Below are positions 1 through 64,000 of a DNA stretch of 64,000 nt, in pieces. The notes under the pieces were generated by a model that saw only the letters and a program-made list of their open reading frames with translations, had not been told where the DNA came from and did not search any database. Origin of the DNA: Methanosarcina sp. (lineage in GTDB: Archaea; Halobacteriota; Methanosarcinia; Methanosarcinales; Methanosarcinaceae); the NCBI GenBank assembly GCA_003164755.1, contig PLUB01000075.1, positions 1-64,000 of the forward strand, read 5' to 3'. Both the position numbers and the translations under genes were made by a program. Each line of letters opens with the position of its first letter. Position 1 is the first letter of the stretch.

Positions 1-700
1 TTTTGAAGTTTTTGCAACGGAACCCAAACAAAAGATAAGATCAAATTTAAGGTTGCACACCCCACTTCAAACAACTTGGTATATTCACAACACAGCTCTA
101 TATATAAATTAATTGTTCTAATCAAATATTTTCATTTGATTAAAACTTCCTTTTTCTTCCTGGCTTCCCTGATTTTCAACATAGCTTTTAATTAAATCAG
201 AATTTCATCATCAACCACAGTTCCAATATAACCTTTATAACTCCACAATTCACTACCCATAAGCTTTTTTGAGCTCATAGTATCTTTTTAAATATTTTGT
301 ACTATTGTATCTTTTATAATCTGCATCACTATTGAAGAAAAAATATATTGGTTAATCACCAACGAAAAGATGTACATCATCACCAATACAATTGTATAAA
401 ACTTAAAACAGTACTTTTTATTAACTTAAAATCATGTATATTTCAAATGGTTGATTATATCATTGCATAATATAAATTTTGAATGATACTTGATACAAAA
501 AAAATATGATATCCTAATTTATAAACATAATGGTTTACATGATGTAGTTTCATTTTTCTAGTACAAAAGTGACCTAAGATATAAAATCCGTAGTTAATAA
601 TAGCTCTATGGGAAGTTCCAATCCCGGCAACAAGCTGAGAAGGATCCAACTGGAATAAAGTCTTCGGTATTCCAGTCGGATGAAGACTTCATGATATTCT
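1..700 (-). mobile_element. IS200/IS605 tnpA fossil
   Basis: No intact gene. Read on the minus strand, about 430 down to 150 gives broken pieces of an IS200-type Y1 transposase, for example GDDVHLFVGD and, at the C-terminus, LIKSYVENQGS. Stops and frameshifts separate them. The same arrangement recurs near 27.2-27.7 kb and 47.3-47.8 kb, and all three share flanking text such as a 'ctatgggaagtt' stretch (shared with the 27.6 kb copy). TnpA of this family is a single-strand transposase with a catalytic Tyr; this copy cannot be active. The limits are approximate. Confidence 0.6.
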
Positions 701-896
701 TTTTAAAAAATATCCATATGAAATGGCAGAATATTAATATTACTTTATTAATATGACTTTTCAAGTTTCAATTTCACCAACTTTCTGTAAAATTAAAGTC
801 CACCCAATTCACCTCATATATAATTATTACTTCCTAATATCGTTAATTTGCAAATATCACTAAACTTTGACTGCCATTAACATAAACCATTAATTT

Positions 897-1946
897 ATGA
901 TTACCATGAAAAATGCACCAAGACTTATTGCATGGGAACTGACTGCAGGTTGTAACCTTAACTGCGTACATTGCAGGGGAGCTTCCACTTCTTCAGTTCC
1001 AGCAGGTGAACTCACAACTGATGAAGCTAAACATTTCATTGATGAAGTTTCAGGACTTGGAAAACCAATTCTGATCCTGAGCGGAGGCGAGCCTCTCACC
1101 AGACCTGACGTTTTTGAGATCGCACTATACGGTACAGATTCTGGATTTCGCATCGTGCTTGCCACAAACGGTACTCTTCTTACTCCTGAGATTGTGGGGA
1201 AATTAAAAGAAGCTGGGGTCCAGCGTCTCAGTATCAGTATCGATGGGACAGCTGCAAAATCTCATGATGAATTTCGAGGCAGGCCCGGAGCTTTTGAAAG
1301 AACGCTGGCAGGTATTGAAGTCCTTAGGAAAGCAGATTTTCCTTTCCAGATCAACACAATGATTTCAAGTCGCAACCTTGAAGAAATCCCAAGGACCTTT
1401 GAGCTTGCAAAAAAGCTAGGTGCAGTTGCATATCATATATTTTTCCTTGTGCCCACAGGAAGGGGGGAAGAATCCGATGAAGTCTCCCCCGAAGATTACG
1501 AAAGTATTCTGAACTGGCTCTATGATATGCAGAAAGAGTCCAAAATTTTGTTGAAAGCAACCTGTGCTCCCCATTATTTCAGGGTTATGCGCCAGCGGGC
1601 AAAAAAGGAAGGAATAGAAATATCGGTGAATACTCACGGCTACGAAGCAATGACAAAAGGCTGCCTTGGCGGAACAGGTTTCTGTTTCGTTTCCAGCGTA
1701 GGTGATGTATACCCCTGCGGCTACTTGCCAGTACTTGCTGGAAATATCAGGAAGCAACCTTTCAGAGATATCTGGAAAAATTCGGAGATCTTCAGAAAAC
1801 TAAGGGATCCAGAAGAACTGAAGGGTAAATGCGGCATCTGTGAATATAAAAAAGTATGCTCTGGCTGTAGAGCAAGAGCATATGCTGCTACAGGTGATTA
1901 TCTTAATGAAGAGCCCTACTGTGTTTATAGTCCTGGAAAAAAATAA
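897..1946 (+). CDS. ahbD: Radical SAM heme synthase AhbD (Fe-coproporphyrin III decarboxylase)
   Basis: A 349-residue radical SAM protein. The CX3CX2C motif that binds the SAM [4Fe-4S] cluster is at C19, C23 and C26 (TAGCNLNCVHC), followed by the GGEPL motif. The C-terminal third has a SPASM/twitch-type set of cysteines (CGICEYKKVCSGC) expected to bind an auxiliary cluster. In the alternative heme pathway of methanogens AhbD converts two propionates of Fe-coproporphyrin III to vinyls, giving heme. It is assigned as AhbD rather than the related AhbC because it sits directly in front of ahbA and ahbB, the arrangement I recall for Methanosarcina barkeri; sequence alone separates the two less surely. 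A second ATG at 906 is possible. The stop abuts the next reading frame. Probable first gene of the operon. Confidence 0.85.
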   Translation: MITMKNAPRLIAWELTAGCNLNCVHCRGASTSSVPAGELTTDEAKHFIDEVSGLGKPILILSGGEPLTRPDVFEIALYGTDSGFRIVLATNGTLLTPEIVGKLKEAGVQRLSISIDGTAAKSHDEFRGRPGAFERTLAGIEVLRKADFPFQINTMISSRNLEEIPRTFELAKKLGAVAYHIFFLVPTGRGEESDEVSPEDYESILNWLYDMQKESKILLKATCAPHYFRVMRQRAKKEGIEISVNTHGYEAMTKGCLGGTGFCFVSSVGDVYPCGYLPVLAGNIRKQPFRDIWKNSEIFRKLRDPEELKGKCGICEYKKVCSGCRARAYAATGDYLNEEPYCVYSPGKK

Positions 1947-2018
1947 GTGATCTGGATGATAGAACTTGAAGATTGTAATAGTCGGCTCCAGCAAAAAAAG
2001 ATCGGTTTCACCTTTAAA

Positions 2019-2504
2019 ATGAAACATTATGGCGAGGAAATTCCTGAATTTGAAATTGATGAGACCGATAAGAGAATTCTGAACCTGATCCAGCAAGAAG
2101 TTCCCTTAGAAGTCGAGCCTTTTGAAGAGTTAGGTAAAATGTTAAATCTTTCTGAAACCGAGATTCTTGAAAGGTTGCGCAAACTCAATATGAAAGGAGC
2201 TGTAAGACGGATAGGACCTATCCTCAGCACTAGGAATATGGGGGGAGTAGGCACTCTTGTGGCCCTGAAGGTATCCGAAACCAGAATTGAAGAAGTTGCG
2301 AATTTCATTAATGAGTACCCTGAAGTTTCCCATAATTACCTTCGAAGTGCTGCAAAGTATAATCTCTGGTTTACACTTTCTGCTCCTGATAAAGCTAGAC
2401 TTGAAGATATCATTTCCGATATTCGGGAAAAAACAGGCTGCCCATTATTAAACCTTCCTACAAAGCGTCTTTTCAAGATAAATGTAAAGTTTGATATAAG
2501 GTGA
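2019..2504 (+). CDS. ahbA: Siroheme decarboxylase subunit AhbA
   Basis: An Lrp/AsnC-fold protein, with an N-terminal helix-turn-helix-like part ([12 protein letters not shown]) and a C-terminal alpha/beta ligand-binding part. AhbA and AhbB together remove two acetate carboxyls from siroheme to make 12,18-didecarboxysiroheme. The open frame reaches back to a GTG at 1947 directly after the ahbD stop, which would give 185 residues. The ATG at 2019 gives 161 residues, closer to the usual family length, and I prefer it, although no strong ribosome binding site decides between them. Translational coupling to ahbD through the GTG cannot be excluded. The next gene begins six bases after the stop. The A/B naming follows gene order. 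Confidence 0.85.
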
Positions 2505-2510
2505 AAAAAG

Positions 2511-2969
2511 ATGGATAAAACGGATGTAGAAATGCTCAAACTTGTGCAGGATGGGATTCCACTAATTCATTCTCCATTCAGGCATCTTGCTGCTGAACTT
2601 GGGACAAGTGAGCAGGAAGTTGTTGATAGGCTTAAAAACCTTCAGAAGGCTGGGAAAATCCGACGTTTTGCCGCTTCAATAGGCCATCGTGCAATAGGAA
2701 TCACATCCAACGCTATGTGCGTATGGAACGTTCCCAATGAGCAAATAGAACAGGTCGGGGCAATAATGGCAGAATTTCCTGAAGTTACTCACTGCTATGA
2801 GCGTCCGTGCTATCCTGACTGGCCGTATAATCTGTTCACCATGATCCATTCGTATACTCATGAAGATTGTGAAAAATTAGCTTTTAGGATTTCAGAAGCT
2901 ACCGGAATTAAGGAATATACTCTATTATTCAGTGAACGGGAATTTAAGAAAACAGGTGTCAGGTTGTGA
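2511..2969 (+). CDS. ahbB: Siroheme decarboxylase subunit AhbB
   Basis: A 152-residue paralogue of the preceding AhbA with the same Lrp-like layout (MDKTDVEMLKLVQ at the start). It holds the family's conserved stretch CYERPCYPDWPYNLFTMIH in the second half, which lies near the siroheme site in this family. It acts as a heterodimer with AhbA. The ATG at 2511 is preceded by a GGTGAAAAAAG ribosome binding site overlapping the ahbA stop region, so the two are almost certainly co-translated. This is the enzyme that commits siroheme to heme. Confidence 0.88.
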   Translation: MDKTDVEMLKLVQDGIPLIHSPFRHLAAELGTSEQEVVDRLKNLQKAGKIRRFAASIGHRAIGITSNAMCVWNVPNEQIEQVGAIMAEFPEVTHCYERPCYPDWPYNLFTMIHSYTHEDCEKLAFRISEATGIKEYTLLFSEREFKKTGVRL

Positions 2970-2993
2970 AGTAAGGTCTTTAAATATTTTCTC

Positions 2994-3683
2994 ATGAGGT
3001 TTTTGAAATTGGCTGAAATGAACAATTTTCTTCCACTAATGATTGATCTTTCTGGCAGAAAGATTGCCATCTTTGGAGGGGGCTCTGTTGGGGAACGCAA
3101 AGCCGAACTTTTCTGTGGATGTGCAGATACTCTTATTGTAAGTCTTGAATTCACTCAGCCGTTGCAGGAACTTGAAGCTTCTGGACAAGTTCAACTTATC
3201 AGGCTTGACATTCTAACAGCTTCAGATTTGGAACTCCGGAAAATCATTTCTGGAGCCTTAATCGTGATTCCTGCAACTAACAGTTTAAAACTTAACCAAA
3301 AAATCACTGATATAGCACTTGAAAGCGATATTTTGATAAACCAGGTAAATGCTTTAGGTAGTGTCGTAATTCCTTCAGTCATAAAAAGAGGAGACCTTAT
3401 AATTGGGATTTCTACTCTTGGACATAGCCCTGCAGTCTCCAAATATACCCGTAGACAGATAGAAAACCTGATAACTCCTGCATATTTCGATATGATCCAG
3501 CTTCAGAACGAACTCAGAAGCTACCTCAAAAAGCATATAGCAGAGCAAAAAAAAAGGAAAGAAATCCTATGGAATATCCTGGAAAGTGAGACTGTTTGGA
3601 AAGGATTTAATGAATCTTATGAAAAAGCAGCTGAAGCAGCATACGATATAATTTCACATTTTCTCGAAGATTCCGGCCAGTAG
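2994..3683 (+). CDS. sirC: Precorrin-2 dehydrogenase / sirohydrochlorin ferrochelatase
   Basis: A 229-residue protein of the CysG N-terminal/Met8p/SirC family. The NAD-binding glycine-rich loop (IAIFGGGSVGERKAELF) lies near residues 22-38, and the NQVNA and ISTLGHSPAVSK segments typical of the family follow. It oxidises precorrin-2 to sirohydrochlorin; Met8p-type members also insert iron, but whether this one does is not visible. The product feeds AhbA/AhbB directly. A second in-frame ATG at 3018 begins MNNFLPLMIDLSG and would fit the family's usual short N-terminus equally well; neither start has a clear ribosome binding site. It lies 24 bases after ahbB and is probably in the same operon. 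The methyltransferase that makes precorrin-2 is not in the window. Confidence 0.87.
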   Translation: MRFLKLAEMNNFLPLMIDLSGRKIAIFGGGSVGERKAELFCGCADTLIVSLEFTQPLQELEASGQVQLIRLDILTASDLELRKIISGALIVIPATNSLKLNQKITDIALESDILINQVNALGSVVIPSVIKRGDLIIGISTLGHSPAVSKYTRRQIENLITPAYFDMIQLQNELRSYLKKHIAEQKKRKEILWNILESETVWKGFNESYEKAAEAAYDIISHFLEDSGQ

Positions 3684-3723
3684 AGCTTGTGGAAGATGCA
3701 GGATTTTTCTTAGGAAATGATTA

Positions 3724-3866
3724 CTCTGCAAATAGAAATGTTCATAAATTAATTATATTCTGCAAATAGCATGTTCATAAATAAATTATTCTACAAATAA
3801 AATGTTCATAAATAAATTATTCTGCAGATAAAATGTTCATGAATATAATCATTTTGCAAATATAAA
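3724..3866. repeat. Tandem repeat, about 31-34 bp, four to five copies
   Basis: The intergenic DNA between sirC and hemA holds degenerate copies of a unit that begins TCTGCAAATA and continues with ATGTTCATAAAT. The TCTGCA-like starts are at 3725, 3759, 3790, 3821 and 3853, so spacing is 34, 31, 31 and 32. There are no unique spacers, so it is not a CRISPR. It may come from slippage or act as a regulatory array before hemA; the sequence does not say which. Confidence 0.8.
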
Positions 3867-3970
3867 TTTCTTTGATGAAAAAAGGCTAAGGATTCCTGGC
3901 TAAAGTTTAATTTACCACTCCTTATGTAAAGATTATATTTTCTGTATTTTATCCTATATGGAGGCTCTCT

Positions 3971-5284
3971 GTGACAGAAATCTCAAGTATGATTATATCC
4001 CATAAAAAAGCAAAAGTCGAGGAAATGGAATCAGCCTGGCACGGTGATCTGGACAGTATGCTCCATAACCTTTACAAGCATGAGTTTGTTCACGAATGTG
4101 TTGTTTTGAAAACCTGTAATCGTGTTGAAATCTACGTTGTTTCCCCCAAAAGCAGCAGTGTACTTTTTTCTTTTGCAAAGAAAATGGGAGCTTCCACCCA
4201 TATCATCGAATTTTACGGGCATGAGGAATCCCTGGAACACCTGCTAAGACTTGCAGGAGGCCTTGAATCAATGATCGTAGGGGAGGACCAAATCCTTGGC
4301 CAGATGAAGGACCTTTACGCCTATTCCAAAAAAGCGGGGACTACTGGGAAAATAATTGATACTGCCTTTGAAAAGGCTATTCAGGTTGGAAAACGAATTC
4401 GGAATGAAACAAAAATCAACAAAGGTTCAGTTTCCATAGGTTCTGCTGCTGTGGATCTGGCAGAGGATATTCTCGAAGGACTCATAGGAAAATCCGTGCT
4501 CGTAATAGGTGCAGGGGAAATCGGAATTCTTGTTGCAAAGGCTCTGGCCGAAAAAGATATCGAAGCAATATACATTGCTAACCGCACATTCAAGAAAGCT
4601 GAAGAAATTGCGTATGAACTTGGAGGGCACGCAGTCAGACTTGATGATGTCAAAACTTACCTTATAGATGCTGATGTTGTAATCAGCGGTACTAGCGCTC
4701 CACATTACATTCTTACTAGGGAAATTGTTGAAAAGGCTATAGAGAACAGAAGCCGCAAACTTCTCCTTATCGACATAGCAAATCCCAGGGATATCGAGGA
4801 ATCTGTTGTTGAACTTGAGAATGTCGAATTGTGCAATATAGACAATCTCAGGGTTATCAGTGAAAAGACTCTTAAAATGCGAAAAGAGGAAGCTAAAAAA
4901 GCCGAAGCTATAATTCAAGAAGAGATCAAACTTCTAAATCTCCAGTATAAACGCCAGAGAGCCGACCGTCTTCTTGCTGACCTTTATAGGCAGGTATATG
5001 ATGTTAGGATAAAGGAAAGGCAAAAAGCAGTAAACAAACTTTGCTCCTATCATACTATTGGAGAGATTGAAACCGAGGTTCTTGATGATCTTACTCATTC
5101 AATTGTTAACAAAATTTTGGCCGAGCCTACCAAAGTCCTGCGCCAAGCCGCAGAACTCGGAAATGAAGAGTTTCTGGATGTGGTTTCAAGGGTATTTTGC
5201 CTCGAAAAATATAATGCAAGGATTGAAAAAGTAAAACAAAGTTGTGAAAATGAGTTAAATCGGACCTCAGAAAAATGTAATTAA
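3971..5284 (+). CDS. hemA: Glutamyl-tRNA reductase
   Basis: A 437-residue glutamyl-tRNA reductase, the first committed step of tetrapyrrole synthesis (Glu-tRNA to glutamate-1-semialdehyde). The catalytic cysteine is C48 in the LKTCNRVEIY motif. The GGLESMIVGEDQILGQMK segment, a Rossmann NADPH loop (VIGAGEIG) and a C-terminal helical dimerisation region follow in the usual order. The start is the GTG at 3971, placed after a TATGGAGGCTC ribosome binding site; no in-frame ATG competes nearby. It is separated from sirC by 287 bases with the tandem repeat, so it may have its own promoter. Its substrate is supplied by GltX, encoded 7 kb downstream. Confidence 0.95.
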   Translation: MTEISSMIISHKKAKVEEMESAWHGDLDSMLHNLYKHEFVHECVVLKTCNRVEIYVVSPKSSSVLFSFAKKMGASTHIIEFYGHEESLEHLLRLAGGLESMIVGEDQILGQMKDLYAYSKKAGTTGKIIDTAFEKAIQVGKRIRNETKINKGSVSIGSAAVDLAEDILEGLIGKSVLVIGAGEIGILVAKALAEKDIEAIYIANRTFKKAEEIAYELGGHAVRLDDVKTYLIDADVVISGTSAPHYILTREIVEKAIENRSRKLLLIDIANPRDIEESVVELENVELCNIDNLRVISEKTLKMRKEEAKKAEAIIQEEIKLLNLQYKRQRADRLLADLYRQVYDVRIKERQKAVNKLCSYHTIGEIETEVLDDLTHSIVNKILAEPTKVLRQAAELGNEEFLDVVSRVFCLEKYNARIEKVKQSCENELNRTSEKCN

Positions 5285-5585
5285 AGAAAAAATAAGAGAC
5301 TTTTTAATGTATTCTAGGATCGCAAAAATACGCCACAAATTCCACTTTCAACTGACTGCAATCAATCAAAAAGCCCAACAAATAATAAAATGTCGCACTA
5401 TTACGGTTGATGTTTTTCAGGACCAAGTTCCCAGTGTAGTGAATGTTTACATTTTCATGCACTAAAACTGATATGTTCTAGCTAAACTCAATTAAATGTG
5501 GAGCAGAATTAAACTGGGATACGAAATTAGGGATATTTTTAAAAACAGCATCAACCAAATGACAGAAAAATACCAAAATATCCAT
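5285..5585. other. Intergenic, no gene seen
   Basis: AT-rich DNA between hemA and the small minus-strand gene. I see no reading frame, hairpin or repeat here that I can support, and no trace of hemB. Confidence 0.5.
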
Positions 5586-5894
5586 TCAACACACAGAGTC
5601 GTGCATAGCAATTCCAGTATCTGTAAGGTGATACATTCCGTCTTCGAATTTTAGGAATCCTTCTTTGAGCAGGAAATCCATATGAAACTTAAAGAAGAAA
5701 TCGTTTAATCCTGAATCTTCCTTCAACTTCTGTTCATCCTTCCCAAAGATCCCAATTATTCTAAGAAGCTTTCTTCGTGCAGGATTTATAGAAACTTTTT
5801 CCATCATTACATGTTCTAGTTTGATAGCTTCGCCTTCAGTAGGTTCTACTTTTTTGCAAAAATAATCCTCAAGTTCGTCGATATTCTCGTCCAT
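5586..5894 (-). CDS. Small winged-helix-like hypothetical protein
   Basis: A 102-residue protein I cannot name. The middle and end (FFKFHMDFLLKEGFLKF, then a YHLTDTGIAM stretch) read like a winged helix with a beta wing ending in the common LTDTG turn of small archaeal transcription regulators. The frame extends to 5939, but the ATG at 5894 is chosen because GGAG lies seven bases in front of it. It stands alone, opposite to the heme genes on both sides, inside the gap between hemA and hemL. A role in regulating the heme genes is possible from position only. Confidence 0.6.
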   Translation of the reverse strand: MDENIDELEDYFCKKVEPTEGEAIKLEHVMMEKVSINPARRKLLRIIGIFGKDEQKLKEDSGLNDFFFKFHMDFLLKEGFLKFEDGMYHLTDTGIAMHDSVC

Positions 5895-5939
5895 ACCAAA
5901 ACTCCATATCTCTTTTGATATCGAAACAGAAATTTTCAA

Positions 5940-6586
5940 AACGTTTCAACGGAGACTAAGTGTAATTGCTCTTCTCTAGATTAGGTAGCATATTACTATC
6001 TTTGGTTTTCTTTTTATTTTATTATATCCTTAAAAAAGATTTTTTGCAACAGAACCTTTGTTTGAGTCTTTTTTATATAAATGAGATGGCGGGCAAGATC
6101 TTCCTTCATTCAGGGATTAATGCTTTAATGATTAAGTTTCGAGTGTAACGAATGATTGCCTTTTCACTCACTGAAGCAGGTATGTTCGAATCTCTCATTG
6201 AAGTGGAAACAAAATGTGCTAGAATATCCCATTACATGAGTATTGAACATAACATTCACAAAATAACAGATGACTAACCGATATTTAAGGGCTCTTCATC
6301 CTACTTTCGGTAGGTACCTTTTTTATAGTATCACTGAATTGCAACTTTTTTGCTGGAAAAATATATTCTTTTTTATCCTATATCTTGTAAAAATGGTTAA
6401 TTGGTTATATACTTCGCGAGATCTGGGCCATATATTAGCTCCCTCTAAGGTCAATACGTATTTACAGAATGTTTAAAAAAGGATTAATGAAGATATTATA
6501 TTCATAATGTTAACATGCTGAATTTAGGTTGTATCTCTAACTGGACAATTTATAGTTACTTTCTAAACGTGGGTACAAAGCATATC
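5940..6586. other. Gene-free AT-rich DNA
   Basis: Two short open frames here (5966-6148 and 6270-6476) have no ribosome binding site and low-complexity products, so I treat them as chance. A 'ttttgcaacagaacc' stretch at about 6043 resembles text at the very start of the window, a sign of shared mobile-element debris. No hemB remnant was recognised. Confidence 0.45.
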
Positions 6587-6682
6587 GAGAATTTCGATAA
6601 ACCTCTGATTTCATGAGTTATTTATATATCATTTAAAAGTATATGACAAAATTTAGGGGTTTATCAATATACTCTCTAAATT
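6587..6682. repeat. Inverted-repeat element, family A
   Basis: About 95 bp with imperfect terminal inverted repeats: the left end GAGAATTTCGATAAACC is matched on the opposite strand by the right end around GGGGTTTATC. The interior contains 'catgagttattta' and 'atatgacaaaatttag'. The same sequence, in either orientation, is at 24014, 25209, 29445, 38605, 52312 and 56904. It has no coding capacity and looks like a miniature inverted-repeat element. Confidence 0.75.
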
Positions 6683-6928
6683 CTATTGAAATTTGATATT
6701 CTGTTTATTCCTTATGCACCAATCAAGTGGTTAAAAGAAATCTTTTGTTCAATAATATATTTCTCAGGTCTTTACATGAATATTATTCTTTTATAAATGT
6801 AATCAATTTAGGTGAAAACTATAATAGTAGGTATCTCTCTTCTAAAGATAGAAATAAAAATACAGAAAAGAAGTAAAACTACCTTTACTAACGAATTCAG
6901 CAAATCCAGATTTCAGTTTAATAATTTC

Positions 6929-7043
6929 AGGTCGTGTTCATGAGTTGTTGAAAATCATAAACATTAGACTATCTATACATTCTCCAACAAATGGGGGAAA
7001 TACTCGTTTTTCAGATTTAATCAATGATTCAAGGCCACGACCT
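6929..7043. repeat. Inverted-repeat element, family B
   Basis: A 115-bp element bounded by a perfect 8-bp inverted repeat, AGGTCGTG at the left and CACGACCT at the right. A second copy of nearly the same length lies at 23174-23287, with matching ends and a matching 'agtt.ttg.aaat' start. It lies just upstream of hemL, whose TATA-like box (TTTATAAAT, about 7077-7085) falls outside it. Non-coding. Confidence 0.7.
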
Positions 7044-7124
7044 AATTTTAGTAGGAATTAAATTTTTTCTTTTAATTTATAAATCACAACATTGAAGATT
7101 TTCAGTCCAATCGGGTGAAAATTC

Positions 7125-8417
7125 ATGATATATGAACTAACATTTGAGAAGTCCAGACAAATGTATGAGAAAGCAAAGATCCTTATTCCTGGTGGGGTAA
7201 GCAGTCCTGTGCGCGCAATTAAGCCTTATCCTTTCTATACAGCTTCAGCTGATGGTTCCAAAATAAGGGATATTGACGGTAACGAGTATATTGATTACTG
7301 CATGGCTTACGGCCCTTTGATACTTGGGCATAATCATTCCATAATAAAGGAAACCATTAAATCCCAGTTGGATAAAGGCTGGCTTTATGGGACTCCCACA
7401 GAGCTTGAAGTAACATTGGCAGAGAAGATTACAGGGTATTATCCAAGTATTGATATGCTTCGTTTTGTTTCTACAGGGACCGAAGCAACTATGAGTGCCC
7501 TTCGCCTTGCCCGCGGTTTTACAGGCAGAAACAAATTTGTCAAAATAGAAGGTGGATTTCACGGTGCCCATGATGCGGTTCTGGTAAAAGCAGGTTCTGG
7601 AGCTACAACCTTGGGAGAGCCTGATTCCCTTGGCATCCCTACAGATTTCACGAAATATACACTACAGTCTCCTTACAACGATATTGAAGCCATGGCTGGA
7701 CTGATTGAAAAGAATAAGGACGATATGGCTGCAGTGATAATAGAACCCATGCTTGGGAATGTGGGTCCTGTTCTCCCTATGACTGGATACCTTAAGGAAC
7801 TCAGGAAACTCACCCTGGAAAATGACGTACTTCTTATTTTCGATGAGGTTATTACAGGATTCAGGCTCGCAATGGGGGGGGCACAGGAATACTTCGGCGT
7901 CATTCCGGATATCACCACTATGGGGAAGATCGTAGGTGGAGGCTTGCCTATAGGGGTTTTTGGAGGCCGTCGGGAAATTATGGAAATGATTTCCCCTTCC
8001 GGGGCTATCTACCAGGCAGGAACTTTCAGTGGAAGCCCATGTTCGATGGCTGCTGGTATTACAATGCTTGATTATCTTAAGCAGGAAAATATTCATGAGA
8101 AACTAAATTCAACAGGCAATTACCTCAGGGATTCTCTCTCAAAAATTGTTGAAGATTTAGGTCTTGATTATAATGTGTGTGGGATTGCTTCCATGTTCAA
8201 GATTTTCTTCGGAGAAGAACCTCGTAACTACCAGGAGGTCCTGAAGTGTGATCAGGAAGGATACCTTGCTTTCTTCCACAGGATGCTTGAAAGTGGAATT
8301 TTCCTTCCTCCCTCTCAGTTCGAGACTAATTTCATCTCTGCAGCTCATAGTAAAGAAGATATCGAAAACACACTCGAAGTATACGCTGAAAATCTCTTAA
8401 TAGATTCGCGTCTTTGA
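7125..8417 (+). CDS. hemL: Glutamate-1-semialdehyde 2,1-aminomutase
   Basis: A 430-residue PLP enzyme that converts glutamate-1-semialdehyde to 5-aminolevulinate, acting directly after HemA. It has the family start ([11 protein letters not shown]), the substrate region [16 protein letters not shown], the DEVITGFR motif and the PLP lysine in [14 protein letters not shown], near residue 267. The length is normal for the family. The start is the ATG at 7125 after 'tgaaaattc'; the ribosome binding site is weak. A TATA-like box at about 7077-7085 suggests its own promoter. It is 15 bases from hemC and probably co-transcribed with it. Confidence 0.96.
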
Positions 8418-8432
8418 AAAAGAGGATTCTAA

Positions 8433-9383
8433 ATGATCATAGGTACGCGGGGTAGCAAGCTTGCGCTTGCACAGGCCGAAAAAGTTGCTCGCCTTTTGAA
8501 AGACTTGGGATTTGAAACCAGCTTAAAGATTATACATACTAGCGGAGATCTATTTACTGACCGTCCTTTGCATGCCGTATCAAGTGGATTTGGGGCTTTT
8601 GTCAGGGAGCTGGATGATGTTATTCTGACAGAAAAAATAGACATAGCTGTCCATTCCATGAAGGATATGCCCACAGCTCGCCCCAAATTGCTCTCAACGG
8701 CGGCAGTTCTAAAGCGTGATACTCCGTTTGATCTTCTTCTCACTTATGATGGGACTACACTTGATGAACTATTAGAGCAGTCTATTATAGGGACCAGTTC
8801 TCTGAGAAGGGCTGCTCAAATAAAGCGCTACAGGCCTGATCTTATCATTCATAACTTAAGGGGCAATATAGATACAAGGCTCAGGAAGCTCAGGGAAGGA
8901 CAATACGATGGTATAATGCTTGCAAAAGCCGGGCTCGAACGCTTGGGCTGGGAGTTTGAAGGGGAAATTCTTTCCCCTGAACTCTTCTGCCCCTCTCCTA
9001 ATCAGGGTACAGTTGCAGTAGTCACAAAGGCAGGCACTGAAGCCGAAATTGCTGTTTCTAAACTTGATCATCCAGAAAGCAGGATTGTTACTGAAATCGA
9101 ACGTATCCTGATTTCAGAACTTGGAGGGGGCTGCACTACTCCCTTAGGTTCCTATGCCGAAATTACACCTGATGGAAAACAAGTCGGTGTCAGAGCTGAG
9201 GTTCTCTCCCTAGATGGACAGGAGACCGTCAGGATAGATGATTTTATCCCTATGTACGGCGCCATTGAAAAAGCTAGGGAACTTGGACAAAGACTTGTGA
9301 TGATGGGCGGTGGAAAACTGGCTGAAGAAGCCCTCCTGCAGCTTTCAAGAGATTCATACAACTTTTGCGATTCATGCGACTAA
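8433..9383 (+). CDS. hemC: Hydroxymethylbilane synthase
   Basis: A 316-residue porphobilinogen deaminase that joins four porphobilinogens into hydroxymethylbilane. It begins with the family's IIGTRGSKLALAQ and has AVHSMKDMP and the arginine-rich SSLRRAAQIKRYRPDL segment. The cysteine that carries the dipyrromethane cofactor is in ELGGGCTTPLG, near residue 235. Its substrate, porphobilinogen, needs HemB, which is not encoded in this window. The ATG at 8433 follows hemL by 15 bases, with AAAGAGGATTC as a ribosome binding site. Confidence 0.96.
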   Translation: MIIGTRGSKLALAQAEKVARLLKDLGFETSLKIIHTSGDLFTDRPLHAVSSGFGAFVRELDDVILTEKIDIAVHSMKDMPTARPKLLSTAAVLKRDTPFDLLLTYDGTTLDELLEQSIIGTSSLRRAAQIKRYRPDLIIHNLRGNIDTRLRKLREGQYDGIMLAKAGLERLGWEFEGEILSPELFCPSPNQGTVAVVTKAGTEAEIAVSKLDHPESRIVTEIERILISELGGGCTTPLGSYAEITPDGKQVGVRAEVLSLDGQETVRIDDFIPMYGAIEKARELGQRLVMMGGGKLAEEALLQLSRDSYNFCDSCD

Positions 9384-9417
9384 AGATATAACCTGCATGA
9401 TCAGGAAAGGAATTCTA

Positions 9418-10323
9418 ATGTATGTTCTTACGGGACTTAAAATGAAAAATCCGACCATTCTTGCAGCTGGCATTCTTGGCACAACCGGAGCATCTCTGTG
9501 CAGGGTTGCACTTGAAGGAGGAGCAAATGCGGTTGTGACAAAATCAATAGGTTGTATGCCTAAAAAAGGACATCCGAATCCAAGTATTATCCAGCTTGAT
9601 TGTGGTTTTTTGAATGCTATGGGACTCCCAAATCCTTCCTATCAGGGCTTCCTGCAGGAACTCAAAATTGCAAAAAAGGATTCCGGGGTTCCGGTAATTG
9701 CAAGCATCTTTGGCGGAAATGTAGTTGAATTTATGGAAGTTGCAGAAGGCTTGCTTCCTGGCAAACCAGATGCTTTTGAACTTAATGTGAGCTGCCCTCA
9801 TTCTGAGGGATATGGGGCTGCTGTTGGCTCTAATCCATGCCTTGTAGAAGCAATCACAGCTGCAGTGAAGGATGTAGTGAACGTACCTGTGTGGGTTAAG
9901 CTTACTCCCAATGTTTCTGATATTACGTCTATAGGGACTGCAGCTGAATCGGGGGGTGCAGATGCTGTTGTTGCAATAAATACCTTAAAGGGAATGGCTA
10001 TTGATATCGAATCCGGGTATCCCATTCTTGGAAATCGTTCAGGTGGGCTCTCAGGAAAGGCTGTCAAGCCTGTAGCTGTCAAATGCATCTATGACCTTTA
10101 CGCTACTCTCAAAATTCCTGTAATAGGAGTCGGAGGGGTGTCTTGCTGGCAGGATGCTGTAGAAATGATGATGGCGGGTGCAGCAGCTGTACAGGTTGGA
10201 TCTGCAGTGTATGAAAGGATTGATATATTCTCTGAAATTAATACAGGGATCAAAGCTTTTCTGCAGAGGAAAAGTTATTCGGATGTAAAAAAATTAATAG
10301 GACTTTCTCATGAGATGGTCTGA
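9418..10323 (+). CDS. pyrD: Dihydroorotate dehydrogenase, class 1B catalytic subunit
   Basis: A 301-residue FMN TIM-barrel enzyme that oxidises dihydroorotate to orotate. It opens with the family pattern LKMKNPTILAAGILG; the catalytic loop NVSCPHSEG carries the active-site cysteine used by class 1 enzymes; phosphate-binding GVGGVS and QVGSAVY segments close the barrel. An open frame reaches back to 9310, inside hemC, but the ATG at 9418 is right because it begins the conserved region and follows an AGGAAAGGA ribosome binding site. The stop overlaps the next gene's ATG by one base (TGATG), which couples it to the electron-transfer subunit. That pairing marks class 1B (NAD-linked). Confidence 0.93.
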   Translation: MYVLTGLKMKNPTILAAGILGTTGASLCRVALEGGANAVVTKSIGCMPKKGHPNPSIIQLDCGFLNAMGLPNPSYQGFLQELKIAKKDSGVPVIASIFGGNVVEFMEVAEGLLPGKPDAFELNVSCPHSEGYGAAVGSNPCLVEAITAAVKDVVNVPVWVKLTPNVSDITSIGTAAESGGADAVVAINTLKGMAIDIESGYPILGNRSGGLSGKAVKPVAVKCIYDLYATLKIPVIGVGGVSCWQDAVEMMMAGAAAVQVGSAVYERIDIFSEINTGIKAFLQRKSYSDVKKLIGLSHEMV

Positions 10324-11102
10324 TGCTTCCTCTTAATGCTACAATACTACAAATAACTGAAGAATCTCATTCTGTCAGGACATTTTTCTTTGATCTTCAT
10401 TTCGAAACTATGGAACCAGGCCAGTTCGTAATGGTTTGGGGAAGGGGCGTAAATGAGGTGCCCATGGGGCTCTCCAGGATAAACTCTATAACTGTTCTGA
10501 AAGTGGGGGAGACAACCTCAAAGCTTTTTGAGCTGAAGGAAGGGGATTCTTTTGGACTTCGGGGGCCTTTCGGGAGAGGTTTTTCTCTTCCTTCTGAGAA
10601 CGAAAAAATTCTAATTATTGCAGGTGGCGTCGGAGCTGCTCCTCTTTCTCCTTATGCAGAAGCAGCTTATGCTGTTGGCTCTGAGGTACATACGATCCTT
10701 GGAGCTAGAAGTGCAGATGAACTGATTTTTGAAAAACGCTTTTTAGGAGCAGGAAAGGTTTATATTTCTACGGATGACGGATCAAAAGGTATAAAGGGAT
10801 TTGTGACCGATGTTCTCAAGGGGCTCGATTTATCGGCTTATGATAAGATTGCGATTTGTGGCAAAGAATTGATGATGGTTTCTGTCTTCAGGCTTATTAA
10901 GGATAGAAAAGTTCTTGAGAAAGCGGAATTCAGCCTCCACCGTTATTTCAAATGTGGCATCGGAATCTGCGGGTCATGCTGCATAGACAGGTCAGGGTTC
11001 AGAGTTTGCAAGGAAGGACCTGTTTTTTCAGGCATGCAGCTCCTAGATTCTGAATTTGGAAGATATGAACGAGATGCCAGTGGCCGAAGAGTTCAGATTT
11101 AA
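10323..11102 (+). CDS. pyrK: Dihydroorotate dehydrogenase electron transfer subunit
   Basis: A 259-residue ferredoxin-reductase-fold protein. An FAD-binding barrel comes first, then the NAD-binding domain (IAGGVGAAPLSP), then a C-terminal [2Fe-2S] site with cysteines in CGIGICGSCC plus a later cysteine in RVCKEG. It moves electrons from PyrD's FMN through the iron-sulfur centre and FAD to NAD+. Its ATG overlaps the pyrD stop by one base. I see nothing unusual in its length or residues. Confidence 0.92.
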   Translation: MLPLNATILQITEESHSVRTFFFDLHFETMEPGQFVMVWGRGVNEVPMGLSRINSITVLKVGETTSKLFELKEGDSFGLRGPFGRGFSLPSENEKILIIAGGVGAAPLSPYAEAAYAVGSEVHTILGARSADELIFEKRFLGAGKVYISTDDGSKGIKGFVTDVLKGLDLSAYDKIAICGKELMMVSVFRLIKDRKVLEKAEFSLHRYFKCGIGICGSCCIDRSGFRVCKEGPVFSGMQLLDSEFGRYERDASGRRVQI

Positions 11103-11169
11103 GGTTTGATATATCCCTTTAAAATAAAAATAGGCCAAAAGACTTAAAAAAGTAGGGGAATTCAAGGAT

Positions 11170-11904
11170 ATGATTGGAAAGTTCAGATCAGGAGATGAGA
11201 TTTTTTATGGAGAAATAGACAATGGACACGTATACCCGAAAGGAGATCTTCACATAGGGATCTTCGAACTTTCGGAGCTTCGTGTCCTACCTCCTGCATC
11301 TCCGTCGAAAATTGTCTGCGTTGGCCTTAATTACTTGGATCATGCAAGAGAGCTTTCCATGGAAATACCGGAAAATCCGGTCCTCTTTTTAAAGCCGCCC
11401 TCGTCAGTTATCGGGCACGAAGACAAGATTATTTATCCGACATCCAGTTCAAGAATAGATTACGAGGCAGAACTTGCAGTTATTATCGGTAAGCGTTGCA
11501 AAAATATTTCAGCTTCAAAGGCTGAGGACGTAATCGCGGGGTACACATGTTTTAACGATGTGACTGCGCGGGATCTCCAGCAAAAGGATGGGCAGTGGAC
11601 AAGGGCAAAAAGTTTTGATACCTTTGCAGCATTCGGGCCTTACCTGGCATCTCCAGAAGAGCTGGATGTTAAGGATGCAAAAATTACTTGTAGGGTAAAT
11701 GGGGAAATCAAACAGGAGTCTAGTACCTCAAATCTTATTTTTGACATTCCTTACCTCATCGAATTCATAACTGAAATAATGACCCTTGAAGTAGGAGATA
11801 TAATTACAACAGGGACGCCCTCAGGCGTTGGAGAACTACAACGGATGGATATTGTGGAAGTGGAAATCCAGGGAATCGGAATACTTCGAAACGAGGTTTT
11901 ATGA
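11170..11904 (+). CDS. Fumarylacetoacetate hydrolase (FAH) family protein
   Basis: A 244-residue FAH-fold enzyme. It contains the family's core: KIVCVGLNYLDHA, LFLKPPSSVIG, the acidic metal site in DYEAELAVIIGK, NDVTARDLQ and the closing TTGTPSGVG. Members act as hydratases, isomerases, oxaloacetate decarboxylases or acylpyruvate hydrolases, and the substrate here cannot be read from sequence. It lies 67 bases after pyrK and overlaps the following winged-helix gene by four bases. A housekeeping clean-up role, such as removing enol-oxaloacetate, is one possibility known for related proteins; here it is only inference. Confidence 0.88.
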   Translation: MIGKFRSGDEIFYGEIDNGHVYPKGDLHIGIFELSELRVLPPASPSKIVCVGLNYLDHARELSMEIPENPVLFLKPPSSVIGHEDKIIYPTSSSRIDYEAELAVIIGKRCKNISASKAEDVIAGYTCFNDVTARDLQQKDGQWTRAKSFDTFAAFGPYLASPEELDVKDAKITCRVNGEIKQESSTSNLIFDIPYLIEFITEIMTLEVGDIITTGTPSGVGELQRMDIVEVEIQGIGILRNEVL

Positions 11905-12209
11905 TGCTGTTTGAGCATATTGGAGCTGAACTTGACCTTACCGAACGCCACCTTCTAGTGCTCAAAAGAGTGATTGAAGAGGCTCCTATCGGAATTCTGA
12001 AACTTGCAGAAATTACCGGAATGCAGAACCATAAAGTGCGCTACTCCCTCAGGGTACTTGAACAAGCTAATCTTATCAAGCCCTCGGTCCAGGGTGCAGT
12101 ACCAGGGGGTGCTGTCCAGAAGTTCCTGCAGGAGTTTGAATGTGAGCTTGATAAAATCAATAACAAAGTTTCACGCATCCTTGAAATCGAAGCTTCCATT
12201 CTAAAATAA
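11901..12209 (+). CDS. Small winged-helix protein
   Basis: A 102-residue protein with an N-terminal winged-helix pattern: LKLAEITGMQNHKVRYSLRV as helix-turn-helix, then LEQANLIKPS as the third helix and wing. The C-terminal part (ECELDKINNKVSRILEIE) is probably helical and could mediate dimerisation. The start overlaps the FAH gene's stop by four bases (ATGA), with ACGAGG upstream, so it is translationally coupled. It could be a local regulator of the pyrDK/FAH unit, but I do not know a characterised member. Confidence 0.75.
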   Translation: MMLFEHIGAELDLTERHLLVLKRVIEEAPIGILKLAEITGMQNHKVRYSLRVLEQANLIKPSVQGAVPGGAVQKFLQEFECELDKINNKVSRILEIEASILK

Positions 12210-12440
12210 GGCTCTTACTTGCTGAACACACTTTAAAAAAAAGCATTTTACCTGTATATTTTGCTGGGGATTTGAGTTTTCGGTGATTTTTTATAATTTT
12301 ATTTATATTTTTTCCGCAATCATTAGATTCAACTTATGAAATTGTCTCATGGAATATTTACTTCTTCGTTAGTTCAACTCAATTAAATTTAGCCTACATT
12401 CTTATCTCATTCAATCCACGTTTAATTTGGAGAAACTCCT

Positions 12441-14156
12441 ATGACCTTAAGTCCTGAAGATCTTGAAACAATAGAAAAATACGCCTTACAAAATGCTGTA
12501 AAATATGGACAAGCTCCACAGCTCAAATCTGTGATGGGCAAGTTAATGGGGGAGTTCCCTCAACTCCGATCCGATCCCATTGCAATGTCTGAAGCTCTTG
12601 AAGGCATCATTTCCAAAATTGTAAAAGAAAACCCGGAAGCCTGGGAATCTAGACTTTCTAAAATTGCACCTGAACTGATAGAAGCTCTGAGTGTGAAGAA
12701 AGATCCTTATAAAGGCTTAAAACCCCTGGAAGGAGCCGAAATAGGTACAGTAGTAATGCGTTTTGCTCCAAATCCCAATGGGCCAGCAACCTTGGGCAGC
12801 GCAAGAGGCATGGTAGTTAATTCCGAATATGTAAAGATGTATAAAGGAAAATTCATTCTACGTTTCGATGATACCGATCCTGACATAAAAAGGCCGATGC
12901 TTGAAGCATATGGATGGTATCTTGATGATTTCAAATGGCTCGGGGTGGTGCCTGATCAGGTGATCTATACTTCTGACCATTTCCCACTCTATTATGATTA
13001 TGCTAGAAAGCTTATTGAAATGGGCAAAGCATATGTCTGTTTTTGTAAAGGAGAATATTTCAAAGAATTGAAGGATGCCAAAAAAGCTTGCCCGCATAGA
13101 GGAGTGGGCCCGGAAGAAAATCTAAAACACTGGGAGAAGATGCTTGCTGGAGAATATGAAGACCATCAGGCCGTGCTACGAATAAAAACTGATATCGAAC
13201 ACAAAGATCCGGCTTTGCGAGATTGGGGAGCATTCAGAATAAGAAAAATGGACCATCCAAGACCTGAGATCGGAAATAAATACTTTGTCTGGCCACTTCT
13301 GGATTTTGCAGGAGCTATAGAAGATCACGAACTAGGTATGACCCATATCATCAGGGGAAAAGATCTTATGGACAGCGAAAAAAGGCAGAGTTATATCTAC
13401 AAATACTTCGGCTGGAAATATCCAAGGACAGCTCATTGGGGGAGAGTTAAAATCGATGAGTTTGGCAAATTCAGTACTAGTAGCCTCAGAAAAGCTATAG
13501 AAACTGGGGAATACAGTGGATGGGATGATCCCAGATTGCCCACAATCCGGGCAATCCGCCGTCGTGGAATAAAGGCTGAAGCACTTAAAAAGTTCATGAT
13601 AGATATGGGGGTTGGAACTACTGATGTAAGTATAAGCATGGAGTCTCTATATGCCGAAAACCGCAAAATAGTGGATCCTATTGCAAACCGTTATTTCTTT
13701 GTTTGGGATCCCGTGGAGCTGGAAATTACAGATTCAGAACCTACAGTTGCAAAACTTCCGCTTCATCCCACTGACCATGCAAGAGGTCAACGGGAAATTT
13801 CTGTAAGGAATAAGGTGTTTGTCTGCCGGGAAGATATCGAAAAGCTGAAGGTGGGTGCCGTTCTTCGCTTAAAAGATTTCTGCAATATCGAAATTACTTC
13901 CCTTGTTCCTTTTCAGGCAAAACATTCAGCAGTTTCCCTAGAAGTCCATAAAAAATCGAAGGGTAAAATCATCCATTGGGTTCAAATTGATGGAATTTCG
14001 GTGAAAGTACGCAGTCCCTATGGTGCTATAGAAGGGACTGGAGAACATGGTATTCCAATCGAACTTGACAAAATAGTACAATTCGAACGCTTCGGTTTCT
14101 GCAGGGTTGATGCTGTAGACAAAGAAAAAGTTGAGGTATACTTTGCCCACAAATAA
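12441..14156 (+). CDS. gltX: Glutamyl-tRNA synthetase (archaeal type)
   Basis: A 571-residue class I synthetase of the archaeal/eukaryotic GluRS-GlnRS type, with an N-terminal helical extension, the catalytic domain from about residue 100 and a C-terminal beta-barrel anticodon domain. The first signature, usually HIGH-like, reads GPATLGSAR (TLGS at 117-120), and the KMSKS-like loop reads FSTSSLRKA. Both differ from the consensus, yet the rest of the domain (RFDDTDP, YVCFCKGE, WPLLDFAGAIEDHELG) is intact, and I recall similar variants in other Methanosarcina. It charges tRNA-Glu for protein synthesis and for HemA. The start ATG at 12441 follows TTTGGAGAAAC. Confidence 0.94.
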   Translation: MTLSPEDLETIEKYALQNAVKYGQAPQLKSVMGKLMGEFPQLRSDPIAMSEALEGIISKIVKENPEAWESRLSKIAPELIEALSVKKDPYKGLKPLEGAEIGTVVMRFAPNPNGPATLGSARGMVVNSEYVKMYKGKFILRFDDTDPDIKRPMLEAYGWYLDDFKWLGVVPDQVIYTSDHFPLYYDYARKLIEMGKAYVCFCKGEYFKELKDAKKACPHRGVGPEENLKHWEKMLAGEYEDHQAVLRIKTDIEHKDPALRDWGAFRIRKMDHPRPEIGNKYFVWPLLDFAGAIEDHELGMTHIIRGKDLMDSEKRQSYIYKYFGWKYPRTAHWGRVKIDEFGKFSTSSLRKAIETGEYSGWDDPRLPTIRAIRRRGIKAEALKKFMIDMGVGTTDVSISMESLYAENRKIVDPIANRYFFVWDPVELEITDSEPTVAKLPLHPTDHARGQREISVRNKVFVCREDIEKLKVGAVLRLKDFCNIEITSLVPFQAKHSAVSLEVHKKSKGKIIHWVQIDGISVKVRSPYGAIEGTGEHGIPIELDKIVQFERFGFCRVDAVDKEKVEVYFAHK

Positions 14157-14712
14157 TTTTAAGGAAGAAGGTTGTTAGTAAAAGGTTTAGTTTTTCGTAT
14201 TTACTTCAAGTTTTCGTTTCTATTTTTCTTGCTTCTTGTCATGTTCACGAGTTATTGATTAAATTTGGGTAACATTCTGTTATTTTTTCAAAATTTAACA
14301 TGAACCAGAAGTTGATGCTGAGTTAAACATATTTGAAATATTTGTAGGAATAACTGTTCATTCTGGAAGACTGATCATTATTAAGACTGGTATCAACAAA
14401 TTTAATCTACTGATTCTATTTCGATATTATGTTGTCCGTCTTGTATGAAAAATGTAATTTAATGAGATATAAATTATATAATTATACAAAAAAGTTTCAA
14501 TTGTAGAGTTGACACCTTCTTCCCAGAAGCTAAAGACCACGAGGGTTACGTTTCTTCTTAGAAATCATACTTAACATATTTATTATGCTAAAATTTTATA
14601 TCTATTACTTATATAATCCGTATTATGCCTAAGTAACTAATTGTACTTTAATTTTTAGTATTGTTATTCTCGAAGACAGCGACAAATGCCATCGCAGTTT
14701 ATTGGGAGCAAG
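14157..14712. other. Gene-free AT-rich DNA
   Basis: No open frame or convincing structure. A short stretch at about 14236 ('atgttcacgagttattga') resembles the left end of family B, but the match fades quickly and I do not count it as a copy. Confidence 0.4.
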
Positions 14713-14832
14713 ATGAGAATCAATATCAGCATTACCAAGCTTCCCATAGTCTTTGGCATTATCATTGGTACCATCATGAATTCCATTGGAGATATTAGTA
14801 TCATAATTGGTGGTCGTGAGAAATATAGTTAA
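14713..14832 (+). CDS. Possible 39-residue hydrophobic peptide
   Basis: A short open frame starting MRINISITKLPIVFG and ending GGREKYS. It has one hydrophobic stretch that could span a membrane and a good ribosome binding site (TTGGGAGCAAG) placed correctly before the ATG. It lies next to a decayed TPR gene. It could be a real small membrane peptide or the surviving tip of a dead gene; I cannot tell. Confidence 0.35.
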   Translation: MRINISITKLPIVFGIIIGTIMNSIGDISIIIGGREKYS

Positions 14833-14841
14833 AAATAAAAG

Positions 14842-15387
14842 TTGGCGATATTTTTGCTAAATGAAAAACTCAAAATTTTTGGAATAACTGAATTCGCACT
14901 TTTAATGTTAGTGGATATAGTAGCTGCATTCAAAAAATCACAAATTACCGCCACGAAAGGAATTAAGTTAAATCAAGCAGAACAATATACTGATGGTATT
15001 ATTGATTTTGATGACGCGATTGAATGTGACCCACAAGATGCAGATGCGTGGTATTACAAGGGACTTGATTTGATTCAAGAATTTAAAATAACTGAAGCTG
15101 ATGCAGCAATGGACAATGCACTTTTATTAAACCCTAATTATTCTATCTACAACGTTGGGAAAAGCTTAGTATTGCTTTTGCAAGGCAAATATGAAGCCGC
15201 ACAAAATTATGTAGATAAAGGGTTGATGCTTAATCCAAAAAATGCCATTGGTTGGGGTACAAAGGGGGCAATTGCAGAAACGAAAGCGATAAAACAGCAT
15301 CCATCTGTTATTATATAATAAAGCAATAGAACTTAACCCTGACGACACAATATCATTGAAAGCTTTACATAAATTAGAGTATCGATG
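14842..15387 (+). pseudogene. Broken TPR protein
   Basis: The frame from about 14905 to 15318 encodes tetratricopeptide-like repeats (for example IDFDDAIECDPQDADAWYYK and AQNYVDKGLMLNPKNAIGWG). After a frameshift near 15300 the repeat pattern resumes in another frame as NKAIELNPDD and ends at about 15387. The apparent start is a TTG without a ribosome binding site. TPR proteins mediate protein contacts; Methanosarcina genomes hold many, and this one appears dead. Confidence 0.65.
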
Positions 15388-15477
15388 ACGAAATGATTGA
15401 ACAGTGATCTAGTTTCAGTCTAAGTTTTTGAATTATCTTAACCATAAGATGTACAGTTTTTGTGACAAAATCTATGA

Positions 15478-15591
15478 ATGGTCTCACTTCCACGCGAAAT
15501 GAGAAAAGGTTATGGATCTATGACTCCTGGAGCTTATGGGATTTATAGAGCATAGGGATCTCATGGAACGCTTGGAACTGATTAAACTGAA
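15478..15591 (+). pseudogene. C-terminal fossil with Gly/Tyr-rich tail
   Basis: One reading frame gives RKGYGSMTPGAYG, a stop (TAG), then GSHGTLGTD and a second stop. A near-identical tail, GAYGTHGTLGTN followed by a stop, is at about 63412-63456. Two copies of the same protein ending in unrelated places point to a decayed repeated gene, perhaps of a mobile element. I do not recognise the parent family. Confidence 0.4.
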
Positions 15592-16155
15592 GCACAAACA
15601 TAAATAGAAAATCTCAGAAAAAAATAAGTTTTAAAGCATCGGGTTAATTGTGTCACTAACTATCTAACTAATATTTTATTGTTGTCACCATCATTTTGGT
15701 ATGTATTATCGCCATGGATACCAAAAAGGGGTTGGGAAATTAATTTCCAGGGCAATAATGACATTTCTTAAGGTAATCGATATTGATCAATTTAGTTTTT
15801 GAGTCTTCCGCAGTAATGTTTGACTGTCTTTTGAATGTTCATAATATCTAGTGTTTTCTTCTGAGTTCCTGTTTTCCTATATAATATACCTACAGGGGTC
15901 TGTCAATTCTATGACCGAAGGACGATTACTGATTTTCAACTAGAAAATTTATCCTAGACTTGATATAACATTTTTGATTTTTAGCTTCAAAAATCATAAA
16001 TTCTAAATATAGAAACATGGTCATAAGTGTATCTAATTCAGAAAGTTGCATTTATTAATTTTTTCCACTTTTAAATGATCACTTGGAGAGGTATCGTATA
16101 TTAATCTTTGAGATGATGGTTTTTATAAAGTAATCAGTGATTTCATAAAATCGAA
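15592..16155. other. Gene-free DNA and promoter of the radical SAM gene
   Basis: No gene seen. A TATA-like box (ACATATAAA) at 16156-16164, just after this stretch, is in a suitable place to serve the radical SAM gene at 16217, giving a leader of about 25-30 bases. Confidence 0.45.
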
Positions 16156-16216
16156 ACATATAAATGATAATGCTTTATCCCACTTTGGATTTCGCGATAA
16201 AAAAGGTGGCTTTAGA

Positions 16217-17710
16217 ATGCAGGGCAAAAAAATAGTTCTGACAAGCGATCTCACCATGATGAGCACATATCATGGGGGAGCGATTCTTGGGTTTGCAGCG
16301 ACGCTGCCAAAGTCGGTGATGCCAGATTTTGCCTTCAGGCTGCTCTTCTGTCCCCCCGTGGCTGCAGCCTCGGACGGCTCAGCCCTGCTCGCGCCCTGCG
16401 GCATGAGAAAAGTGGAGGCAGCCCTCTTAGAGGCAGGTTTTGATTGGTCTGAGGTGATGGTGGCACATCCCGATCACCTTGATAAGGCCATCGGCCCAGA
16501 AACTGAGATCGTGGGAATAACCCACGACGATCCCCTCGGAAAAATCGCCTTACGCGAGATCGAGGAGATGATCGGGCGGGGTGCGCCTCATAACAGGTCC
16601 AAGTTCCTGGCCCTGATAAACCATCCACTGATCAAAGAGCATATGCCAAGGCTGGTGGTCGGCGGTATGGGAGCCTGGGAGCTGGTAGGCGAGGATTTCC
16701 CAGTGGACCATATTTACCTGGGCGAGGGAGAGGGCGATTTTCCTAGAATCTGCCGATCTATTATTAACGGCGATGAGGTTCCAAAGGTAATCCGAGGAAC
16801 GGCTGTGGCAGGAGGGGACATACCTGTGAATCGGGGCCCAACCATTGCCGGGATCGTGGAGGTCGGCAGGGGCTGTTGGCGGGGGTGTTCCTTCTGCTCT
16901 CCGACAATGCGCACTCTCCGTCACAGACCCTTGGATAGAATCCTCGATGACGTAACGGTGAATCTAAAGGCAGGTCAAATGGACGTGGTTCTTCATTCCG
17001 AAGACGTCTTCACCTACGGCTCACCAGGCACCAAGCCCGATGGAGAAAAGGTCAAGAAACTGTTCAGAGGGGTTAAGCGGCTGGGTCCGAGGACGGTGGA
17101 TGTATCCCATCTCAGCCTCGCCATGGTTCATCAAAATCAGGACCTTCTTCGGGAAGTGTCCAGGATCGTAGGAGTTGGCAGAGATCAGAGGTACATGTCT
17201 GCCTGGATAGGGATAGAGACAGGAAGCTGCAGAATTCTTCGAATGCATATGCCAAGAAAAGCTTTGCCGAAAAACCCAGAGAGCTGGCCTGAGATGGTCC
17301 GAGATTGCTATCGGCTTTTCGGAGAAGAGTCATGGCTTCCTGTAGCCAGCCTTGTGCTTGGCCTCCCTGGAGAGACTGCCGAGGATGTGCTCCAGACCAT
17401 TGAACTTGTGGAGTCGCTGAAGGATTACACCGGGCTGATGATGCCGCTATTCTTCAGCCCAATAGCTGAAACGAGGCTTTGTGGCACTACCGGCTTTGGA
17501 AAGGATCAGGCTTTTCCTGAGCACTGGGAGCTGGTGGGACTTTGCTTGGAGTATAACCTTCGGCATCGGAAAGCTCTGCTCCGGTTTTATAGCGAGAGGA
17601 TGACCGCAGGACCTGGGGTCTATGCAGCTCTTAACGGGATTAACCTTATTGCGGACGTGGTATTGAACAAGTATTTGAAGAGGATGAAAAGAGGAGAGCC
17701 CCCGAATTGA
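16217..17710 (+). CDS. B12-binding-type radical SAM protein
   Basis: A 497-residue protein. The first 200 residues look like a cobalamin-binding Rossmann domain (VVGGMGAWELVGEDFPVDH and the IYLGEGEG end). The radical SAM cluster motif is at C220, C224 and C227 (GRGCWRGCSFC), and a TIM-barrel follows, with GIETGS and LVLGLPGET typical of the B12-dependent class. The substrate is unknown; relatives perform methylations and ring rearrangements. The ATG at 16217 follows AAAGGTGGC, with a TATA-like box upstream. Codons are clearly GC-richer than in neighbouring genes, and the gene stands alone among pseudogenes and transposase debris, which suggests recent acquisition. The reading frame is fully intact. 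Confidence 0.88.
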   Translation: MQGKKIVLTSDLTMMSTYHGGAILGFAATLPKSVMPDFAFRLLFCPPVAAASDGSALLAPCGMRKVEAALLEAGFDWSEVMVAHPDHLDKAIGPETEIVGITHDDPLGKIALREIEEMIGRGAPHNRSKFLALINHPLIKEHMPRLVVGGMGAWELVGEDFPVDHIYLGEGEGDFPRICRSIINGDEVPKVIRGTAVAGGDIPVNRGPTIAGIVEVGRGCWRGCSFCSPTMRTLRHRPLDRILDDVTVNLKAGQMDVVLHSEDVFTYGSPGTKPDGEKVKKLFRGVKRLGPRTVDVSHLSLAMVHQNQDLLREVSRIVGVGRDQRYMSAWIGIETGSCRILRMHMPRKALPKNPESWPEMVRDCYRLFGEESWLPVASLVLGLPGETAEDVLQTIELVESLKDYTGLMMPLFFSPIAETRLCGTTGFGKDQAFPEHWELVGLCLEYNLRHRKALLRFYSERMTAGPGVYAALNGINLIADVVLNKYLKRMKRGEPPN

Positions 17711-17745
17711 TTGAAAAACAAAATTAATGTTTGCTTAAAACCGGA

Positions 17746-18069
17746 TTAATAGTTACCCAGAACGGACTTTACCACACTCTTGTGATCTTCCTTGAGGGAG
17801 TATCTATTATGATCGCCCGAGACGTCTATGCTAAGGATGCCCAGGCGGGTGTTCATGAGCCCCACCATTGCAGAGACCCCCCGATAGCTGACCTCGAAGC
17901 CCTCTTTGTCCAGGAAGGTGAAGACGTCCTCGGTTGCGTAAGACCCATTACTTTTAAGAGACTTGATTGATTCTAAAATTATACTTTTATCTGAAGCATT
18001 TCCTGAATGCGTATTCCTGAAAAGAGGTATCCCATATTGATTAACAATCAGGCTAAGCCAAAAGAGCAT
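17746..18069 (-). pseudogene. IS1634-like transposase fragment joined to a winged-helix fragment
   Basis: The minus-strand frame starts with LIVNQYGIPLF and SGNASDKSIILESI, the pattern of IS1634-type DDE transposases. From about 17946 it changes to an unrelated segment (EGFEVSYRGVSAMVGLMNTR, SGDHNRYSL) that looks like a small archaeal winged-helix domain, perhaps DUF2551; that last name is a guess from memory. An in-frame chimera of two fragments is best explained by a deletion or insertion junction. It is not a functional gene as far as I can see. Confidence 0.6.
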
Positions 18070-18125
18070 GAAATTCTTCGAAAAACAGGCGCAAACAAAT
18101 GAAAGTACTGTTCACCTCAACTTTT

Positions 18126-18500
18126 ATGATTGACTTTGTTTGTAAAGAATTTAAAGTTGAAGATGTAATCAAATGTGCCGTTAACGTTACTAAATCTTAC
18201 CTTACAGTTATAATATATTTCGTAAGTGGGAATGGGCATTGAGTTGATACCGAATCTCTTTCGAAAGCTCTCAACCTGGACATCTCCACAATCCAGCGGT
18301 CTGTAAAGAAACTTCATGAAAACTAAATTTTGCAGAGGTCACAGCAAAACTTGGATGGTGGAGGATATATTTACAGATATCAAATTAATTCAAGAGCTGA
18401 AGTAAAAAATATTGTAATTAATGTGGTTAGTTTTTGGGCTGAACGCTTGGGATAGGAACTTGAGAAATGGGAGGTCGGAGACTGAGATAAAGATGCAGAA
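18126..18500 (+). pseudogene. Decayed helix-turn-helix regulator
   Basis: One frame runs from ATG 18126 through FVCKEFKVEDVIKC, SLSKALNLDISTIQRSVKKL and LDGGGYIYRYQI. It is a convincing helix-turn-helix plus wing, but it is interrupted by TGA at 18240, TAA at 18321, TAG at 18450 and another TGA at 18480. Three different stop codons rule out pyrrolysine readthrough as the explanation. It was probably a TrmB/MarR-like predicted regulator. Confidence 0.7.
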
Positions 18501-18662
18501 ACAATATGAATATAAATATTCTTGATATATGATGTTAATAATGTACTAAAATCACATATAGGAGACAGATATTTGATTGATATCAAATTCACAAGAATAG
18601 TAAGCGCTATAATCAGCCAATGAGGAGATGAAGATGACTACTCAGTACCGGAACTTTCAATA

Positions 18663-19145
18663 ATGCCGAAAAAAGAACTTTCAGAAATTTTTGGTGATTA
18701 CGTAAACCTTGACAAACGTGAACGTCACTATTATAACCACGATATAGGAGCTCTACCTCCTCTTGTCAAAATAGTTCTAGGAAACACTGACCCTGCGGCT
18801 GTCGTAATAATTCGGAAGGAAGAGGATGCAGTAAGACTGTTGAAATTTGCAAATCGGTACAAAATACCTATAGTTCCTCGAGCCTGGGCCTCTTCGGGTT
18901 ATGTGGGAGTGATGCCAACAAAGGGAGAAATTGTTGCCGATGTCACTATGCTGAATAAAGTCATTGATATCGATGCCAAAGAAGAGAGAGTAGTTGTTCA
19001 GAGTGGAATTACATGGGAAAAGCTTGAAAGGCAGCTGAACGAAAAAGGACTTTCAATCAGAACACTTCCTTCCAGCGCCTCTTCCTCGACAGTTGGAGGC
19101 TGGCTTGCCCAGAGCGGAGGGAATCTGAAACTAATAAATTCCTAA
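18663..19145 (+). pseudogene. Truncated FAD-linked oxidase (GlcD/D-lactate dehydrogenase type)
   Basis: The 160-residue frame contains only the N-terminal FAD-binding part of a glycolate oxidase/D-lactate dehydrogenase-type enzyme: DPAAVVIIRKEEDAVRLLKF, IVPRAWASSGYVG, VADVTMLNKVIDID, and SASSSTVGGWLAQSGG. Full-length members are 450 residues or more, so the substrate domain is gone. The frame ends abruptly and is followed within a few bases by the tail of an unrelated peptidase gene, which marks a deletion junction. An upstream HTH pseudogene may have been its regulator. Confidence 0.75.
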
Positions 19146-19147
19146 GG

Positions 19148-19297
19148 ATGCGAGCACTTACTGATCCCCACTCTCCAAGCAGATTTAGGGTCAACGGCGT
19201 TGTCTTCAATGTGCCTTAATTTTACAAGGCGTTCCCTAGTGTAAAGCCAATGGATAAACTCTACAGGCCAGAGAATGAGAGACCTGTGATATGGTAA
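19148..19297 (+). pseudogene. C-terminal fossil of an M13 (neprilysin-like) peptidase
   Basis: A 49-codon frame reads RALTDPHSPSRFRVNGVVFN, an in-frame TAA, then FYKAF and ENERPVIW before the final stop. This is the conserved C-terminal end of M13 zinc metallopeptidases (DPHSP..RVNG..N.P.F..AF). Nothing of the HExxH catalytic domain is nearby. Confidence 0.7.
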
Positions 19298-19572
19298 AGT
19301 GCCTTAATAGCAATTTATCATTTTTTTAGATTTAGGGCTTTACAGGAAAAAAGATTGTATTGTTGCAATCTGCATGTTAAAAACTGATTTCGATAAAATA
19401 ATTTCTCATTTTAATTCAAATTAAGAATCGATAGCATAAAAATCATTAAATTTTGCTATGCCCTTTATTTAATACTCCTAATTTTCCCAATAGTCAGTCC
19501 TACTTTATAAATTGACTTGATTAAATCTCAATCCGCTAGAAAGTGAGCGATTAACTCAATAGGAGTTCACAC

Positions 19573-19758
19573 ATGATGAGAGTTACATCCATCAGGGCAG
19601 TCGACCACAGCCTTAGAATATATACTCTCAGGGACTTTCTTAAGCTCTTCGAGCCCATCAGAAGCCCCGAGATAAGCACAAATAATACTATTGCTATCAT
19701 GCTCACTGATACCATGATTGCCGGTCAGTGCTACCAACTATTGTCTAAAGTTGGTTGA
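19573..19758 (+). pseudogene. Short unrecognised coding fragment
   Basis: A 61-codon frame beginning MMRVTSIRAVDHSL, with CTC, ATC and CAG codons that look like real coding DNA and a GGAG site a few bases upstream. It has no recognisable domain and lies in a run of pseudogenes. I treat it as the start of a truncated gene, but it could be a small intact one. Confidence 0.35.
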
Positions 19759-21204
19759 TACTTCATGGGCGATGATGACGCAACCTGTCCAAAATATGAT
19801 GATTGCAGCTGACGCGATATAAGTTTCGGATTTCCTTTATTTTAAGGCTTCTGTCCCTGTATATCCAGCATTGGATATGGTCAACTCCCATCAAGAAAAT
19901 CAATCCTATGATTTGTTTATCAGAAACCGTAACCAATTCGTGACCAATTACATACTGTCAAACAGAAATTTATAAATCAGAGAGATATTGAATGGGTATA
20001 TTCTACTCGCTGTCTTGCAAAGTCACAGAATAAATATATGTTTATTGTTTTACTGAAGAAATATTATTTAATTTTCAAGTAATAATAACCAAAGCTGTAA
20101 ACAATATAGATATTTATGGTGGTAGCCTATAAACAGCCAACTAGTGAATTATGGCGGTACATTAGTCCTTTGCGATGGTAGTTCCTATTAACGTCCAACT
20201 AGTAAATTAATTAGATAATTTCGAAAAAGAAAGAATGGTATCTTGGAAGAGTTGTGTTTACTGTAAACCCAAATACAGTTATTTCGAATAAATATCGTTC
20301 CAGGTATATTTTGTTCGAAATAAGACCCAAATCTTCCAAGCAATTCTACTATGCTGTCTTACCCCATTGTGCCGTTTATTTCTCACTCTTTTAGGTCTGT
20401 TTGTGGCATGATACGACGGTAAAATACATAATTATCTGCATGGTTATTTTAAATTAATTCTATGAAAAGTTGCTTCTAAACAAAAAATAATTCCGTATAT
20501 GATTTTTCGTAGTCAAAAAACAAATATATATTACGAATTATTTTTTATTATTTGTGAAGTCATCCTACTCTCACTCTTTACCTAGAGCAAAAAACCTTAC
20601 CTTGAACCTATCAGTAGCCTATCATTTGATTATTACGACTATAATACTTATGCACATATCTTTATTAACTCATAATATGTAGAATAACTAAGTTAGGTGA
20701 TTTGATGATTAGTTTCCTTATTTTGCTTACACTTTTACGGTAATTTTTTGAGGGTAAGTGAACAAAATTTTTGTTGATTGCCATACCTACTACGGCACGA
20801 AAAATATCTTACTTGTAAGTGAATCAATGATTTTGATATTTACATAATCTCTTAGAGATTGTAATATATAATCTATATATTTTATGACCTTAATTCTATT
20901 TTGTGACCATACCTAGATTTATATGACAACATAATAGAAGCGTTTTCACCGCGCATAAAGGTATATGAAGGAGTCCTTCTGGGGAAATGAAAATTAGTGA
21001 AGTTCTTAAGTTAGGTATTCATAAATTATGGCAGTAAGCCTAATGAAAATATTGGATTAAGGTGAAAATAGAAGAAATAAATCGTCAGGTGAATATTATC
21101 TAAATTGTCTAAATTCAAGTGAATATGGTTGTAGTATAATGCCAAAATAAGTTTAGTATGAAAGTATCAAGGTAAATATGGGGGAAAAATATGACAAAGT
21201 CAAT
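19759..21204. other. Long gene-free region with short repeats
   Basis: No gene recognised. At about 20115-20213 a segment is imperfectly duplicated: 'gtagcctataaacag' with 'ccaactagtgaatta', then 'gtagttcctattaac' with 'ccaactagtaaatta'. A short palindrome (AATCTC/GAGATT) lies near 20850. 'ccatacct' occurs at about 20774 and 20905, like the right end of family B, without a full copy. Confidence 0.45.
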
Positions 21205-22986
21205 TTAGGGTTTATTTTCATAAATTTCTATGTTAAGAGAGTCGTAGATCTTGTACAGAGGATAATTGTTCCGAGTAAATCTGATCGAAACTGGCACTTC
21301 ATCATATTTTCGTTTATCTAGGTCCAAAGACTTCGAAAAGGTGGTTACTGCAAGATAGAAAGGTTCATTTCCATTTGAACTTTCTAAGGGGAAATCCCCT
21401 TTTGAGTCACTTTTGAGTGTATAAATTGGAAACTTTTGCCAGGCCTCCGCAAACTCAGCAGATCGGTACGGATTATTACTAAAGTTTTCTGTCAAGGAAT
21501 TAATTTCTTCTTTCTCTCCAAATGACATGATATATGGATAGTTTTCTTTTACCTCGGATAACCAGTGGATTCCTTCCATCTCGTTTTGTGAAATTGCTTC
21601 AGAAATCCCGCCAATATAAGGTGAATTGAAGCAATTGAAGAATCCCATAGTCCAGAGAAGGCCAAGGATCAGGACTGTTGAACCAAGGCCAAATGTGTAT
21701 CCTTTTCTGAGGAAAATAACGTAGAGAGAATACCCCAGCAAAGGAATCTGGGCAAAAATGATGAAATTCAAATTTGCAAATTTATCAAGAGGATAAGGAA
21801 TAAAGGGGTTGAAAAGGAAGGCAAGTTCCAGGAAAAAGGTGAATATGTACAAAATAAAAAAGCGGGGATATCTGTGGATGAAATGATGACAAAATCTGTT
21901 GCGATTCTGCCACACAATTATTGAGTTGATCAAAATAAAGATTAGTGGAATGTAATACTTGCCATAATAGAGATTGAAAAGCTGTATGAACTTAAAAAAA
22001 TTGTTCGATGTGTAAGGTATCCTAGGAAAGCCTTCAGGTATTAGTGCCTTAGTGCGCCAGGCAAGAGTTGGAAGAAAAATATCCATAAATTGAGAAGAGT
22101 ATCTTGCACAGAGTAGAACAAATCCAAAAGTTAATGACAGGAAGATGAATAAATGGATTTTTTTTCTTCCAGAATGGGGGAATCTCGTGGAAAAAAAATT
22201 AAGACTCAGGACTTTACAGAGAAAACTTGACTTTAACATTTTTAGCGAAAAGGCCAGAGATAAGAAAAAGAAAGTTATGTATATAAAAATAAACGGATGT
22301 GCCAATGGAATCAAAAGTATCATCAACAAAGAACAAATATAAATGGCTCTATTTTTACCAGAAAGTGCATTCCTCAGCACAAAGAGGTAAAGAGGCACAA
22401 GGCAAAAGCACAGGTAGTAAGCAGATGTTGAAACCTGAAAATGCCCAAAGTAAGGAATAGTCGATGAAATAAAAGCTACTGAGATCAATTTTTCCCGGTT
22501 CATGAATATTCGATAAAAAAGGAACATTCCTGTGATGAACATAATTGAAAAAAAAACAGGCAAAAAATACGAAAGCACCCACTTCTCCAATCCTGTGATC
22601 AGAGCTAAGGCTGAAATGAAAAGAGGACCAGTTGGAGAAAGATTGGAAAAACAAAAAAGTTCATTTTTTCCTACAAGTTCCATATACAGATATTCATCGC
22701 CTCTGCTTGGCGAAACATAGCCAAGAATGTAAGGAATGATTAGCACAATAATGTGAACAAGCAGAAGTATAAGAACTGCACTGATTTTTCTATATGCTAG
22801 AAGTAGAACACAGGCTGACAGATAGCAAAAGAGCAAAGTTAAATAAAATTGAAAAGGAAGCTGCTTATAGATGTTAATTACATACCCTTCAGACTGGGTC
22901 CCCCTGATAATATAAGTACTGTAAACCAATAGTAGCAGAGAAATAGAGGTTACAAAATTTAATATGTTATTAGTTATTTTAGACAA
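21205..22986 (-). CDS. Large multispanning membrane protein
   Basis: A 593-residue protein with more than ten hydrophobic spans over the first 450 residues and a soluble C-terminal part of about 140 residues. The loop after the third span has SPSRGDEYLYMELVG, an acidic position like that in GT-C-fold glycosyltransferases, so a lipid-linked sugar transferase or S-layer/glycan role is possible, but I do not recognise the family. The start is a TTG at 22986-22984, supported by a G-run (AAAGGACGGGGGAC) just upstream on the minus strand; the next in-frame ATG is far inside. It stands alone, flanked by gene-free DNA on both sides. Confidence 0.75.
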   Translation of the reverse strand: MSKITNNILNFVTSISLLLLVYSTYIIRGTQSEGYVINIYKQLPFQFYLTLLFCYLSACVLLLAYRKISAVLILLLVHIIVLIIPYILGYVSPSRGDEYLYMELVGKNELFCFSNLSPTGPLFISALALITGLEKWVLSYFLPVFFSIMFITGMFLFYRIFMNREKLISVAFISSTIPYFGHFQVSTSAYYLCFCLVPLYLFVLRNALSGKNRAIYICSLLMILLIPLAHPFIFIYITFFFLSLAFSLKMLKSSFLCKVLSLNFFSTRFPHSGRKKIHLFIFLSLTFGFVLLCARYSSQFMDIFLPTLAWRTKALIPEGFPRIPYTSNNFFKFIQLFNLYYGKYYIPLIFILINSIIVWQNRNRFCHHFIHRYPRFFILYIFTFFLELAFLFNPFIPYPLDKFANLNFIIFAQIPLLGYSLYVIFLRKGYTFGLGSTVLILGLLWTMGFFNCFNSPYIGGISEAISQNEMEGIHWLSEVKENYPYIMSFGEKEEINSLTENFSNNPYRSAEFAEAWQKFPIYTLKSDSKGDFPLESSNGNEPFYLAVTTFSKSLDLDKRKYDEVPVSIRFTRNNYPLYKIYDSLNIEIYENKP

Positions 22987-23822
22987 TATGTCCCCCGTCC
23001 TTTATGAAAATCATACATCCCATTTTTTTGTACCAATCCAAGGAACTATATATATTTATTCCTCATGCAGCAATTTTTGGTCCAATTGAGTTTTATTTTC
23101 ACAGGCATCTTAAGAGATCATAAACTTTAGTCCTCAAGATGTCCATTTTTCTGATCTCTTCATCTTATTTTTTTGGTCGTGTCCATTAGTTATTGGAAAT
23201 TGTAAATATAAACTTCTCTCTAAATTATCAAAAAAACGATAAATGTACTCCTTTTTCATACTTGATCAATTAATCAAGGCCATACCTATTTTTCTATTAT
23301 CCAATCGGCTCAACAAATAATTACTGATCTTGAATGGAACGCAGGCTGATATACTTCTCAACTTGATTAAAGTTTTCATGGACTAAGTAGGTTCGATTTC
23401 CTGTAGTTCCGAATGACTAATCTTATTCAGCTACTATGTTTTTTCCTCAACGATTCATAAAAAAATTTATCAATAAGTCTTAATTCAATTTTCCTGTAAT
23501 TATCTTCGATTCTTTTATATATGAGTGTCTTTGCCTCCATAATATGGGATGTAATTGAACTCAATAACAATGTCTTGAAACTGGATTTTACTTCTAATTT
23601 GACAGTTTGATTTTTATGTTGAAAGGAGATTTAAATATTTTAGATGAACGAAGGAGTAATAATTAAGGTCAAAAAATATTTCATTCGTTTTTGTGATTCC
23701 ATTTGACAGATTATTCTCTCTCCCATGATAGTTATTTTTTTCAAATCTCGATCGAATATTTTGATATTTAATTTACAGATTATATTCAGTAGAGGAAAAA
23801 ATACTTAATACTTTGTGAAAAA
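22987..23822. other. Gene-free DNA with an inverted repeat
   Basis: No gene seen. An inverted repeat AAGAGATCA (23112-23120) and TGATCTCTT (23152-23160) could form a stem with a 31-base loop. It is immediately followed by a family B copy. The rest is AT-rich without recognisable content. Confidence 0.5.
23174..23287. repeat. Inverted-repeat element, family B (second copy)
   Basis: Aligns end to end with 6929-7043. The left end is GGTCGTGTCCATTAGTTATT and the right end is ATCAAGGCCATACCT. Its terminal inverted repeat is less perfect than in the first copy, so this copy is probably older. Confidence 0.65.
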
Positions 23823-24026
23823 TTGGATAGCGAAAATGGTAAAATGGAACAAAAACTCCATACTCAATTGTCTTTTCCAGATTGTGTGATTGAAAATCCT
23901 ACATTATCAAATTTATCTTCAAAGGAAGTAGAAGTATTCTCATTTTACTTAATTTGTTTTTCAAGGATTTCTTTAATTATTTTGTTTGATTTAGCTGCAA
24001 TTACAAGTTCCAGAGGAGTTCGATAA
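23823..24026 (-). pseudogene. Possible ankyrin-like fragment
   Basis: The minus strand reads RTPLELVIAAKSNKIIKEIL, close to an ankyrin repeat helix pair, then a stop and further broken frame. The plus-strand open frame over the same bases has no features. This is a weak call based on one repeat-like segment. Confidence 0.25.
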
Positions 24027-24105
24027 ACTCAAAATTTAGTCATATGCTATATATGGCATACAAAATGGTTCATGGAAATCAGAGGTTTATAAAGATCATT
24101 CCAGT
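24014..24105. repeat. Inverted-repeat element, family A
   Basis: A copy in the orientation of 56904: left part 'ttcgataaactcaaaattt', centre 'catatgct', right part 'atcagaggtttat'. It lies about 0.8 kb before the IS630 transposase fossil. Confidence 0.6.
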
Positions 24106-24919
24106 TTTTTTCATTCATTTTTGAGAATAACGTTACTGTTAAAAAATTCTTTATCAATGTATATATATATATGGTTCTTACTTTTTATTTCATTATCCCA
24201 ATGTTTCTAAATAAGTATTTCAGAAGAATCTAATATTCTTTGCTTAATCTATTTATGCTAATAACGTCAAATTTAGCTTAGACCTGCCAATTATATCCAA
24301 GGTGCAGAACGAATACTTCCCATTCTTCGGTTTTAATCCACTATATATAGAGAATCTCTGGTACCATAATATGGAATATCTTGAAAGTAAACATTAATAT
24401 CTTGAACCTTTGTTTTTAGGATATGTCATCTTAAAAACTTCACTCTTTATTCTTTTAAATTAAAAATTAATGTTAGCAATAGAATTTGATTTTATGTATT
24501 TAAAAATAGTATCATCTAGAGGAATTGTTATTTTTTGTATTTTTGACCTTAGATCACTGGTTGTAGATTTACGAGAATTGGTAGAATATATTGCAGCGTT
24601 AAATGAATCCGGAATAATTTATTGACAGTGTAGTTTGCTTCATCAGGTAAAGTTATTTTATCAATGATACTACATAATTTCTGAGATACAGGCAGTAAAC
24701 TGGCTGGAGCTATATCAAAAGTGGAGTTATGTTTCGGTATGATAATCAAAAACTTATAACCTTATATTATTTTTTATAATGTTATGATTTTAGAAATGGT
24801 TTTGAGATTGACGAAATTCGGAAATACTGGATGAATATTCGCTATGTAAAATATGAAATAAGCCATCATTCTGGTTTGTTTTGTCAAGATTTAAATTATT
24901 TATAAATAAACAGATTTTG
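24106..24919. other. Gene-free AT-rich DNA
   Basis: No coding sequence I can support. An open frame at 24549-24749 on the minus strand has no recognisable motif or ribosome binding site. Confidence 0.4.
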
Positions 24920-25205
24920 AATGTTAATGCCAATGTTTTCTATGTTATAAATGGGTACAAAGAATACAATTTTAAAGAGAGTCCAAAAACAAAAAATGTA
25001 TGTGAATTTTTCGAAATAATAAAAGAGAAAATATTTATGATATCATATTTGTACTGAATAATTCAAAAATATATCATGCAGACATTAGGTTTAAAAAAAG
25101 GCAGAAATTTGGATATGATGTTAGTATTCTATGCTACCTTATTCACCTGATCTAAATCCACTTGAATTTATCTAAAAAGTGTGAAAAAAGAAATTCAGAA
25201 ATAAT
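24920..25205 (+). pseudogene. IS630-family transposase fossil (C-terminal part)
   Basis: Plus-strand frames give FYVINGYKEYNFKE, KNVCEFFEIIKEK, then NNSKIYHAD, and at 25131-25177 LPYSPDLNPLEFI. The last is the hallmark of IS630/Tc1-mariner DDE transposases (YSPDLNPIE, with the final catalytic Glu). Several frameshifts and stops separate the pieces and the N-terminal half is missing. A family A element begins four bases after the end of the frame. Confidence 0.75.
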
Positions 25206-25208
25206 AAA

Positions 25209-25302
25209 TTAGGATAATTTCATAAGCCCCAATTTTTGGCTATTGTCTATAACTCCTATATTAGTAATTTGTTGGATAGGAGGTTTGATTGAAATTCTCT
25301 CA
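25209..25302. repeat. Inverted-repeat element, family A, next to the IS630 fossil
   Basis: The left part AGGATAATTTCATAAGCCCC and right part AGGTTTGATTGAAATTCTC match the ends of other family A copies. It directly follows the transposase fossil, which hints that family A derives from this IS. Confidence 0.5.
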
Positions 25303-25459
25303 AACCATTTACTAGGCTTAAAAAGTTGATTGGTTATTAATATACAGAATTAGCTAAATCAAAATAATTCACTAAAAATTGGATAATACTATTTGATGAA
25401 CGAATAAGAGTGTAATTAATTGCTGACTTGGCTATCCAATATTTAGATGGAATCAAATT

Positions 25460-26128
25460 ATGAGAGCAGTGGTGAAAATAGGGGGAAGTCTCATCAAAGA
25501 AGCTCCTGAACTTGTGGATAGATTAATACAAGAATTTCATTCAGAAAATATGGTGACTGTCGCAGGAAGGCAAGCTTATGGAAGCTTATCCATTTCCATT
25601 CTCATCATACCCGGAGGTGGAACATTTGCTGATTCCGTGAGGTCAGCTGACAAAATTTTTTCTTTTGGGGCAGATGCTGCTCACTGGATGGCTATACTTG
25701 GGATGGAGCAGTATGCCTACTACCTGCAGGATAAAAGCAGCGTTGTGTCTACAGACTCACTAGCAGATCTACCTCAAGGAGTGTCTATTCTTTTTCCTTA
25801 CAGGCTCCTCAAAACCGAAGACCCCCTTCCTCATACTTGGGATGTGACCTCTGACACCATTGCTGCATGGGCTGCAAAGCAAGTAGATGCAATGCTCTTG
25901 AAGGCTACTGATGTAGATGGGATATTTAAAGAAGGGAAGCTGATGAGGGAGATTTCTGTTACTGATTTTGAGGGAAGTTGCATAAGCTGCATTGACCCTG
26001 CCTTACCACAATTTCTGCAGAAAAACAGGATGGAGTGTTTTATTGTAAACGGAAAATATCCCGAACGGGTTATTCAGGCATTGTATGGAAAGCCTGTATT
26101 TGGTACGGTTGTAAAGGGGAATATTTAA
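25460..26128 (+). CDS. mfnE: Amino acid kinase family protein, MfnE-like
   Basis: A 222-residue amino acid kinase fold protein: the N-terminal VVKIGGSLIKEA nucleotide/phosphate loop, IIPGGGTFADSVR, and the KATDVDGIFK segment near the end. In methanogens this short family includes MfnE, which phosphorylates 5-(aminomethyl)-3-furanmethanol phosphate in methanofuran synthesis; I base the assignment on length and overall pattern, so a related carbamate-like kinase remains possible. The ATG at 25460 is the only good start. The gene lies in front of translation genes rather than other methanofuran genes. Confidence 0.7.
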   Translation: MRAVVKIGGSLIKEAPELVDRLIQEFHSENMVTVAGRQAYGSLSISILIIPGGGTFADSVRSADKIFSFGADAAHWMAILGMEQYAYYLQDKSSVVSTDSLADLPQGVSILFPYRLLKTEDPLPHTWDVTSDTIAAWAAKQVDAMLLKATDVDGIFKEGKLMREISVTDFEGSCISCIDPALPQFLQKNRMECFIVNGKYPERVIQALYGKPVFGTVVKGNI

Positions 26129-26311
26129 ATTGTATATCGCATATGATAGGGGAGAAGCAAAGCGTATCCAAAAAGCATCATTTAAATTCAGATCATTAAA
26201 CTCGCTGAAGTTGATAAAGGTTCCAGGAGCAAAAACCAATTCTAAAGCAACTGATTAACTGGTAACTCGTTGCAAATTTGCTACATGAAATAACTTTTAA
26301 GGAGAAAATAA

Positions 26312-26482
<171 letters not shown>

Positions 26483-26578
26483 TTTAAGGCAAAGTTCTGA
26501 ATCATATAGATACGCGTAATAAGAAACTCAAAAATGAACTTGATCAACAGAATTGGCTAAAAGATGAGAGGTCTCAGA

Positions 26579-26848
26579 ATGGGTGAAGTTGCAGCAAAAA
26601 TGAAAATCATGCCTGAAAGTGTTGATACTAACCTTGTAGAGTTAAAAGAACAGATCAAATGTGCAATTCCAGTAGGTGCTGACCTTCATGGGGAGATTAT
26701 TGAAGAACCTATCGCTTTCGGGTTGAAGGCTCTTATCGTCACTTTAATTGTTAATGACAGAGAAGGTGGAACCGAAGCTGTAGAAGAGGCTTTTGCAAAA
26801 GTCTCAGGCGTCGAAAACGTCCAGGTTCTGGAACTCTATCGCTTCTAA
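26579..26848 (+). CDS. ef1b: Elongation factor 1-beta (aEF-1beta)
   Basis: An 89-residue nucleotide-exchange factor for aEF-1alpha. It starts MGEVAAKMKIMPESVDTNL and ends with the conserved VENVQVLELYRF, and the FGLKALIVTLIVND strand is typical of the ferredoxin-like fold. The frame extends to an ATG at 26564, but the start at 26579 gives the usual family length and has a GAGAGGT site before it. It forms a conserved pair with the upstream zinc-ribbon gene, and tRNA-Ala follows. Confidence 0.93.
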   Translation: MGEVAAKMKIMPESVDTNLVELKEQIKCAIPVGADLHGEIIEEPIAFGLKALIVTLIVNDREGGTEAVEEAFAKVSGVENVQVLELYRF

Positions 26849-26909
26849 ACAGAAAAAAAACCGGTATATATCCCGGATAAATCATTTTTTTATAATCCCT
26901 TTCCTTAAA

Positions 26910-26981
26910 GGGCTCGTAGATCAGGGGAAGATCGTTACGTTCGCAACGTAAAGGCCACGGGTTCAAATCCCGTCGAGTCCA
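26910..26981 (+). tRNA. tRNA-Ala (anticodon CGC)
   Basis: A complete cloverleaf: acceptor GGGCTCG pairing with CGAGTCC, including the G3-U70 wobble that is the alanine identity element. It has a D arm GATCAGGGGAAGATC, an anticodon stem TTACG/CGTAA with loop TTCGCAA, and a T arm CGGGTTCAAATCCCG. Discriminator A; no encoded CCA. A TATA-like TTTATAAT lies about 15-20 bases upstream. No intron. Confidence 0.96.
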
Positions 26982-27169
26982 TTTGGAAATCTGTAATGGT
27001 CCTAACAAACACTACCTTTGTACTTTGTGTATACTTATTCACAAAGTGTTAGCTGGATCTAAAAAATTCGCTTAATATCAAAATTTTGGTGGTGAGTAAT
27101 ATACCTCTTTAAATAACATGATAAGTTAGCGCCCCTGCTCTGGTTATAAAAGAAACATTTTTAAGCAAA

Positions 27170-27720
27170 TATTTTCATTTACTTTCATGATTTTTTTTCT
27201 TCCTAGTTTCCCTTATTTTCAATATAGCTTTTAATGCCATTTGAAGTTGTACAACCATAAACAGCTCGAATACGCTCTCCCTTACTCCACAGCTTATCAC
27301 CATACATCTTTTTTAATTACATAGTATTCTTTAAAGATTTTTATCTATGTGATATTTTGTATAATTTGTCTCACTCTTGATAGATACTATTTTGGTTCAG
27401 CACTAACAAAAAGATATACATGGCCAACATCATTACCGATTGCATCAAACTCAAAAAAGTATCTTTTACCAATTTCAATGTGGATATTTTATTAAATAGT
27501 TGGTAATATATCTGTCTAAGAGAGTTTTTAGGATGCTTCAATAACAAACATGTGACGTATTTTTGTATAGACACAATGGTTTCCATCATGTGGTTCCATT
27601 TATAAAATTCAAAGGTAGCTTGAAATATAAATCAGCTAGTTAATAATGGTTCTATGGGAAGTTTTCCATCCCCTCAGCATGCGGGTGTGGTATTCTACTG
27701 AAATGAAGCTTGAAGTGTCT
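27170..27720 (-). mobile_element. IS200/IS605 tnpA fossil
   Basis: Minus-strand pieces read FEFDAIGNDVGHVYLFVSAE, SRVRQIIQNIT, KEYYVIKK and SNGIKSYIENKGN, which is the order of a Y1 transposase, with frameshifts. It is clearly the same element as at 1-700 and 47.3-47.8 kb; this is the best preserved of the three. Non-functional. Confidence 0.7.
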
Positions 27721-28122
27721 CTGCTATTTTTGTCGCAAGAACGAATGGTTACCTTGTACATTATGCGTAAAAAATGGGATAAATTATGATTAAATTAATA
27801 TAATTATCAAGAATATGTTAATTATCCATTATATTTGAGATAATTAGATATTTTAAAAATGCAAAATATACATCAAACAAATTATGTACTCCCATATTTC
27901 AAGCACATATATCCAAGTATAAAAATCTATCATTTCAGATGGTTAAGTGCTGAAATTCCAGCATTTAGTTCATGTGTTGAAGTTTTATGGTATTATTATA
28001 TATCAATGGGAGCTTATGTGCCTGAAAAAGCGGAAATTTTGATGAATAGTTATTAGATTGATATAAATAGTTCAAAATTTAGTTATGGTTTTTAAATTCC
28101 ATCATACAGATTGGAGGAAACT
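27721..28122. other. Leader region of fprA
   Basis: No supported gene. An open frame at 27859-28056 lacks a ribosome binding site and has no recognisable features. Confidence 0.4.
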
Positions 28123-29304
28123 ATGAAAACTTATAATATTCCAGAGATTTCCAATAATGTTTTCAGTGTCGGGGCAAAAGACTGGACCCGCAGGATGTTT
28201 GATGCTTTAATTCCTCTGCCAGATGGCACGAGCTACAACTCATACCTCGTGAAAGGTGAAAAGAAAATAGCTCTAATAGATACAGTGAATCCGGGTTTTG
28301 AAGAGGAACTCGAAGCAAAAATTAATATGATCTCAGGTCTGGAAAAGCTTGATTACTTGATAATGAATCATGCAGAACCGGATCACTCCAATGCGATCAG
28401 ATTTATCTTAGAAAAAGCTCCAAATGCCTTATTTATCACAACCGAAAAAGGAGTAAGTATGGCCAGGCTCTACCATGAGCTGCCTGAAGCTCGGATTAAA
28501 ATAGTTGCTGACGGAGACAACCTTGATTTGGGTGGAAAGACCCTTCATTTCATAGAAGCTCCCTGGCTTCATTGGCCCGAAACAATGTTCACATACTTAT
28601 TTGAGGACAAAATCCTTTTTTCATGCGATTTTTTCGGGGCCCATACAGCCCAGGGAGTCTATGATAACGATATAGAAGAACTGATCCCTTTTGCAAAACG
28701 TTATTATGGGGAAATCATGATGCCTTTCGGGAAAATGGGGGTAAAAGCTTTTGATAAAATTAAGGATCTTAATATCAAAATTATTGCTCCGAGTCATGGG
28801 CCGATTTACACAAATCCAAACCGTATTATGAATCCGTACGTTAAATGGACTGCAGGAGAAACAGAGAATAAAGCTCTTATCGTCTATGTGAGTATGTGGG
28901 GGTCCACTCGAGATATGGTTCGGACAATTGCAGAGATTCTTCTAAAAGAAGGTGTAGATGTTAAAATGTATGATCTTGCAGTCTCAGATATTGGAGATAT
29001 TGCAAGGGAGCTAGTTGATTCCCGTGCTATTATTATTGGAGCACCTACAGTTCTTGGAGGTATGCATCCGCTTACCCTTTACGGTACTTACCTAGTAAAA
29101 GCTCTCAATCCACCGGCAAAGTATAGTGTTGTACTCGGGTCCTTTGGATGGGGAGGAGGGGCGGTCAAACAGGCTGAAGAGATTCTTATCCCTTCAAAAA
29201 TGGAGGTTGTGGGAAACCTCCAGGTGAGAGGTAGAGCCAGCGATGAAGATTTAAAAAAGGTTGAGAAAATAGGTAGAGAGCTTGCTCAGAAAATGAAGGC
29301 ATAA
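28123..29304 (+). CDS. fprA: F420H2 oxidase (flavodiiron protein)
   Basis: A 393-residue flavodiiron protein. The N-terminal metallo-beta-lactamase domain carries the diiron ligands H83, E85, D87 and H88 (NHAEPDHS), with further ligands in FSCDFFGAH and APSHGPI. The C-terminal third is a flavodoxin domain (VYVSMWGSTRDMV for FMN). In methanogens FprA reduces O2 to water with F420H2, protecting anaerobic enzymes. There is no fused rubredoxin, as expected for the archaeal type. The frame could start at a TTG at 28111, but the ATG at 28123 has TTGGAGGAAAC directly upstream and matches the family N-terminus. Confidence 0.94.
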   Translation: MKTYNIPEISNNVFSVGAKDWTRRMFDALIPLPDGTSYNSYLVKGEKKIALIDTVNPGFEEELEAKINMISGLEKLDYLIMNHAEPDHSNAIRFILEKAPNALFITTEKGVSMARLYHELPEARIKIVADGDNLDLGGKTLHFIEAPWLHWPETMFTYLFEDKILFSCDFFGAHTAQGVYDNDIEELIPFAKRYYGEIMMPFGKMGVKAFDKIKDLNIKIIAPSHGPIYTNPNRIMNPYVKWTAGETENKALIVYVSMWGSTRDMVRTIAEILLKEGVDVKMYDLAVSDIGDIARELVDSRAIIIGAPTVLGGMHPLTLYGTYLVKALNPPAKYSVVLGSFGWGGGAVKQAEEILIPSKMEVVGNLQVRGRASDEDLKKVEKIGRELAQKMKA

Positions 29305-29444
29305 CTTGAAGAATTACTTCATTAAGAAATTATAAATAATAGGTTATTCCTTTGGATCCTTTCAGTCTAGTCAGAGACATTTAATCTGGCTGAGAAGTTT
29401 CAAGAAAATTTCTAAAAAATCCACTATTTGATTGGGTGGTTGTA

Positions 29445-29552
29445 AAGAGGATTTTGATAAATCCCATATTTCGTAGCATTCTTATAAATGGAATATAAAT
29501 TAAATGGAATATATATCACTCTTGAAAATCAAATTTTTATCGAAATCCTCTT
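29445..29552. repeat. Inverted-repeat element, family A, with the clearest ends
   Basis: About 108 bp with long terminal inverted repeats: AGAGGATTTTGATAAA at the left and TTTATCGAAATCCTCTT at the right, which are almost perfect complements. The internal 'catatttcgtagca' and 'cttataaatgg' match the 56904 copy. The right end supplies the last codons and stop of the neighbouring minus-strand gene. Confidence 0.75.
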
Positions 29553-29767
29553 AAATATTCTCTTGGCTTTATATAGGCCCTGGCTGGCTTAAATCTGTTC
29601 ATCTGTAAGGCATTTATGTATTTAATCAACCCTTTGGGCAATCGACTATTTACAGATCGCTCTTTTATCTGTATCTTTGGAATAGTGAAATTTGATTTAC
29701 ACTCGTTACAATTCCATATCCTCTTCTGTGTGAGTGTGAAACATCGAAGTTTTGACAATGTGGACAT
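29537..29767 (-). CDS. Small zinc-finger protein downstream of the integrase, probably frameshifted
   Basis: A 76-residue frame with a CNEC pair in RIWNCNECKSNFTIPKIQ, then a basic tail ending ARAYIKPREYLRGFR. Just upstream, in another frame, is a second pair in CPHCQNFD, so the original protein probably had a four-cysteine zinc ribbon now split by a frameshift near 29760. The ATG used here may therefore be artificial. It follows the integrase on the same strand by about 100 bases, so the two may belong to one mobile unit. The C-terminal residues overlap a family A element. Confidence 0.45.
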   Translation of the reverse strand: MSTLSKLRCFTLTQKRIWNCNECKSNFTIPKIQIKERSVNSRLPKGLIKYINALQMNRFKPARAYIKPREYLRGFR

Positions 29768-29872
29768 CTTTCATAGTTCGAGGTTCTAGTTCCTGATCTT
29801 GATTTAATTTTCACACAATTATAGGTTTGGTGGCTGGGTAAAAGATTCTACCCTACTCTGCGCTTTTAGTTG

Positions 29873-30508
29873 TCATCTCATTAATCCCCAAGCTGTTAAC
29901 TGCTTTTTTATACCTCTTATCTCATCGTCAGAAAAAGCAAGACCCTGATAATGGCGCATTGAAGTAAGTGAATCATGTCCCTGGCGCAAACACACAGTGG
30001 ATTCAATAACTCCGGCGGCTATCATCCATGACTCTATAGTTTTCCTTGTAGTTTTAACTGAAAATCCATATGGATTGATTCCTGCATTCATAGCCCATCT
30101 TTGAATATTCTTGTTCCATGTGGGCTCTAGAGGTGGTCTTTTCCCTTCCCAAAAATCCCTGAGAATGTAGTTAAACATGCTAGGTAGTGGATGGATAGTT
30201 CTTTCAAGCTGTCTTCTTTTATGTTTCCTCTGAGCTCCTTCAGGTAGGTGGATTATATTCCGTTTATCATTATACCATTCTCTGTGGTCGTAAAGCCTAA
30301 GCATCTCAGCATATCGCATACCTGTGATTAAAAGGATGTCTAGTACTGCTTTATGTGAGTCTTTCGGGATTGCAGCTTTTAAGGTTTCGTAATCCTTTGG
30401 TGTCAAGATCCTAATATCCCTTACGTATAGGTGTAGCGCTTCTGGATCTTTTGTGTATCCTGACATTTTGTATTTTTCCATAAGGAATCTCCAACAAATC
30501 CTATACAT
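29873..30508 (-). CDS. Tyrosine recombinase/integrase
   Basis: A 211-residue phage-integrase-type recombinase with little or no N-terminal arm-binding domain. The first catalytic Arg is in ITGMRYAEMLRLYDH. The second box reads GFSVKTTRKTIESW, so the usual His of HxxR is Lys here with the Arg kept, and the last box is RQGHDSLTSMRHYQG with the tyrosine nucleophile. The replaced His is not always essential in the family. M10, at 30481, is an alternative start. No flanking att repeat or prophage genes are recognisable, so it may be a domesticated or stranded integrase. Similar lone integrases occur in Methanosarcina genomes. Confidence 0.8.
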   Translation of the reverse strand: MYRICWRFLMEKYKMSGYTKDPEALHLYVRDIRILTPKDYETLKAAIPKDSHKAVLDILLITGMRYAEMLRLYDHREWYNDKRNIIHLPEGAQRKHKRRQLERTIHPLPSMFNYILRDFWEGKRPPLEPTWNKNIQRWAMNAGINPYGFSVKTTRKTIESWMIAAGVIESTVCLRQGHDSLTSMRHYQGLAFSDDEIRGIKKQLTAWGLMR

Positions 30509-30934
30509 AGATTATATTTTAACATATGTATTGTGGTAATAGTATCAGGAATAACTCGAAATGTTCCAAGAATTCGAGAGAGTGAGCAGGTTTAATTTAT
30601 AAACCTATGTCCTGTTTGCATTATTTTACAGCTATCTGACTTGAGTATAAAACAACGATTTTCAAGGAATCGTATCTGTATAATATGTATCTTCAAACAA
30701 TACTAGATCACATGAGAAGCATGACAGTAGAATACTAGCATAGCTGGAAGAATGGAGTTAAAGAGTGAGAAATAGTGAACTGTACTAATTCAGAGTGCGA
30801 GTCTGAAAATCACTACAATTAGTATTCGAAGTTGTGCCTAAAATTAGTTATCGAATGACAAATGGGATGAGTTTAATTATCAAATTTAATTTATTGCCTA
30901 TGGTCCGGCATTGGAAGGATTTAGTATAAATTTC
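30509..30934. other. Gene-free DNA
   Basis: No gene recognised. ACGATTTTC...GAATCGT near 30650 is a short imperfect palindrome. Confidence 0.4.
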
Positions 30935-31075
30935 AAGCGCTTTTTCTTACCTCTGTTTTGCTTCTTCGTATGCACCTGAGATATATATTGGATGTTCCTT
31001 TATTTTCTAGACATTGAGAAAAATATCATATTCTTTTGAGGCTTCATCATATTTGCCTTCTTGCATCAGTTATAA
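30935..31075 (-). pseudogene. TPR repeat fossil
   Basis: The minus strand reads LMQEGKYDEASKEYDIFL, a stop, then further TPR-like residues (YEEAKQR and EKALEI). One tetratricopeptide unit is easy to see; the rest of the gene is missing. Confidence 0.5.
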
Positions 31076-31495
31076 TAATTGATATTAAGAGGTCTAAACC
31101 TATAATGCTTAAATACACAGAGTTTATCAAAATTTTTTATAAACTAATTTATGATGTTTTTTCGAGAAAAATTTCATAATTCTATCTATATCTTTTGATA
31201 TTACAATTTAATTATTATCCTTATTTATTCTCCTTTTTTTCTTTCTGTTCGATTAGTTCCAAGCAAATAATTTTCGCGGCTCTTGCAATCTTTTCGATGT
31301 ATTGCAAATTAAAGATAACGTTTAAATATAATAAATACAAAGTCTAACAGACTATGTAAACCTTATGCAGACAGTTGCTATAGTAATCACTCTGTATTTA
31401 CTGTTATTTACATTTTATAACATGACAATTTTAGGAGTAATATTAGTTCTTAGTTTTTGACCTATATATAGGAGGAATAGACTATTAGCAGTGAA
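31076..31495. promoter_or_regulatory. Upstream region of hdrED
   Basis: No gene. A strong AT box (TTTAAATATA, 31321-31330) is a candidate TATA element for hdrED, which would leave a leader of roughly 140-150 bases. GGAGGAA at about 31471 is the ribosome binding site region. Confidence 0.4.
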
Positions 31496-32284
31496 ATGGC
31501 AATGGCATACTATTCTGGGCTCTCAGAAACACTCAGGATGACGTTTGTTCAGATAATGATACTCAGCACAATAGCTATTGTGATTTTTTTATATGGTATG
31601 ATAAGTACCCTCCAAAAATGGGGGTCCGGAGTAACAGGTTATGCCCTTGAACCTCAGGTAGGGCAGAAGGGGAGTGCTATCAGGTTCTTAAAAACCTGGT
31701 GGAGCCAGGTCACTGAAGTGGCTCGTCATGGACATGGAAAGCCTATCTTAGAGGTTTTAATCCTTGATATTCTCTTCCAGAGAAGAATTCTTAAAAGGAG
31801 TACTTTTCGTTGGTTCATGCACTTCTGTATTTTTGCAGGCTGGATGAGTCTCTTTTCCTTGTCAGGGATGATGTTTGCAGTCGAAATGACCGAAAAGTTA
31901 GGACTCATGCTGCCGTTTACACCTGCTGAATTTAGAGATATCTTATCTTTCCCAAACTACGTTTTCGGGTACATCCTGCTTATCGGAGTTCTCATTGCAA
32001 TAGTGAGAAGACTTTTTGTTACAGAAGTCAGGCAAGTTTCCATAATGTATGATTGGATTCTTCTCGCAGGAGTTTTCATAATCACAATCTCCGGCTTTAT
32101 TGCCGATGGTATTCGGACCGACATTATTTGGGGCTTTGGACTTAATCAAGCATCAGCTCCACCTGCAGCTCTGTTCCACTCCATAATTTCCCTGCTCTTC
32201 TGCATCGCATACGTTCCATACAGTAAATACATTCATGTAATCGCTACGCCACTTGCAATTCTTGCAAACAAAGGAGGCGAATAA
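31496..32284 (+). CDS. hdrE: CoB-CoM heterodisulfide reductase, cytochrome b subunit HdrE
   Basis: A 262-residue membrane cytochrome b with five or so spans. Histidines in [12 protein letters not shown] and near [22 protein letters not shown] are candidate heme ligands. HdrE takes electrons from reduced methanophenazine and hands them to HdrD, with proton uptake contributing to the membrane gradient. The start ATG at 31496 (or MAYY at 31502) lies about 19 bases after GGAGGAA; a GTG at 31491 is closer but not in the same frame. It is followed five bases later by hdrD. Confidence 0.95.
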
Positions 32285-32288
32285 AAAA

Positions 32289-33521
32289 ATGGCAAAACGT
32301 ACCCCTTCAATTGATACGAAGAATCTTACCGCAGTTCAACTTATGGAGCTCGACTCCTGCACACGCTGTGGTGAATGTGTCAAATGGTGTCCAACTTATG
32401 CTGCTACCGATGGGAAACCGGGCTTAGCACCCAGAGACAAGATCCTGCGCTGGCGACAGTACATGAACAAATCCTATGGGATCAAGGCAAAGCTCTTTGG
32501 TCCGCAGGAAATCCCTCAGTCGGAACTTGAGGAGTTTAAAGATGATGTGCACAGTTGCACAACCTGCGGTATATGTGGGACTGTCTGTGAATCCGGCATC
32601 AATACAGTAGAACTCTGGGAAGCCCTAAGGGCAAACCTTGTCAAGAAAGGTATTGGTCCATACGGAAAGCAGAATATGTTCCCGAAGCTTATTGGTCAGT
32701 ACCATAACCCTTACCTTCTTGACCAGAAAGATAGGCTTGCCTGGGTTCCCGATGATGTGAAAATTGAAGACAAATCAGACCTTGTCTATTTCACTGGCTG
32801 TACTGCAGGGTACAAGCAGCTCACTCTGGCCTTTGCTACATCACGTGTGCTTAACAAGTTAGGCATTAAGTTTGCTATGCTTGGGGAAGATGAATGGTGC
32901 TGTGGTTCTGCCCTGATCAGAACAGGCCAGGCACATGTCAATGGTATGGTGCCCCTTCAAGTTGCAAAACACAATGTAGAAGCCATCAAAAAAATGGGTG
33001 CCAAAAAAGTTCTCTTCGCATGTGCAGGCTGTTTCCGTACTGCAAAAATAGACTGGCCAAGACTTCTCGGCGAAGAACTGCCTTTTGAGGTTGTTCATAT
33101 CACTGAGTTCCTTGAAGACCTAATAAAGCAGGGGAAAATCAAATGGGAAAAGTCTATTGATAAGACAATTACTTACCATGATCCCTGTCACCTGGGCCGT
33201 CATGTAGGCGTATATGATGCGCCTAGATATGTGCTTTCTCACATTCCGGGTGTCAAGTTCGTTGAAATGGACCGGATAAAAGAATTCCAGCGTTGCTGTG
33301 GAGCCGGAGGTGGTGTAAAGGCTGGTATTCCTGATCTTGCAGAGGGTATTGCACAGTCCAGAGTTAAGGATGCTCTCGAAACCAAAGCAGATCTCCTCTC
33401 AAGTGCATGCCCATTTTGTAAGAGAAACCTGATGGATGGCCGTGACTCTATGAAAGCTGACATCGATGTTGAAGATATCATTGAGCTGGTTGCACAGGCT
33501 TTAGGCCTGAAACTGGATTAA
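32289..33521 (+). CDS. hdrD: CoB-CoM heterodisulfide reductase, catalytic subunit HdrD
   Basis: A 410-residue iron-sulfur protein. Two ferredoxin-type [4Fe-4S] motifs ([13 protein letters not shown] and [13 protein letters not shown]) come first, followed by two CCG domains, one with [11 protein letters not shown] and one with [11 protein letters not shown]. The CCG cysteines hold the noncubane clusters where CoM-S-S-CoB is cleaved. The frame opens at 32253 inside hdrE, but the ATG at 32289 is correct: it follows AAAGGAGGCG and matches the family start. It acts on the cytoplasmic face, bound to HdrE. A terminator-like hairpin follows. Confidence 0.97.
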
Positions 33522-33533
33522 ACGGAAGATCAG

Positions 33534-33554
33534 AAGGCTGGATCTCCAGTCCTT
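33534..33554 (+). terminator. Hairpin after hdrD
   Basis: AAGGCTGGA and TCCAGTCCTT form a stem with one bulge just after the hdrD stop. The following run is not a strong T tract, so termination is only probable. Confidence 0.4.
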
Positions 33555-33784
33555 ACTTCTAGTGAATAGTCTTGGCTTATTTTTATGCTTCTGAGTGTGG
33601 ACAGTCAAGACTAGTTTATCTTGTCGGTGGGGATAATATGAACTCTCGCTTCTTTTTGTTTTCGTTTAATTCTCTAAATCATAGCTTCTTTGAAAATGAG
33701 TTTATTTTTGCTCCTATGGTCAAAGGTGGTGACCTCAATCTTTTACTGGAATATGATACTCATTAGAATTAAGCAGCGAAGCCA

Positions 33785-34150
33785 GTGCTATGGTCAGATC
33801 AATCTATCACATATTGTTGGTGCCTAAGTATAGATATACTACGGAGGTTTATCGAAATCCTATCCAATACGTAAATTAAACCGGATTGCATTTAGATCTT
33901 TATCACTATTTGCGTTGAGGAAGGCTACAAAATTCATGTTATGGGGGTGGTAAAAAACACGTTGATTTATTCATGGAATTCCATCGAGCAACTCTCGATC
34001 AGATGTGATTCAATACTTTAAAAGGGGATTCCTACAGGTGTTTTAAGCTTCATCCTAACCTGGGGGGAAATATTTTGACAGATGTCTATGATACAGTAGC
34101 AGATTTATCGATTCATTGGAAATTTGACAGCTGGTCCAATAATAAACTAT
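33785..34150 (+). mobile_element. IS200/IS605 tnpA fossil, plus strand
   Basis: Broken frames give SIYHILLVPKYRYT (the N-terminus of a Y1 transposase), CVEEGYKIHVMGVV, HVDLFMEFHRATLDQM and FNTLKGDSYRCFKLHPNL. The HVDLF part is the HUH metal-binding region with its second His degraded. Part of a family A end (GGTTTATCGAAATCC, near 33847) interrupts it. This is a different subfamily from the minus-strand fossils. Confidence 0.7.
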
Positions 34151-34351
34151 ATTCTGGAATCGTAAAGTAAGCCGAAATCAAAGTTTAGCTCATCAAAATT
34201 AAATAAAGTAAGTCTGAAAATAATCTACGACTTTTGAATTTTGGAGGAATGAAGAAATCTATTATAGTTAATTAATTTTTGAATATTGCTAAATAATTTT
34301 TGATTGAAATATGGTATGTTCATTCCAACTTAATTTTATACTGTCAAATAA

Positions 34352-34417
34352 GGTTATATAGGCTTTGCACCTAAAGGCCCACTTTAGCTCGACTTTAGGC
34401 GCAAAGCCGGTTATATA
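34352..34417. repeat. Palindrome flanked by a 9-bp direct repeat
   Basis: GGCTTTGC (34361-34368) and CTAAAG (34371-34376) pair with CTTTAG (34393-34398) and GCAAAGCC (34401-34408), a strong hairpin. It is flanked on both sides by GGTTATATA, at 34352-34360 and 34409-34417. The arrangement looks like a 48-bp insertion with a target duplication, and the duplicated sequence is itself TATA-like. It lies about 40 bases before the first DUF116 gene. Confidence 0.8.
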
Positions 34418-34454
34418 GTAAAGCTTAAATAGCGAAACTTTCTTCCCCTTGAAT

Positions 34455-35090
34455 ATGGAGGTCCCTTACGAATTTCTTGGAAAAATATTCATATACCTTA
34501 CATTCTTTGCTCTTGCAGGTATAGGAATTGCCCTGCTCTTAGGAGCTTACTCTTTTAAAAACCACAAGATCATTTTTCCGGGATTCGTGCTGTTCACACT
34601 TTATCTTTTCTATTCTCCTGCAAAATGGCTATGTAAAGTTTTCCGGATAAGGGATACACTTGTTGATGATATACTCATTGATATCCGCAATGCTGTTATG
34701 TTTGATGATTTTCTGCATACAAAAGGGAGAAGGATCTTGCTTCTTCCACAGTGTTTGCGTCATCCCAGCTGCAAGGCCAGGTGTGATCCAGTTTTTGGAT
34801 ATGAGTGCAAGCATTGTGGGCTGTGTGATGTCTCTAAACTCTGTGATGCCGCTGGTAGATGTAATTTTAGGGTTTTTGTAGTTCCAGGAGGAAGTTTTAT
34901 CAAAAAAATTTTTAAGGAGTATATGCCTGAAGCTTGTCTGGGGGTTGCCTGCTATAACGAGCTTGCTGAAAACATGCAAGCTGTGTCTTTTGTTTCTGTT
35001 CAGGGTGTTCTTCTTCGCAAAGATGGATGCTTCAATACTGAAGCTAATGTTGAGGAAATCATTCAAAAAATGGAGATGTGCAATGTATAG
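34455..35090 (+). CDS. DUF116 membrane-anchored protein, first of a pair
   Basis: A 211-residue DUF116 protein. Two hydrophobic segments in the first 60 residues anchor it, and the rest is a cytoplasmic domain rich in cysteines: LLLPQCLRHPSCKARC, ECKHCGLCDVSKLC, VVPGGSFIKK, GVACYNELAENM and KDGCFNTEANVEE. The cysteine pattern suggests an iron-sulfur or zinc site. The function is unknown. A TTG at 34449 is open, but the ATG at 34455 is preferred. The gene overlaps the second DUF116 gene by eight bases. Confidence 0.85.
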   Translation: MEVPYEFLGKIFIYLTFFALAGIGIALLLGAYSFKNHKIIFPGFVLFTLYLFYSPAKWLCKVFRIRDTLVDDILIDIRNAVMFDDFLHTKGRRILLLPQCLRHPSCKARCDPVFGYECKHCGLCDVSKLCDAAGRCNFRVFVVPGGSFIKKIFKEYMPEACLGVACYNELAENMQAVSFVSVQGVLLRKDGCFNTEANVEEIIQKMEMCNV

Positions 35091-35703
35091 CACTATCGGT
35101 AAGATACTTCTCTTTTTTATAATTATATCCTTTATTCTCTCGAGCATTGCTCTGGTAGTCAGCAAACAGAGTCTTAAAAGAAGCGTTTATTTAGCAGGTT
35201 TTTTTGCAAATGTACTCGATTTTTTTTATCTGCCTCTAAGGCAGCTTTTCCTTAAGTTTTCAGATGTGCGTATTCTGGACAAATGGATGGCATCTTTGAA
35301 AAATAGGGCATATAAATCTGCTTTTGCAAAAACAAAAAACAGGGTTATCCTGGCTCCACATTGTATGCGGAACCTCGACTGCATAGCCCACACCACACAG
35401 ACAGGAATCCAGTGTAACTACTGTGGCAAATGTGTTTTTACCAATTTGAAGAAAGACTCCGAGAAATATGGATATAAATTATTTATTCTTACAGGTTCTT
35501 CCTACATAAAAACTATTCTTAAAATGGAAGCTGCAGATGGTGTCCTTCTAATTGCCTGTGATTATGAAATCAATAAAGTTATGCGTGCTCTCAAAGGTAG
35601 AAAAGTAGTAAGTTATGGTATTTCTATGGAAAGGGACGGCTGCTTCGGAACAGAAGTGAATTATCAGAAGGTTCTGAATATTTTTGAAACTTTTAAGAAC
35701 TAA
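35083..35703 (+). CDS. DUF116 membrane-anchored protein, second of a pair
   Basis: A 206-residue paralogue of the preceding gene with the same layout: two N-terminal hydrophobic segments (LLFFIIISFILSSIALVV and a second), then LAPHCMRNLDC, CNYCGKCVF, LTGSSYIKTIL, LIACDYEINKVM and RDGCFGTEVNY. It keeps fewer cysteines in the first cluster than its partner. The ATG at 35083 lies inside the end of the first gene (ATGTATAG) with TGGAGATG upstream, so translation is coupled. The pair probably forms a complex; the partner or substrate is unknown. Confidence 0.85.
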   Translation: MYSTIGKILLFFIIISFILSSIALVVSKQSLKRSVYLAGFFANVLDFFYLPLRQLFLKFSDVRILDKWMASLKNRAYKSAFAKTKNRVILAPHCMRNLDCIAHTTQTGIQCNYCGKCVFTNLKKDSEKYGYKLFILTGSSYIKTILKMEAADGVLLIACDYEINKVMRALKGRKVVSYGISMERDGCFGTEVNYQKVLNIFETFKN

Positions 35704-36149
35704 GGGTCCTTTACAAAATAACTTCAGGTAAAACATACTTATTCTGGAACAAAATAGATGGCTATACTTGTTAAATATAGTTAATTACAGTGCAAAACTA
35801 TCCAAAATTACTTCCCTATGGGCCCTAAGTAGATAGATTTTAGAATTTTCTGCCTCATATATCTTTTATACTTATTAATCTTTTAATTTTTATTCGGCTT
35901 TTTGATGCTTTTTCGTTATGATATTTCCTCTTTTTCTGTATTTTGTCTCAATTTTGAACTGATACTAACACTTAAATTAGCTCCTTTTAGATATATGTAA
36001 AATTAAGATAAACTTGGATACTTTTTAATCTCTTATGGGATGCTATCTATTCATTATTGCTTCTATTGGTAATTGACTGCAATAGATCCAAAATTCCGGA
36101 AATAATTACTAATTTCTAAACTTGTGTATACTTTTAGGGTGCTACTTTA
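35704..36149. other. Gene-free AT-rich DNA
   Basis: No gene or strong structure seen. A TATA-like stretch near 35870 (TCTTTTATACTT) has no obvious nearby target. Confidence 0.4.
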
Positions 36150-37260
36150 ATGCATGACTTAATTATCATAGGTGGTGGCCCTTCCGAAGCATCTGCTGGG
36201 AGAAGGGCAGGAAAGCTTGACCATGATACACTATTGCTTGAGAAAGAAGAATTCCCGAGATACAAGCCCTGCGGTAGAAGGCTTTCAGAAAATGCTATTT
36301 CTGATCTAGATTTAGAGCTCCCTCCAAAAATTATTGAGTGGGAAATAACAGGACCAAAGTTCTTTTTCAAGGAACAGTTTATCAACCTAACAAAAAGCAT
36401 CGATTTTCTGTTCTTATTTTCAGGAACGACTTTGATAATTTTCTTATTGGAAAAGCAAAAAAACAGTAATTGAAATCTATACAACGGAAAAAGTTATCTG
36501 CTGCGAGGAAATATTCATCTATGTTGAAGTGAAGACTAAAAAGACAGTATACAATGCAAAGTTTGCGATCGTTGCAGAAGGAGCACAGGGGGTAGTCAAA
36601 AAATATATGAGGCCTGCCGATATCAGAGGGGAATATGGGATGTGTGTAGTTACAAAAGTACTTGCTAAATTAAAAAAACGGAAGTGTGTCTGGATAATAA
36701 TTTAGAACTGTATTTTGGGATTGCTGTAGGTGGATATGTCTGGATTGTTCCCCACAAAATCTATTGTTCTGTTGGAATTGATGGGGTTGCCAAGGATTCT
36801 AAACATACTAAAAAAATCACAGACTGATATCCTAAGGAAAAATGGCTTTTTCGGCAAGTATGAAATTCATGGACATAAGATCCTAAGAGATGGAGTTGAA
36901 AGGAGATTTATTGATTTAGAATTCTCCTAGTTGGGAGTGCTGTCAGATTTGTGGATGCTTTTTCAGGTGAAGGAAGAGCCTATGTCATTATCTCAGAGCA
37001 ATTTGCTTCTGAAGTGATCGTAGGAATTTTCCGATGTTGTGGAAATCTCAAAGATCTAGACATATATAAAGTCTCTCTGCAAGGCAGAGTGTGGGACTCA
37101 CCTTAAGTACTCGCTGATGTTTTCCAAAATAATGCCTCGTTTTCCTGGCCGAGCATTCAACGTCTTTACTTCCAATGAAAAAATGGCTGATAAGTACCTT
37201 GAGGTTGTAGATTTCAGGCTTAATTATAAAGATTATATCCGTCGGTGTCTTATAAACTTT
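36150..37260 (+). pseudogene. Broken geranylgeranyl-reductase-like gene
   Basis: The 5' part (MHDLIIIGGGPSEASAGRRA, then LLLEKEEFPRYKPCGRRLS) is the FAD-binding start of a geranylgeranyl reductase. From about 36430 the frame is lost, and homologous pieces continue in other frames: FAIVAEGAQGVVKKYMRP, WIVPHK.YCSVGIDG, RFVDAFSGEGRAYVI, and the C-terminal YLEVVDFRLNYKDYIRRCL. It aligns along its length with the intact gene immediately downstream and is its decayed tandem copy. Confidence 0.85.
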
Positions 37261-37290
37261 AAACTCATGTAATTGAGCAGGTTTTTCAAT

Positions 37291-38430
37291 ATGTATGATC
37301 TGATTATAGTAGGAGGAGGACCTTCAGGAGCATCTGCTGGAAGGACAGCTGGAAAACAGGGGCTTTCAACCCTTCTGCTTGAGAAAGAACATTTTCCGAG
37401 GTACAAATCTTGTGGGGGTGCTCTTTCTTCATATGGTTTATCTTGTCTAGATTTCAGTCTTCCTGAGTATGTTGTTGAGAGATATATTCCAAAGGTAAAG
37501 ATTCATTTCATGGACGGTTTTGTAGAGGCAGAGAAGGAAGGTAACTTAGCCTTATTAATTTCCAGAACGGTTTTTGACTATTTTCTGCTTGAAAAAGCTA
37601 AAGAAACTGGAATTGAAGTTCATACCGGAGAAAAGGTTCTGGATTGTATTGGGAAAGAAGATTTCGTTGAGGTAAGGACCACGGACAACACCTATCTTGG
37701 GAAATTTGTTCTGATTGCAGAAGGCTCAGGTGGATCTCTTAAATACAAAGTTAGATCAAAAGATAAAAGAACAGAATACTGTCTTGGTCTTGTGTCCGAA
37801 ATTCCTGATGATGATGAGGCAATACAGAGTCAGTGTCCAGACACTTTAGATATCCACTTCGGGATTGCACAGGGAGGATATGGCTGGATTTTTCCTCACG
37901 CAGGATACTATTCTGTAGGAGTCATGGGAATAGCTCAATATTTTAAGAATCCGAAAAGAGTAATGATGGATTTTTTGCAGGAAAATGGTTTTGCTGGCAT
38001 TTTTCCTATTCGTTCTCACATTATCCCTATAGGTGGAATAGCAAGAAAAACAGTAAAGTCAAGATTTCTTCTGAGCGGGGATGCTGCGGGGTTTGTAGAA
38101 GCTTTTTCAGGAGAAGGGATGGCATATGCTATTAGATCCGGACAACTTGCTGCGGAGACCATTGCAGGCATTATGATGTATGGCAGAAAGTTAAATGACA
38201 TTCAAAAATACGAATCAAGATGCAGACAGGAATTTGGGAACTACCTTGCCAGTTCTCTTAAATTGGAGAAGGCAATGCATCGTTTTCCAGAAATCTCTTT
38301 CAAACTGGCTGTGAGCAACAGGGAAATTCTTGAGAAATATCTGGATGAAGTAGTGATCAATAGAAACTACAAAGGTTATGTTCAGTGGTTATTGCTTAAT
38401 TTTTTCTGGCTGAACATGCCTCCAAAATAA
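37291..38430 (+). CDS. Geranylgeranyl reductase family flavoprotein
   Basis: A 379-residue FAD-dependent reductase: the dinucleotide motif LIIVGGGPSGASAGRTAG, the PRYKSCGGALS loop, LIAEGSGGSLK, GYGWIFPHAGYYSVG, and SGDAAGFVEAFSGEGMAYAI for FAD. Family members saturate the isoprenoid chains of archaeal lipids or quinone-like carriers such as methanophenazine; the substrate here is not visible. The frame begins at a TTG (37273), but the ATG at 37291 starts the conserved core. It lies in tandem with a pseudogene copy. It is probably a paralogue rather than the only lipid reductase. Confidence 0.85.
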   Translation: MYDLIIVGGGPSGASAGRTAGKQGLSTLLLEKEHFPRYKSCGGALSSYGLSCLDFSLPEYVVERYIPKVKIHFMDGFVEAEKEGNLALLISRTVFDYFLLEKAKETGIEVHTGEKVLDCIGKEDFVEVRTTDNTYLGKFVLIAEGSGGSLKYKVRSKDKRTEYCLGLVSEIPDDDEAIQSQCPDTLDIHFGIAQGGYGWIFPHAGYYSVGVMGIAQYFKNPKRVMMDFLQENGFAGIFPIRSHIIPIGGIARKTVKSRFLLSGDAAGFVEAFSGEGMAYAIRSGQLAAETIAGIMMYGRKLNDIQKYESRCRQEFGNYLASSLKLEKAMHRFPEISFKLAVSNREILEKYLDEVVINRNYKGYVQWLLLNFFWLNMPPK

Positions 38431-38604
38431 AATCCCTAAAACTGAAAGAAATGGCTTTTCTCTGTTTTGGGTAGGTTGAAAATAATTGTTCAGTTAAAGA
38501 TTATTGCAAAAAAGAGATGGATATCGAGATTGAATGTGGTATTCTACAAACTAATGTTTTCAAATATTATATGTATCGCACACATTATTAAGAAAATGAC
38601 TATT

Positions 38605-38694
38605 GAGGATCTCGATAAACCTCTGATTTTTACTAGTTATTTACATGCAATTTATAAGCACATGACTAAATTTAGGAGTTTCTCAAAATCCTCT
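38605..38694. repeat. Inverted-repeat element, family A
   Basis: Left end GAGGATCTCGATAAACCTC, right end GGAGTTTCTCAAAATCCTC. It is the copy most like that at 6587, with 'gatttttactagttattta' and 'catgactaaatttag' inside. Confidence 0.75.
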
Positions 38695-38941
38695 ATAAAT
38701 TATGCAGCGTGCACAATTTTCTTTGGAATCACAGATCTCAATAAGTTGAAAAATGGATCTATTTCACCATCCTAATAATCTAATTATAAGCAGTACATAA
38801 AAAATTTGACTTTGAATTTACAGTTAAATCGGACACTACAACATATTGCCTACTCGAAATAGCGAGAGCACATAAATGATGGGAAAAAACAGTGAATTCA
38901 AAGATTATTCGAACATAATACATAATCTTGGATAATTTTAT

Positions 38942-39305
38942 GCGAGTGAGGCTCATAAGCTCCCTTCTGTTCCTGCAAAAATTTCCTGCCACCCATCAGT
39001 GGAGGGAAAGGCCCCGGAGGACTCTTGCAGTGACGGCATTCGGCTATGCGTTTCCAAAAATAACCGGGAGATTCCGAACTGCTCTTTATTCCCGATTTTC
39101 AACTTGCACCCACGAGGATTCGCCGTTTCATCCACTTTCCCTGAGACCTCAACGTATGTATCATCGCATTTTCAGGGCATGGTTCTCGTTTCTGTGCCAG
39201 AGCCTGGGCTCTCGCCCGACATCCTTTACAGATGTTCGTGTGTCCGGAGTGGTGGGGAGACTTTCCTCAGACCAGAAGGCCCGTCAGCCGTCCAGCCTCT
39301 CTCGC
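38942..39305 (-). ncRNA. rnpB: RNase P RNA
   Basis: Minus-strand transcript of about 364 bases, GC-rich against the AT-rich surroundings. The 5' end GCGAGAGAGGCT pairs with the 3' end AGCCTCACTCGC to form helix P1. After the 5' arm comes CTGAGGAAAGTCTCCCC, which is conserved region I; GGCACAGAAAC is conserved region IV; and GAACAGAAGGGAGCTTATG lies near the 3' end, as in other RNase P RNAs. It is the ribozyme that trims tRNA 5' leaders. Several open frames cross it on both strands; they are artefacts of its GC content. Confidence 0.85.
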
Positions 39306-39337
39306 ATGTTACTTCTCAATTGGCATTGATATTTTTA

Positions 39338-39349
39338 GGTATATATATC
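39338..39349 (-). promoter_or_regulatory. rnpB: TATA box for RNase P RNA
   Basis: On the minus strand AGATATATATACC lies about 35-40 bases before the P1 start, a suitable distance for an archaeal TATA box with a short leader. Confidence 0.5.
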
Positions 39350-39648
39350 TTTTTTGGAACCTGCATTTCCAAAGGTTGATCATTAGGATCTTTTTACACT
39401 AATATTGTGATATTTTGATTTTATTACCAGGTCAACTTATGAAGGTATATAAGTTCCTTGTACTTGATATAAATTTATGAATTTGAATGCAACAAAATAT
39501 TAATATATATGTATTATAATCCGTAAGTTATAGATGGATTTTTCCATTTTTCAAGGATCGTCGAAAGAAAATTATCGTTACTTTTTGATATCTGACAATG
39601 AGTATCATTTTTTTGTCAGTTTCCAGGCTTATTTTTAAGAGGTAAAAC

Positions 39649-40788
39649 ATGAGTGATTGTCTGTTCGATTTGCATATTGGCTATGTCCGTTTTAAAAATC
39701 CTATCACACTAGCTTCAATGGCAGGAATTGTAGATAGTGGTTTTGCTAACAAGTATGCAAGTAATGCAGGTCTGGTAGTTCTTGGAGCTTTCAATCTGGA
39801 TAAGGCTTCAATGACTGTTGCATCAGATCTAGTAGCAATGGGTAGAAAAGAGTTCATCTCCGATGAACCCATGGAACTTATAAAAAAGGAAATTCGGGCA
39901 ATAATGTCCGAAAGTGCAGTTGCGGTAAATGTCAGAAGTACTAAACTCGAATCCCTCATCGAAGCTGCAAAACTCATAAAAGAAGAGGGGGCAATCCTTG
40001 AGTTAAATGCCCATTGCAGGCAACTGGAAATGCTCGAGGTAGGAATAGGGGAAGCTCTACTCCATGATTTTCCACGACTTTCTACTTGGATCAAGGCGAT
40101 AAAGGAGACTGGAGTCGTACTTTCAGTAAAAGTGAGGGCAAACGTTGTTGATGACATAGAGCTTGCAAGGCTCATAGATATGTCAGGTGCCGACATAATG
40201 CACTCTGACGCTAGCCGAAATGATTTTGGGGCTGACCTTGATGCGATCAGTAATTACAGGGATGCTACAAGGCTCTTCCTGATAGGTAATAATTCGATCA
40301 CTGATTTTGAAGGAGCAAAGGATATGTTTTCCCGCGGTGCTGACATGGTATCTGTTGCCAGGGGAGTCCTGCAGAATCCTGAACTTATAAGGGAGCTGGT
40401 AGAGAGCGTTAGTTCCTATCAGCGATCCATTGGCTGGTATAATGTTCCTAAGCACGTGTGCAGTGATGGTGACTTCAGAGCTCTGGCTTTTTGTTGCCGT
40501 CCTGTTAAACCCTGCTCTGTGCACGAAAAATTTCGAAAATTGGGTTATACAGCAGAAGAATTTGCCAAGACGAAGTTTGACTTTGCGAAGGGAACTATGC
40601 TGGAGTTCGGAGGAGATACCTGCTTCGGAAGCCTGGTTTGGTGTTGTAAAATCACCAAGCCCTGCTGGCTTAGGGATGGTGCGTTAAACACAATTGGTCT
40701 CTCTGATGTAGAGTACATGAAACTTAAAAAGCAACTGGCCGAATACTTACTGGATAATGCTAGGGTCCCTGTAAATGAGTCCCATTAA
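39649..40788 (+). CDS. Methanogenesis marker protein 9
   Basis: A 379-residue protein with an N-terminal FMN-type TIM barrel like dihydrouridine synthase (NPITLASMAGIVDSGFA, ELNAHCRQLEMLEVG, SVKVRANVVDD, MVSVARGVLQNPEL). It has a C-terminal Cys-rich domain with FCCRPVKPCSVHEKF and LVWCCKITKPCWLRDG. That cysteine-rich end is characteristic of methanogenesis marker 9, a family found across methanogens with no confirmed function. The tRNA-dihydrouridine synthase resemblance may be structural only. The ATG at 39649 follows TTAAGAGGTAAAAC. The end overlaps the next gene by 14 bases. Confidence 0.85.
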   Translation: MSDCLFDLHIGYVRFKNPITLASMAGIVDSGFANKYASNAGLVVLGAFNLDKASMTVASDLVAMGRKEFISDEPMELIKKEIRAIMSESAVAVNVRSTKLESLIEAAKLIKEEGAILELNAHCRQLEMLEVGIGEALLHDFPRLSTWIKAIKETGVVLSVKVRANVVDDIELARLIDMSGADIMHSDASRNDFGADLDAISNYRDATRLFLIGNNSITDFEGAKDMFSRGADMVSVARGVLQNPELIRELVESVSSYQRSIGWYNVPKHVCSDGDFRALAFCCRPVKPCSVHEKFRKLGYTAEEFAKTKFDFAKGTMLEFGGDTCFGSLVWCCKITKPCWLRDGALNTIGLSDVEYMKLKKQLAEYLLDNARVPVNESH

Positions 40789-41803
40789 TATCGATTTTTC
40801 CTGTCCCATGCCTGACGGGGCGGAAGACCCACAGATCATAAGTCTTATTGCTCGTTGTGCTCAGCTTGCTATGTTGCTGGAGGTCTCTGCTTCTCCCAAG
40901 CCGGGAAATATAGATCGGGAACATAACTATCCGGATACCTGTTTTGAGCATTTTATAGCTTCTTCAGTGAGTGTTTATCCTACAATTGAAATGGCTGCAA
41001 GAAGTAAGAGTGGAATAGGGGCGCTTTTCAGGAGTGCAGTTTGTGAGAGTTCTGCTTGGCAACAGGGAGGCAATACTCATTTTGGGGCTTTTCTATTACT
41101 GATTCCCCTTTCAATGGCTGCGGGAGAATTATTACATTCAAGTGGGAAAGTCCGTTGTGAGCTTTCACCAGAAAAATTTGAGGATCTTGCTTCCCGTGCT
41201 TATTTTTTTGTCAGAGCAACGGACTGTGAGGATGCTGTCGAATTTTATAGGGCTTTCGATATGGCAGGAGTTAGAGTAAACAGTGTGGATGAATTTAGCC
41301 TTGAAGATCTCAAATCAACTGCTGAACTCAGGGGGCAAAAAGTTACGCTTTATGAGCTCATGGGGATGGCTGAAGGATATGATATGATTGCAGGGGAATG
41401 GGTATCAGGATTCGGCTGCTGCCTTGAAGGAGCAAATAGTATAACAAAGTTCATGCAATCCAGAAGTTCAGGAGTAGAATACTCAGTTTTGAACTGTTCG
41501 GGTTCAGATATCAACGAAGCTATAGTATATACATTTTTGAAATTGCTTTCCAGGCACAGAGACACTTTTATCCAGACAAAATTCGATAAAGCTACTGCAG
41601 ATTACGTATCATCCAGGGCATGTGATCTTCTACTGGCCTATGAAAAGCCTTCAGACAATGGGATCATCGACTTTGCATCTATGCTTCCTGCAGTAAAGGA
41701 ATTTGACATCGAACTTCTTAAAAAGAGAATCAATCCAGGTTCAACAGCGGACATCGTTATTGCCGGAATTTTCATTGCTCTTCTGGGAGGATTACGCTTT
41801 TGA
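40775..41803 (+). CDS. CitG-like (triphosphoribosyl-dephospho-CoA synthase family) protein
   Basis: A 342-residue member of the CitG/MdcB family, which transfers nucleotide phosphoribosyl units. The core is visible: LEVSASPKPGNIDRE, then SSAWQQGGNTHFGAFLLLIP (the GGNTHFG motif), and DINEAIVYTFLKLLSRHRDT. Methanogens lack citrate lyase, so the true substrate must differ; the family recurs in clusters for C1 cofactor synthesis in methylotrophs. It starts inside the end of mmp9 and ends overlapping the DUF447 start, so the three are co-translated. A pterin or related nucleotide cofactor role is inference. Confidence 0.8.
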   Translation: MSPINIDFSCPMPDGAEDPQIISLIARCAQLAMLLEVSASPKPGNIDREHNYPDTCFEHFIASSVSVYPTIEMAARSKSGIGALFRSAVCESSAWQQGGNTHFGAFLLLIPLSMAAGELLHSSGKVRCELSPEKFEDLASRAYFFVRATDCEDAVEFYRAFDMAGVRVNSVDEFSLEDLKSTAELRGQKVTLYELMGMAEGYDMIAGEWVSGFGCCLEGANSITKFMQSRSSGVEYSVLNCSGSDINEAIVYTFLKLLSRHRDTFIQTKFDKATADYVSSRACDLLLAYEKPSDNGIIDFASMLPAVKEFDIELLKKRINPGSTADIVIAGIFIALLGGLRF

Positions 41804-42438
41804 CCAAACTTTTCTCTGAATATTCAAAGTACGGAAGTGAATTTTCCACTGTAGATATTTCCGCATTCGGAATCCTGGAAGGAATTTCCGAAACAATTGT
41901 AAGCACAGGTCTGAAATATCCTAATGCTGCTCCAATTGGAATAATCGTGAAGGATGGAAAGTATTTTGTCAGACTTTTCAGAGGTAGTCATACTTGGGCA
42001 AATGTCCTTAAAGAAGGATATATGGGCGCAAACGTAGTTTATAATCCTCTGCTTTTTGTACGTTCAACTTTTTTCGACCTTGAACCTTCTGAGTTTGACT
42101 ATGTGCCTGCTCACAAGCTCAATTTTCCCGTCCTGAAAGAAGCTGCAGCTTGGATCATTTTCAAATGCATTAATGTAATGAACACAGATCAGACCCTAGT
42201 AGCAGATCTTATTCCCATGAATGCAGGTTTCAATGAGGTTCATAAAAAAAATATTCTGGTTCCAAACAGAGGATTCAATGCAGTGCTTGAAGCTACTGTT
42301 CATGCAACCCGCTACCAGCTCTCAGGCGACAAAAAATACATCGAATTGATCCAGCATTATGAAAATTTAGCTTCCAAGTGTGGAGGAGAAAATGAGAAAA
42401 AGGCAATGAAATTGCTTCATGAAGTGCTGGAGTTCTGA
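41800..42438 (+). CDS. DUF447 family protein
   Basis: A 212-residue DUF447 protein: FGILEGISETIVSTGLKYPN, APIGIIVKDGKYFVRLFRGS, TWANVLKEGYMGANVVYNPL and VPNRGFNAVLEATVHATRYQ. The fold is predicted in the literature to be flavin-reductase-like, from memory. The start is a TTG at 41800 overlapping the previous stop by three bases, with CTGGGAGGA nine bases upstream; no ATG fits. Third and last gene of the mmp9 operon. In methylotrophic bacteria DUF447 genes occur in tetrahydromethanopterin/methanofuran gene clusters, which fits a cofactor role here. Confidence 0.82.
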   Translation: MTKLFSEYSKYGSEFSTVDISAFGILEGISETIVSTGLKYPNAAPIGIIVKDGKYFVRLFRGSHTWANVLKEGYMGANVVYNPLLFVRSTFFDLEPSEFDYVPAHKLNFPVLKEAAAWIIFKCINVMNTDQTLVADLIPMNAGFNEVHKKNILVPNRGFNAVLEATVHATRYQLSGDKKYIELIQHYENLASKCGGENEKKAMKLLHEVLEF

Positions 42439-43508
42439 CTCTTTTTATGGCTTACATCTGCTTTACACAAGTGCTGATAGGTTCTTTTTTTCATTATTTG
42501 TTATCTCAAATCCTTTGTTAGAAAATTATATTATCCTTCTACTATGTTCTTTATTTTCATGAGTTCTAAGCGGATTTCATTTGGTATTAAAAGTGCTGGT
42601 AATTTTTTGGGTCACAGTTACTAGGTCTCAAATAAAATTGAGCTTAAATATCCCATATTTCCGTAGTTCCAAAATCATTTCTACAAATCAAAGAATATTT
42701 ATAAAGTTATTTAAGGTACTGAAGCAGTTGCTTAGGACAATAGCAGTGAACCTTTTTGTTATGGCAGTGACCTTTCTAGCAAAATAAAAGTACCAAATTC
42801 GAACACTATCATAACCACAAAGCTAAGGTTTCTTCGTCTAAAGGCTCCAAGGCTAAATTGAATGATTCAAAATATAAAACTTATTTGAATAAACATGAAC
42901 AAAAAAACCACTCCAAAAACCATGAAGCAGAAAAAAATCACCAATGTGACGTAGATAAAAAATAGTTTGATTTTCATTTCCATTAAATGAAAGTAGTGAC
43001 AGAAACGACAAATCTCGGTCCTGGCTTCTAGTGATCCAAAAATCATTGATAAAGCAAAACGATTAATGACCATTATAATGGAATTATGAAAACTGACTGC
43101 ACTTTCACTCTAATATTATGAGTGAGATATAATTCAAATATTGGAAGGTATCATAATCACACCGGTTTTTATTTCTATTGATTGTTATTTCACTTATATT
43201 GATTAATTCTATTGCTATTTTATTTAGTATTTACTTCGTTATATTATATATTAGTCAGATTTTCGACTCTTGACATCAAAAAATGGCTGATGGTGGGGCT
43301 ATTTAAGGCATGTTCTTGAGTCGGCTTTGCACTTAATGTCAGAACTTACTAAACACTCGTAGTGATTTTGTGTACAAAAATTAATTTTATAATTATGCAC
43401 CATCAAAAAAGATTATTGAAAATTTTTGTTTTGTAGTAAAAGTATGTTTGTGTAACAGTTATATAACTTTTAATTTATTCCTGTATATAAAATGAGTTGA
43501 GGGTAATG
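42439..43508. other. Gene-free AT-rich DNA
   Basis: Open frames at 42581-42787 (plus) and 42867-43073 (minus) have hydrophobic, low-complexity products and no ribosome binding sites, so I do not call them. 'cggctttgcactta' near 43322 echoes the palindrome at 34361 without forming a hairpin. Confidence 0.45.
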
Positions 43509-43690
43509 TCAAGGAAGAATCCAAGTTGGAATATTTGTTTCAAAATCTTTCTTTTTTGATTCTTCAAATAGTTTTATTTCATCTTTCGTGAGGTCATTCA
43601 TAGTTATTTTATTCTCGGTCACATATTCAAAGATTATTTTATATACAGTAGGGGGCTTGAATTTATTCTTAAACCCATCGTATTTTTTCC
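43509..43690 (-). pseudogene. C-terminal coding fragment, family unknown
   Basis: The minus strand reads FKPPTVYKIIFEYVTENK, then ITMNDLTKDEIKLFEESKKK and a stop, with normal-looking codons but no start. It is probably the end of a truncated gene. I do not recognise it. Confidence 0.35.
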
Positions 43691-43821
43691 GATGGCATTT
43701 TAGTTACCACCACACTTTAAAATTATTTTAAAGTAATTGGTGTAAACCTGATTTATCGATTTATCCTTTGAGAAAATCAATTTCTAAAATCCTTACATAC
43801 TAGGGTTATCAATGGGGTGAG

Positions 43822-43829
43822 TTTATATA
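43822..43829 (+). promoter_or_regulatory. TATA box of the thermosome gene
   Basis: GAGTTTATATAGAAG lies 80 bases before the start codon and is the strongest TATA-like site upstream, predicting a leader of about 50 bases. Confidence 0.55.
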
Positions 43830-43901
43830 GAAGTACAAACATGTAAACTGCGATTCTAATTCAAGAGCTATTCCAAACTCATCTTAATGGAGGAGTAAAT
43901 T

Positions 43902-45554
43902 GTGGCAGGACAGCCAATATTCATTTTAAAAGAAGGAAGTAAGCGAACCAGAGGCAGGGATGCCCAAAGCAACAACATCATGGCTGCAAAGGCAGTAGCT
44001 GAAGCGGTCAGAACAACCCTAGGTCCCAAGGGTATGGACAAAATGCTCGTTGATTCAATGGGAGATGTGGTCATTACAAATGACGGGGCAACCATTCTCA
44101 AAGAAATGGACATCGAACACCCTGCAGCAAAGATGGTAGTAGAAGTAGCTAAAACCCAGGATGAACAAGTCGGAGACGGTACTACCAGTGCAGCTGTAGT
44201 CGCAGGTGAACTCTTAAAGAAAGCTGAAGACTTAATCGAACAGGAAATCCACCCGACAATTATTGCATCAGGGTACAGGCTTGCAGCCGAAAAAGCCGTG
44301 GAAGTTCTTAACTCCTTGGCAATGCCAGTAACCATTTCTAACCGTGACCTTCTAATCAGCATCGCTGAAACTGCAATGACTGGAAAGGCTGCGGAGTTCG
44401 CCAAAAAGCTTCTCTCTAATATTTCAGTTGATGCTGTCACAAGCATTGTTGACACAAACGGGAAGAACATTATTGATAAAGAAAATATCAATGTTGTTAA
44501 GAAGGTCGGTGGCAAGGTGGAAGACTCTGAATTTATTCAGGGCATGATTATTGATAAGGAAAGAATCCACCCCAATATGCCTCAAAAGGTTAAGGATGCA
44601 AAGATCATGCTCCTCAACACTGCAATTGAACTCAAGGACACTGAAATAGATGCAGAAATCTCTATAACCTCTCCAGACCAGCTTCAATCCTTCCTTGACC
44701 AGGAAGAGCAGATGTTAAAAAAGATAGTTCAGAGGGTTATCGGTAGCAAGGCAAATGTTGTCTTTTGTCAGAAGGGGATTGAAGATCTTGCCCAGCACTA
44801 CCTTGCAAAGGCAGGAATTTTTGCTGTTCGGAGGGTTAAAAAAAGCGATATGGAAAAGCTTGCAAGAGCAACAGGTGGCAAACTCATTACTAACCTAGAT
44901 GAGGTCACTCCTGAAGACCTTGGATACGCAGGACTCGTAGAGGAGAAAAAGGTCGGCGGGGACCACATGACCTTTGTCACAGGTTGCCACAACCCGAAGG
45001 CTGTAAGCATCCTGCTTCGTGGTGGCACAGAGCATGTAGTTGAAAGTATAAACAGTGCTCTTGAAGATGCACTTCGTGTGGTAGCAGTTGCAATTGAGGA
45101 CGGAAAGCTCGTTGCAGGCGGTGGCTCTCCTGAAGTTGAAGTTGCACTAAGGCTCCAGGAATATGCAGCAACTCTTGAAGGCAGAGAACAGCTTGCAGTG
45201 AAGGCCTATGCCGAAGCTCTCGAAGTTATTCCAAGAACTCTTGCAGAAAATGCCGGACTCGATCCCATTGACATGCTCATGGAGCTGCGTTCCCAACATG
45301 AGAAGGGTGTTAAAACTGCAGGGCTTAACGTTTTCGAAGGCAAGGTTGTTGACATGTGGAAGGATTTCGTAGTTGAACCTCTCAGAGTCAAGACTCAGGT
45401 CATTAATGCCGCAACCGAGTCTGCAGTTATGATCCTAAGGATCGACGATGTAATTGCTTCTACTCGTGCAGCCCCTGGCCCAGAAGAAGGAATGCCTCCA
45501 GGAATGGGCGGAATGCCTCCAGGAATGGGCGGAATGCCTCCTGGAATGATGTAA
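43902..45554 (+). CDS. thsB: Thermosome subunit (group II chaperonin)
   Basis: A 550-residue HSP60 group II chaperonin that folds proteins in an ATP-driven double-ring cage. ATPase motifs are [22 protein letters not shown] and GDGTTSAAV (GDGTT at 91-95), with [11 protein letters not shown] near the C-terminal equatorial part and a Gly-Met-Pro tail of three GMPPGM repeats. The start is GTG at 43902, preceded by ATGGAGGAG. Methanosarcina species encode several paralogues; which one this is (alpha, beta or gamma) I cannot say, so the symbol is tentative. Convergent with cdc6, with a terminator hairpin between. Confidence 0.93.
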
Positions 45555-45599
45555 TTCCTAAAATAAATCCCAAGATTAACTCGGGCTAATTAGGAGAGG

Positions 45600-45624
45600 G
45601 CACAGTTTTCAAACTGTGCTTTTA
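45600..45624 (+). terminator. Terminator after the thermosome gene
   Basis: A perfect inverted repeat GCACAGTTT/AAACTGTGC, followed by TTTT. It lies 46 bases after the thermosome stop and also between the two convergent genes. Confidence 0.7.
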
Positions 45625-45741
45625 ACATTAGCCTTAAAAAATTAAAGTCTGGAGAATAATCTTTCTAGCTTTTCACTAGAAATCCATGTGAATCTCTGTT
45701 TCCGAGATTTTTATATACTGATGAGAATTAAAATTATCTAT

Positions 45742-46881
45742 TCAGCTCCTTTCAAGGCAGTTAAGTATATCCTCGGTCTCGTACTTTGTTTTTATGATTC
45801 TTGTTCTGCCTCTCTGACCCTTACCCGAAAAATCCGCATCCACGTAGTTAAGCATCTGGAGCCTGTTTACAATTCCGTAAAAACGGGTATATCCTAGGTG
45901 CGTCAGTTCATGGAATGACTTGTAGAGCTCCCCGGCATGAATTTCTCCTTTTCTTGCTATTAACTCGAGTAAACGTTTTTCAGGATACGAAAGTAGGCTT
46001 ATGCCCCTACAAAGGTGGAGCAGTTTGGATGCTTCATATGCTTTTTCTACATCTTCATAGGAAATTGTACGGTTTCCCCTACGTTCTGCATTAAAACCGG
46101 AGCGCTTAAGAAGATCTATTCCAATTCTGAGGTCTCCTGTCTTTTCTACATACGAGACAACAAGTTTCAGTAATTCATCCGAAATTACCTTTGGATAGAA
46201 TCCATACTTTATCCTGTCCTTGAGAATATCCAGAATTTCCGCATTCTCGTACTTCGGGAAAGGTATCTCTTCCGGCAGAAAAATTGAATTCACCCTGGAA
46301 TCTATACAGTAGAGGTCAGATGTATCATTCACAATTCCGGTTATCCCTATTTTCACTCCTGGGTACTGTTCATGAGCCCTCAACAGTGAATACATCACTT
46401 CATTGGTATGCCCTCCTTCATAGCAAAGATAATTGAGGTCATCCAGGGCAACAAGCAAAACCTTTTCTGAAGAAATAAGGAAATTAACTACTTTTTCAAA
46501 GATCTTCCGAAATGCAATTCCAGAATTGGGTGGCGAAATCCCAAAAATTTTCCTGTAAATTCTCGAGATTACTGCAAAGCGTGTGGAATCAATCTGGCAA
46601 TTGACTTTTACAACAACTACATTAGGAGCATGGGCTTCTACTTCTTTAAAAATCTTCATAACTGCACTGGTCTTTCCTGTTCCAGGCGGACCTACAAGCA
46701 AACAATTCAAAGGACGCACGCTGCGCAGAGCTGGCTTGAGAGCAAACTTGAGCGCATCCAACTGTGAATCTCTATGAGGGAAATATTCGGGTAGATAGTC
46801 AGGCTCAAGCACGGAAAGGTCTTTAAATAATGTTTCATCCCAGAGTAAGATGTCATTATCGGTCAAGGGAACTTGCTCCAT
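45742..46881 (-). CDS. cdc6: Orc1/Cdc6 replication initiator
   Basis: A 379-residue AAA+ initiator: Walker A GPPGTGKT at residues 64-71, Walker B-type LLVALDDLNYL (Asp-Asp instead of Asp-Glu), a sensor-like IGITGIVND, an arginine-containing lid and a C-terminal winged helix (IARKGEIHAGELYKSFHEL). It binds origin repeats and loads MCM. The DD form and the diverged N-terminus fit the Cdc6-2 type rather than the canonical origin-bound Cdc6-1; this is an inference. The start ATG at 46881 has no strong ribosome binding site. The upstream 2 kb is gene-free and AT-rich, but I found no clear origin repeats. Confidence 0.92.
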   Translation of the reverse strand: MEQVPLTDNDILLWDETLFKDLSVLEPDYLPEYFPHRDSQLDALKFALKPALRSVRPLNCLLVGPPGTGKTSAVMKIFKEVEAHAPNVVVVKVNCQIDSTRFAVISRIYRKIFGISPPNSGIAFRKIFEKVVNFLISSEKVLLVALDDLNYLCYEGGHTNEVMYSLLRAHEQYPGVKIGITGIVNDTSDLYCIDSRVNSIFLPEEIPFPKYENAEILDILKDRIKYGFYPKVISDELLKLVVSYVEKTGDLRIGIDLLKRSGFNAERRGNRTISYEDVEKAYEASKLLHLCRGISLLSYPEKRLLELIARKGEIHAGELYKSFHELTHLGYTRFYGIVNRLQMLNYVDADFSGKGQRGRTRIIKTKYETEDILNCLERS

Positions 46882-47319
46882 CTGTATATTGCTGAATGGT
46901 GTTGAAAGTCATTGGGCTGTAAAATCATGTTTTCTGAAGCGGAACTTAAAATGTTACAGGGAAATTGGTAAGATAAGTTCTGCATTTTTACTGAGAATCT
47001 ATTTGAATATTGAAGTCAGGATCTAATAAAATAAATCAATTTTGTGATAAATATATATAATGCTCTTTTTAAAATTTGAATAGATATATTTTACTGCATT
47101 TTAACTTATTTGAATTTAACATTCTATATGTTTCAGTTGTGCTCCATTAGCTTGTTGAGGTATAATCTTAGAATAAACTTTAATCAACTGCATTCTTTTT
47201 CTAATATTACCCTGCGTATTCCACAATAAAAACTCAAATTTGCGGTTGTGCACCCTGCTGCAAGCAACTGGATATGTTTACACCACCAATTTGAATATTA
47301 AGAAATTATTCAAAATCAA
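46882..47319. other. Gene-free DNA upstream of cdc6
   Basis: AT-rich. Origins often lie beside cdc6, so this is a candidate location, but I see no repeated origin-recognition boxes. Confidence 0.35.
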
Positions 47320-47770
47320 TACTTTCATTTGCTTATATGATTTTTTTTCGTAATAATTTCCCTGATTTTCAACATCGTTTTTAATGAAATTGGAAGTCTT
47401 ACCATCACCCACAGTTCCAATATTCCCTCCTTTACTCCGTAATTCACCACCAAATCTTTTTTTGATTTTAAGTATTATTAAATATTTTTCTTGCTGTGAT
47501 ACTTTTGATAATCTGCCTCACTCTTGGAGGAGAATCTTTTGGTTCAGCAAAAACAAAAAGATGTATATGATCACTATCAATATCTATTGAATCAAACTCA
47601 AAAAATTGCTTTGTACCAGTTTTAAGGCATGCTTATTTGAAATAATTGATGATGTGTTTTTCTACAAAATTTTTTTCCCGATACTTAATATAAAAAAACA
47701 TATGATCTCTTGTTATATAACACAATATTTTGCGTGACTTAGTTTCTTTTTATAGTGGACAGTTATCTTG
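47320..47770 (-). mobile_element. IS200/IS605 tnpA fossil
   Basis: The third member of the minus-strand group (see 1-700 and 27170-27720). The complement of 47350-47620 gives pieces such as FEFDSIDIDSDHIHLFVFAE and the C-terminal NWKSYIENQ-like region in broken frames. Non-functional. Confidence 0.6.
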
Positions 47771-48860
47771 TTAAGTATATGGACTAAAAAATGGTACTAA
47801 AAGATTCCCAATTGATTAAGGAATTAGTTTTAGCAATGTTGCCTTCAACTAACTGAAAACATATGTATTATATTTTAAGAACAAAATCAGGAAAAGTTTG
47901 GATGAGTTAAAATTAATGTTAAGAGACTTAAACTCTTTAATACTCAAATTATGTAAGTCTATTAAAATTCGCTATACTGTATCATACTATATCATTATTT
48001 TTTCAATTTTATTTTTAGTATAGTGAAGAGTTGTACTTGTCCAGTACAAATTTAGATCAGCTTCTTCTATATCATAAACAAAGAATAGACTGCTCAAAAT
48101 ATCAGAGTGAATTCCCTTTGTTATTCTCGAAAATTTCAAGAATTATGTAAAGAACTCTTAATTGAATATTTCAAGATTCATTTGTAGATAAGTTTTTATT
48201 GATTTAACAATTTTCTAACTTCTTCGATGCTAAAATTATCTGTGAGCTTATATAGTCAACAAGATTATCAATAAGTTATTGGGATCCAAATCCTTTCTTT
48301 ATACTTGCTAAAATCTCACAAAAATTAAATTTTCATGAAAGATTGAACAGCAAGAATATATCTGATAGGAAGTATATATTTTTTTAGAAATTGTGGGGTT
48401 GTCCTCTATTTTGTGTTTGTATTCATTTGACAGAATTTCACAATAATAGTACTTATTTTTACCCACTTTTTAAAATTAGGATAATGAGTATTTTTCATCA
48501 AAAAGCTCCATTATATACCTTCTAAACGATTTTCCTTTTTGTTCGGACTTGTTTTCAAAAATTATGTAGATAATATTCTTTAGCTTCTAAATATATCTAT
48601 ATGTTATAATTTATTTTTATATTATAAAATTATAATGTCTCTAAATGTTTATAAATATGGTATTCTGGGCCAGGAAAAAAGTGTATATGTTTAAAACAAG
48701 AAAAAATCTTAAAAATTCACCATTGGAGTTGGATTACTTTTAAATACTGATAAGAGTTTTCCGTAAAAACCTTAATATAAAAAAGGATATATTATACTAG
48801 AGAAAAATTTAAACTTATTTAAAATAATCAAAAAAATTTAAAATAGATGGGTTAACACCT
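47771..48860. other. Gene-free AT-rich DNA
   Basis: No gene or repeat that I can support. The bases directly before 48861 lack a good ribosome binding site. Confidence 0.4.
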
Positions 48861-49865
48861 ATGGGGAGAAGAAAGAGGAATTACGAGGATAGACTAATAA
48901 CTTCGGAACGTGCAGAGGAGCTTATGGAAGAGGGCTGGAGACGAGCAGACCTGCACGTGCATACTACCTGCTCCTTTGATGTGCTTCCTGCAAGGGCTCT
49001 GCATCCAGAGAGTCTTTATGAGAAGGCCCTTGAGATGGGAATGGATTATATTTTATTTACAGATCACGATACCATAGGAGCATACGAGATTCTTGGATGG
49101 GATAGGGAAAAGCTTGTTTCTGGAGTTGAAATGAGTGTTGCTGACCCGAAATTTGCAGAACACGAGTTGCATGTAAACGTTTTCGAGCTTGATAGAGAGG
49201 ATTTCTTCGAACTTCGAGAGATCGCAGAAATAGAACGAGATTTGAAAAGTTTTGTTAGGTACCTCAAGAATCGAAGATTGCCTTTCATGTATAATCATCC
49301 TTTCTGGTTTGACTTCCATCAGGAGCCTAAACCATCTGCAGTACTAAGGCTGGCAAAGTTTTTTCCTGTACTTGAGTATAATATGCATGAGCTAAAGAAG
49401 AAAAACGAACTTACAATTGCTCTTGCTGAAAGATTAAACAAAGGCATTGCTGCGACAACGGACACTCATTCAGGAAAGTTTGGGCATGTTTACACTCTTG
49501 CAAAGGGTGATAATTTCAGGGAGTTTTTCCGAAATATCACAAATGGGAAAAGTTATATAGTCACTGAAGACCTTACGAGGGAGCTCCTGATCGATGAAAT
49601 GAATACATGGATATATCTTATTTTTGAAAAAAGCCAGAGAAGTATCGGTATAAAAAGCTACCTTACAGGGATAAAATCTCTGGATGCAATGGTGAGGATA
49701 TCAAGGAGCTCTCTTTTAAACTGCTACCCGATACTTAACAGAACAGCTATGAACTTACTCTATATGATCTCAAATACAGGGCTTCCTGCTTCTTTTTATC
49801 TGTATTCAAAAGAAAATTTTGTAAAGGAAATGGTCAAAAAAATCGAAATAGGAAAGCAAAAATAA
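48861..49865 (+). CDS. PHP domain metal-dependent phosphoesterase
   Basis: A 334-residue PHP-superfamily protein. The metal-binding motifs are in order: ADLHVHTTCSFD (near residue 29), LFTDHDTIG, a Glu in GVEMSV, the YNHPFWF histidine and TTDTHSGKFG. The C-terminal 100 residues are helical and basic and probably not catalytic. PHP proteins hydrolyse phosphoesters such as histidinol phosphate or 3',5'-nucleotides; the substrate here is unknown. The ATG at 48861 is the natural start. It stands alone between gene-free stretches. Confidence 0.85.
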   Translation: MGRRKRNYEDRLITSERAEELMEEGWRRADLHVHTTCSFDVLPARALHPESLYEKALEMGMDYILFTDHDTIGAYEILGWDREKLVSGVEMSVADPKFAEHELHVNVFELDREDFFELREIAEIERDLKSFVRYLKNRRLPFMYNHPFWFDFHQEPKPSAVLRLAKFFPVLEYNMHELKKKNELTIALAERLNKGIAATTDTHSGKFGHVYTLAKGDNFREFFRNITNGKSYIVTEDLTRELLIDEMNTWIYLIFEKSQRSIGIKSYLTGIKSLDAMVRISRSSLLNCYPILNRTAMNLLYMISNTGLPASFYLYSKENFVKEMVKKIEIGKQK

Positions 49866-50214
49866 GGCGTTAAAAAATGAAACTTGAGGACAAAAGGGTA
49901 GAAAGAAGGTAGCCACTCAGGTAGCTTTGGTGAGTGAATCACCATTTTTCTTCGGAAAGAGGATTAAAATGGATTATTTTTATTGCTGATGAAGCATGAA
50001 TAAATTCTTGCTCTTTGTGCTTCAAGACCTACAGTTATGCGTTAATGTGTTGTTTTTTCAGTAAAATTACCAATATCAATAAATTGTTGTATAGAAAATT
50101 AGACACACTGTTAAAACTGGAAACTAGCTATTTTATTCATAAAACATAACTTTTATTCCTTACAAGTTGACCTTGAGTGCTTTAGAAGTCTTGCAGTTAT
50201 ATTGATCTCCACAA
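49866..50214. other. Gene-free DNA
   Basis: GGTGAGTGAATCACC at 49929-49943 is a short perfect-ended hairpin after the PHP gene and could act in termination. Nothing else seen. Confidence 0.4.
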
Positions 50215-50499
50215 ATGCATAAATTTGGACACAAAATCTATACATCAGTAAAAAAGATGAATCCTGTTTTTTGTGGTGAAGACAAAAGGTACAGAGTGAT
50301 TCATAATTTATCGACCAAATTATCTGTTTACTGCCCTTTTGAATATAAATATCATGGAATGTGCTCGAATTATAGAGTTTGCTCCATCCAGGAGTTTGTA
50401 AGATATGTTGTGATGGGGAGTATTAAATATAGTATACTAATATATCCTTCGAAAAAGGAATACTATTTCAAATACCACGGATATCTAATTAAAGTTTAA
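50215..50499 (+). CDS. Small cysteine-containing hypothetical protein
   Basis: A 94-residue frame with cysteines in CPFEYKYHGMCSNYRVCS, followed by a beta-rich, aromatic C-terminal part. The pattern could bind a metal. There is no ribosome binding site close to the ATG and no family I recognise, yet the amino-acid composition is more protein-like than the chance frames around it. Weak call. Confidence 0.35.
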   Translation: MHKFGHKIYTSVKKMNPVFCGEDKRYRVIHNLSTKLSVYCPFEYKYHGMCSNYRVCSIQEFVRYVVMGSIKYSILIYPSKKEYYFKYHGYLIKV

Positions 50500-50806
50500 G
50501 GAGAATATAAATTTAGATTTTCGGCAGTATATCAAAAGTTCTATAAAATTCGATTGATTCGTTATCCTTTCCTTTTAAGATAAAATAAGAATTCATTGCT
50601 TTAACTAATCATATGTTTATAAGACAAAAAACATATGTATTTCTTTGGATCACTAAAGCTGTAGGACTTTTAAGACTCTCCAAAGTTGACTGATTAGGAA
50701 CGAGAGCTACTTTTTATGATGCCATAAGGTCAAAGTTCTATATCGATTCTGCAGTCTTTGTATCTCTAAAGTTTATCTGGTCTGTAGAACCATTTTTTTT
50801 AAGTGA
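50500..50806. other. Gene-free DNA
   Basis: No feature seen. Confidence 0.35.
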
Positions 50807-51130
50807 TTACTCCATAGGACAATTACTTCTTGTAGAACGATCTTCAAATGCCGTCAATTCCCCATTCCACACATATACACAGTTATATACAGATGGGTAC
50901 AGATGCATACAATTGTTCTCAGAAGGGCAACTTGTTTGTCCATTTGCCCAGTCACATTCATTAAAAGTTAGATCACTTTTTAAGCTACTGTATATTGAAA
51001 ATATATAGTATCATTGTGTACAGATGTAGAAACTGGATTTGAAAATATCAAGCTTGTTTTTCCCTTCCAGAGGGTTTCTTTGATTTTGGGCAATTTTCCA
51101 GCTGGATATATTGTCTGACAGTTTTTCCTT
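50807..51130 (-). pseudogene. Fragment of a cysteine-rich, probably secreted protein
   Basis: The minus strand gives CQTIYPAGKLPKIKETLW, SVHNDTIYFQYTVA, then after a frameshift TFNECDWANGQTSCPSENNC and MHLYPSVYNCVYVWNGE, ending NCPME and a stop. Four or more cysteines over 60 residues suggest an extracellular disulfide-rich domain. The N-terminal signal and the rest of the gene are missing. Confidence 0.45.
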
Positions 51131-51284
51131 CAAAACTTGTTTGCTTGAAGATTTCGATGATACTAAAGTTTTATGAACTCAACCACTTATAAAAAAAATT
51201 TCATTCTTTTTCGGCAGTATTCACAATCCTCGAATTTTTCCGAAAAATTGAAACTGGTAAATTTGATCCTTTAAATATGAAAAA

Positions 51285-51800
51285 TTATTCATCGCTGTTG
51301 ACATCATAGTTACTTTTCTGTAGAACTTGTGATGAGTAGAATTTTACTGGATTGTAAGAATATTTCATTGCATACTGAGTGCATTTCTCTAAATGCTCAC
51401 AATTTTTGCAATCTTCCCAGAGACTAAACTTTTCAGAATTTTCTATTTTCACAAAATCAAGTTTTTCAAAAAATCTAGGAACACTTGTCCTTACATAAAA
51501 ATCAAATGCATACTTTTCTATATTTTTCAGAAGATGTTTTACCAACTTGGTTCCGATATCTTTTCCCCGGAAGTTCGGATGGACTGCAATGGAATGAATC
51601 TCCATAATATTTTTCCCATTGAATTTAGTTTTTATTAGGGAGATACACCCTATAATTTTTCTGTCGATCTCATAAAGGAAGAAATCTTCTGGATCAAGAT
51701 CTTCCATGTCAAGAAAGTAAGTGGATAGAAGCTTCTGAATTGTCTGCATATCTGATTTTTTGGCTTTTCGGATGAGAATTTTTGTCATATATTTCGTCAT
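51285..51800 (-). CDS. GNAT family N-acetyltransferase
   Basis: A 171-residue acetyltransferase. The acetyl-CoA site is in HSIAVHPNFRGKDIGTKLVK (the RGKDIG version of the R/QxxGxG loop), preceded by the IGCISLI strand and followed by the FDFYVRTSVPRFFEKLDF core. This resembles the N-acetylglutamate synthase-like (ArgA-type) GNAT group. An extra C-terminal segment has CKNCEHLEKC, perhaps a zinc or redox site. M5 is an equally likely start. It stands alone; the acceptor is unknown. Confidence 0.78.
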   Translation of the reverse strand: MTKYMTKILIRKAKKSDMQTIQKLLSTYFLDMEDLDPEDFFLYEIDRKIIGCISLIKTKFNGKNIMEIHSIAVHPNFRGKDIGTKLVKHLLKNIEKYAFDFYVRTSVPRFFEKLDFVKIENSEKFSLWEDCKNCEHLEKCTQYAMKYSYNPVKFYSSQVLQKSNYDVNSDE

Positions 51801-52311
51801 TGGTTTTTATGGCTTATCATATATTTTCTTCAATACTCTCATTATCTTTTTATCACTTCTGCTCATTTTATTTGCTTTTTCAGTTCCCTATATTTTATTC
51901 TCTCTTCTTTTTTTGTCTTATCTATCTATCATTTTTTTTGTTCTGTATATAAGGTTCTTCCATCTTTCAAATACTAAAAATTTAGGACTCAAAAGCTATG
52001 TAATTAAAAACTAAAAATTGATGCAGTTTGTTTTTTGTGTCAGTATTCTTATTTTTCTGTAAAATTTCAACGTTTAAAATGTTATAAAAACGGAAATCAT
52101 GTGTTGAAGAATCTAAACACATAAAGCCTGTGAAAATTTAAATTTGAATTTATAGCAAATTTGTGAGATTTCCCTGTTTTCTTTTTTCTGAAAAGCATCC
52201 TCTAATTTTTTTTAATTAATTCTATTCGTGCGAGATTCAGAAGAATTCGTATTTTTGAGTACAGTGTTGTATATTCTTCTTTATTCAAACTCTATGTAAT
52301 ATTTTGATAAA
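51801..52311. other. Gene-free AT-rich DNA
   Basis: An open frame at 51760-52014 is a T-rich run encoding only hydrophobic residues and overlaps the GNAT gene's 5' end; I reject it as a gene. Confidence 0.4.
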
Positions 52312-52403
52312 CATCAGATTTCAATAAACCCCTTATTTTCACGAGTTTTTTTGCATATAACTTCTTATAATATGACCAAATTTAGGTTTTGATTGAAATT
52401 CTC
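52312..52403. repeat. Inverted-repeat element, family A
   Basis: Left 'tttcaataaaccccttatt', interior 'tcacgagtt' and 'tatgaccaaatttaggt', right 'gattgaaattctcg'. A diverged copy lying before the hypE end. Confidence 0.65.
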
Positions 52404-52732
52404 GTAATCATTCAACTCGGGTAAAACAAATAATTAATTCTATATTACAAATTAGTGAGTAAGTTTTTTGAGTTTATTTTCTGTAATTGTCAACTATTAA
52501 GTAGTGTTGAATCAGTTTTGTATGAATTACAATTCCACATCTTTGAAAACTTAAAATTCATATTTTTAGGCATAGTTATTGATACACTAATAAATCCCAG
52601 ACTTTCAAAAATTAGTTTAACATTTAAAGTCAATATCTAATAAATATAAACACTACCTGCAAAAATAAGTCCAATCGTGTGGTCTAAACGAACAGTAGGA
52701 TGCTGGATCTCAATTCTGCCGGCACAACTTGT

Positions 52733-53779
52733 TTAACATACGCGTGGAATCGGATCTCCGGAAGGCATATCTACATAGCGCATGGCACCGAAACGGTTCT
52801 TCAGGATTACTTCTCCTTTGTTTTCTGCAGTAACTTCCCCTATAATAGCGGCATTTCTGCCATAAGGGTGCTGCCTGAGAATTGAGAGAACCTCTTCTTC
52901 AAAGCCGGATTTTGCCCCAATTATTGCTTTTCCCTCGTTTGCAACCTCAAGGGGATCAAGACCCAGCATCTCACATGCCGCGGAAACGGCTGGCTTTAAT
53001 GGGATCCAGTCTTCTTCAATAAGGATGCCTGTTCTGGATTTTGTTGCCATTTCGTTCAGGGCGTTTGCAAGCCCACCACGTGTTGGGTCTTTCATTGCCG
53101 TGACTACAGGCTCTCCTTTTAGTGTTCTAAGCTTCAAAATAGGCTTTATAAGATTCCATAGGGGTGCAGAATCTGAGACCAGATCGGTCTCGAAGTCAAA
53201 ACCTCCCCTGTGGACTATCAGAGAAATCCCATGGTCTCCAACAGTGCCTGTGACAATGACTCTGTCTCCTGGGCTGAGCCCCGAGTCTCTTACAGGGGTA
53301 TCAGTAATGCCCAGGCCTGTGGTGTTCAAGATAATAGAATCGAGTGCTGTTTTCTCGACGGTCTTTGTATCTCCAGTTATTATAGGCACGCCAACTTCTG
53401 AAGCAGTTTCATCCATTGTTTTGATGATCTCTTCGAACTTCTGGAGTGAAAAGCCTTCAGGAACCACGACAGCACAGGTAAGAGCAAGTGGTTTTGCTCC
53501 CATAACAGTGAGGTCATTGATTGTGCCTGCAACTGCAAGTCTTCCTATATTAGTATCTGGGAAAAAGGAAGGTGTTATCACATAACTGTCAGTAGTCAGT
53601 ACGAGTTCGGATGCGGGATTAAAATTCTCAAGCCTGACCGTGGATCCGTCATCAAGGTTTTCGAGCCCAACAGAACCTGCACTTTTGTTGCGGAAGTTTT
53701 TAAGGATTATATCTCCTATCAGTGCCTGCATTATCTCTCCGCCTGCACCGTGCTCAAGAGAAATGGTATTGGGTTTCAT
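52733..53779 (-). CDS. hypE: Hydrogenase maturation protein HypE
   Basis: A 348-residue AIR-synthase/PurM-like protein that, with HypF, converts carbamoyl to the CN ligands of the NiFe site. Motifs present are ISLEHGAGGEIM, LTTDSYVITPSFFPDTNIG and MKDPTRGGLANALNEM. It ends in PRVC, whose last residue is the cysteine (C348) that carries the thiocarboxamide/thiocyanate. Last gene of the hypCDABE group, 41 bases after hypB. HypF is not in the window. Confidence 0.96.
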   Translation of the reverse strand: MKPNTISLEHGAGGEIMQALIGDIILKNFRNKSAGSVGLENLDDGSTVRLENFNPASELVLTTDSYVITPSFFPDTNIGRLAVAGTINDLTVMGAKPLALTCAVVVPEGFSLQKFEEIIKTMDETASEVGVPIITGDTKTVEKTALDSIILNTTGLGITDTPVRDSGLSPGDRVIVTGTVGDHGISLIVHRGGFDFETDLVSDSAPLWNLIKPILKLRTLKGEPVVTAMKDPTRGGLANALNEMATKSRTGILIEEDWIPLKPAVSAACEMLGLDPLEVANEGKAIIGAKSGFEEEVLSILRQHPYGRNAAIIGEVTAENKGEVILKNRFGAMRYVDMPSGDPIPRVC

Positions 53780-53820
53780 ATCCGTCTCCTTTTTCCTGCT
53801 TTTTGCTCTCCTAATATATC

Positions 53821-54489
53821 TTATTTCTCCACATTTTTCTTGAAACTAAGCTCGATAAAGTTAATCCAGTTTTCCAGACTTTTAAAGTCGTGTTTCGAAG
53901 TCAGGATAACAGGAACATCAGGATTTAAGGAAAGAATATCCTCTTGCATTTTCTTGGTATTACAGTCAACTGCATATGCAATGTCAACTTTATTTATGAT
54001 TGCAAGTTCTGAAGTCTTAAAAATCATCGGATGTTTGAGGATGATATCATCTCCTTCTGTTACACTTACGATTACTATCCTCAGGTGCTCTCCTAGTTTG
54101 AAGTCCACAGGGCAGATTAAGTTGCCTACATTCTCAATTATAAGGATATCCGTGTTTTCAAGGTCTATTTCATTAAGGGCCTTTTCCAATAGCTTTGCAT
54201 CCAGATGGCACTCCTTTCCAGTATTAACAGGAATTGTTGGTACTCCGAGTTTCCTGAAACGGGAAGCATCCATTTCCGCGATCACATCTCCTGCGATCAC
54301 AGCTATTCTATACTTCCCTTTGAGATTTTTAATCGCCTCCTCAATTAGAGTTGTTTTTCCAGATCCGATTGCTCCCATGATATTGACTGAAAAGACCTGA
54401 TGCTTGTCAAGATTTGTTCTGTTTTTTTCAGCAATTTTATCGTTTGCTTTGAAAACGTCGTATTCCATATGGATTATATGCATTAACAT
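53821..54489 (-). CDS. hypB: Hydrogenase nickel incorporation GTPase HypB
   Basis: A 222-residue SIMIBI GTPase: P-loop GAIGSGKTT at residues 39-47, ENVGNLICP, and the NKVD-type guanine motif. It delivers Ni to the hydrogenase large subunit with HypA. There is no N-terminal poly-His stretch. Starts at M1, M3 or M8 are possible and the ribosome binding site does not decide among them. It lies 24 bases after hypA. Confidence 0.94.
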   Translation of the reverse strand: MLMHIIHMEYDVFKANDKIAEKNRTNLDKHQVFSVNIMGAIGSGKTTLIEEAIKNLKGKYRIAVIAGDVIAEMDASRFRKLGVPTIPVNTGKECHLDAKLLEKALNEIDLENTDILIIENVGNLICPVDFKLGEHLRIVIVSVTEGDDIILKHPMIFKTSELAIINKVDIAYAVDCNTKKMQEDILSLNPDVPVILTSKHDFKSLENWINFIELSFKKNVEK

Positions 54490-54513
54490 AATATATCACT
54501 CAAGGGATTATTT

Positions 54514-54930
54514 TTATCTGTCTTCAGTTAAATCTTCATCTTCTGTTTCGATCTCAATGCTTTTAATTATCAATTCTCTTCCGCCTATAATATGGGCCGG
54601 TTTTCCACAACTTGGACAATCCATAGCTGCTGTATAAGCAAGAAGCTCGCTTTTGAGTTCGCTGCTTTCTCGAATCTGCGATGTGTTCATAGTTCCCTCA
54701 TATCCACACTCGCATTCAAGACGTAGAGGTACCATTTCTACAATGAAATCTGCATCTTCTGCAATGCTTCCCTCAGAAATGACTTTGAAACAGAAACTAA
54801 GTTGTTCAGGATTAGTGTGTGTTAACCTTCCAATCTGGAGAGTCACTTGCTTAACTTTCGTTGCTCTGTGAGATGTAGCCGAATTAATTACTTGTTCAAC
54901 GATCTCACAGGCGATTGAAAGTTCATGCAA
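54514..54930 (-). CDS. hypA: Hydrogenase nickel incorporation protein HypA
   Basis: A 138-residue nickel metallochaperone. It starts MHEL with His2, the nickel ligand, and holds a zinc site of C73, C75, C105 and C108 (ECECGYEGT and CPSCGKPAH). It is longer than the usual 113-115 residues because of an insert between the zinc pairs, a known feature of several archaeal HypA proteins. Its start overlaps the hypD stop by eight bases. Confidence 0.94.
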   Translation of the reverse strand: MHELSIACEIVEQVINSATSHRATKVKQVTLQIGRLTHTNPEQLSFCFKVISEGSIAEDADFIVEMVPLRLECECGYEGTMNTSQIRESSELKSELLAYTAAMDCPSCGKPAHIIGGRELIIKSIEIETEDEDLTEDR

Positions 54931-56041
54931 GTCTACTACCTCCTTCCCTTGAGTATCTTAACCAATTATAACACATTCCTTCTTGGCTGATCATGCATGG
55001 ACCTACAGGACTTTTCGGTGTGCATGTTTGTCCGAAGTTCGGACATTGGGGCGGTTTTGCTTTACCTGTGAGGATAGCTGCGCAAATACAACACTTTTTG
55101 TCCTTTATTTCGGCTTCTTTTCGAATAGTCTTAACGAAAGAGGCATAGATATCTTTGTACTTCTTTGCTGCATCTTTTTCTTCAAACTTTTTCCTGAGCA
55201 CCAGTCCTGAATTCTCTATTCTCCCGATACCTCTCCATTCAGAATCCGAAGTTTCGAATACTTTATCCATCATTTCCAAAGCTACCTGGTTGCCTTCCTG
55301 TTTTACAACTCTTGGGTAGCCGTTGTCCACTCTTGAGCATCCTTCCTCTATCTGTATTTGTAACATGTTTATTCCAAGGAGAATGTCTCGGACCTCAAAC
55401 CCGCTCACAACAACAGGAAAACCCTTTTTTGCAAGAGGTTCAAAGGGTTTTGTGCCTATAATTGTCGCTACATGCCCTGGAGCAATAAAGGCGTCAACTT
55501 CTGTATCATTGGCCAGGATCCCTATTGCAGGAGGCGTCCGCTTCTGAGAGGTGAGGAGGCTAAAGTTATCAGGGGTATTTCTCAAAAGGGAAGCCGCATT
55601 TGCAGGAATTGTGGTTTCAAAGCCTATCCCAAAAAAGACTACTTCGAGTTCTGGTTTTTTTTCTGCAAGGGCAACAGCATCGTCAATGCTATAGACCATC
55701 CTTACATCTGCCCCTTCAGACTTGGAGTCCAGTAAACTTTCTGACGAACCCGGGACTCTCATCATATCTCCGAAGGTGACTACAGTCATTCCGTTTCTGG
55801 CAAGGACGATTGCGATATCTATATCTTCTTCAGGAGTGACACAGACCGGGCATCCGGGGCCGCTAATAACTTCAATGCTTTTTGGAAGAATGCTTCGAAG
55901 TCCATTTTTTGCTATAGTCCTCTCGTGTGTTCCACAGACATGCATTATGCGAAGCGATACCTTTGAATTCCCAATTCTTTCCAGTAGTTTTTTTTCAAGT
56001 TTAGGAATAGCTGATATTGAAGGAGAATTTCCGTTTTCCAT
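54923..56041 (-). CDS. hypD: Hydrogenase maturation protein HypD
   Basis: An iron-sulfur scaffold that assembles Fe(CN)2CO with HypC. It holds the conserved MHVCGTHERTI, GPGCPVCVTPEEDID and GIGFETTIPANA segments. At the C-terminus it has the [4Fe-4S] cysteines (KCCICAAILTGKAKPPQC and later ones). The frame opens at 56080 inside hypC, but the ATG at 56041 is preferred because AGAAAGGATG lies at the right distance; the ATG at 56053 is the other candidate. The result, 372 residues, is normal for HypD. Confidence 0.93.
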   Translation of the reverse strand: MENGNSPSISAIPKLEKKLLERIGNSKVSLRIMHVCGTHERTIAKNGLRSILPKSIEVISGPGCPVCVTPEEDIDIAIVLARNGMTVVTFGDMMRVPGSSESLLDSKSEGADVRMVYSIDDAVALAEKKPELEVVFFGIGFETTIPANAASLLRNTPDNFSLLTSQKRTPPAIGILANDTEVDAFIAPGHVATIIGTKPFEPLAKKGFPVVVSGFEVRDILLGINMLQIQIEEGCSRVDNGYPRVVKQEGNQVALEMMDKVFETSDSEWRGIGRIENSGLVLRKKFEEKDAAKKYKDIYASFVKTIRKEAEIKDKKCCICAAILTGKAKPPQCPNFGQTCTPKSPVGPCMISQEGMCYNWLRYSREGGSRLA

Positions 56042-56060
56042 TTTAATTAGCATCCTTTCT

Positions 56061-56321
56061 TCATTGAGATTCACTTTCAAAGGTATCTATATCTTCCAGA
56101 CCTGCGATCTGCTTGAGAAGGTGCATTGTTTCTTCACTTTCTTCTTCCGATATTTCAGATATCGCATATCCCACATGGACAAGGACATGTTTCCCGAGCA
56201 TGGATTCGCTTGCCCCTCCCAGTAGATCCATATTTACGTTTCTACAGATCCCACCCATGTTGACAGTGGCAGTGTTTTCATTCACTATAAACGTGATTTT
56301 TCCAGGAATAGCTATACACAT
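56061..56321 (-). CDS. hypC: Hydrogenase assembly chaperone HypC
   Basis: An 86-residue HypC/HybG chaperone. It begins MCIAIPGKI, with the essential Cys2 exposed after Met removal, and includes VNMGGICRNVNMDLL and the HVGYAISEISEEES end. The frame reaches 56345, but the ATG at 56321 is the family start and follows AGAGGTAAC. First gene of the minus-strand hyp unit. Confidence 0.95.
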   Translation of the reverse strand: MCIAIPGKITFIVNENTATVNMGGICRNVNMDLLGGASESMLGKHVLVHVGYAISEISEEESEETMHLLKQIAGLEDIDTFESESQ

Positions 56322-56903
56322 GTTACCTCTACTGTTTTCTTTCAAAGCATGCTTAAATTATGTCGTTTAACTGTTCTAGATTAGTTTTTCGTATTTGAGT
56401 TAGTTTTTTATGTGAATTTTATTATAGCAAGAAATATGTTGTGGCCTTAAATCAGCAAAAGCCTTTAAAATTTTACTATCGTTTACTGAATAAACAGGCT
56501 TCATTCCCATTCCAGGTTTTCGTTTAAGCCTGAACTGCTGTAATTGATTATTTTATACCTTTGCGTTAGATATAATTATTGTTAATATCCACTTTTTTCT
56601 TTTGATCGCTCTTCTTACATGGTTGTTTTTTACTTTCGCTATTTGCCTCGAATAAAGAAGTGTAGATTCAATGATTAGAATTAGGCTCCGGGTTTTTGAA
56701 ATAAATCAAGGGGTAAAATTGCTTTTCGCAATTCTATAGTTCTATTTTATAACTTTTGTATTTTTTCACTTCTCCTGAATAATTTAAAATTGTTTTTTTC
56801 TGAACCTACAAGTTGATTCGGAGATGGTTTACAATTGTTCAAAACTCTTTTCGATCTGAATTTGGAACAGATCAATTTTTAATATGTAACCCAATTAATA
56901 AAA
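56322..56903. other. Upstream region of the hyp genes
   Basis: No gene. The minus-strand promoter of hypC must lie here; I cannot single out one TATA box with confidence. Confidence 0.4.
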
Positions 56904-56991
56904 AATTCCGATAAACCCCTAAATTTCGCCATATGCTTATAAATAGTGTATAAATTATTCTTAATAATCAAAGGTTTATCGGGATCCTCTC
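56904..56991. repeat. Inverted-repeat element, family A
   Basis: 'attccgataaacccctaaat' at the left and 'aaaggtttatcgggatcctc' at the right, with 'catatgcttataaatag' inside. It is the copy used as reference orientation for the family. Confidence 0.75.
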
Positions 56992-57599
56992 CAGTTTAAT
57001 TTGCTCAACATCTTCATTCAAAAAAAAGGCTTTCTCAATATTTTTTTGAAATCTCCTCTCCAAAATCTATATGCAAAATCAATGCGAAATGAAGTAGCAG
57101 ATGAAATACCATCGTACTTGTTTGTGATTCTATTTCTGTTACAATTTTTATGCATGCTATCATTTAAATGTACCTAAATTATTTTACACATGTCTGTATA
57201 TATAATTATATTTATTTTTCACACTCAATTCTATATCAATAGCTGTCAGGTTTAATATTTATCCTTTAATTCTAAATTATTTTTCTATCAAAATCACCAG
57301 ATTCTCTAATTTTTCACTATTTTCACTATATATTCATCCTTTAAAGAAACAATACATATAGCTTCTTTTACTAAGGTTCGATGAGCAAATTTTGATGGAT
57401 TGGTTTTATTAAACTGTCAACTATTGAGTATCCATTTTATTTTCCATTAGTTAGTAAGCAGAAGTATCTGTCGCATCAGAATAGGTATCTATCAACTAAT
57501 TTTAGGTAGGTTGAATAGTGCCTTTATTGATTTATTTTGTATATTAAAATTTAGTATTCAAATGGAATTTCATAATTAATTCTCTTTTTTAGTACAAAG
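56992..57599. other. Gene-free AT-rich DNA
   Basis: No feature recognised. Confidence 0.35.
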
Positions 57600-58480
57600 C
57601 GTAAAACCACTGGGTCTTCAGCTCAGTGGATGTAAGCGTCAACTTCAACCCGGCTTCTGTATGTAATTTTCAGCTGCTTCCTTGCTAAAGTTGCCGATAG
57701 AAGATGCGAAATATCCATCACACAATAGTGTATGTTCCTTCAAATAGTGTATGTTCCTTCAAATAGTATTTTTTTCAAATACCCTGTTTGAGTTTTTCAT
57801 GGCATAATTGTTGTTTCTTGTTTCAGTTTTAAAATGATCGCAAGAGTGCCGACTTTTGGCTCGCTCTTAACGAGTATATGGATGTTGTCTTCGTAAGTTA
57901 CTATTTCTAGTATTTCTCAACCGACCTCCTTCTCAATGTCAGAAATTATCTGTTTGAGTTCTTCTTAAATCTTTCTAGTATCTTTTTCGATACTTACCCA
58001 CAAAGATAATGTGATACATTGACAAAAAATTGCTTTATTTCATGAGAAAATAGCAAATCAGAGAAATGATTTCCAACACAAACTCTCTTTTAAATTTGTT
58101 GCTAGAACCAAGCAATAGCTTTGAAGCTCTGATGTTAAAAGCATGAATAAGAATCGCATTTAGCACAGGCTATATGTGATTCGGCGTTTAGTAGTTTTTT
58201 TAACAAAATTAGAATATAAGTCTGAATGCTCAGGAAAAATCATTCTTCTGCATAGGTAAATTTGAACCACACATCAGATCTGTCATTTTTGTGGATATCA
58301 TAATTCTGAGCTGATACTAAAAGATAGAGAATGGAAATGTTCTGATTGCAAAACAAGATAGCGATATTAATGCTGCAATTAATCTCGAAAAATTCGCGCT
58401 CATTTATTTAAATCTAATTGGAATCTAAAACTCTGTAATGTTGTGTATGTGCTTGGGAATTTGTTCTCATAAGAGGAAGG
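57600..58480. mobile_element. Decayed IS605-type element with divergent tnpA and tnpB remnants
   Basis: tnpA (minus, about 58020-57600): MYHIIFVGKYRKRY, then EDNIHI-like and LKQETTIMP, ending SSIGNFSKEAAENYIQ, with frameshifts. tnpB (plus, about 58040-58445): KIANQRNDFQHKLSFKFV, then TKLEYKSECSGK. The zinc ribbon CHFCGYHNSELILKDREWKC with CSDC starts at 58281. DINAAINLEKFAL, which carries the last RuvC Asp, follows in another frame. An end hairpin CCACTG/CAGTGG lies at 57607-57629. Divergent order is typical of IS605. Both genes are dead. Confidence 0.75.
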
Positions 58481-58586
58481 AATAGACCAACAAGATAATT
58501 CGTTTTTAGGTGAGTGGTAGTTCACATACTGTTCGGAATTTCCTTTTTCCTATTAATGTATTAAATATTATTAAAATCAAAAAAAC

Positions 58587-58593
58587 TTATATA
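58587..58593 (+). promoter_or_regulatory. TATA box of vhtGACD
   Basis: AAAAACTTATATACTATTCC lies 126 bases before the vhtG start, implying a leader of about 100 bases. It is the only strong TATA-like site close to the operon. Confidence 0.55.
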
Positions 58594-58712
58594 CTATTCC
58601 CTCATTGAAAACATTAGCGATAGGTTTATGTTCGCATTTATATAATTTTAGTAAATATTTAATTGTATTTCTTTTAAATGTATTATTTTGTTAAAAGCAA
58701 GATGTGGTAGAG

Positions 58713-59861
58713 ATGAGTACTGGAATAAAAAATCTTGTTCAAACACTGGATAGTGTTGACTTTTTAAAAATGGATCGACGCACTTTCATGAAAGCGGTAG
58801 GCTTTCTCGGAGCAAGTACATTCCTCAGCAGTTTCCAAACTGAGATCGTAAACGCTCTTGAATTTGCAGAAACAAAGATTGTTTGGCTCCATGGTTCCGA
58901 ATGCACTGGATGCTCAGAATCCCTCTTGAATGCCGCAAATCCTGACATTTTACAGGCACTCACTAAGCTCAATGTCAATCTTGCTTACCATGAAACTCTT
59001 CTTGCCCAGCAGGGGATATGGGTAGATAATAAACTTGCAAACACTTCTGAACTTAACTCAGAGATTCTCCTTGACGATCTTATCAAAGAAGGAAACTATA
59101 TTCTAGTTGTGGAGGGCGCTATTCCAAATGGTCCTAATGGTTCAGGTCGCTACCTTGTTCTTGGGAACAAGCCTTTCAAGGATATCGTTGGAGAAGCTGC
59201 AAAGAATGCCAACGCCATTCTTGCGGTCGGAGCTTGTGCATGTTGGGGAGGAATTACCTCTGCAAAAAGTGCTGTTGTCCAGGAGACGGATTATAGAGGA
59301 ACAGCTTTCTTAAAGACTGATGCTTCAAAAGGCATTCTTAGTGAACTTAACATCGATAAACCTGTAATCAATATTGCTGGTTGTCCTCCTCACCCTGATT
59401 GGATCCTCCTTACATTAGGCGCTGTAATCCTTGGAAAGATCAGGATTCCTGATGATCTTCCGGACATTCTGGACCAGTACCACAGGCCCAAGGTCTTCTA
59501 CCCTCCAGACCATGTTGTCCATGACAACTGCCCTCGTCGTGGATACTATGACCAGGGACTATTCGAAGATCAGGCAGGTGGGCCATATTGTCTGTGGAAG
59601 TTGGGATGTAAAGCCCCGTATGCTCATGGAGACTGTGCAATTCGCAAATGGAACAATTCATTGAGCGTGTGTACCCAGGCAGGTCCCTGCAGTGCTTGCG
59701 TAGAACCTGGCTGGCCGGACTCTTCAAGACCCCTGTATGTAGAATCTGAAGGGAAGGGCGTGCTTCTAGGAGAGAATGTCGGTACGATAGCCAAAGTCGC
59801 GGTCGGCGCCGCTGCAGTTGCTGCAGGCGTACATGCTGTAAGAAGGATGAAAGGAGAGTGA
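58713..59861 (+). CDS. vhtG: Methanophenazine-reducing hydrogenase, small subunit
   Basis: A 382-residue NiFe hydrogenase small subunit. A twin-arginine signal (RRTFMK, residues 22-27) followed by a hydrophobic stretch shows export across the membrane. The proximal cluster cysteines begin in WLHGSECTGCSES, and ACACWGG, NIAGCPPHPDW and the C-terminal CTQAGPCSAC segment supply the others. A hydrophobic C-terminal tail (VAVGAAAVAAGVHAV) probably anchors it. The frame starts with a GTG at 58704, but the ATG at 58713 is preferred. It is eight bases from vhtA, forming one operon. Confidence 0.95.
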   Translation: MSTGIKNLVQTLDSVDFLKMDRRTFMKAVGFLGASTFLSSFQTEIVNALEFAETKIVWLHGSECTGCSESLLNAANPDILQALTKLNVNLAYHETLLAQQGIWVDNKLANTSELNSEILLDDLIKEGNYILVVEGAIPNGPNGSGRYLVLGNKPFKDIVGEAAKNANAILAVGACACWGGITSAKSAVVQETDYRGTAFLKTDASKGILSELNIDKPVINIAGCPPHPDWILLTLGAVILGKIRIPDDLPDILDQYHRPKVFYPPDHVVHDNCPRRGYYDQGLFEDQAGGPYCLWKLGCKAPYAHGDCAIRKWNNSLSVCTQAGPCSACVEPGWPDSSRPLYVESEGKGVLLGENVGTIAKVAVGAAAVAAGVHAVRRMKGE

Positions 59862-59868
59862 GTAAAAA

Positions 59869-61656
59869 ATGGTAAATGTTACAATCGATCCCTTAACAAG
59901 AATTGAAGGCCATCAACGCGTGTCCACTGAAGTAGGTGCAGATGGTGTTATTACAGATGCTCAGAGTTCCAGTTTGATGTTTAGAGGTTTTGAACGCATA
60001 CTACAAAATCAGGATCCAAGGGATGCAGCAATTCTCGTCCAAAGAATATGTGGTGTTTGTCCTATATCTCATTGCTTGGCAGCTACAAATGCCCTTGACA
60101 ATCTTTATGGTGTGGCTGAACATGTTCCAAAAGATGCTCTTGTCACAAGGAACATTTTTCAGGCTCTAAACACTATTGCAAGCCATGCAACTCATATATA
60201 CGTGCTTTGGGGTCCGGACCTTGCAAATCCCGCGTACAGAAATGTCCTCGCAACACTCAAAGATACTGGAAACGCAATCTGGAAAGAAATGGTCGGAAGA
60301 TTTGCTCCAATTAGCTACAAAATAGACGGCATACCGATTCCTGCGGGAACCTCTTACTTGGCAGCAATACCTGAAAAGAAACGCTTACAGGAAGCTATTG
60401 CAATCATAGGCGGCAGAATGCCAGGCCCTGTCACTCCATACCCTGGAGGATATTTCTATAAGCCGACAGTTGCAGATGTTGTAAAGATTTCCTCTTACTA
60501 TCTGCAGGTTATGGACTTTGTATCAAAGTACACCCTCCAAGTGCCCTTTGATGCATGGATTGCAAATACATACAAGGCAAGTTCACCTAAGAAAGCGGTA
60601 AACTTTGTGGTTGAACACCTGCAAGGTCTTATTAATAAATCACTTAGTACCAATGACTTTTCCAGAGAAGCAGGGTGGGGAGATGTTGAATTCTATGCAG
60701 CTTTCGGCTCCCAATTAGTAGGAGAAACTCTCCTTCACCTTCCTGCAAGCCTTAAACACGATAGCATAGGTGGGTACAGCGATCCCTCAAAGATCAACTT
60801 CCTTTCATATGGTGGATTCTACAAGCCCGAAAATGGAGACGGATACAACCCTAGCAGTCCCGCAGGAGATCGATTCTTAACTTCAGGTATTGTAACAGGA
60901 AAACTCGAACATAAGGATTTTGATCCAAGCAAGGTTACGGAAAGCATTGCTCATTCTTTCTATGAAAACAACGACAATCTTCCTCCTGCAAAAGGTGAAA
61001 CAGTTCCATTTACAGATCCTGGAAAAATAGTATATGACCAGGGTCCTAATAGCAGATACAGTTGGGATAAAGCTCCGAGATATGACGGAATTCCCTGTGA
61101 AGTCGGTCCTCTTGCACGTATGCTTGCAATAAAAGAGCCACTTGTAACTGGACTGGCTCTTGCTTTTCATGAGAACGGCTACTCTGCAGCTAATGTCTAC
61201 ACAAGAATGATGGCTCGTATGCAGGAAACCACTATTATCGCAAATGAGCTCCTAAAGTGGGTGACAGTTGACTTCGACCCGAAAGGTAAGATCGCTGTAC
61301 CTTTAGATCTTTCTAAAGCTAACGATTCACATGGTATGGGCTTGTGGGAAGCTCCACGTGGAGCTCTTGGGCACTGGGTATCCACTGACAGCAAAGGAAA
61401 GGTTGGTACCTATCAGTGCATAGTTCCAGGTACCTGGAATATGTCCCCAAGAGATAGTGCAGGTATCCCTGGTCCTCTTGAACAATCTCTCGTTGGATCA
61501 AAAATCAGTGCCGTTGGAAATGCGCTTGGCGTCGATTACTCCAATCCGGTTGGAATTTTCCATATCGGTAGGTCCTATGATCCATGTATTTCATGTGCAG
61601 TTCATACCATTGACCTGACAGGGAAAAACGCTCCAAGGGCTTTGAGAATATTGTAA
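59869..61656 (+). CDS. vhtA: Methanophenazine-reducing hydrogenase, large subunit
   Basis: A 595-residue NiFe large subunit that oxidises H2. The N-terminal nickel motif is [10 protein letters not shown] (C61 and C64) and the C-terminal one DPCISCAVH, so all four active-site cysteines are present. The residues after the final His ([16 protein letters not shown]) are the peptide removed by the protease VhtD. It has no signal of its own and is carried out by VhtG's Tat signal. The start is the ATG at 59869, with GGAGAGTGAG upstream. Confidence 0.97.
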
Positions 61657-61694
61657 GAAGATGAAGACTATTAAATAAGGAGGATGATCCCCTA

Positions 61695-62471
61695 ATGAAA
61701 GCTAATGGCAACCCAACGATTGTTGAGCGCTATAGCCTCCTCGATAGAGTGGTACACATAGTTCATGCCGCTGCGATGCTGGCGCTCATTATCACCGGGT
61801 TAAAGATGTACTTTGGGTGGAACTTTATGAGTTTCCATACAGCCCGCGCTCTCCATATGTTCGCAGTTCCTTTCTTACTTGTGGTGAATTGGTTCCTTAT
61901 TCCTGTTTCCATTGTTCTTGCTACTGGGGGCGGGATTAAGGAAAAGTTTTTACACTTTTTGGACCATTATGTTTTTGGTCCCAGAGATGCATCACGCATG
62001 GCAGGAATAATTGGTAATTTCTTCGGGAAGGGCAAATATCCAGCATTTACCATCTATGATGAGGCATCAGGACACTATAAGACCAAGCTCCATCCATTAA
62101 TGAAAATTTTGATTGTGCTGGAAGGTCTAGCAATAGTCATCATTGCTATTACAGGTATCGTTCTGTACAGTCTTAACTGGTCATTATTTGGGCTCCCTAT
62201 AGCGTCTTGGATCCTGTCAGCAGGAGGCCTGATTGCACCTTCTTTCGGAATGAGTTCCCTGGCGTTTCTGAGAACTCTTCATCTGCTGATGACTTACTGG
62301 TTTGTCTTCGAACTAGTAGTGCATGTCGGTATTTTGGAGCTTGATCCAAATGTCTGGAAGTACTACAAAGCTATCTTCTGGTCCGGAAAAGAAGACCTTA
62401 AAGACACTCACTACGTAAAAATTGTCAAAACTCCAAGCAATCTTGCTGATAAAGGACGCCGAAACCATTAA
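61695..62471 (+). CDS. vhtC: Methanophenazine-reducing hydrogenase, cytochrome b subunit
   Basis: A 258-residue di-heme cytochrome b with four main spans. Candidate heme-ligating histidines are in [22 protein letters not shown] and [12 protein letters not shown] / ELVVHVG. It takes electrons from VhtG and reduces methanophenazine in the membrane. The ATG at 61695 follows AAATAAGGAGGATG. It depends on the b heme made by the Ahb pathway encoded at the left end of the window. Confidence 0.94.
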
Positions 62472-62551
62472 TTTGAAAGTTATTAAAGCAAAAAATGTGA
62501 AAAGGTAATATAGGCATGTCCAGTCTGTATAAACCTTAGTAAGATGAAAAT

Positions 62552-63040
62552 ATGCCTATATTACATGCTCCTGTCCGTGTCCTAGGATGCGGAAGCCTAT
62601 TAATGGGAAATGATGGTATCGGTCTGAGGGTCATTGAGACTCTTCAAAAAACGGAACTTAAAAATAGTGAAGGCATTGATATTGTGGATGCGGGGGTATG
62701 TGGGCTTGATCTTTTGAATCTTTTTGATGGAGCCAAACAGATCATTATCGTGGATGCGATTCTTGCAGACAGTCCTGTTGGTTCTGTACATCGTATAGAG
62801 GGTAAAGACCTCATCAAAAAAGACACTGAGCCTTTTAACCTGGTCTCTGTTCACGATCTTACAATTACAGATATATTACGTATCGGAGCTGAAATCCAGC
62901 TACTCCCAGAAATTGTAGTCATCGGTATTGAAATTGGAGCCAGGGTAACTGAAGCTACGTTAGAGATAAGCTCTGAAGTTTTCAAAGGAGTTGATGAGGC
63001 CATAAAGGTAATAAGAAAAGAGATTAACTGCCCACATTAG
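62552..63040 (+). CDS. vhtD: Hydrogenase maturation protease
   Basis: A 162-residue HyaD/HybD-type endopeptidase. It begins VLGCGSLLMGNDGIGLRVIE, with the metal-binding acidic residue in GNDGIG, and includes VDAGVCGLDLL, VDAILADSPVG and the SVHDLTITDIL histidine. It removes the C-terminal peptide of VhtA after nickel insertion. It lies 80 bases after vhtC, the largest gap in the operon, and probably shares its transcript. The start ATG at 62552 has only a weak ribosome binding site. Confidence 0.93.
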   Translation: MPILHAPVRVLGCGSLLMGNDGIGLRVIETLQKTELKNSEGIDIVDAGVCGLDLLNLFDGAKQIIIVDAILADSPVGSVHRIEGKDLIKKDTEPFNLVSVHDLTITDILRIGAEIQLLPEIVVIGIEIGARVTEATLEISSEVFKGVDEAIKVIRKEINCPH

Positions 63041-63189
63041 GGATTTCGACTCGATTATATTTTTTCTCTTAAGGAATTTTTAAAATAGTTTATTCCAATT
63101 TAATATGAATTTCGATAGGGCGCCCTATACGCGTAAATTGTATGCTATTGCTTGGGATATGAATAAAATTATTCAAAATAAGACATTTA
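63041..63189. other. Short gene-free stretch after vhtD
   Basis: A T-rich run at 63056-63080 after the vhtD stop may serve termination. 'agggcgccct' at 63117-63126 is a perfect 10-bp palindrome. Confidence 0.45.
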
Positions 63190-63330
63190 ATTTGCATATA
63201 TGCTTTTTTCTTCTTGGTTATCCTGATTTTCAAAATGTTTTTTAATTGATCGGAAGTGTACCCAAAGTTCTGTAAAATATAGCAGGATGCAGAATCTTGG
63301 TTAGGCTGACAAAACGTATGTTTTTATGTA
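63190..63330 (-). mobile_element. IS200/IS605 tnpA fossil, end only
   Basis: The text around 63205-63260 ('cttcttggttatcctgatt', then 'ttttaattgatcgg') matches the tnpA C-terminal region of the copies at 1-700 and 47.3 kb. Only this end survives. Confidence 0.45.
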
Positions 63331-63411
63331 TTGTTGACGCATAGTTTTTGTACTAAAATTCCCGAATTTCCTGTTCCATCCAGAATAAGAAAACATTTCT
63401 AATTTATTACT

Positions 63412-63456
63412 CAGGGGCTTATGGGACTCATGGAACACTTGGAACTAATTAGCCTA
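63412..63456 (+). pseudogene. Gly/Tyr-rich C-terminal fossil, second copy
   Basis: Reads SGAYGTHGTLGTN and a stop; see 15478-15591 for the related copy. Parent gene unknown. Confidence 0.4.
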
Positions 63457-63694
63457 AATTAAGATCAGAGAGAATAATCAGAAAAAAGATGATTATATAG
63501 TTTATAATCAAAACTAAAATGGATTCCAGAGAGTTTGCTCTCTGATAAAACCTGATTTTTCGGCGAACTTTATTCTTCAGCAAAGGCTGAATGCGTTTTC
63601 CTTCTTCTTCCTTGGATAAATTGGTAGCAATGATTTCAAACTTGGATTTTTTCATAGCTTCTACGCCCCTATCCTCCCTGGCATAACTTGTCAT
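63449..63694 (-). CDS. Short hypothetical frame
   Basis: The 81-residue frame has a charged first part (KKSKFEIIATNLSKEEEGKR, then IQPLLKNKVRRKIRF) and a hydrophobic end that looks like chance translation of AT-rich DNA. The coding-like part continues in frame upstream of the ATG to about 63725, so this is probably the C-terminal remnant of a longer gene. No family recognised. Confidence 0.25.
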   Translation of the reverse strand: MTSYAREDRGVEAMKKSKFEIIATNLSKEEEGKRIQPLLKNKVRRKIRFYQRANSLESILVLIINYIIIFFLIILSDLNLG

Positions 63695-64000
63695 CGGAAA
63701 AAGAGATGAAGGTCCTTCTTTAGGTCACTGAACAAACCTGAATTTACCATTTTCCTAATTTATGCGATTTACTGTTTCAATCAATGTAATGAAGCCCGGT
63801 AACCCTGATGATTTTCATGTTAAATATTTTTTAATTTTTTCACCAACAGGTGTGAAGATGCTGATTATTGTAGCAAATGACATAATTAATGCTTTGAACA
63901 ATCAAGTTCGATCAGTGGGGATTATTTGGAATGAATAGACGGTTCAATTGTTGCAAAGCTCAAATTAATGATATGAAAATTTTAAAAGAGAATATAGTTA
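63695..64000. other. Gene-free DNA at the window edge
   Basis: No feature seen; a gene may begin beyond the window. Confidence 0.3.

Follow-up and report, generated by a model that had tools for sequence, protein, structure and literature searches.

A CitG-like and a DUF447 protein that accompany beta-RFAP synthase are candidates for two steps of tetrahydromethanopterin synthesis

Introduction

Tetrahydromethanopterin (H4MPT) is the C1 carrier of methanogens, anaerobic methane oxidisers and many methylotrophs. It bears an alpha-ribofuranosyl 5-phosphate on its deoxyribitol, and we know of no gene assigned either to the transfer of the ribosyl phosphate or to the reduction of the ring. CitG splits adenine from ATP and attaches the remaining 5-triphosphoribosyl group to a hydroxyl in alpha linkage.

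Beta-RFAP synthase catalyses the first committed step in the synthesis of methanopterin (PMC8305020). Haloarchaea are regarded as folate users, and doubts have been raised about the beta-RFAP synthase homolog that they carry (PMC8305020). Gene islands of Methylosinus similar to the bacterial clusters considered below have been described as H4MPT genes (PMC3615186). For coenzyme F420, the enzyme CofX is expected in archaea and is without an assigned gene (PMC6450877).

Here, we analysed a window of 64,000 nucleotides from a Methanosarcina contig (PLUB01000075.1, assembly GCA_003164755.1), in which a sequence-only reading had pointed to an operon of methanogenesis marker 9, a CitG-like enzyme and DUF447 as a possible undescribed step in the making or modification of a methanogenic cofactor. 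Full-text searches of the open-access literature returned no paper on 'methanogenesis marker 9', none joining DUF447 with tetrahydromethanopterin and none joining triphosphoribosyl-dephospho-CoA with methanopterin.

Genome sample

The main sample consisted of 147 Halobacteriota genomes with a completeness of at least 90%, to which 14 control genomes and 72,556 plasmid records were added. The archaeal sample is one phylum with controls: a wider contig scan with marker 9 likewise returned Halobacteriota only, and methanogens of other phyla are represented by the M. jannaschii control. The labels ANME-1, Methanothrix and Archaeoglobi were read from the traits of the sampled genomes.

Results

Three overlapping genes are followed by a decayed dmrX

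The end-to-start overlap of the three genes that had been reported is exact. All of them lie on the plus strand and belong to the families named (Table 1); marker 9 and the CitG-like gene share 14 bases (40775-40788), the CitG-like gene and DUF447 share 4 (41800-41803). The next plus-strand gene after DUF447 encodes a thermosome subunit and starts at 43902. Upstream of the operon, 36150-36473 is an apparent truncated second copy of a FAD-dependent geranylgeranyl-reductase-like gene at 37273-38430.

Table 1. Genes, domain matches and gene relic of the operon (positions in the window)
Feature	Position	Strand	Remarks
Marker 9 gene	39649..40788	+	ATG start, 379 aa
FMN-type TIM barrel of marker 9	39718-40377	+	match, PF01207 and TIGR00736
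Cys-rich marker 9 domain	40432-40758	+	match, TIGR03277
CitG-like gene	40775..41803	+	ATG start, 342 aa
DUF447 gene	41800..42438	+	TTG start, 212 aa
Decayed dmrX start	42512..42655	+	about 35 first codons with stop codons, remainder gone

In sister Methanosarcina genomes, in Methanolobus and in others, the gene 3' of DUF447 is dmrX (TIGR02700), and the intact gene of the sisters occupies the position of the relic. The relic was detected by blastn (68% over 133 bases, E 1.5e-8) and by tblastn, which placed codons 1-35 at 42550-42654 (E 1.4e-5) in reading frames with stops. An AfpA-like relative elsewhere is the only DmrX-related gene found in the genome, which seems to have lost DmrX; because the assembly is 92% complete, a second copy is possible. 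The dmrX gene of a relative (G105, L044 3520-4112) lies on another contig, is split over two frames and has an internal stop.

The CitG-DUF447 pair tracks beta-RFAP synthase

Among the 147 genomes, matches were found for CitG in 141, for DUF447 in 142, for beta-RFAP synthase (TIGR00144) in 143 (135 above cut-off) and for MCR alpha in 78, all counted genome by genome and uncorrected for kinship. A same-strand CitG gene stands immediately 5' of DUF447 in 126 of the 139 genomes that have both, with the 13 exceptions confined to two families, one ANME-1-like (f6) and one other (f16). Marker 9 stands immediately 5' of CitG in 65/65 sampled genomes with a full marker 9. The order marker 9-CitG-DUF447 is kept far beyond chance, and these adjacency counts indicate that CitG-DUF447 is a unit by itself, to which marker 9 has been added in part of the group. 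Five incomplete genomes have one gene of the pair missing.

The pair tracks beta-RFAP synthase and not MCR. It is present in Archaeoglobi-like genomes (27, with MCR in 3) and in haloarchaea, where MCR is found in none. Of the 26 haloarchaea, 23 have beta-RFAP synthase together with CitG and DUF447, and 3 have none of them; these three genomes belong to two genera, and the joint loss probably happened in two events. Within the 14 controls, DUF447 and TIGR00144 match the same four (M. jannaschii, Haloferax, Sulfolobus and M. acetivorans) and CitG matches these four together with E. coli, while cofD has no match in Sulfolobus.

The same association was seen in bacteria. DUF447 was found on 35 bacterial plasmids among the 72,556 records, and a C1-type CitG and beta-RFAP synthase are present on 35/35. 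The sequence-only reading had placed CitG-like and DUF447 genes in the C1-cofactor clusters of methylotrophs as well, and indeed they occur in clusters of this type in Phyllobacterium, Azospirillum, Azoarcus, Aquabacterium and Thiodictyon. These five share the series beta-RFAP synthase, mtdB, ATP-grasp, mch, RimK-like ligase and CitG, with fae next after CitG except in Aquabacterium. Three of the clusters (Phyllobacterium, Azoarcus and Aquabacterium) have DUF447 overlapping DUF6513, with a gene for a flavoprotein alongside; the DUF6513 protein gives a weak match to a pterin-binding domain, under its cut-off. Judged by gene order, the bacterial CitG-type gene probably corresponds to orf7 of methylotrophs and the DUF447 gene to orf19 (PMC3615186). 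Orf5 does not fit as the CitG gene, given the order mch, RimK-like, CitG, fae, which leads to orf7.

Since the pair nearly always accompanies beta-RFAP synthase, in archaea and bacteria, it probably performs missing steps of H4MPT synthesis. The marker gene to which it is linked being beta-RFAP synthase, we take H4MPT as the target and not flavin or methanofuran. A role in methanofuran or another C1 cofactor would explain why DUF447 overlaps mfnB in Azoarcus and Aquabacterium. It is nevertheless very improbable: the pair is kept or lost together with beta-RFAP synthase in haloarchaea, both families match in Sulfolobus, and neither haloarchaea nor Sulfolobus are, to our knowledge, makers of methanofuran, in which we know of no ribosyl phosphate. 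That the pair acts in the synthesis of an H4MPT-type cofactor is very probable, based on co-occurrence, adjacency, family, fold, a conserved core and the lack of a citrate lyase.

A CitG-family protein apart from CitG and MdcB

The CitG-like protein matches PF01874 over its full length with 240 bits (cut-off 27) and is the only CitG-family gene in its 3.47 Mb genome. Both equivalog models were missed by far, TIGR03125 with 39.6 vs 272.3 bits and TIGR03132 with 24.9 vs 282.35 bits. Ten residues (E36, K42, G44, N100, G104, D263, P321, G322, A325 and D326) are invariant in the archaeal and bacterial members and in E. coli CitG. In the tree, the C1-type CitG proteins, archaeal and bacterial C1-cluster members together, are split from CitG/MdcB by a 100/100 branch in a tree that carries a long-branch warning. 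The lack of a citrate lyase as a target, stated in the sequence-only reading, agrees with our search of the genome for citrate lyase alpha (CitF), which gave no match; among the 147 genomes, CitF matched in one, marginally above cut-off.

The shared catalytic core could speak for an ordinary triphosphoribosyl-dephospho-CoA synthase serving the acyl carrier protein of a lyase or decarboxylase. Such a function can hardly be right given the distance to the equivalog cut-offs, the missing citrate lyase alpha and the separate clade, on which grounds we rejected the protein as a true CitG. Furthermore, in Phyllobacterium zundukense a different plasmid encodes a true MdcB in addition to the C1-type CitG.

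Because CitG makes an alpha-ribosyl bond and H4MPT carries an alpha-ribofuranosyl 5-phosphate, we propose that the CitG-like protein makes the ribosyl bond of H4MPT. The enzyme would transfer a 5-(tri)phosphoribosyl group in alpha linkage to the hydroxyl at the end of the pterin-aryl-deoxyribitol, with either ATP (losing adenine) or PRPP (losing pyrophosphate) as the donor, and the product would be the alpha-ribofuranosyl 5-phosphate arm. Drawings of the pathway show PRPP and not ATP as the ribosyl donor, a point against the proposal. We lean towards this step, whose reaction we infer; the co-occurrence of the pair would also be compatible with different steps in building this arm of H4MPT.

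DUF447 is a putative FMN-binding split-barrel flavoprotein

Both halves of the DUF447 protein were recognised (DUF447_N with 98.5 bits, cut-off 24; DUF447_C with 70.9 bits, cut-off 24.8). It is a near-ortholog of PDB 2nr4, M. mazei MM1853, which is 70% identical (E 4.3e-93), and the predicted model (pLDDT 91.1) superimposes on FMN-bound members with TM 0.87-0.96. FMN is bound in the structures 2nr4, 2iml and 2ptf. As the 70% identical solved homolog binds FMN, the window protein is expected to do so as well and is presumably an FMN-binding split-barrel flavoprotein.

DUF447 would most likely use its flavin for a reduction within this arm of H4MPT. Our best guess is that it opens the ring of the aryl C-ribofuranoside reductively and so yields the 1-aryl-1-deoxyribitol. 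For a flavin enzyme, hydride transfer that opens an aminoaryl C-riboside would be plausible chemistry. The ring opening remains a tentative assignment, with the balance somewhat against it, and is weaker than that of the CitG step.

Marker 9 has a different distribution and different partners

The marker 9 protein scores 172.7 bits against TIGR03277 (cut-off 96.2). Its predicted structure (pLDDT 92.7) has Dus, DHODH B and dihydropyrimidine dehydrogenase (DPD) as nearest solved folds. In the C domain, eight Cys are invariant; they are arranged in two CC-x5-C repeats and may form metal or Fe-S sites. Another Dus-like gene is present in the same genome at C113:81982. A Methanothrix-like marker 9 (L055 5400-6377) has lost the NAHCRQ motif and kept the 8-Cys domain, and two families (f8, f16) have weak stand-alone matches to this domain.

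A full marker 9 is present in 65/147 genomes, 61 of them with MCR, and is missing from ANME-1-like genomes and from MCR-bearing Archaeoglobi. Ca. Mnemosynella biddleae (G129, L087), an Archaeoglobi relative, has the full marker 9-CitG-DUF447 run and no MCR alpha match. The protein had been called methanogen-specific. This description does not hold for its N-terminal two thirds, a Dus/DHODH-class barrel that occurs in haloarchaea and Archaeoglobi, and applies at most to the Cys-rich C domain. In Methanoperedens and ANME-2, as seen in a wider set of named loci, marker 9 stands away from CitG-DUF447. At several Methanoperedens loci it adjoins a conserved gene run, which we take from reading the sequences to be fpo/nuo genes. 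Marker 9 is a separate protein with an FMN-type TIM barrel and a Cys-rich domain, joined to the operon in methanogens. The comparison of gene neighbourhoods that had been proposed ties CitG and DUF447 together and links them to a C1 cofactor, and finds marker 9 uncoupled elsewhere. The idea of one pathway for all three genes is not supported, given this uncoupling, the different distribution of marker 9 and a haloarchaeal homolog that goes with cofD.

The haloarchaeal homolog is a TIM barrel without the Cys-rich domain. Its match begins 57-168 bases after the cofD match in 25/25 haloarchaeal genomes, including the three without CitG and DUF447. On a Natrinema plasmid and in two genomes (G032, G038), the cofD-TIM and CitG-DUF447 pairs lie apart from each other. 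A cluster of cofD, TIM barrel, CitG and DUF447 was observed at haloarchaeal loci. The TIM barrel was rejected as part of the unit that is lost jointly in haloarchaea, as it stays with cofD. At six Archaeoglobi-like loci, the TIGR00736 TIM barrel lies directly 3' of dapF, often overlapping it, and a partnership with cofD was rejected as a general rule because of this neighbour.

These neighbours raise the question of F420 synthesis, in which the FMN barrel of marker 9 would reduce an enolpyruvyl to an L-lactyl group, the archaeal CofX step, with dehydro-F420-0, EPPG or PEP as the substrate. The position directly after cofD in 25/25 haloarchaea, where the homolog is kept with cofD when the pair is lost, is consistent with such a role, as are a run of cofD, marker 9, CitG, DUF447 and dmrX in one MCR-positive genome (G001, L009) and the fold class (DHODH B, Dus, DPD), whose members reduce or form a C=C beside a carbonyl or carboxylate. 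On the other hand, archaeal CofC favours 2-phospholactate in vitro (PMC8764529) and the TIM match is missing in many genomes with cofD. The Archaeoglobi homolog is beside dapF instead of cofD, most methanogens show no cofD link, the ANME pattern fits poorly, and the Methanothrix-type protein is without the NAHCRQ active-site motif. We therefore regard marker 9 as CofX as a possibility of rather low probability. It is compatible with H4MPT as the product of the pair, in which case the operon would combine genes for two cofactors that C1 metabolism uses jointly.

Marker 9 could also be a dihydromethanopterin reductase that catalyses the last H4MPT step, replacing DmrX or acting besides it, which would return all three genes to one pathway. 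Methanomicrobia-like families with marker 9 and without DmrX or a convincing AfpA-like match fit this assignment, and so does the window genome, which lost dmrX and retains marker 9. It is unlikely, however, with marker 9 and an intact dmrX in one operon of sister Methanosarcina, some Archaeoglobi without DmrX, AfpA-like or marker 9 matches, and a TIM homolog that persists in haloarchaea lacking beta-RFAP synthase. As both occur in one operon of sister genomes, a simple exchange of DmrX for marker 9 is not supported.

Discussion

Our results suggest that the CitG-like and DUF447 proteins form a conserved two-enzyme unit downstream of beta-RFAP synthase. We consider this explanation as a whole more likely than not, with both reactions and their order presumed. 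Coming and going with beta-RFAP synthase, the pair provides two named candidates for H4MPT steps. The marker 9/TIM homolog is a concrete candidate for the side-chain reductase of archaeal F420.

The haloarchaeal data question the view that the beta-RFAP synthase homolog of these organisms (HVO_2628 type) does not take part in a methanopterin-like pathway. Three haloarchaea keep cofD-TIM and lose the pair together with the homolog, a pattern that speaks for a working homolog in the others. A loss of Mch along with the pair was rejected, Mch being present in 29/29 genomes tested, and since Mch is kept when the three genes are lost, the haloarchaeal product may be another compound. The full combination of a CitG-like transferase, a DUF447 ring opener, marker 9 as the lactyl reductase and an H4MPT-like compound in haloarchaea is decidedly unlikely to be correct in all its parts.

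In comparison with known systems, the CitG-like protein has its Pfam family and core residues in common with the triphosphoribosyl-dephospho-CoA synthases CitG and MdcB, but its partners are DUF447 and C1 genes, it belongs to another clade and a citrate lyase is missing. The H4MPT islands of bacteria have the CitG and DUF447 families in common with the archaeal operon, always along with beta-RFAP synthase; there, however, the two genes are apart, CitG after the RimK-like ligase and DUF447 after DUF6513. The DUF447 protein has a nearly identical fold to 2nr4 (MM1853), 2iml and 2ptf, structures that carry no function assignment. DmrX, the dihydromethanopterin reductase, is the fourth gene of the operon in sister genomes, whereas only a decayed start is left here. 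With the MJ0144-type and Dus-like TIM barrels (TIGR00736), marker 9 shares the fold and the conserved Cys motif NAHCRQ in the N domain, but it has an additional 8-Cys C domain and scores below the cut-offs (50.5 vs 293.3 bits for the DusB equivalog, with the TIGR00736 cut-off also missed).
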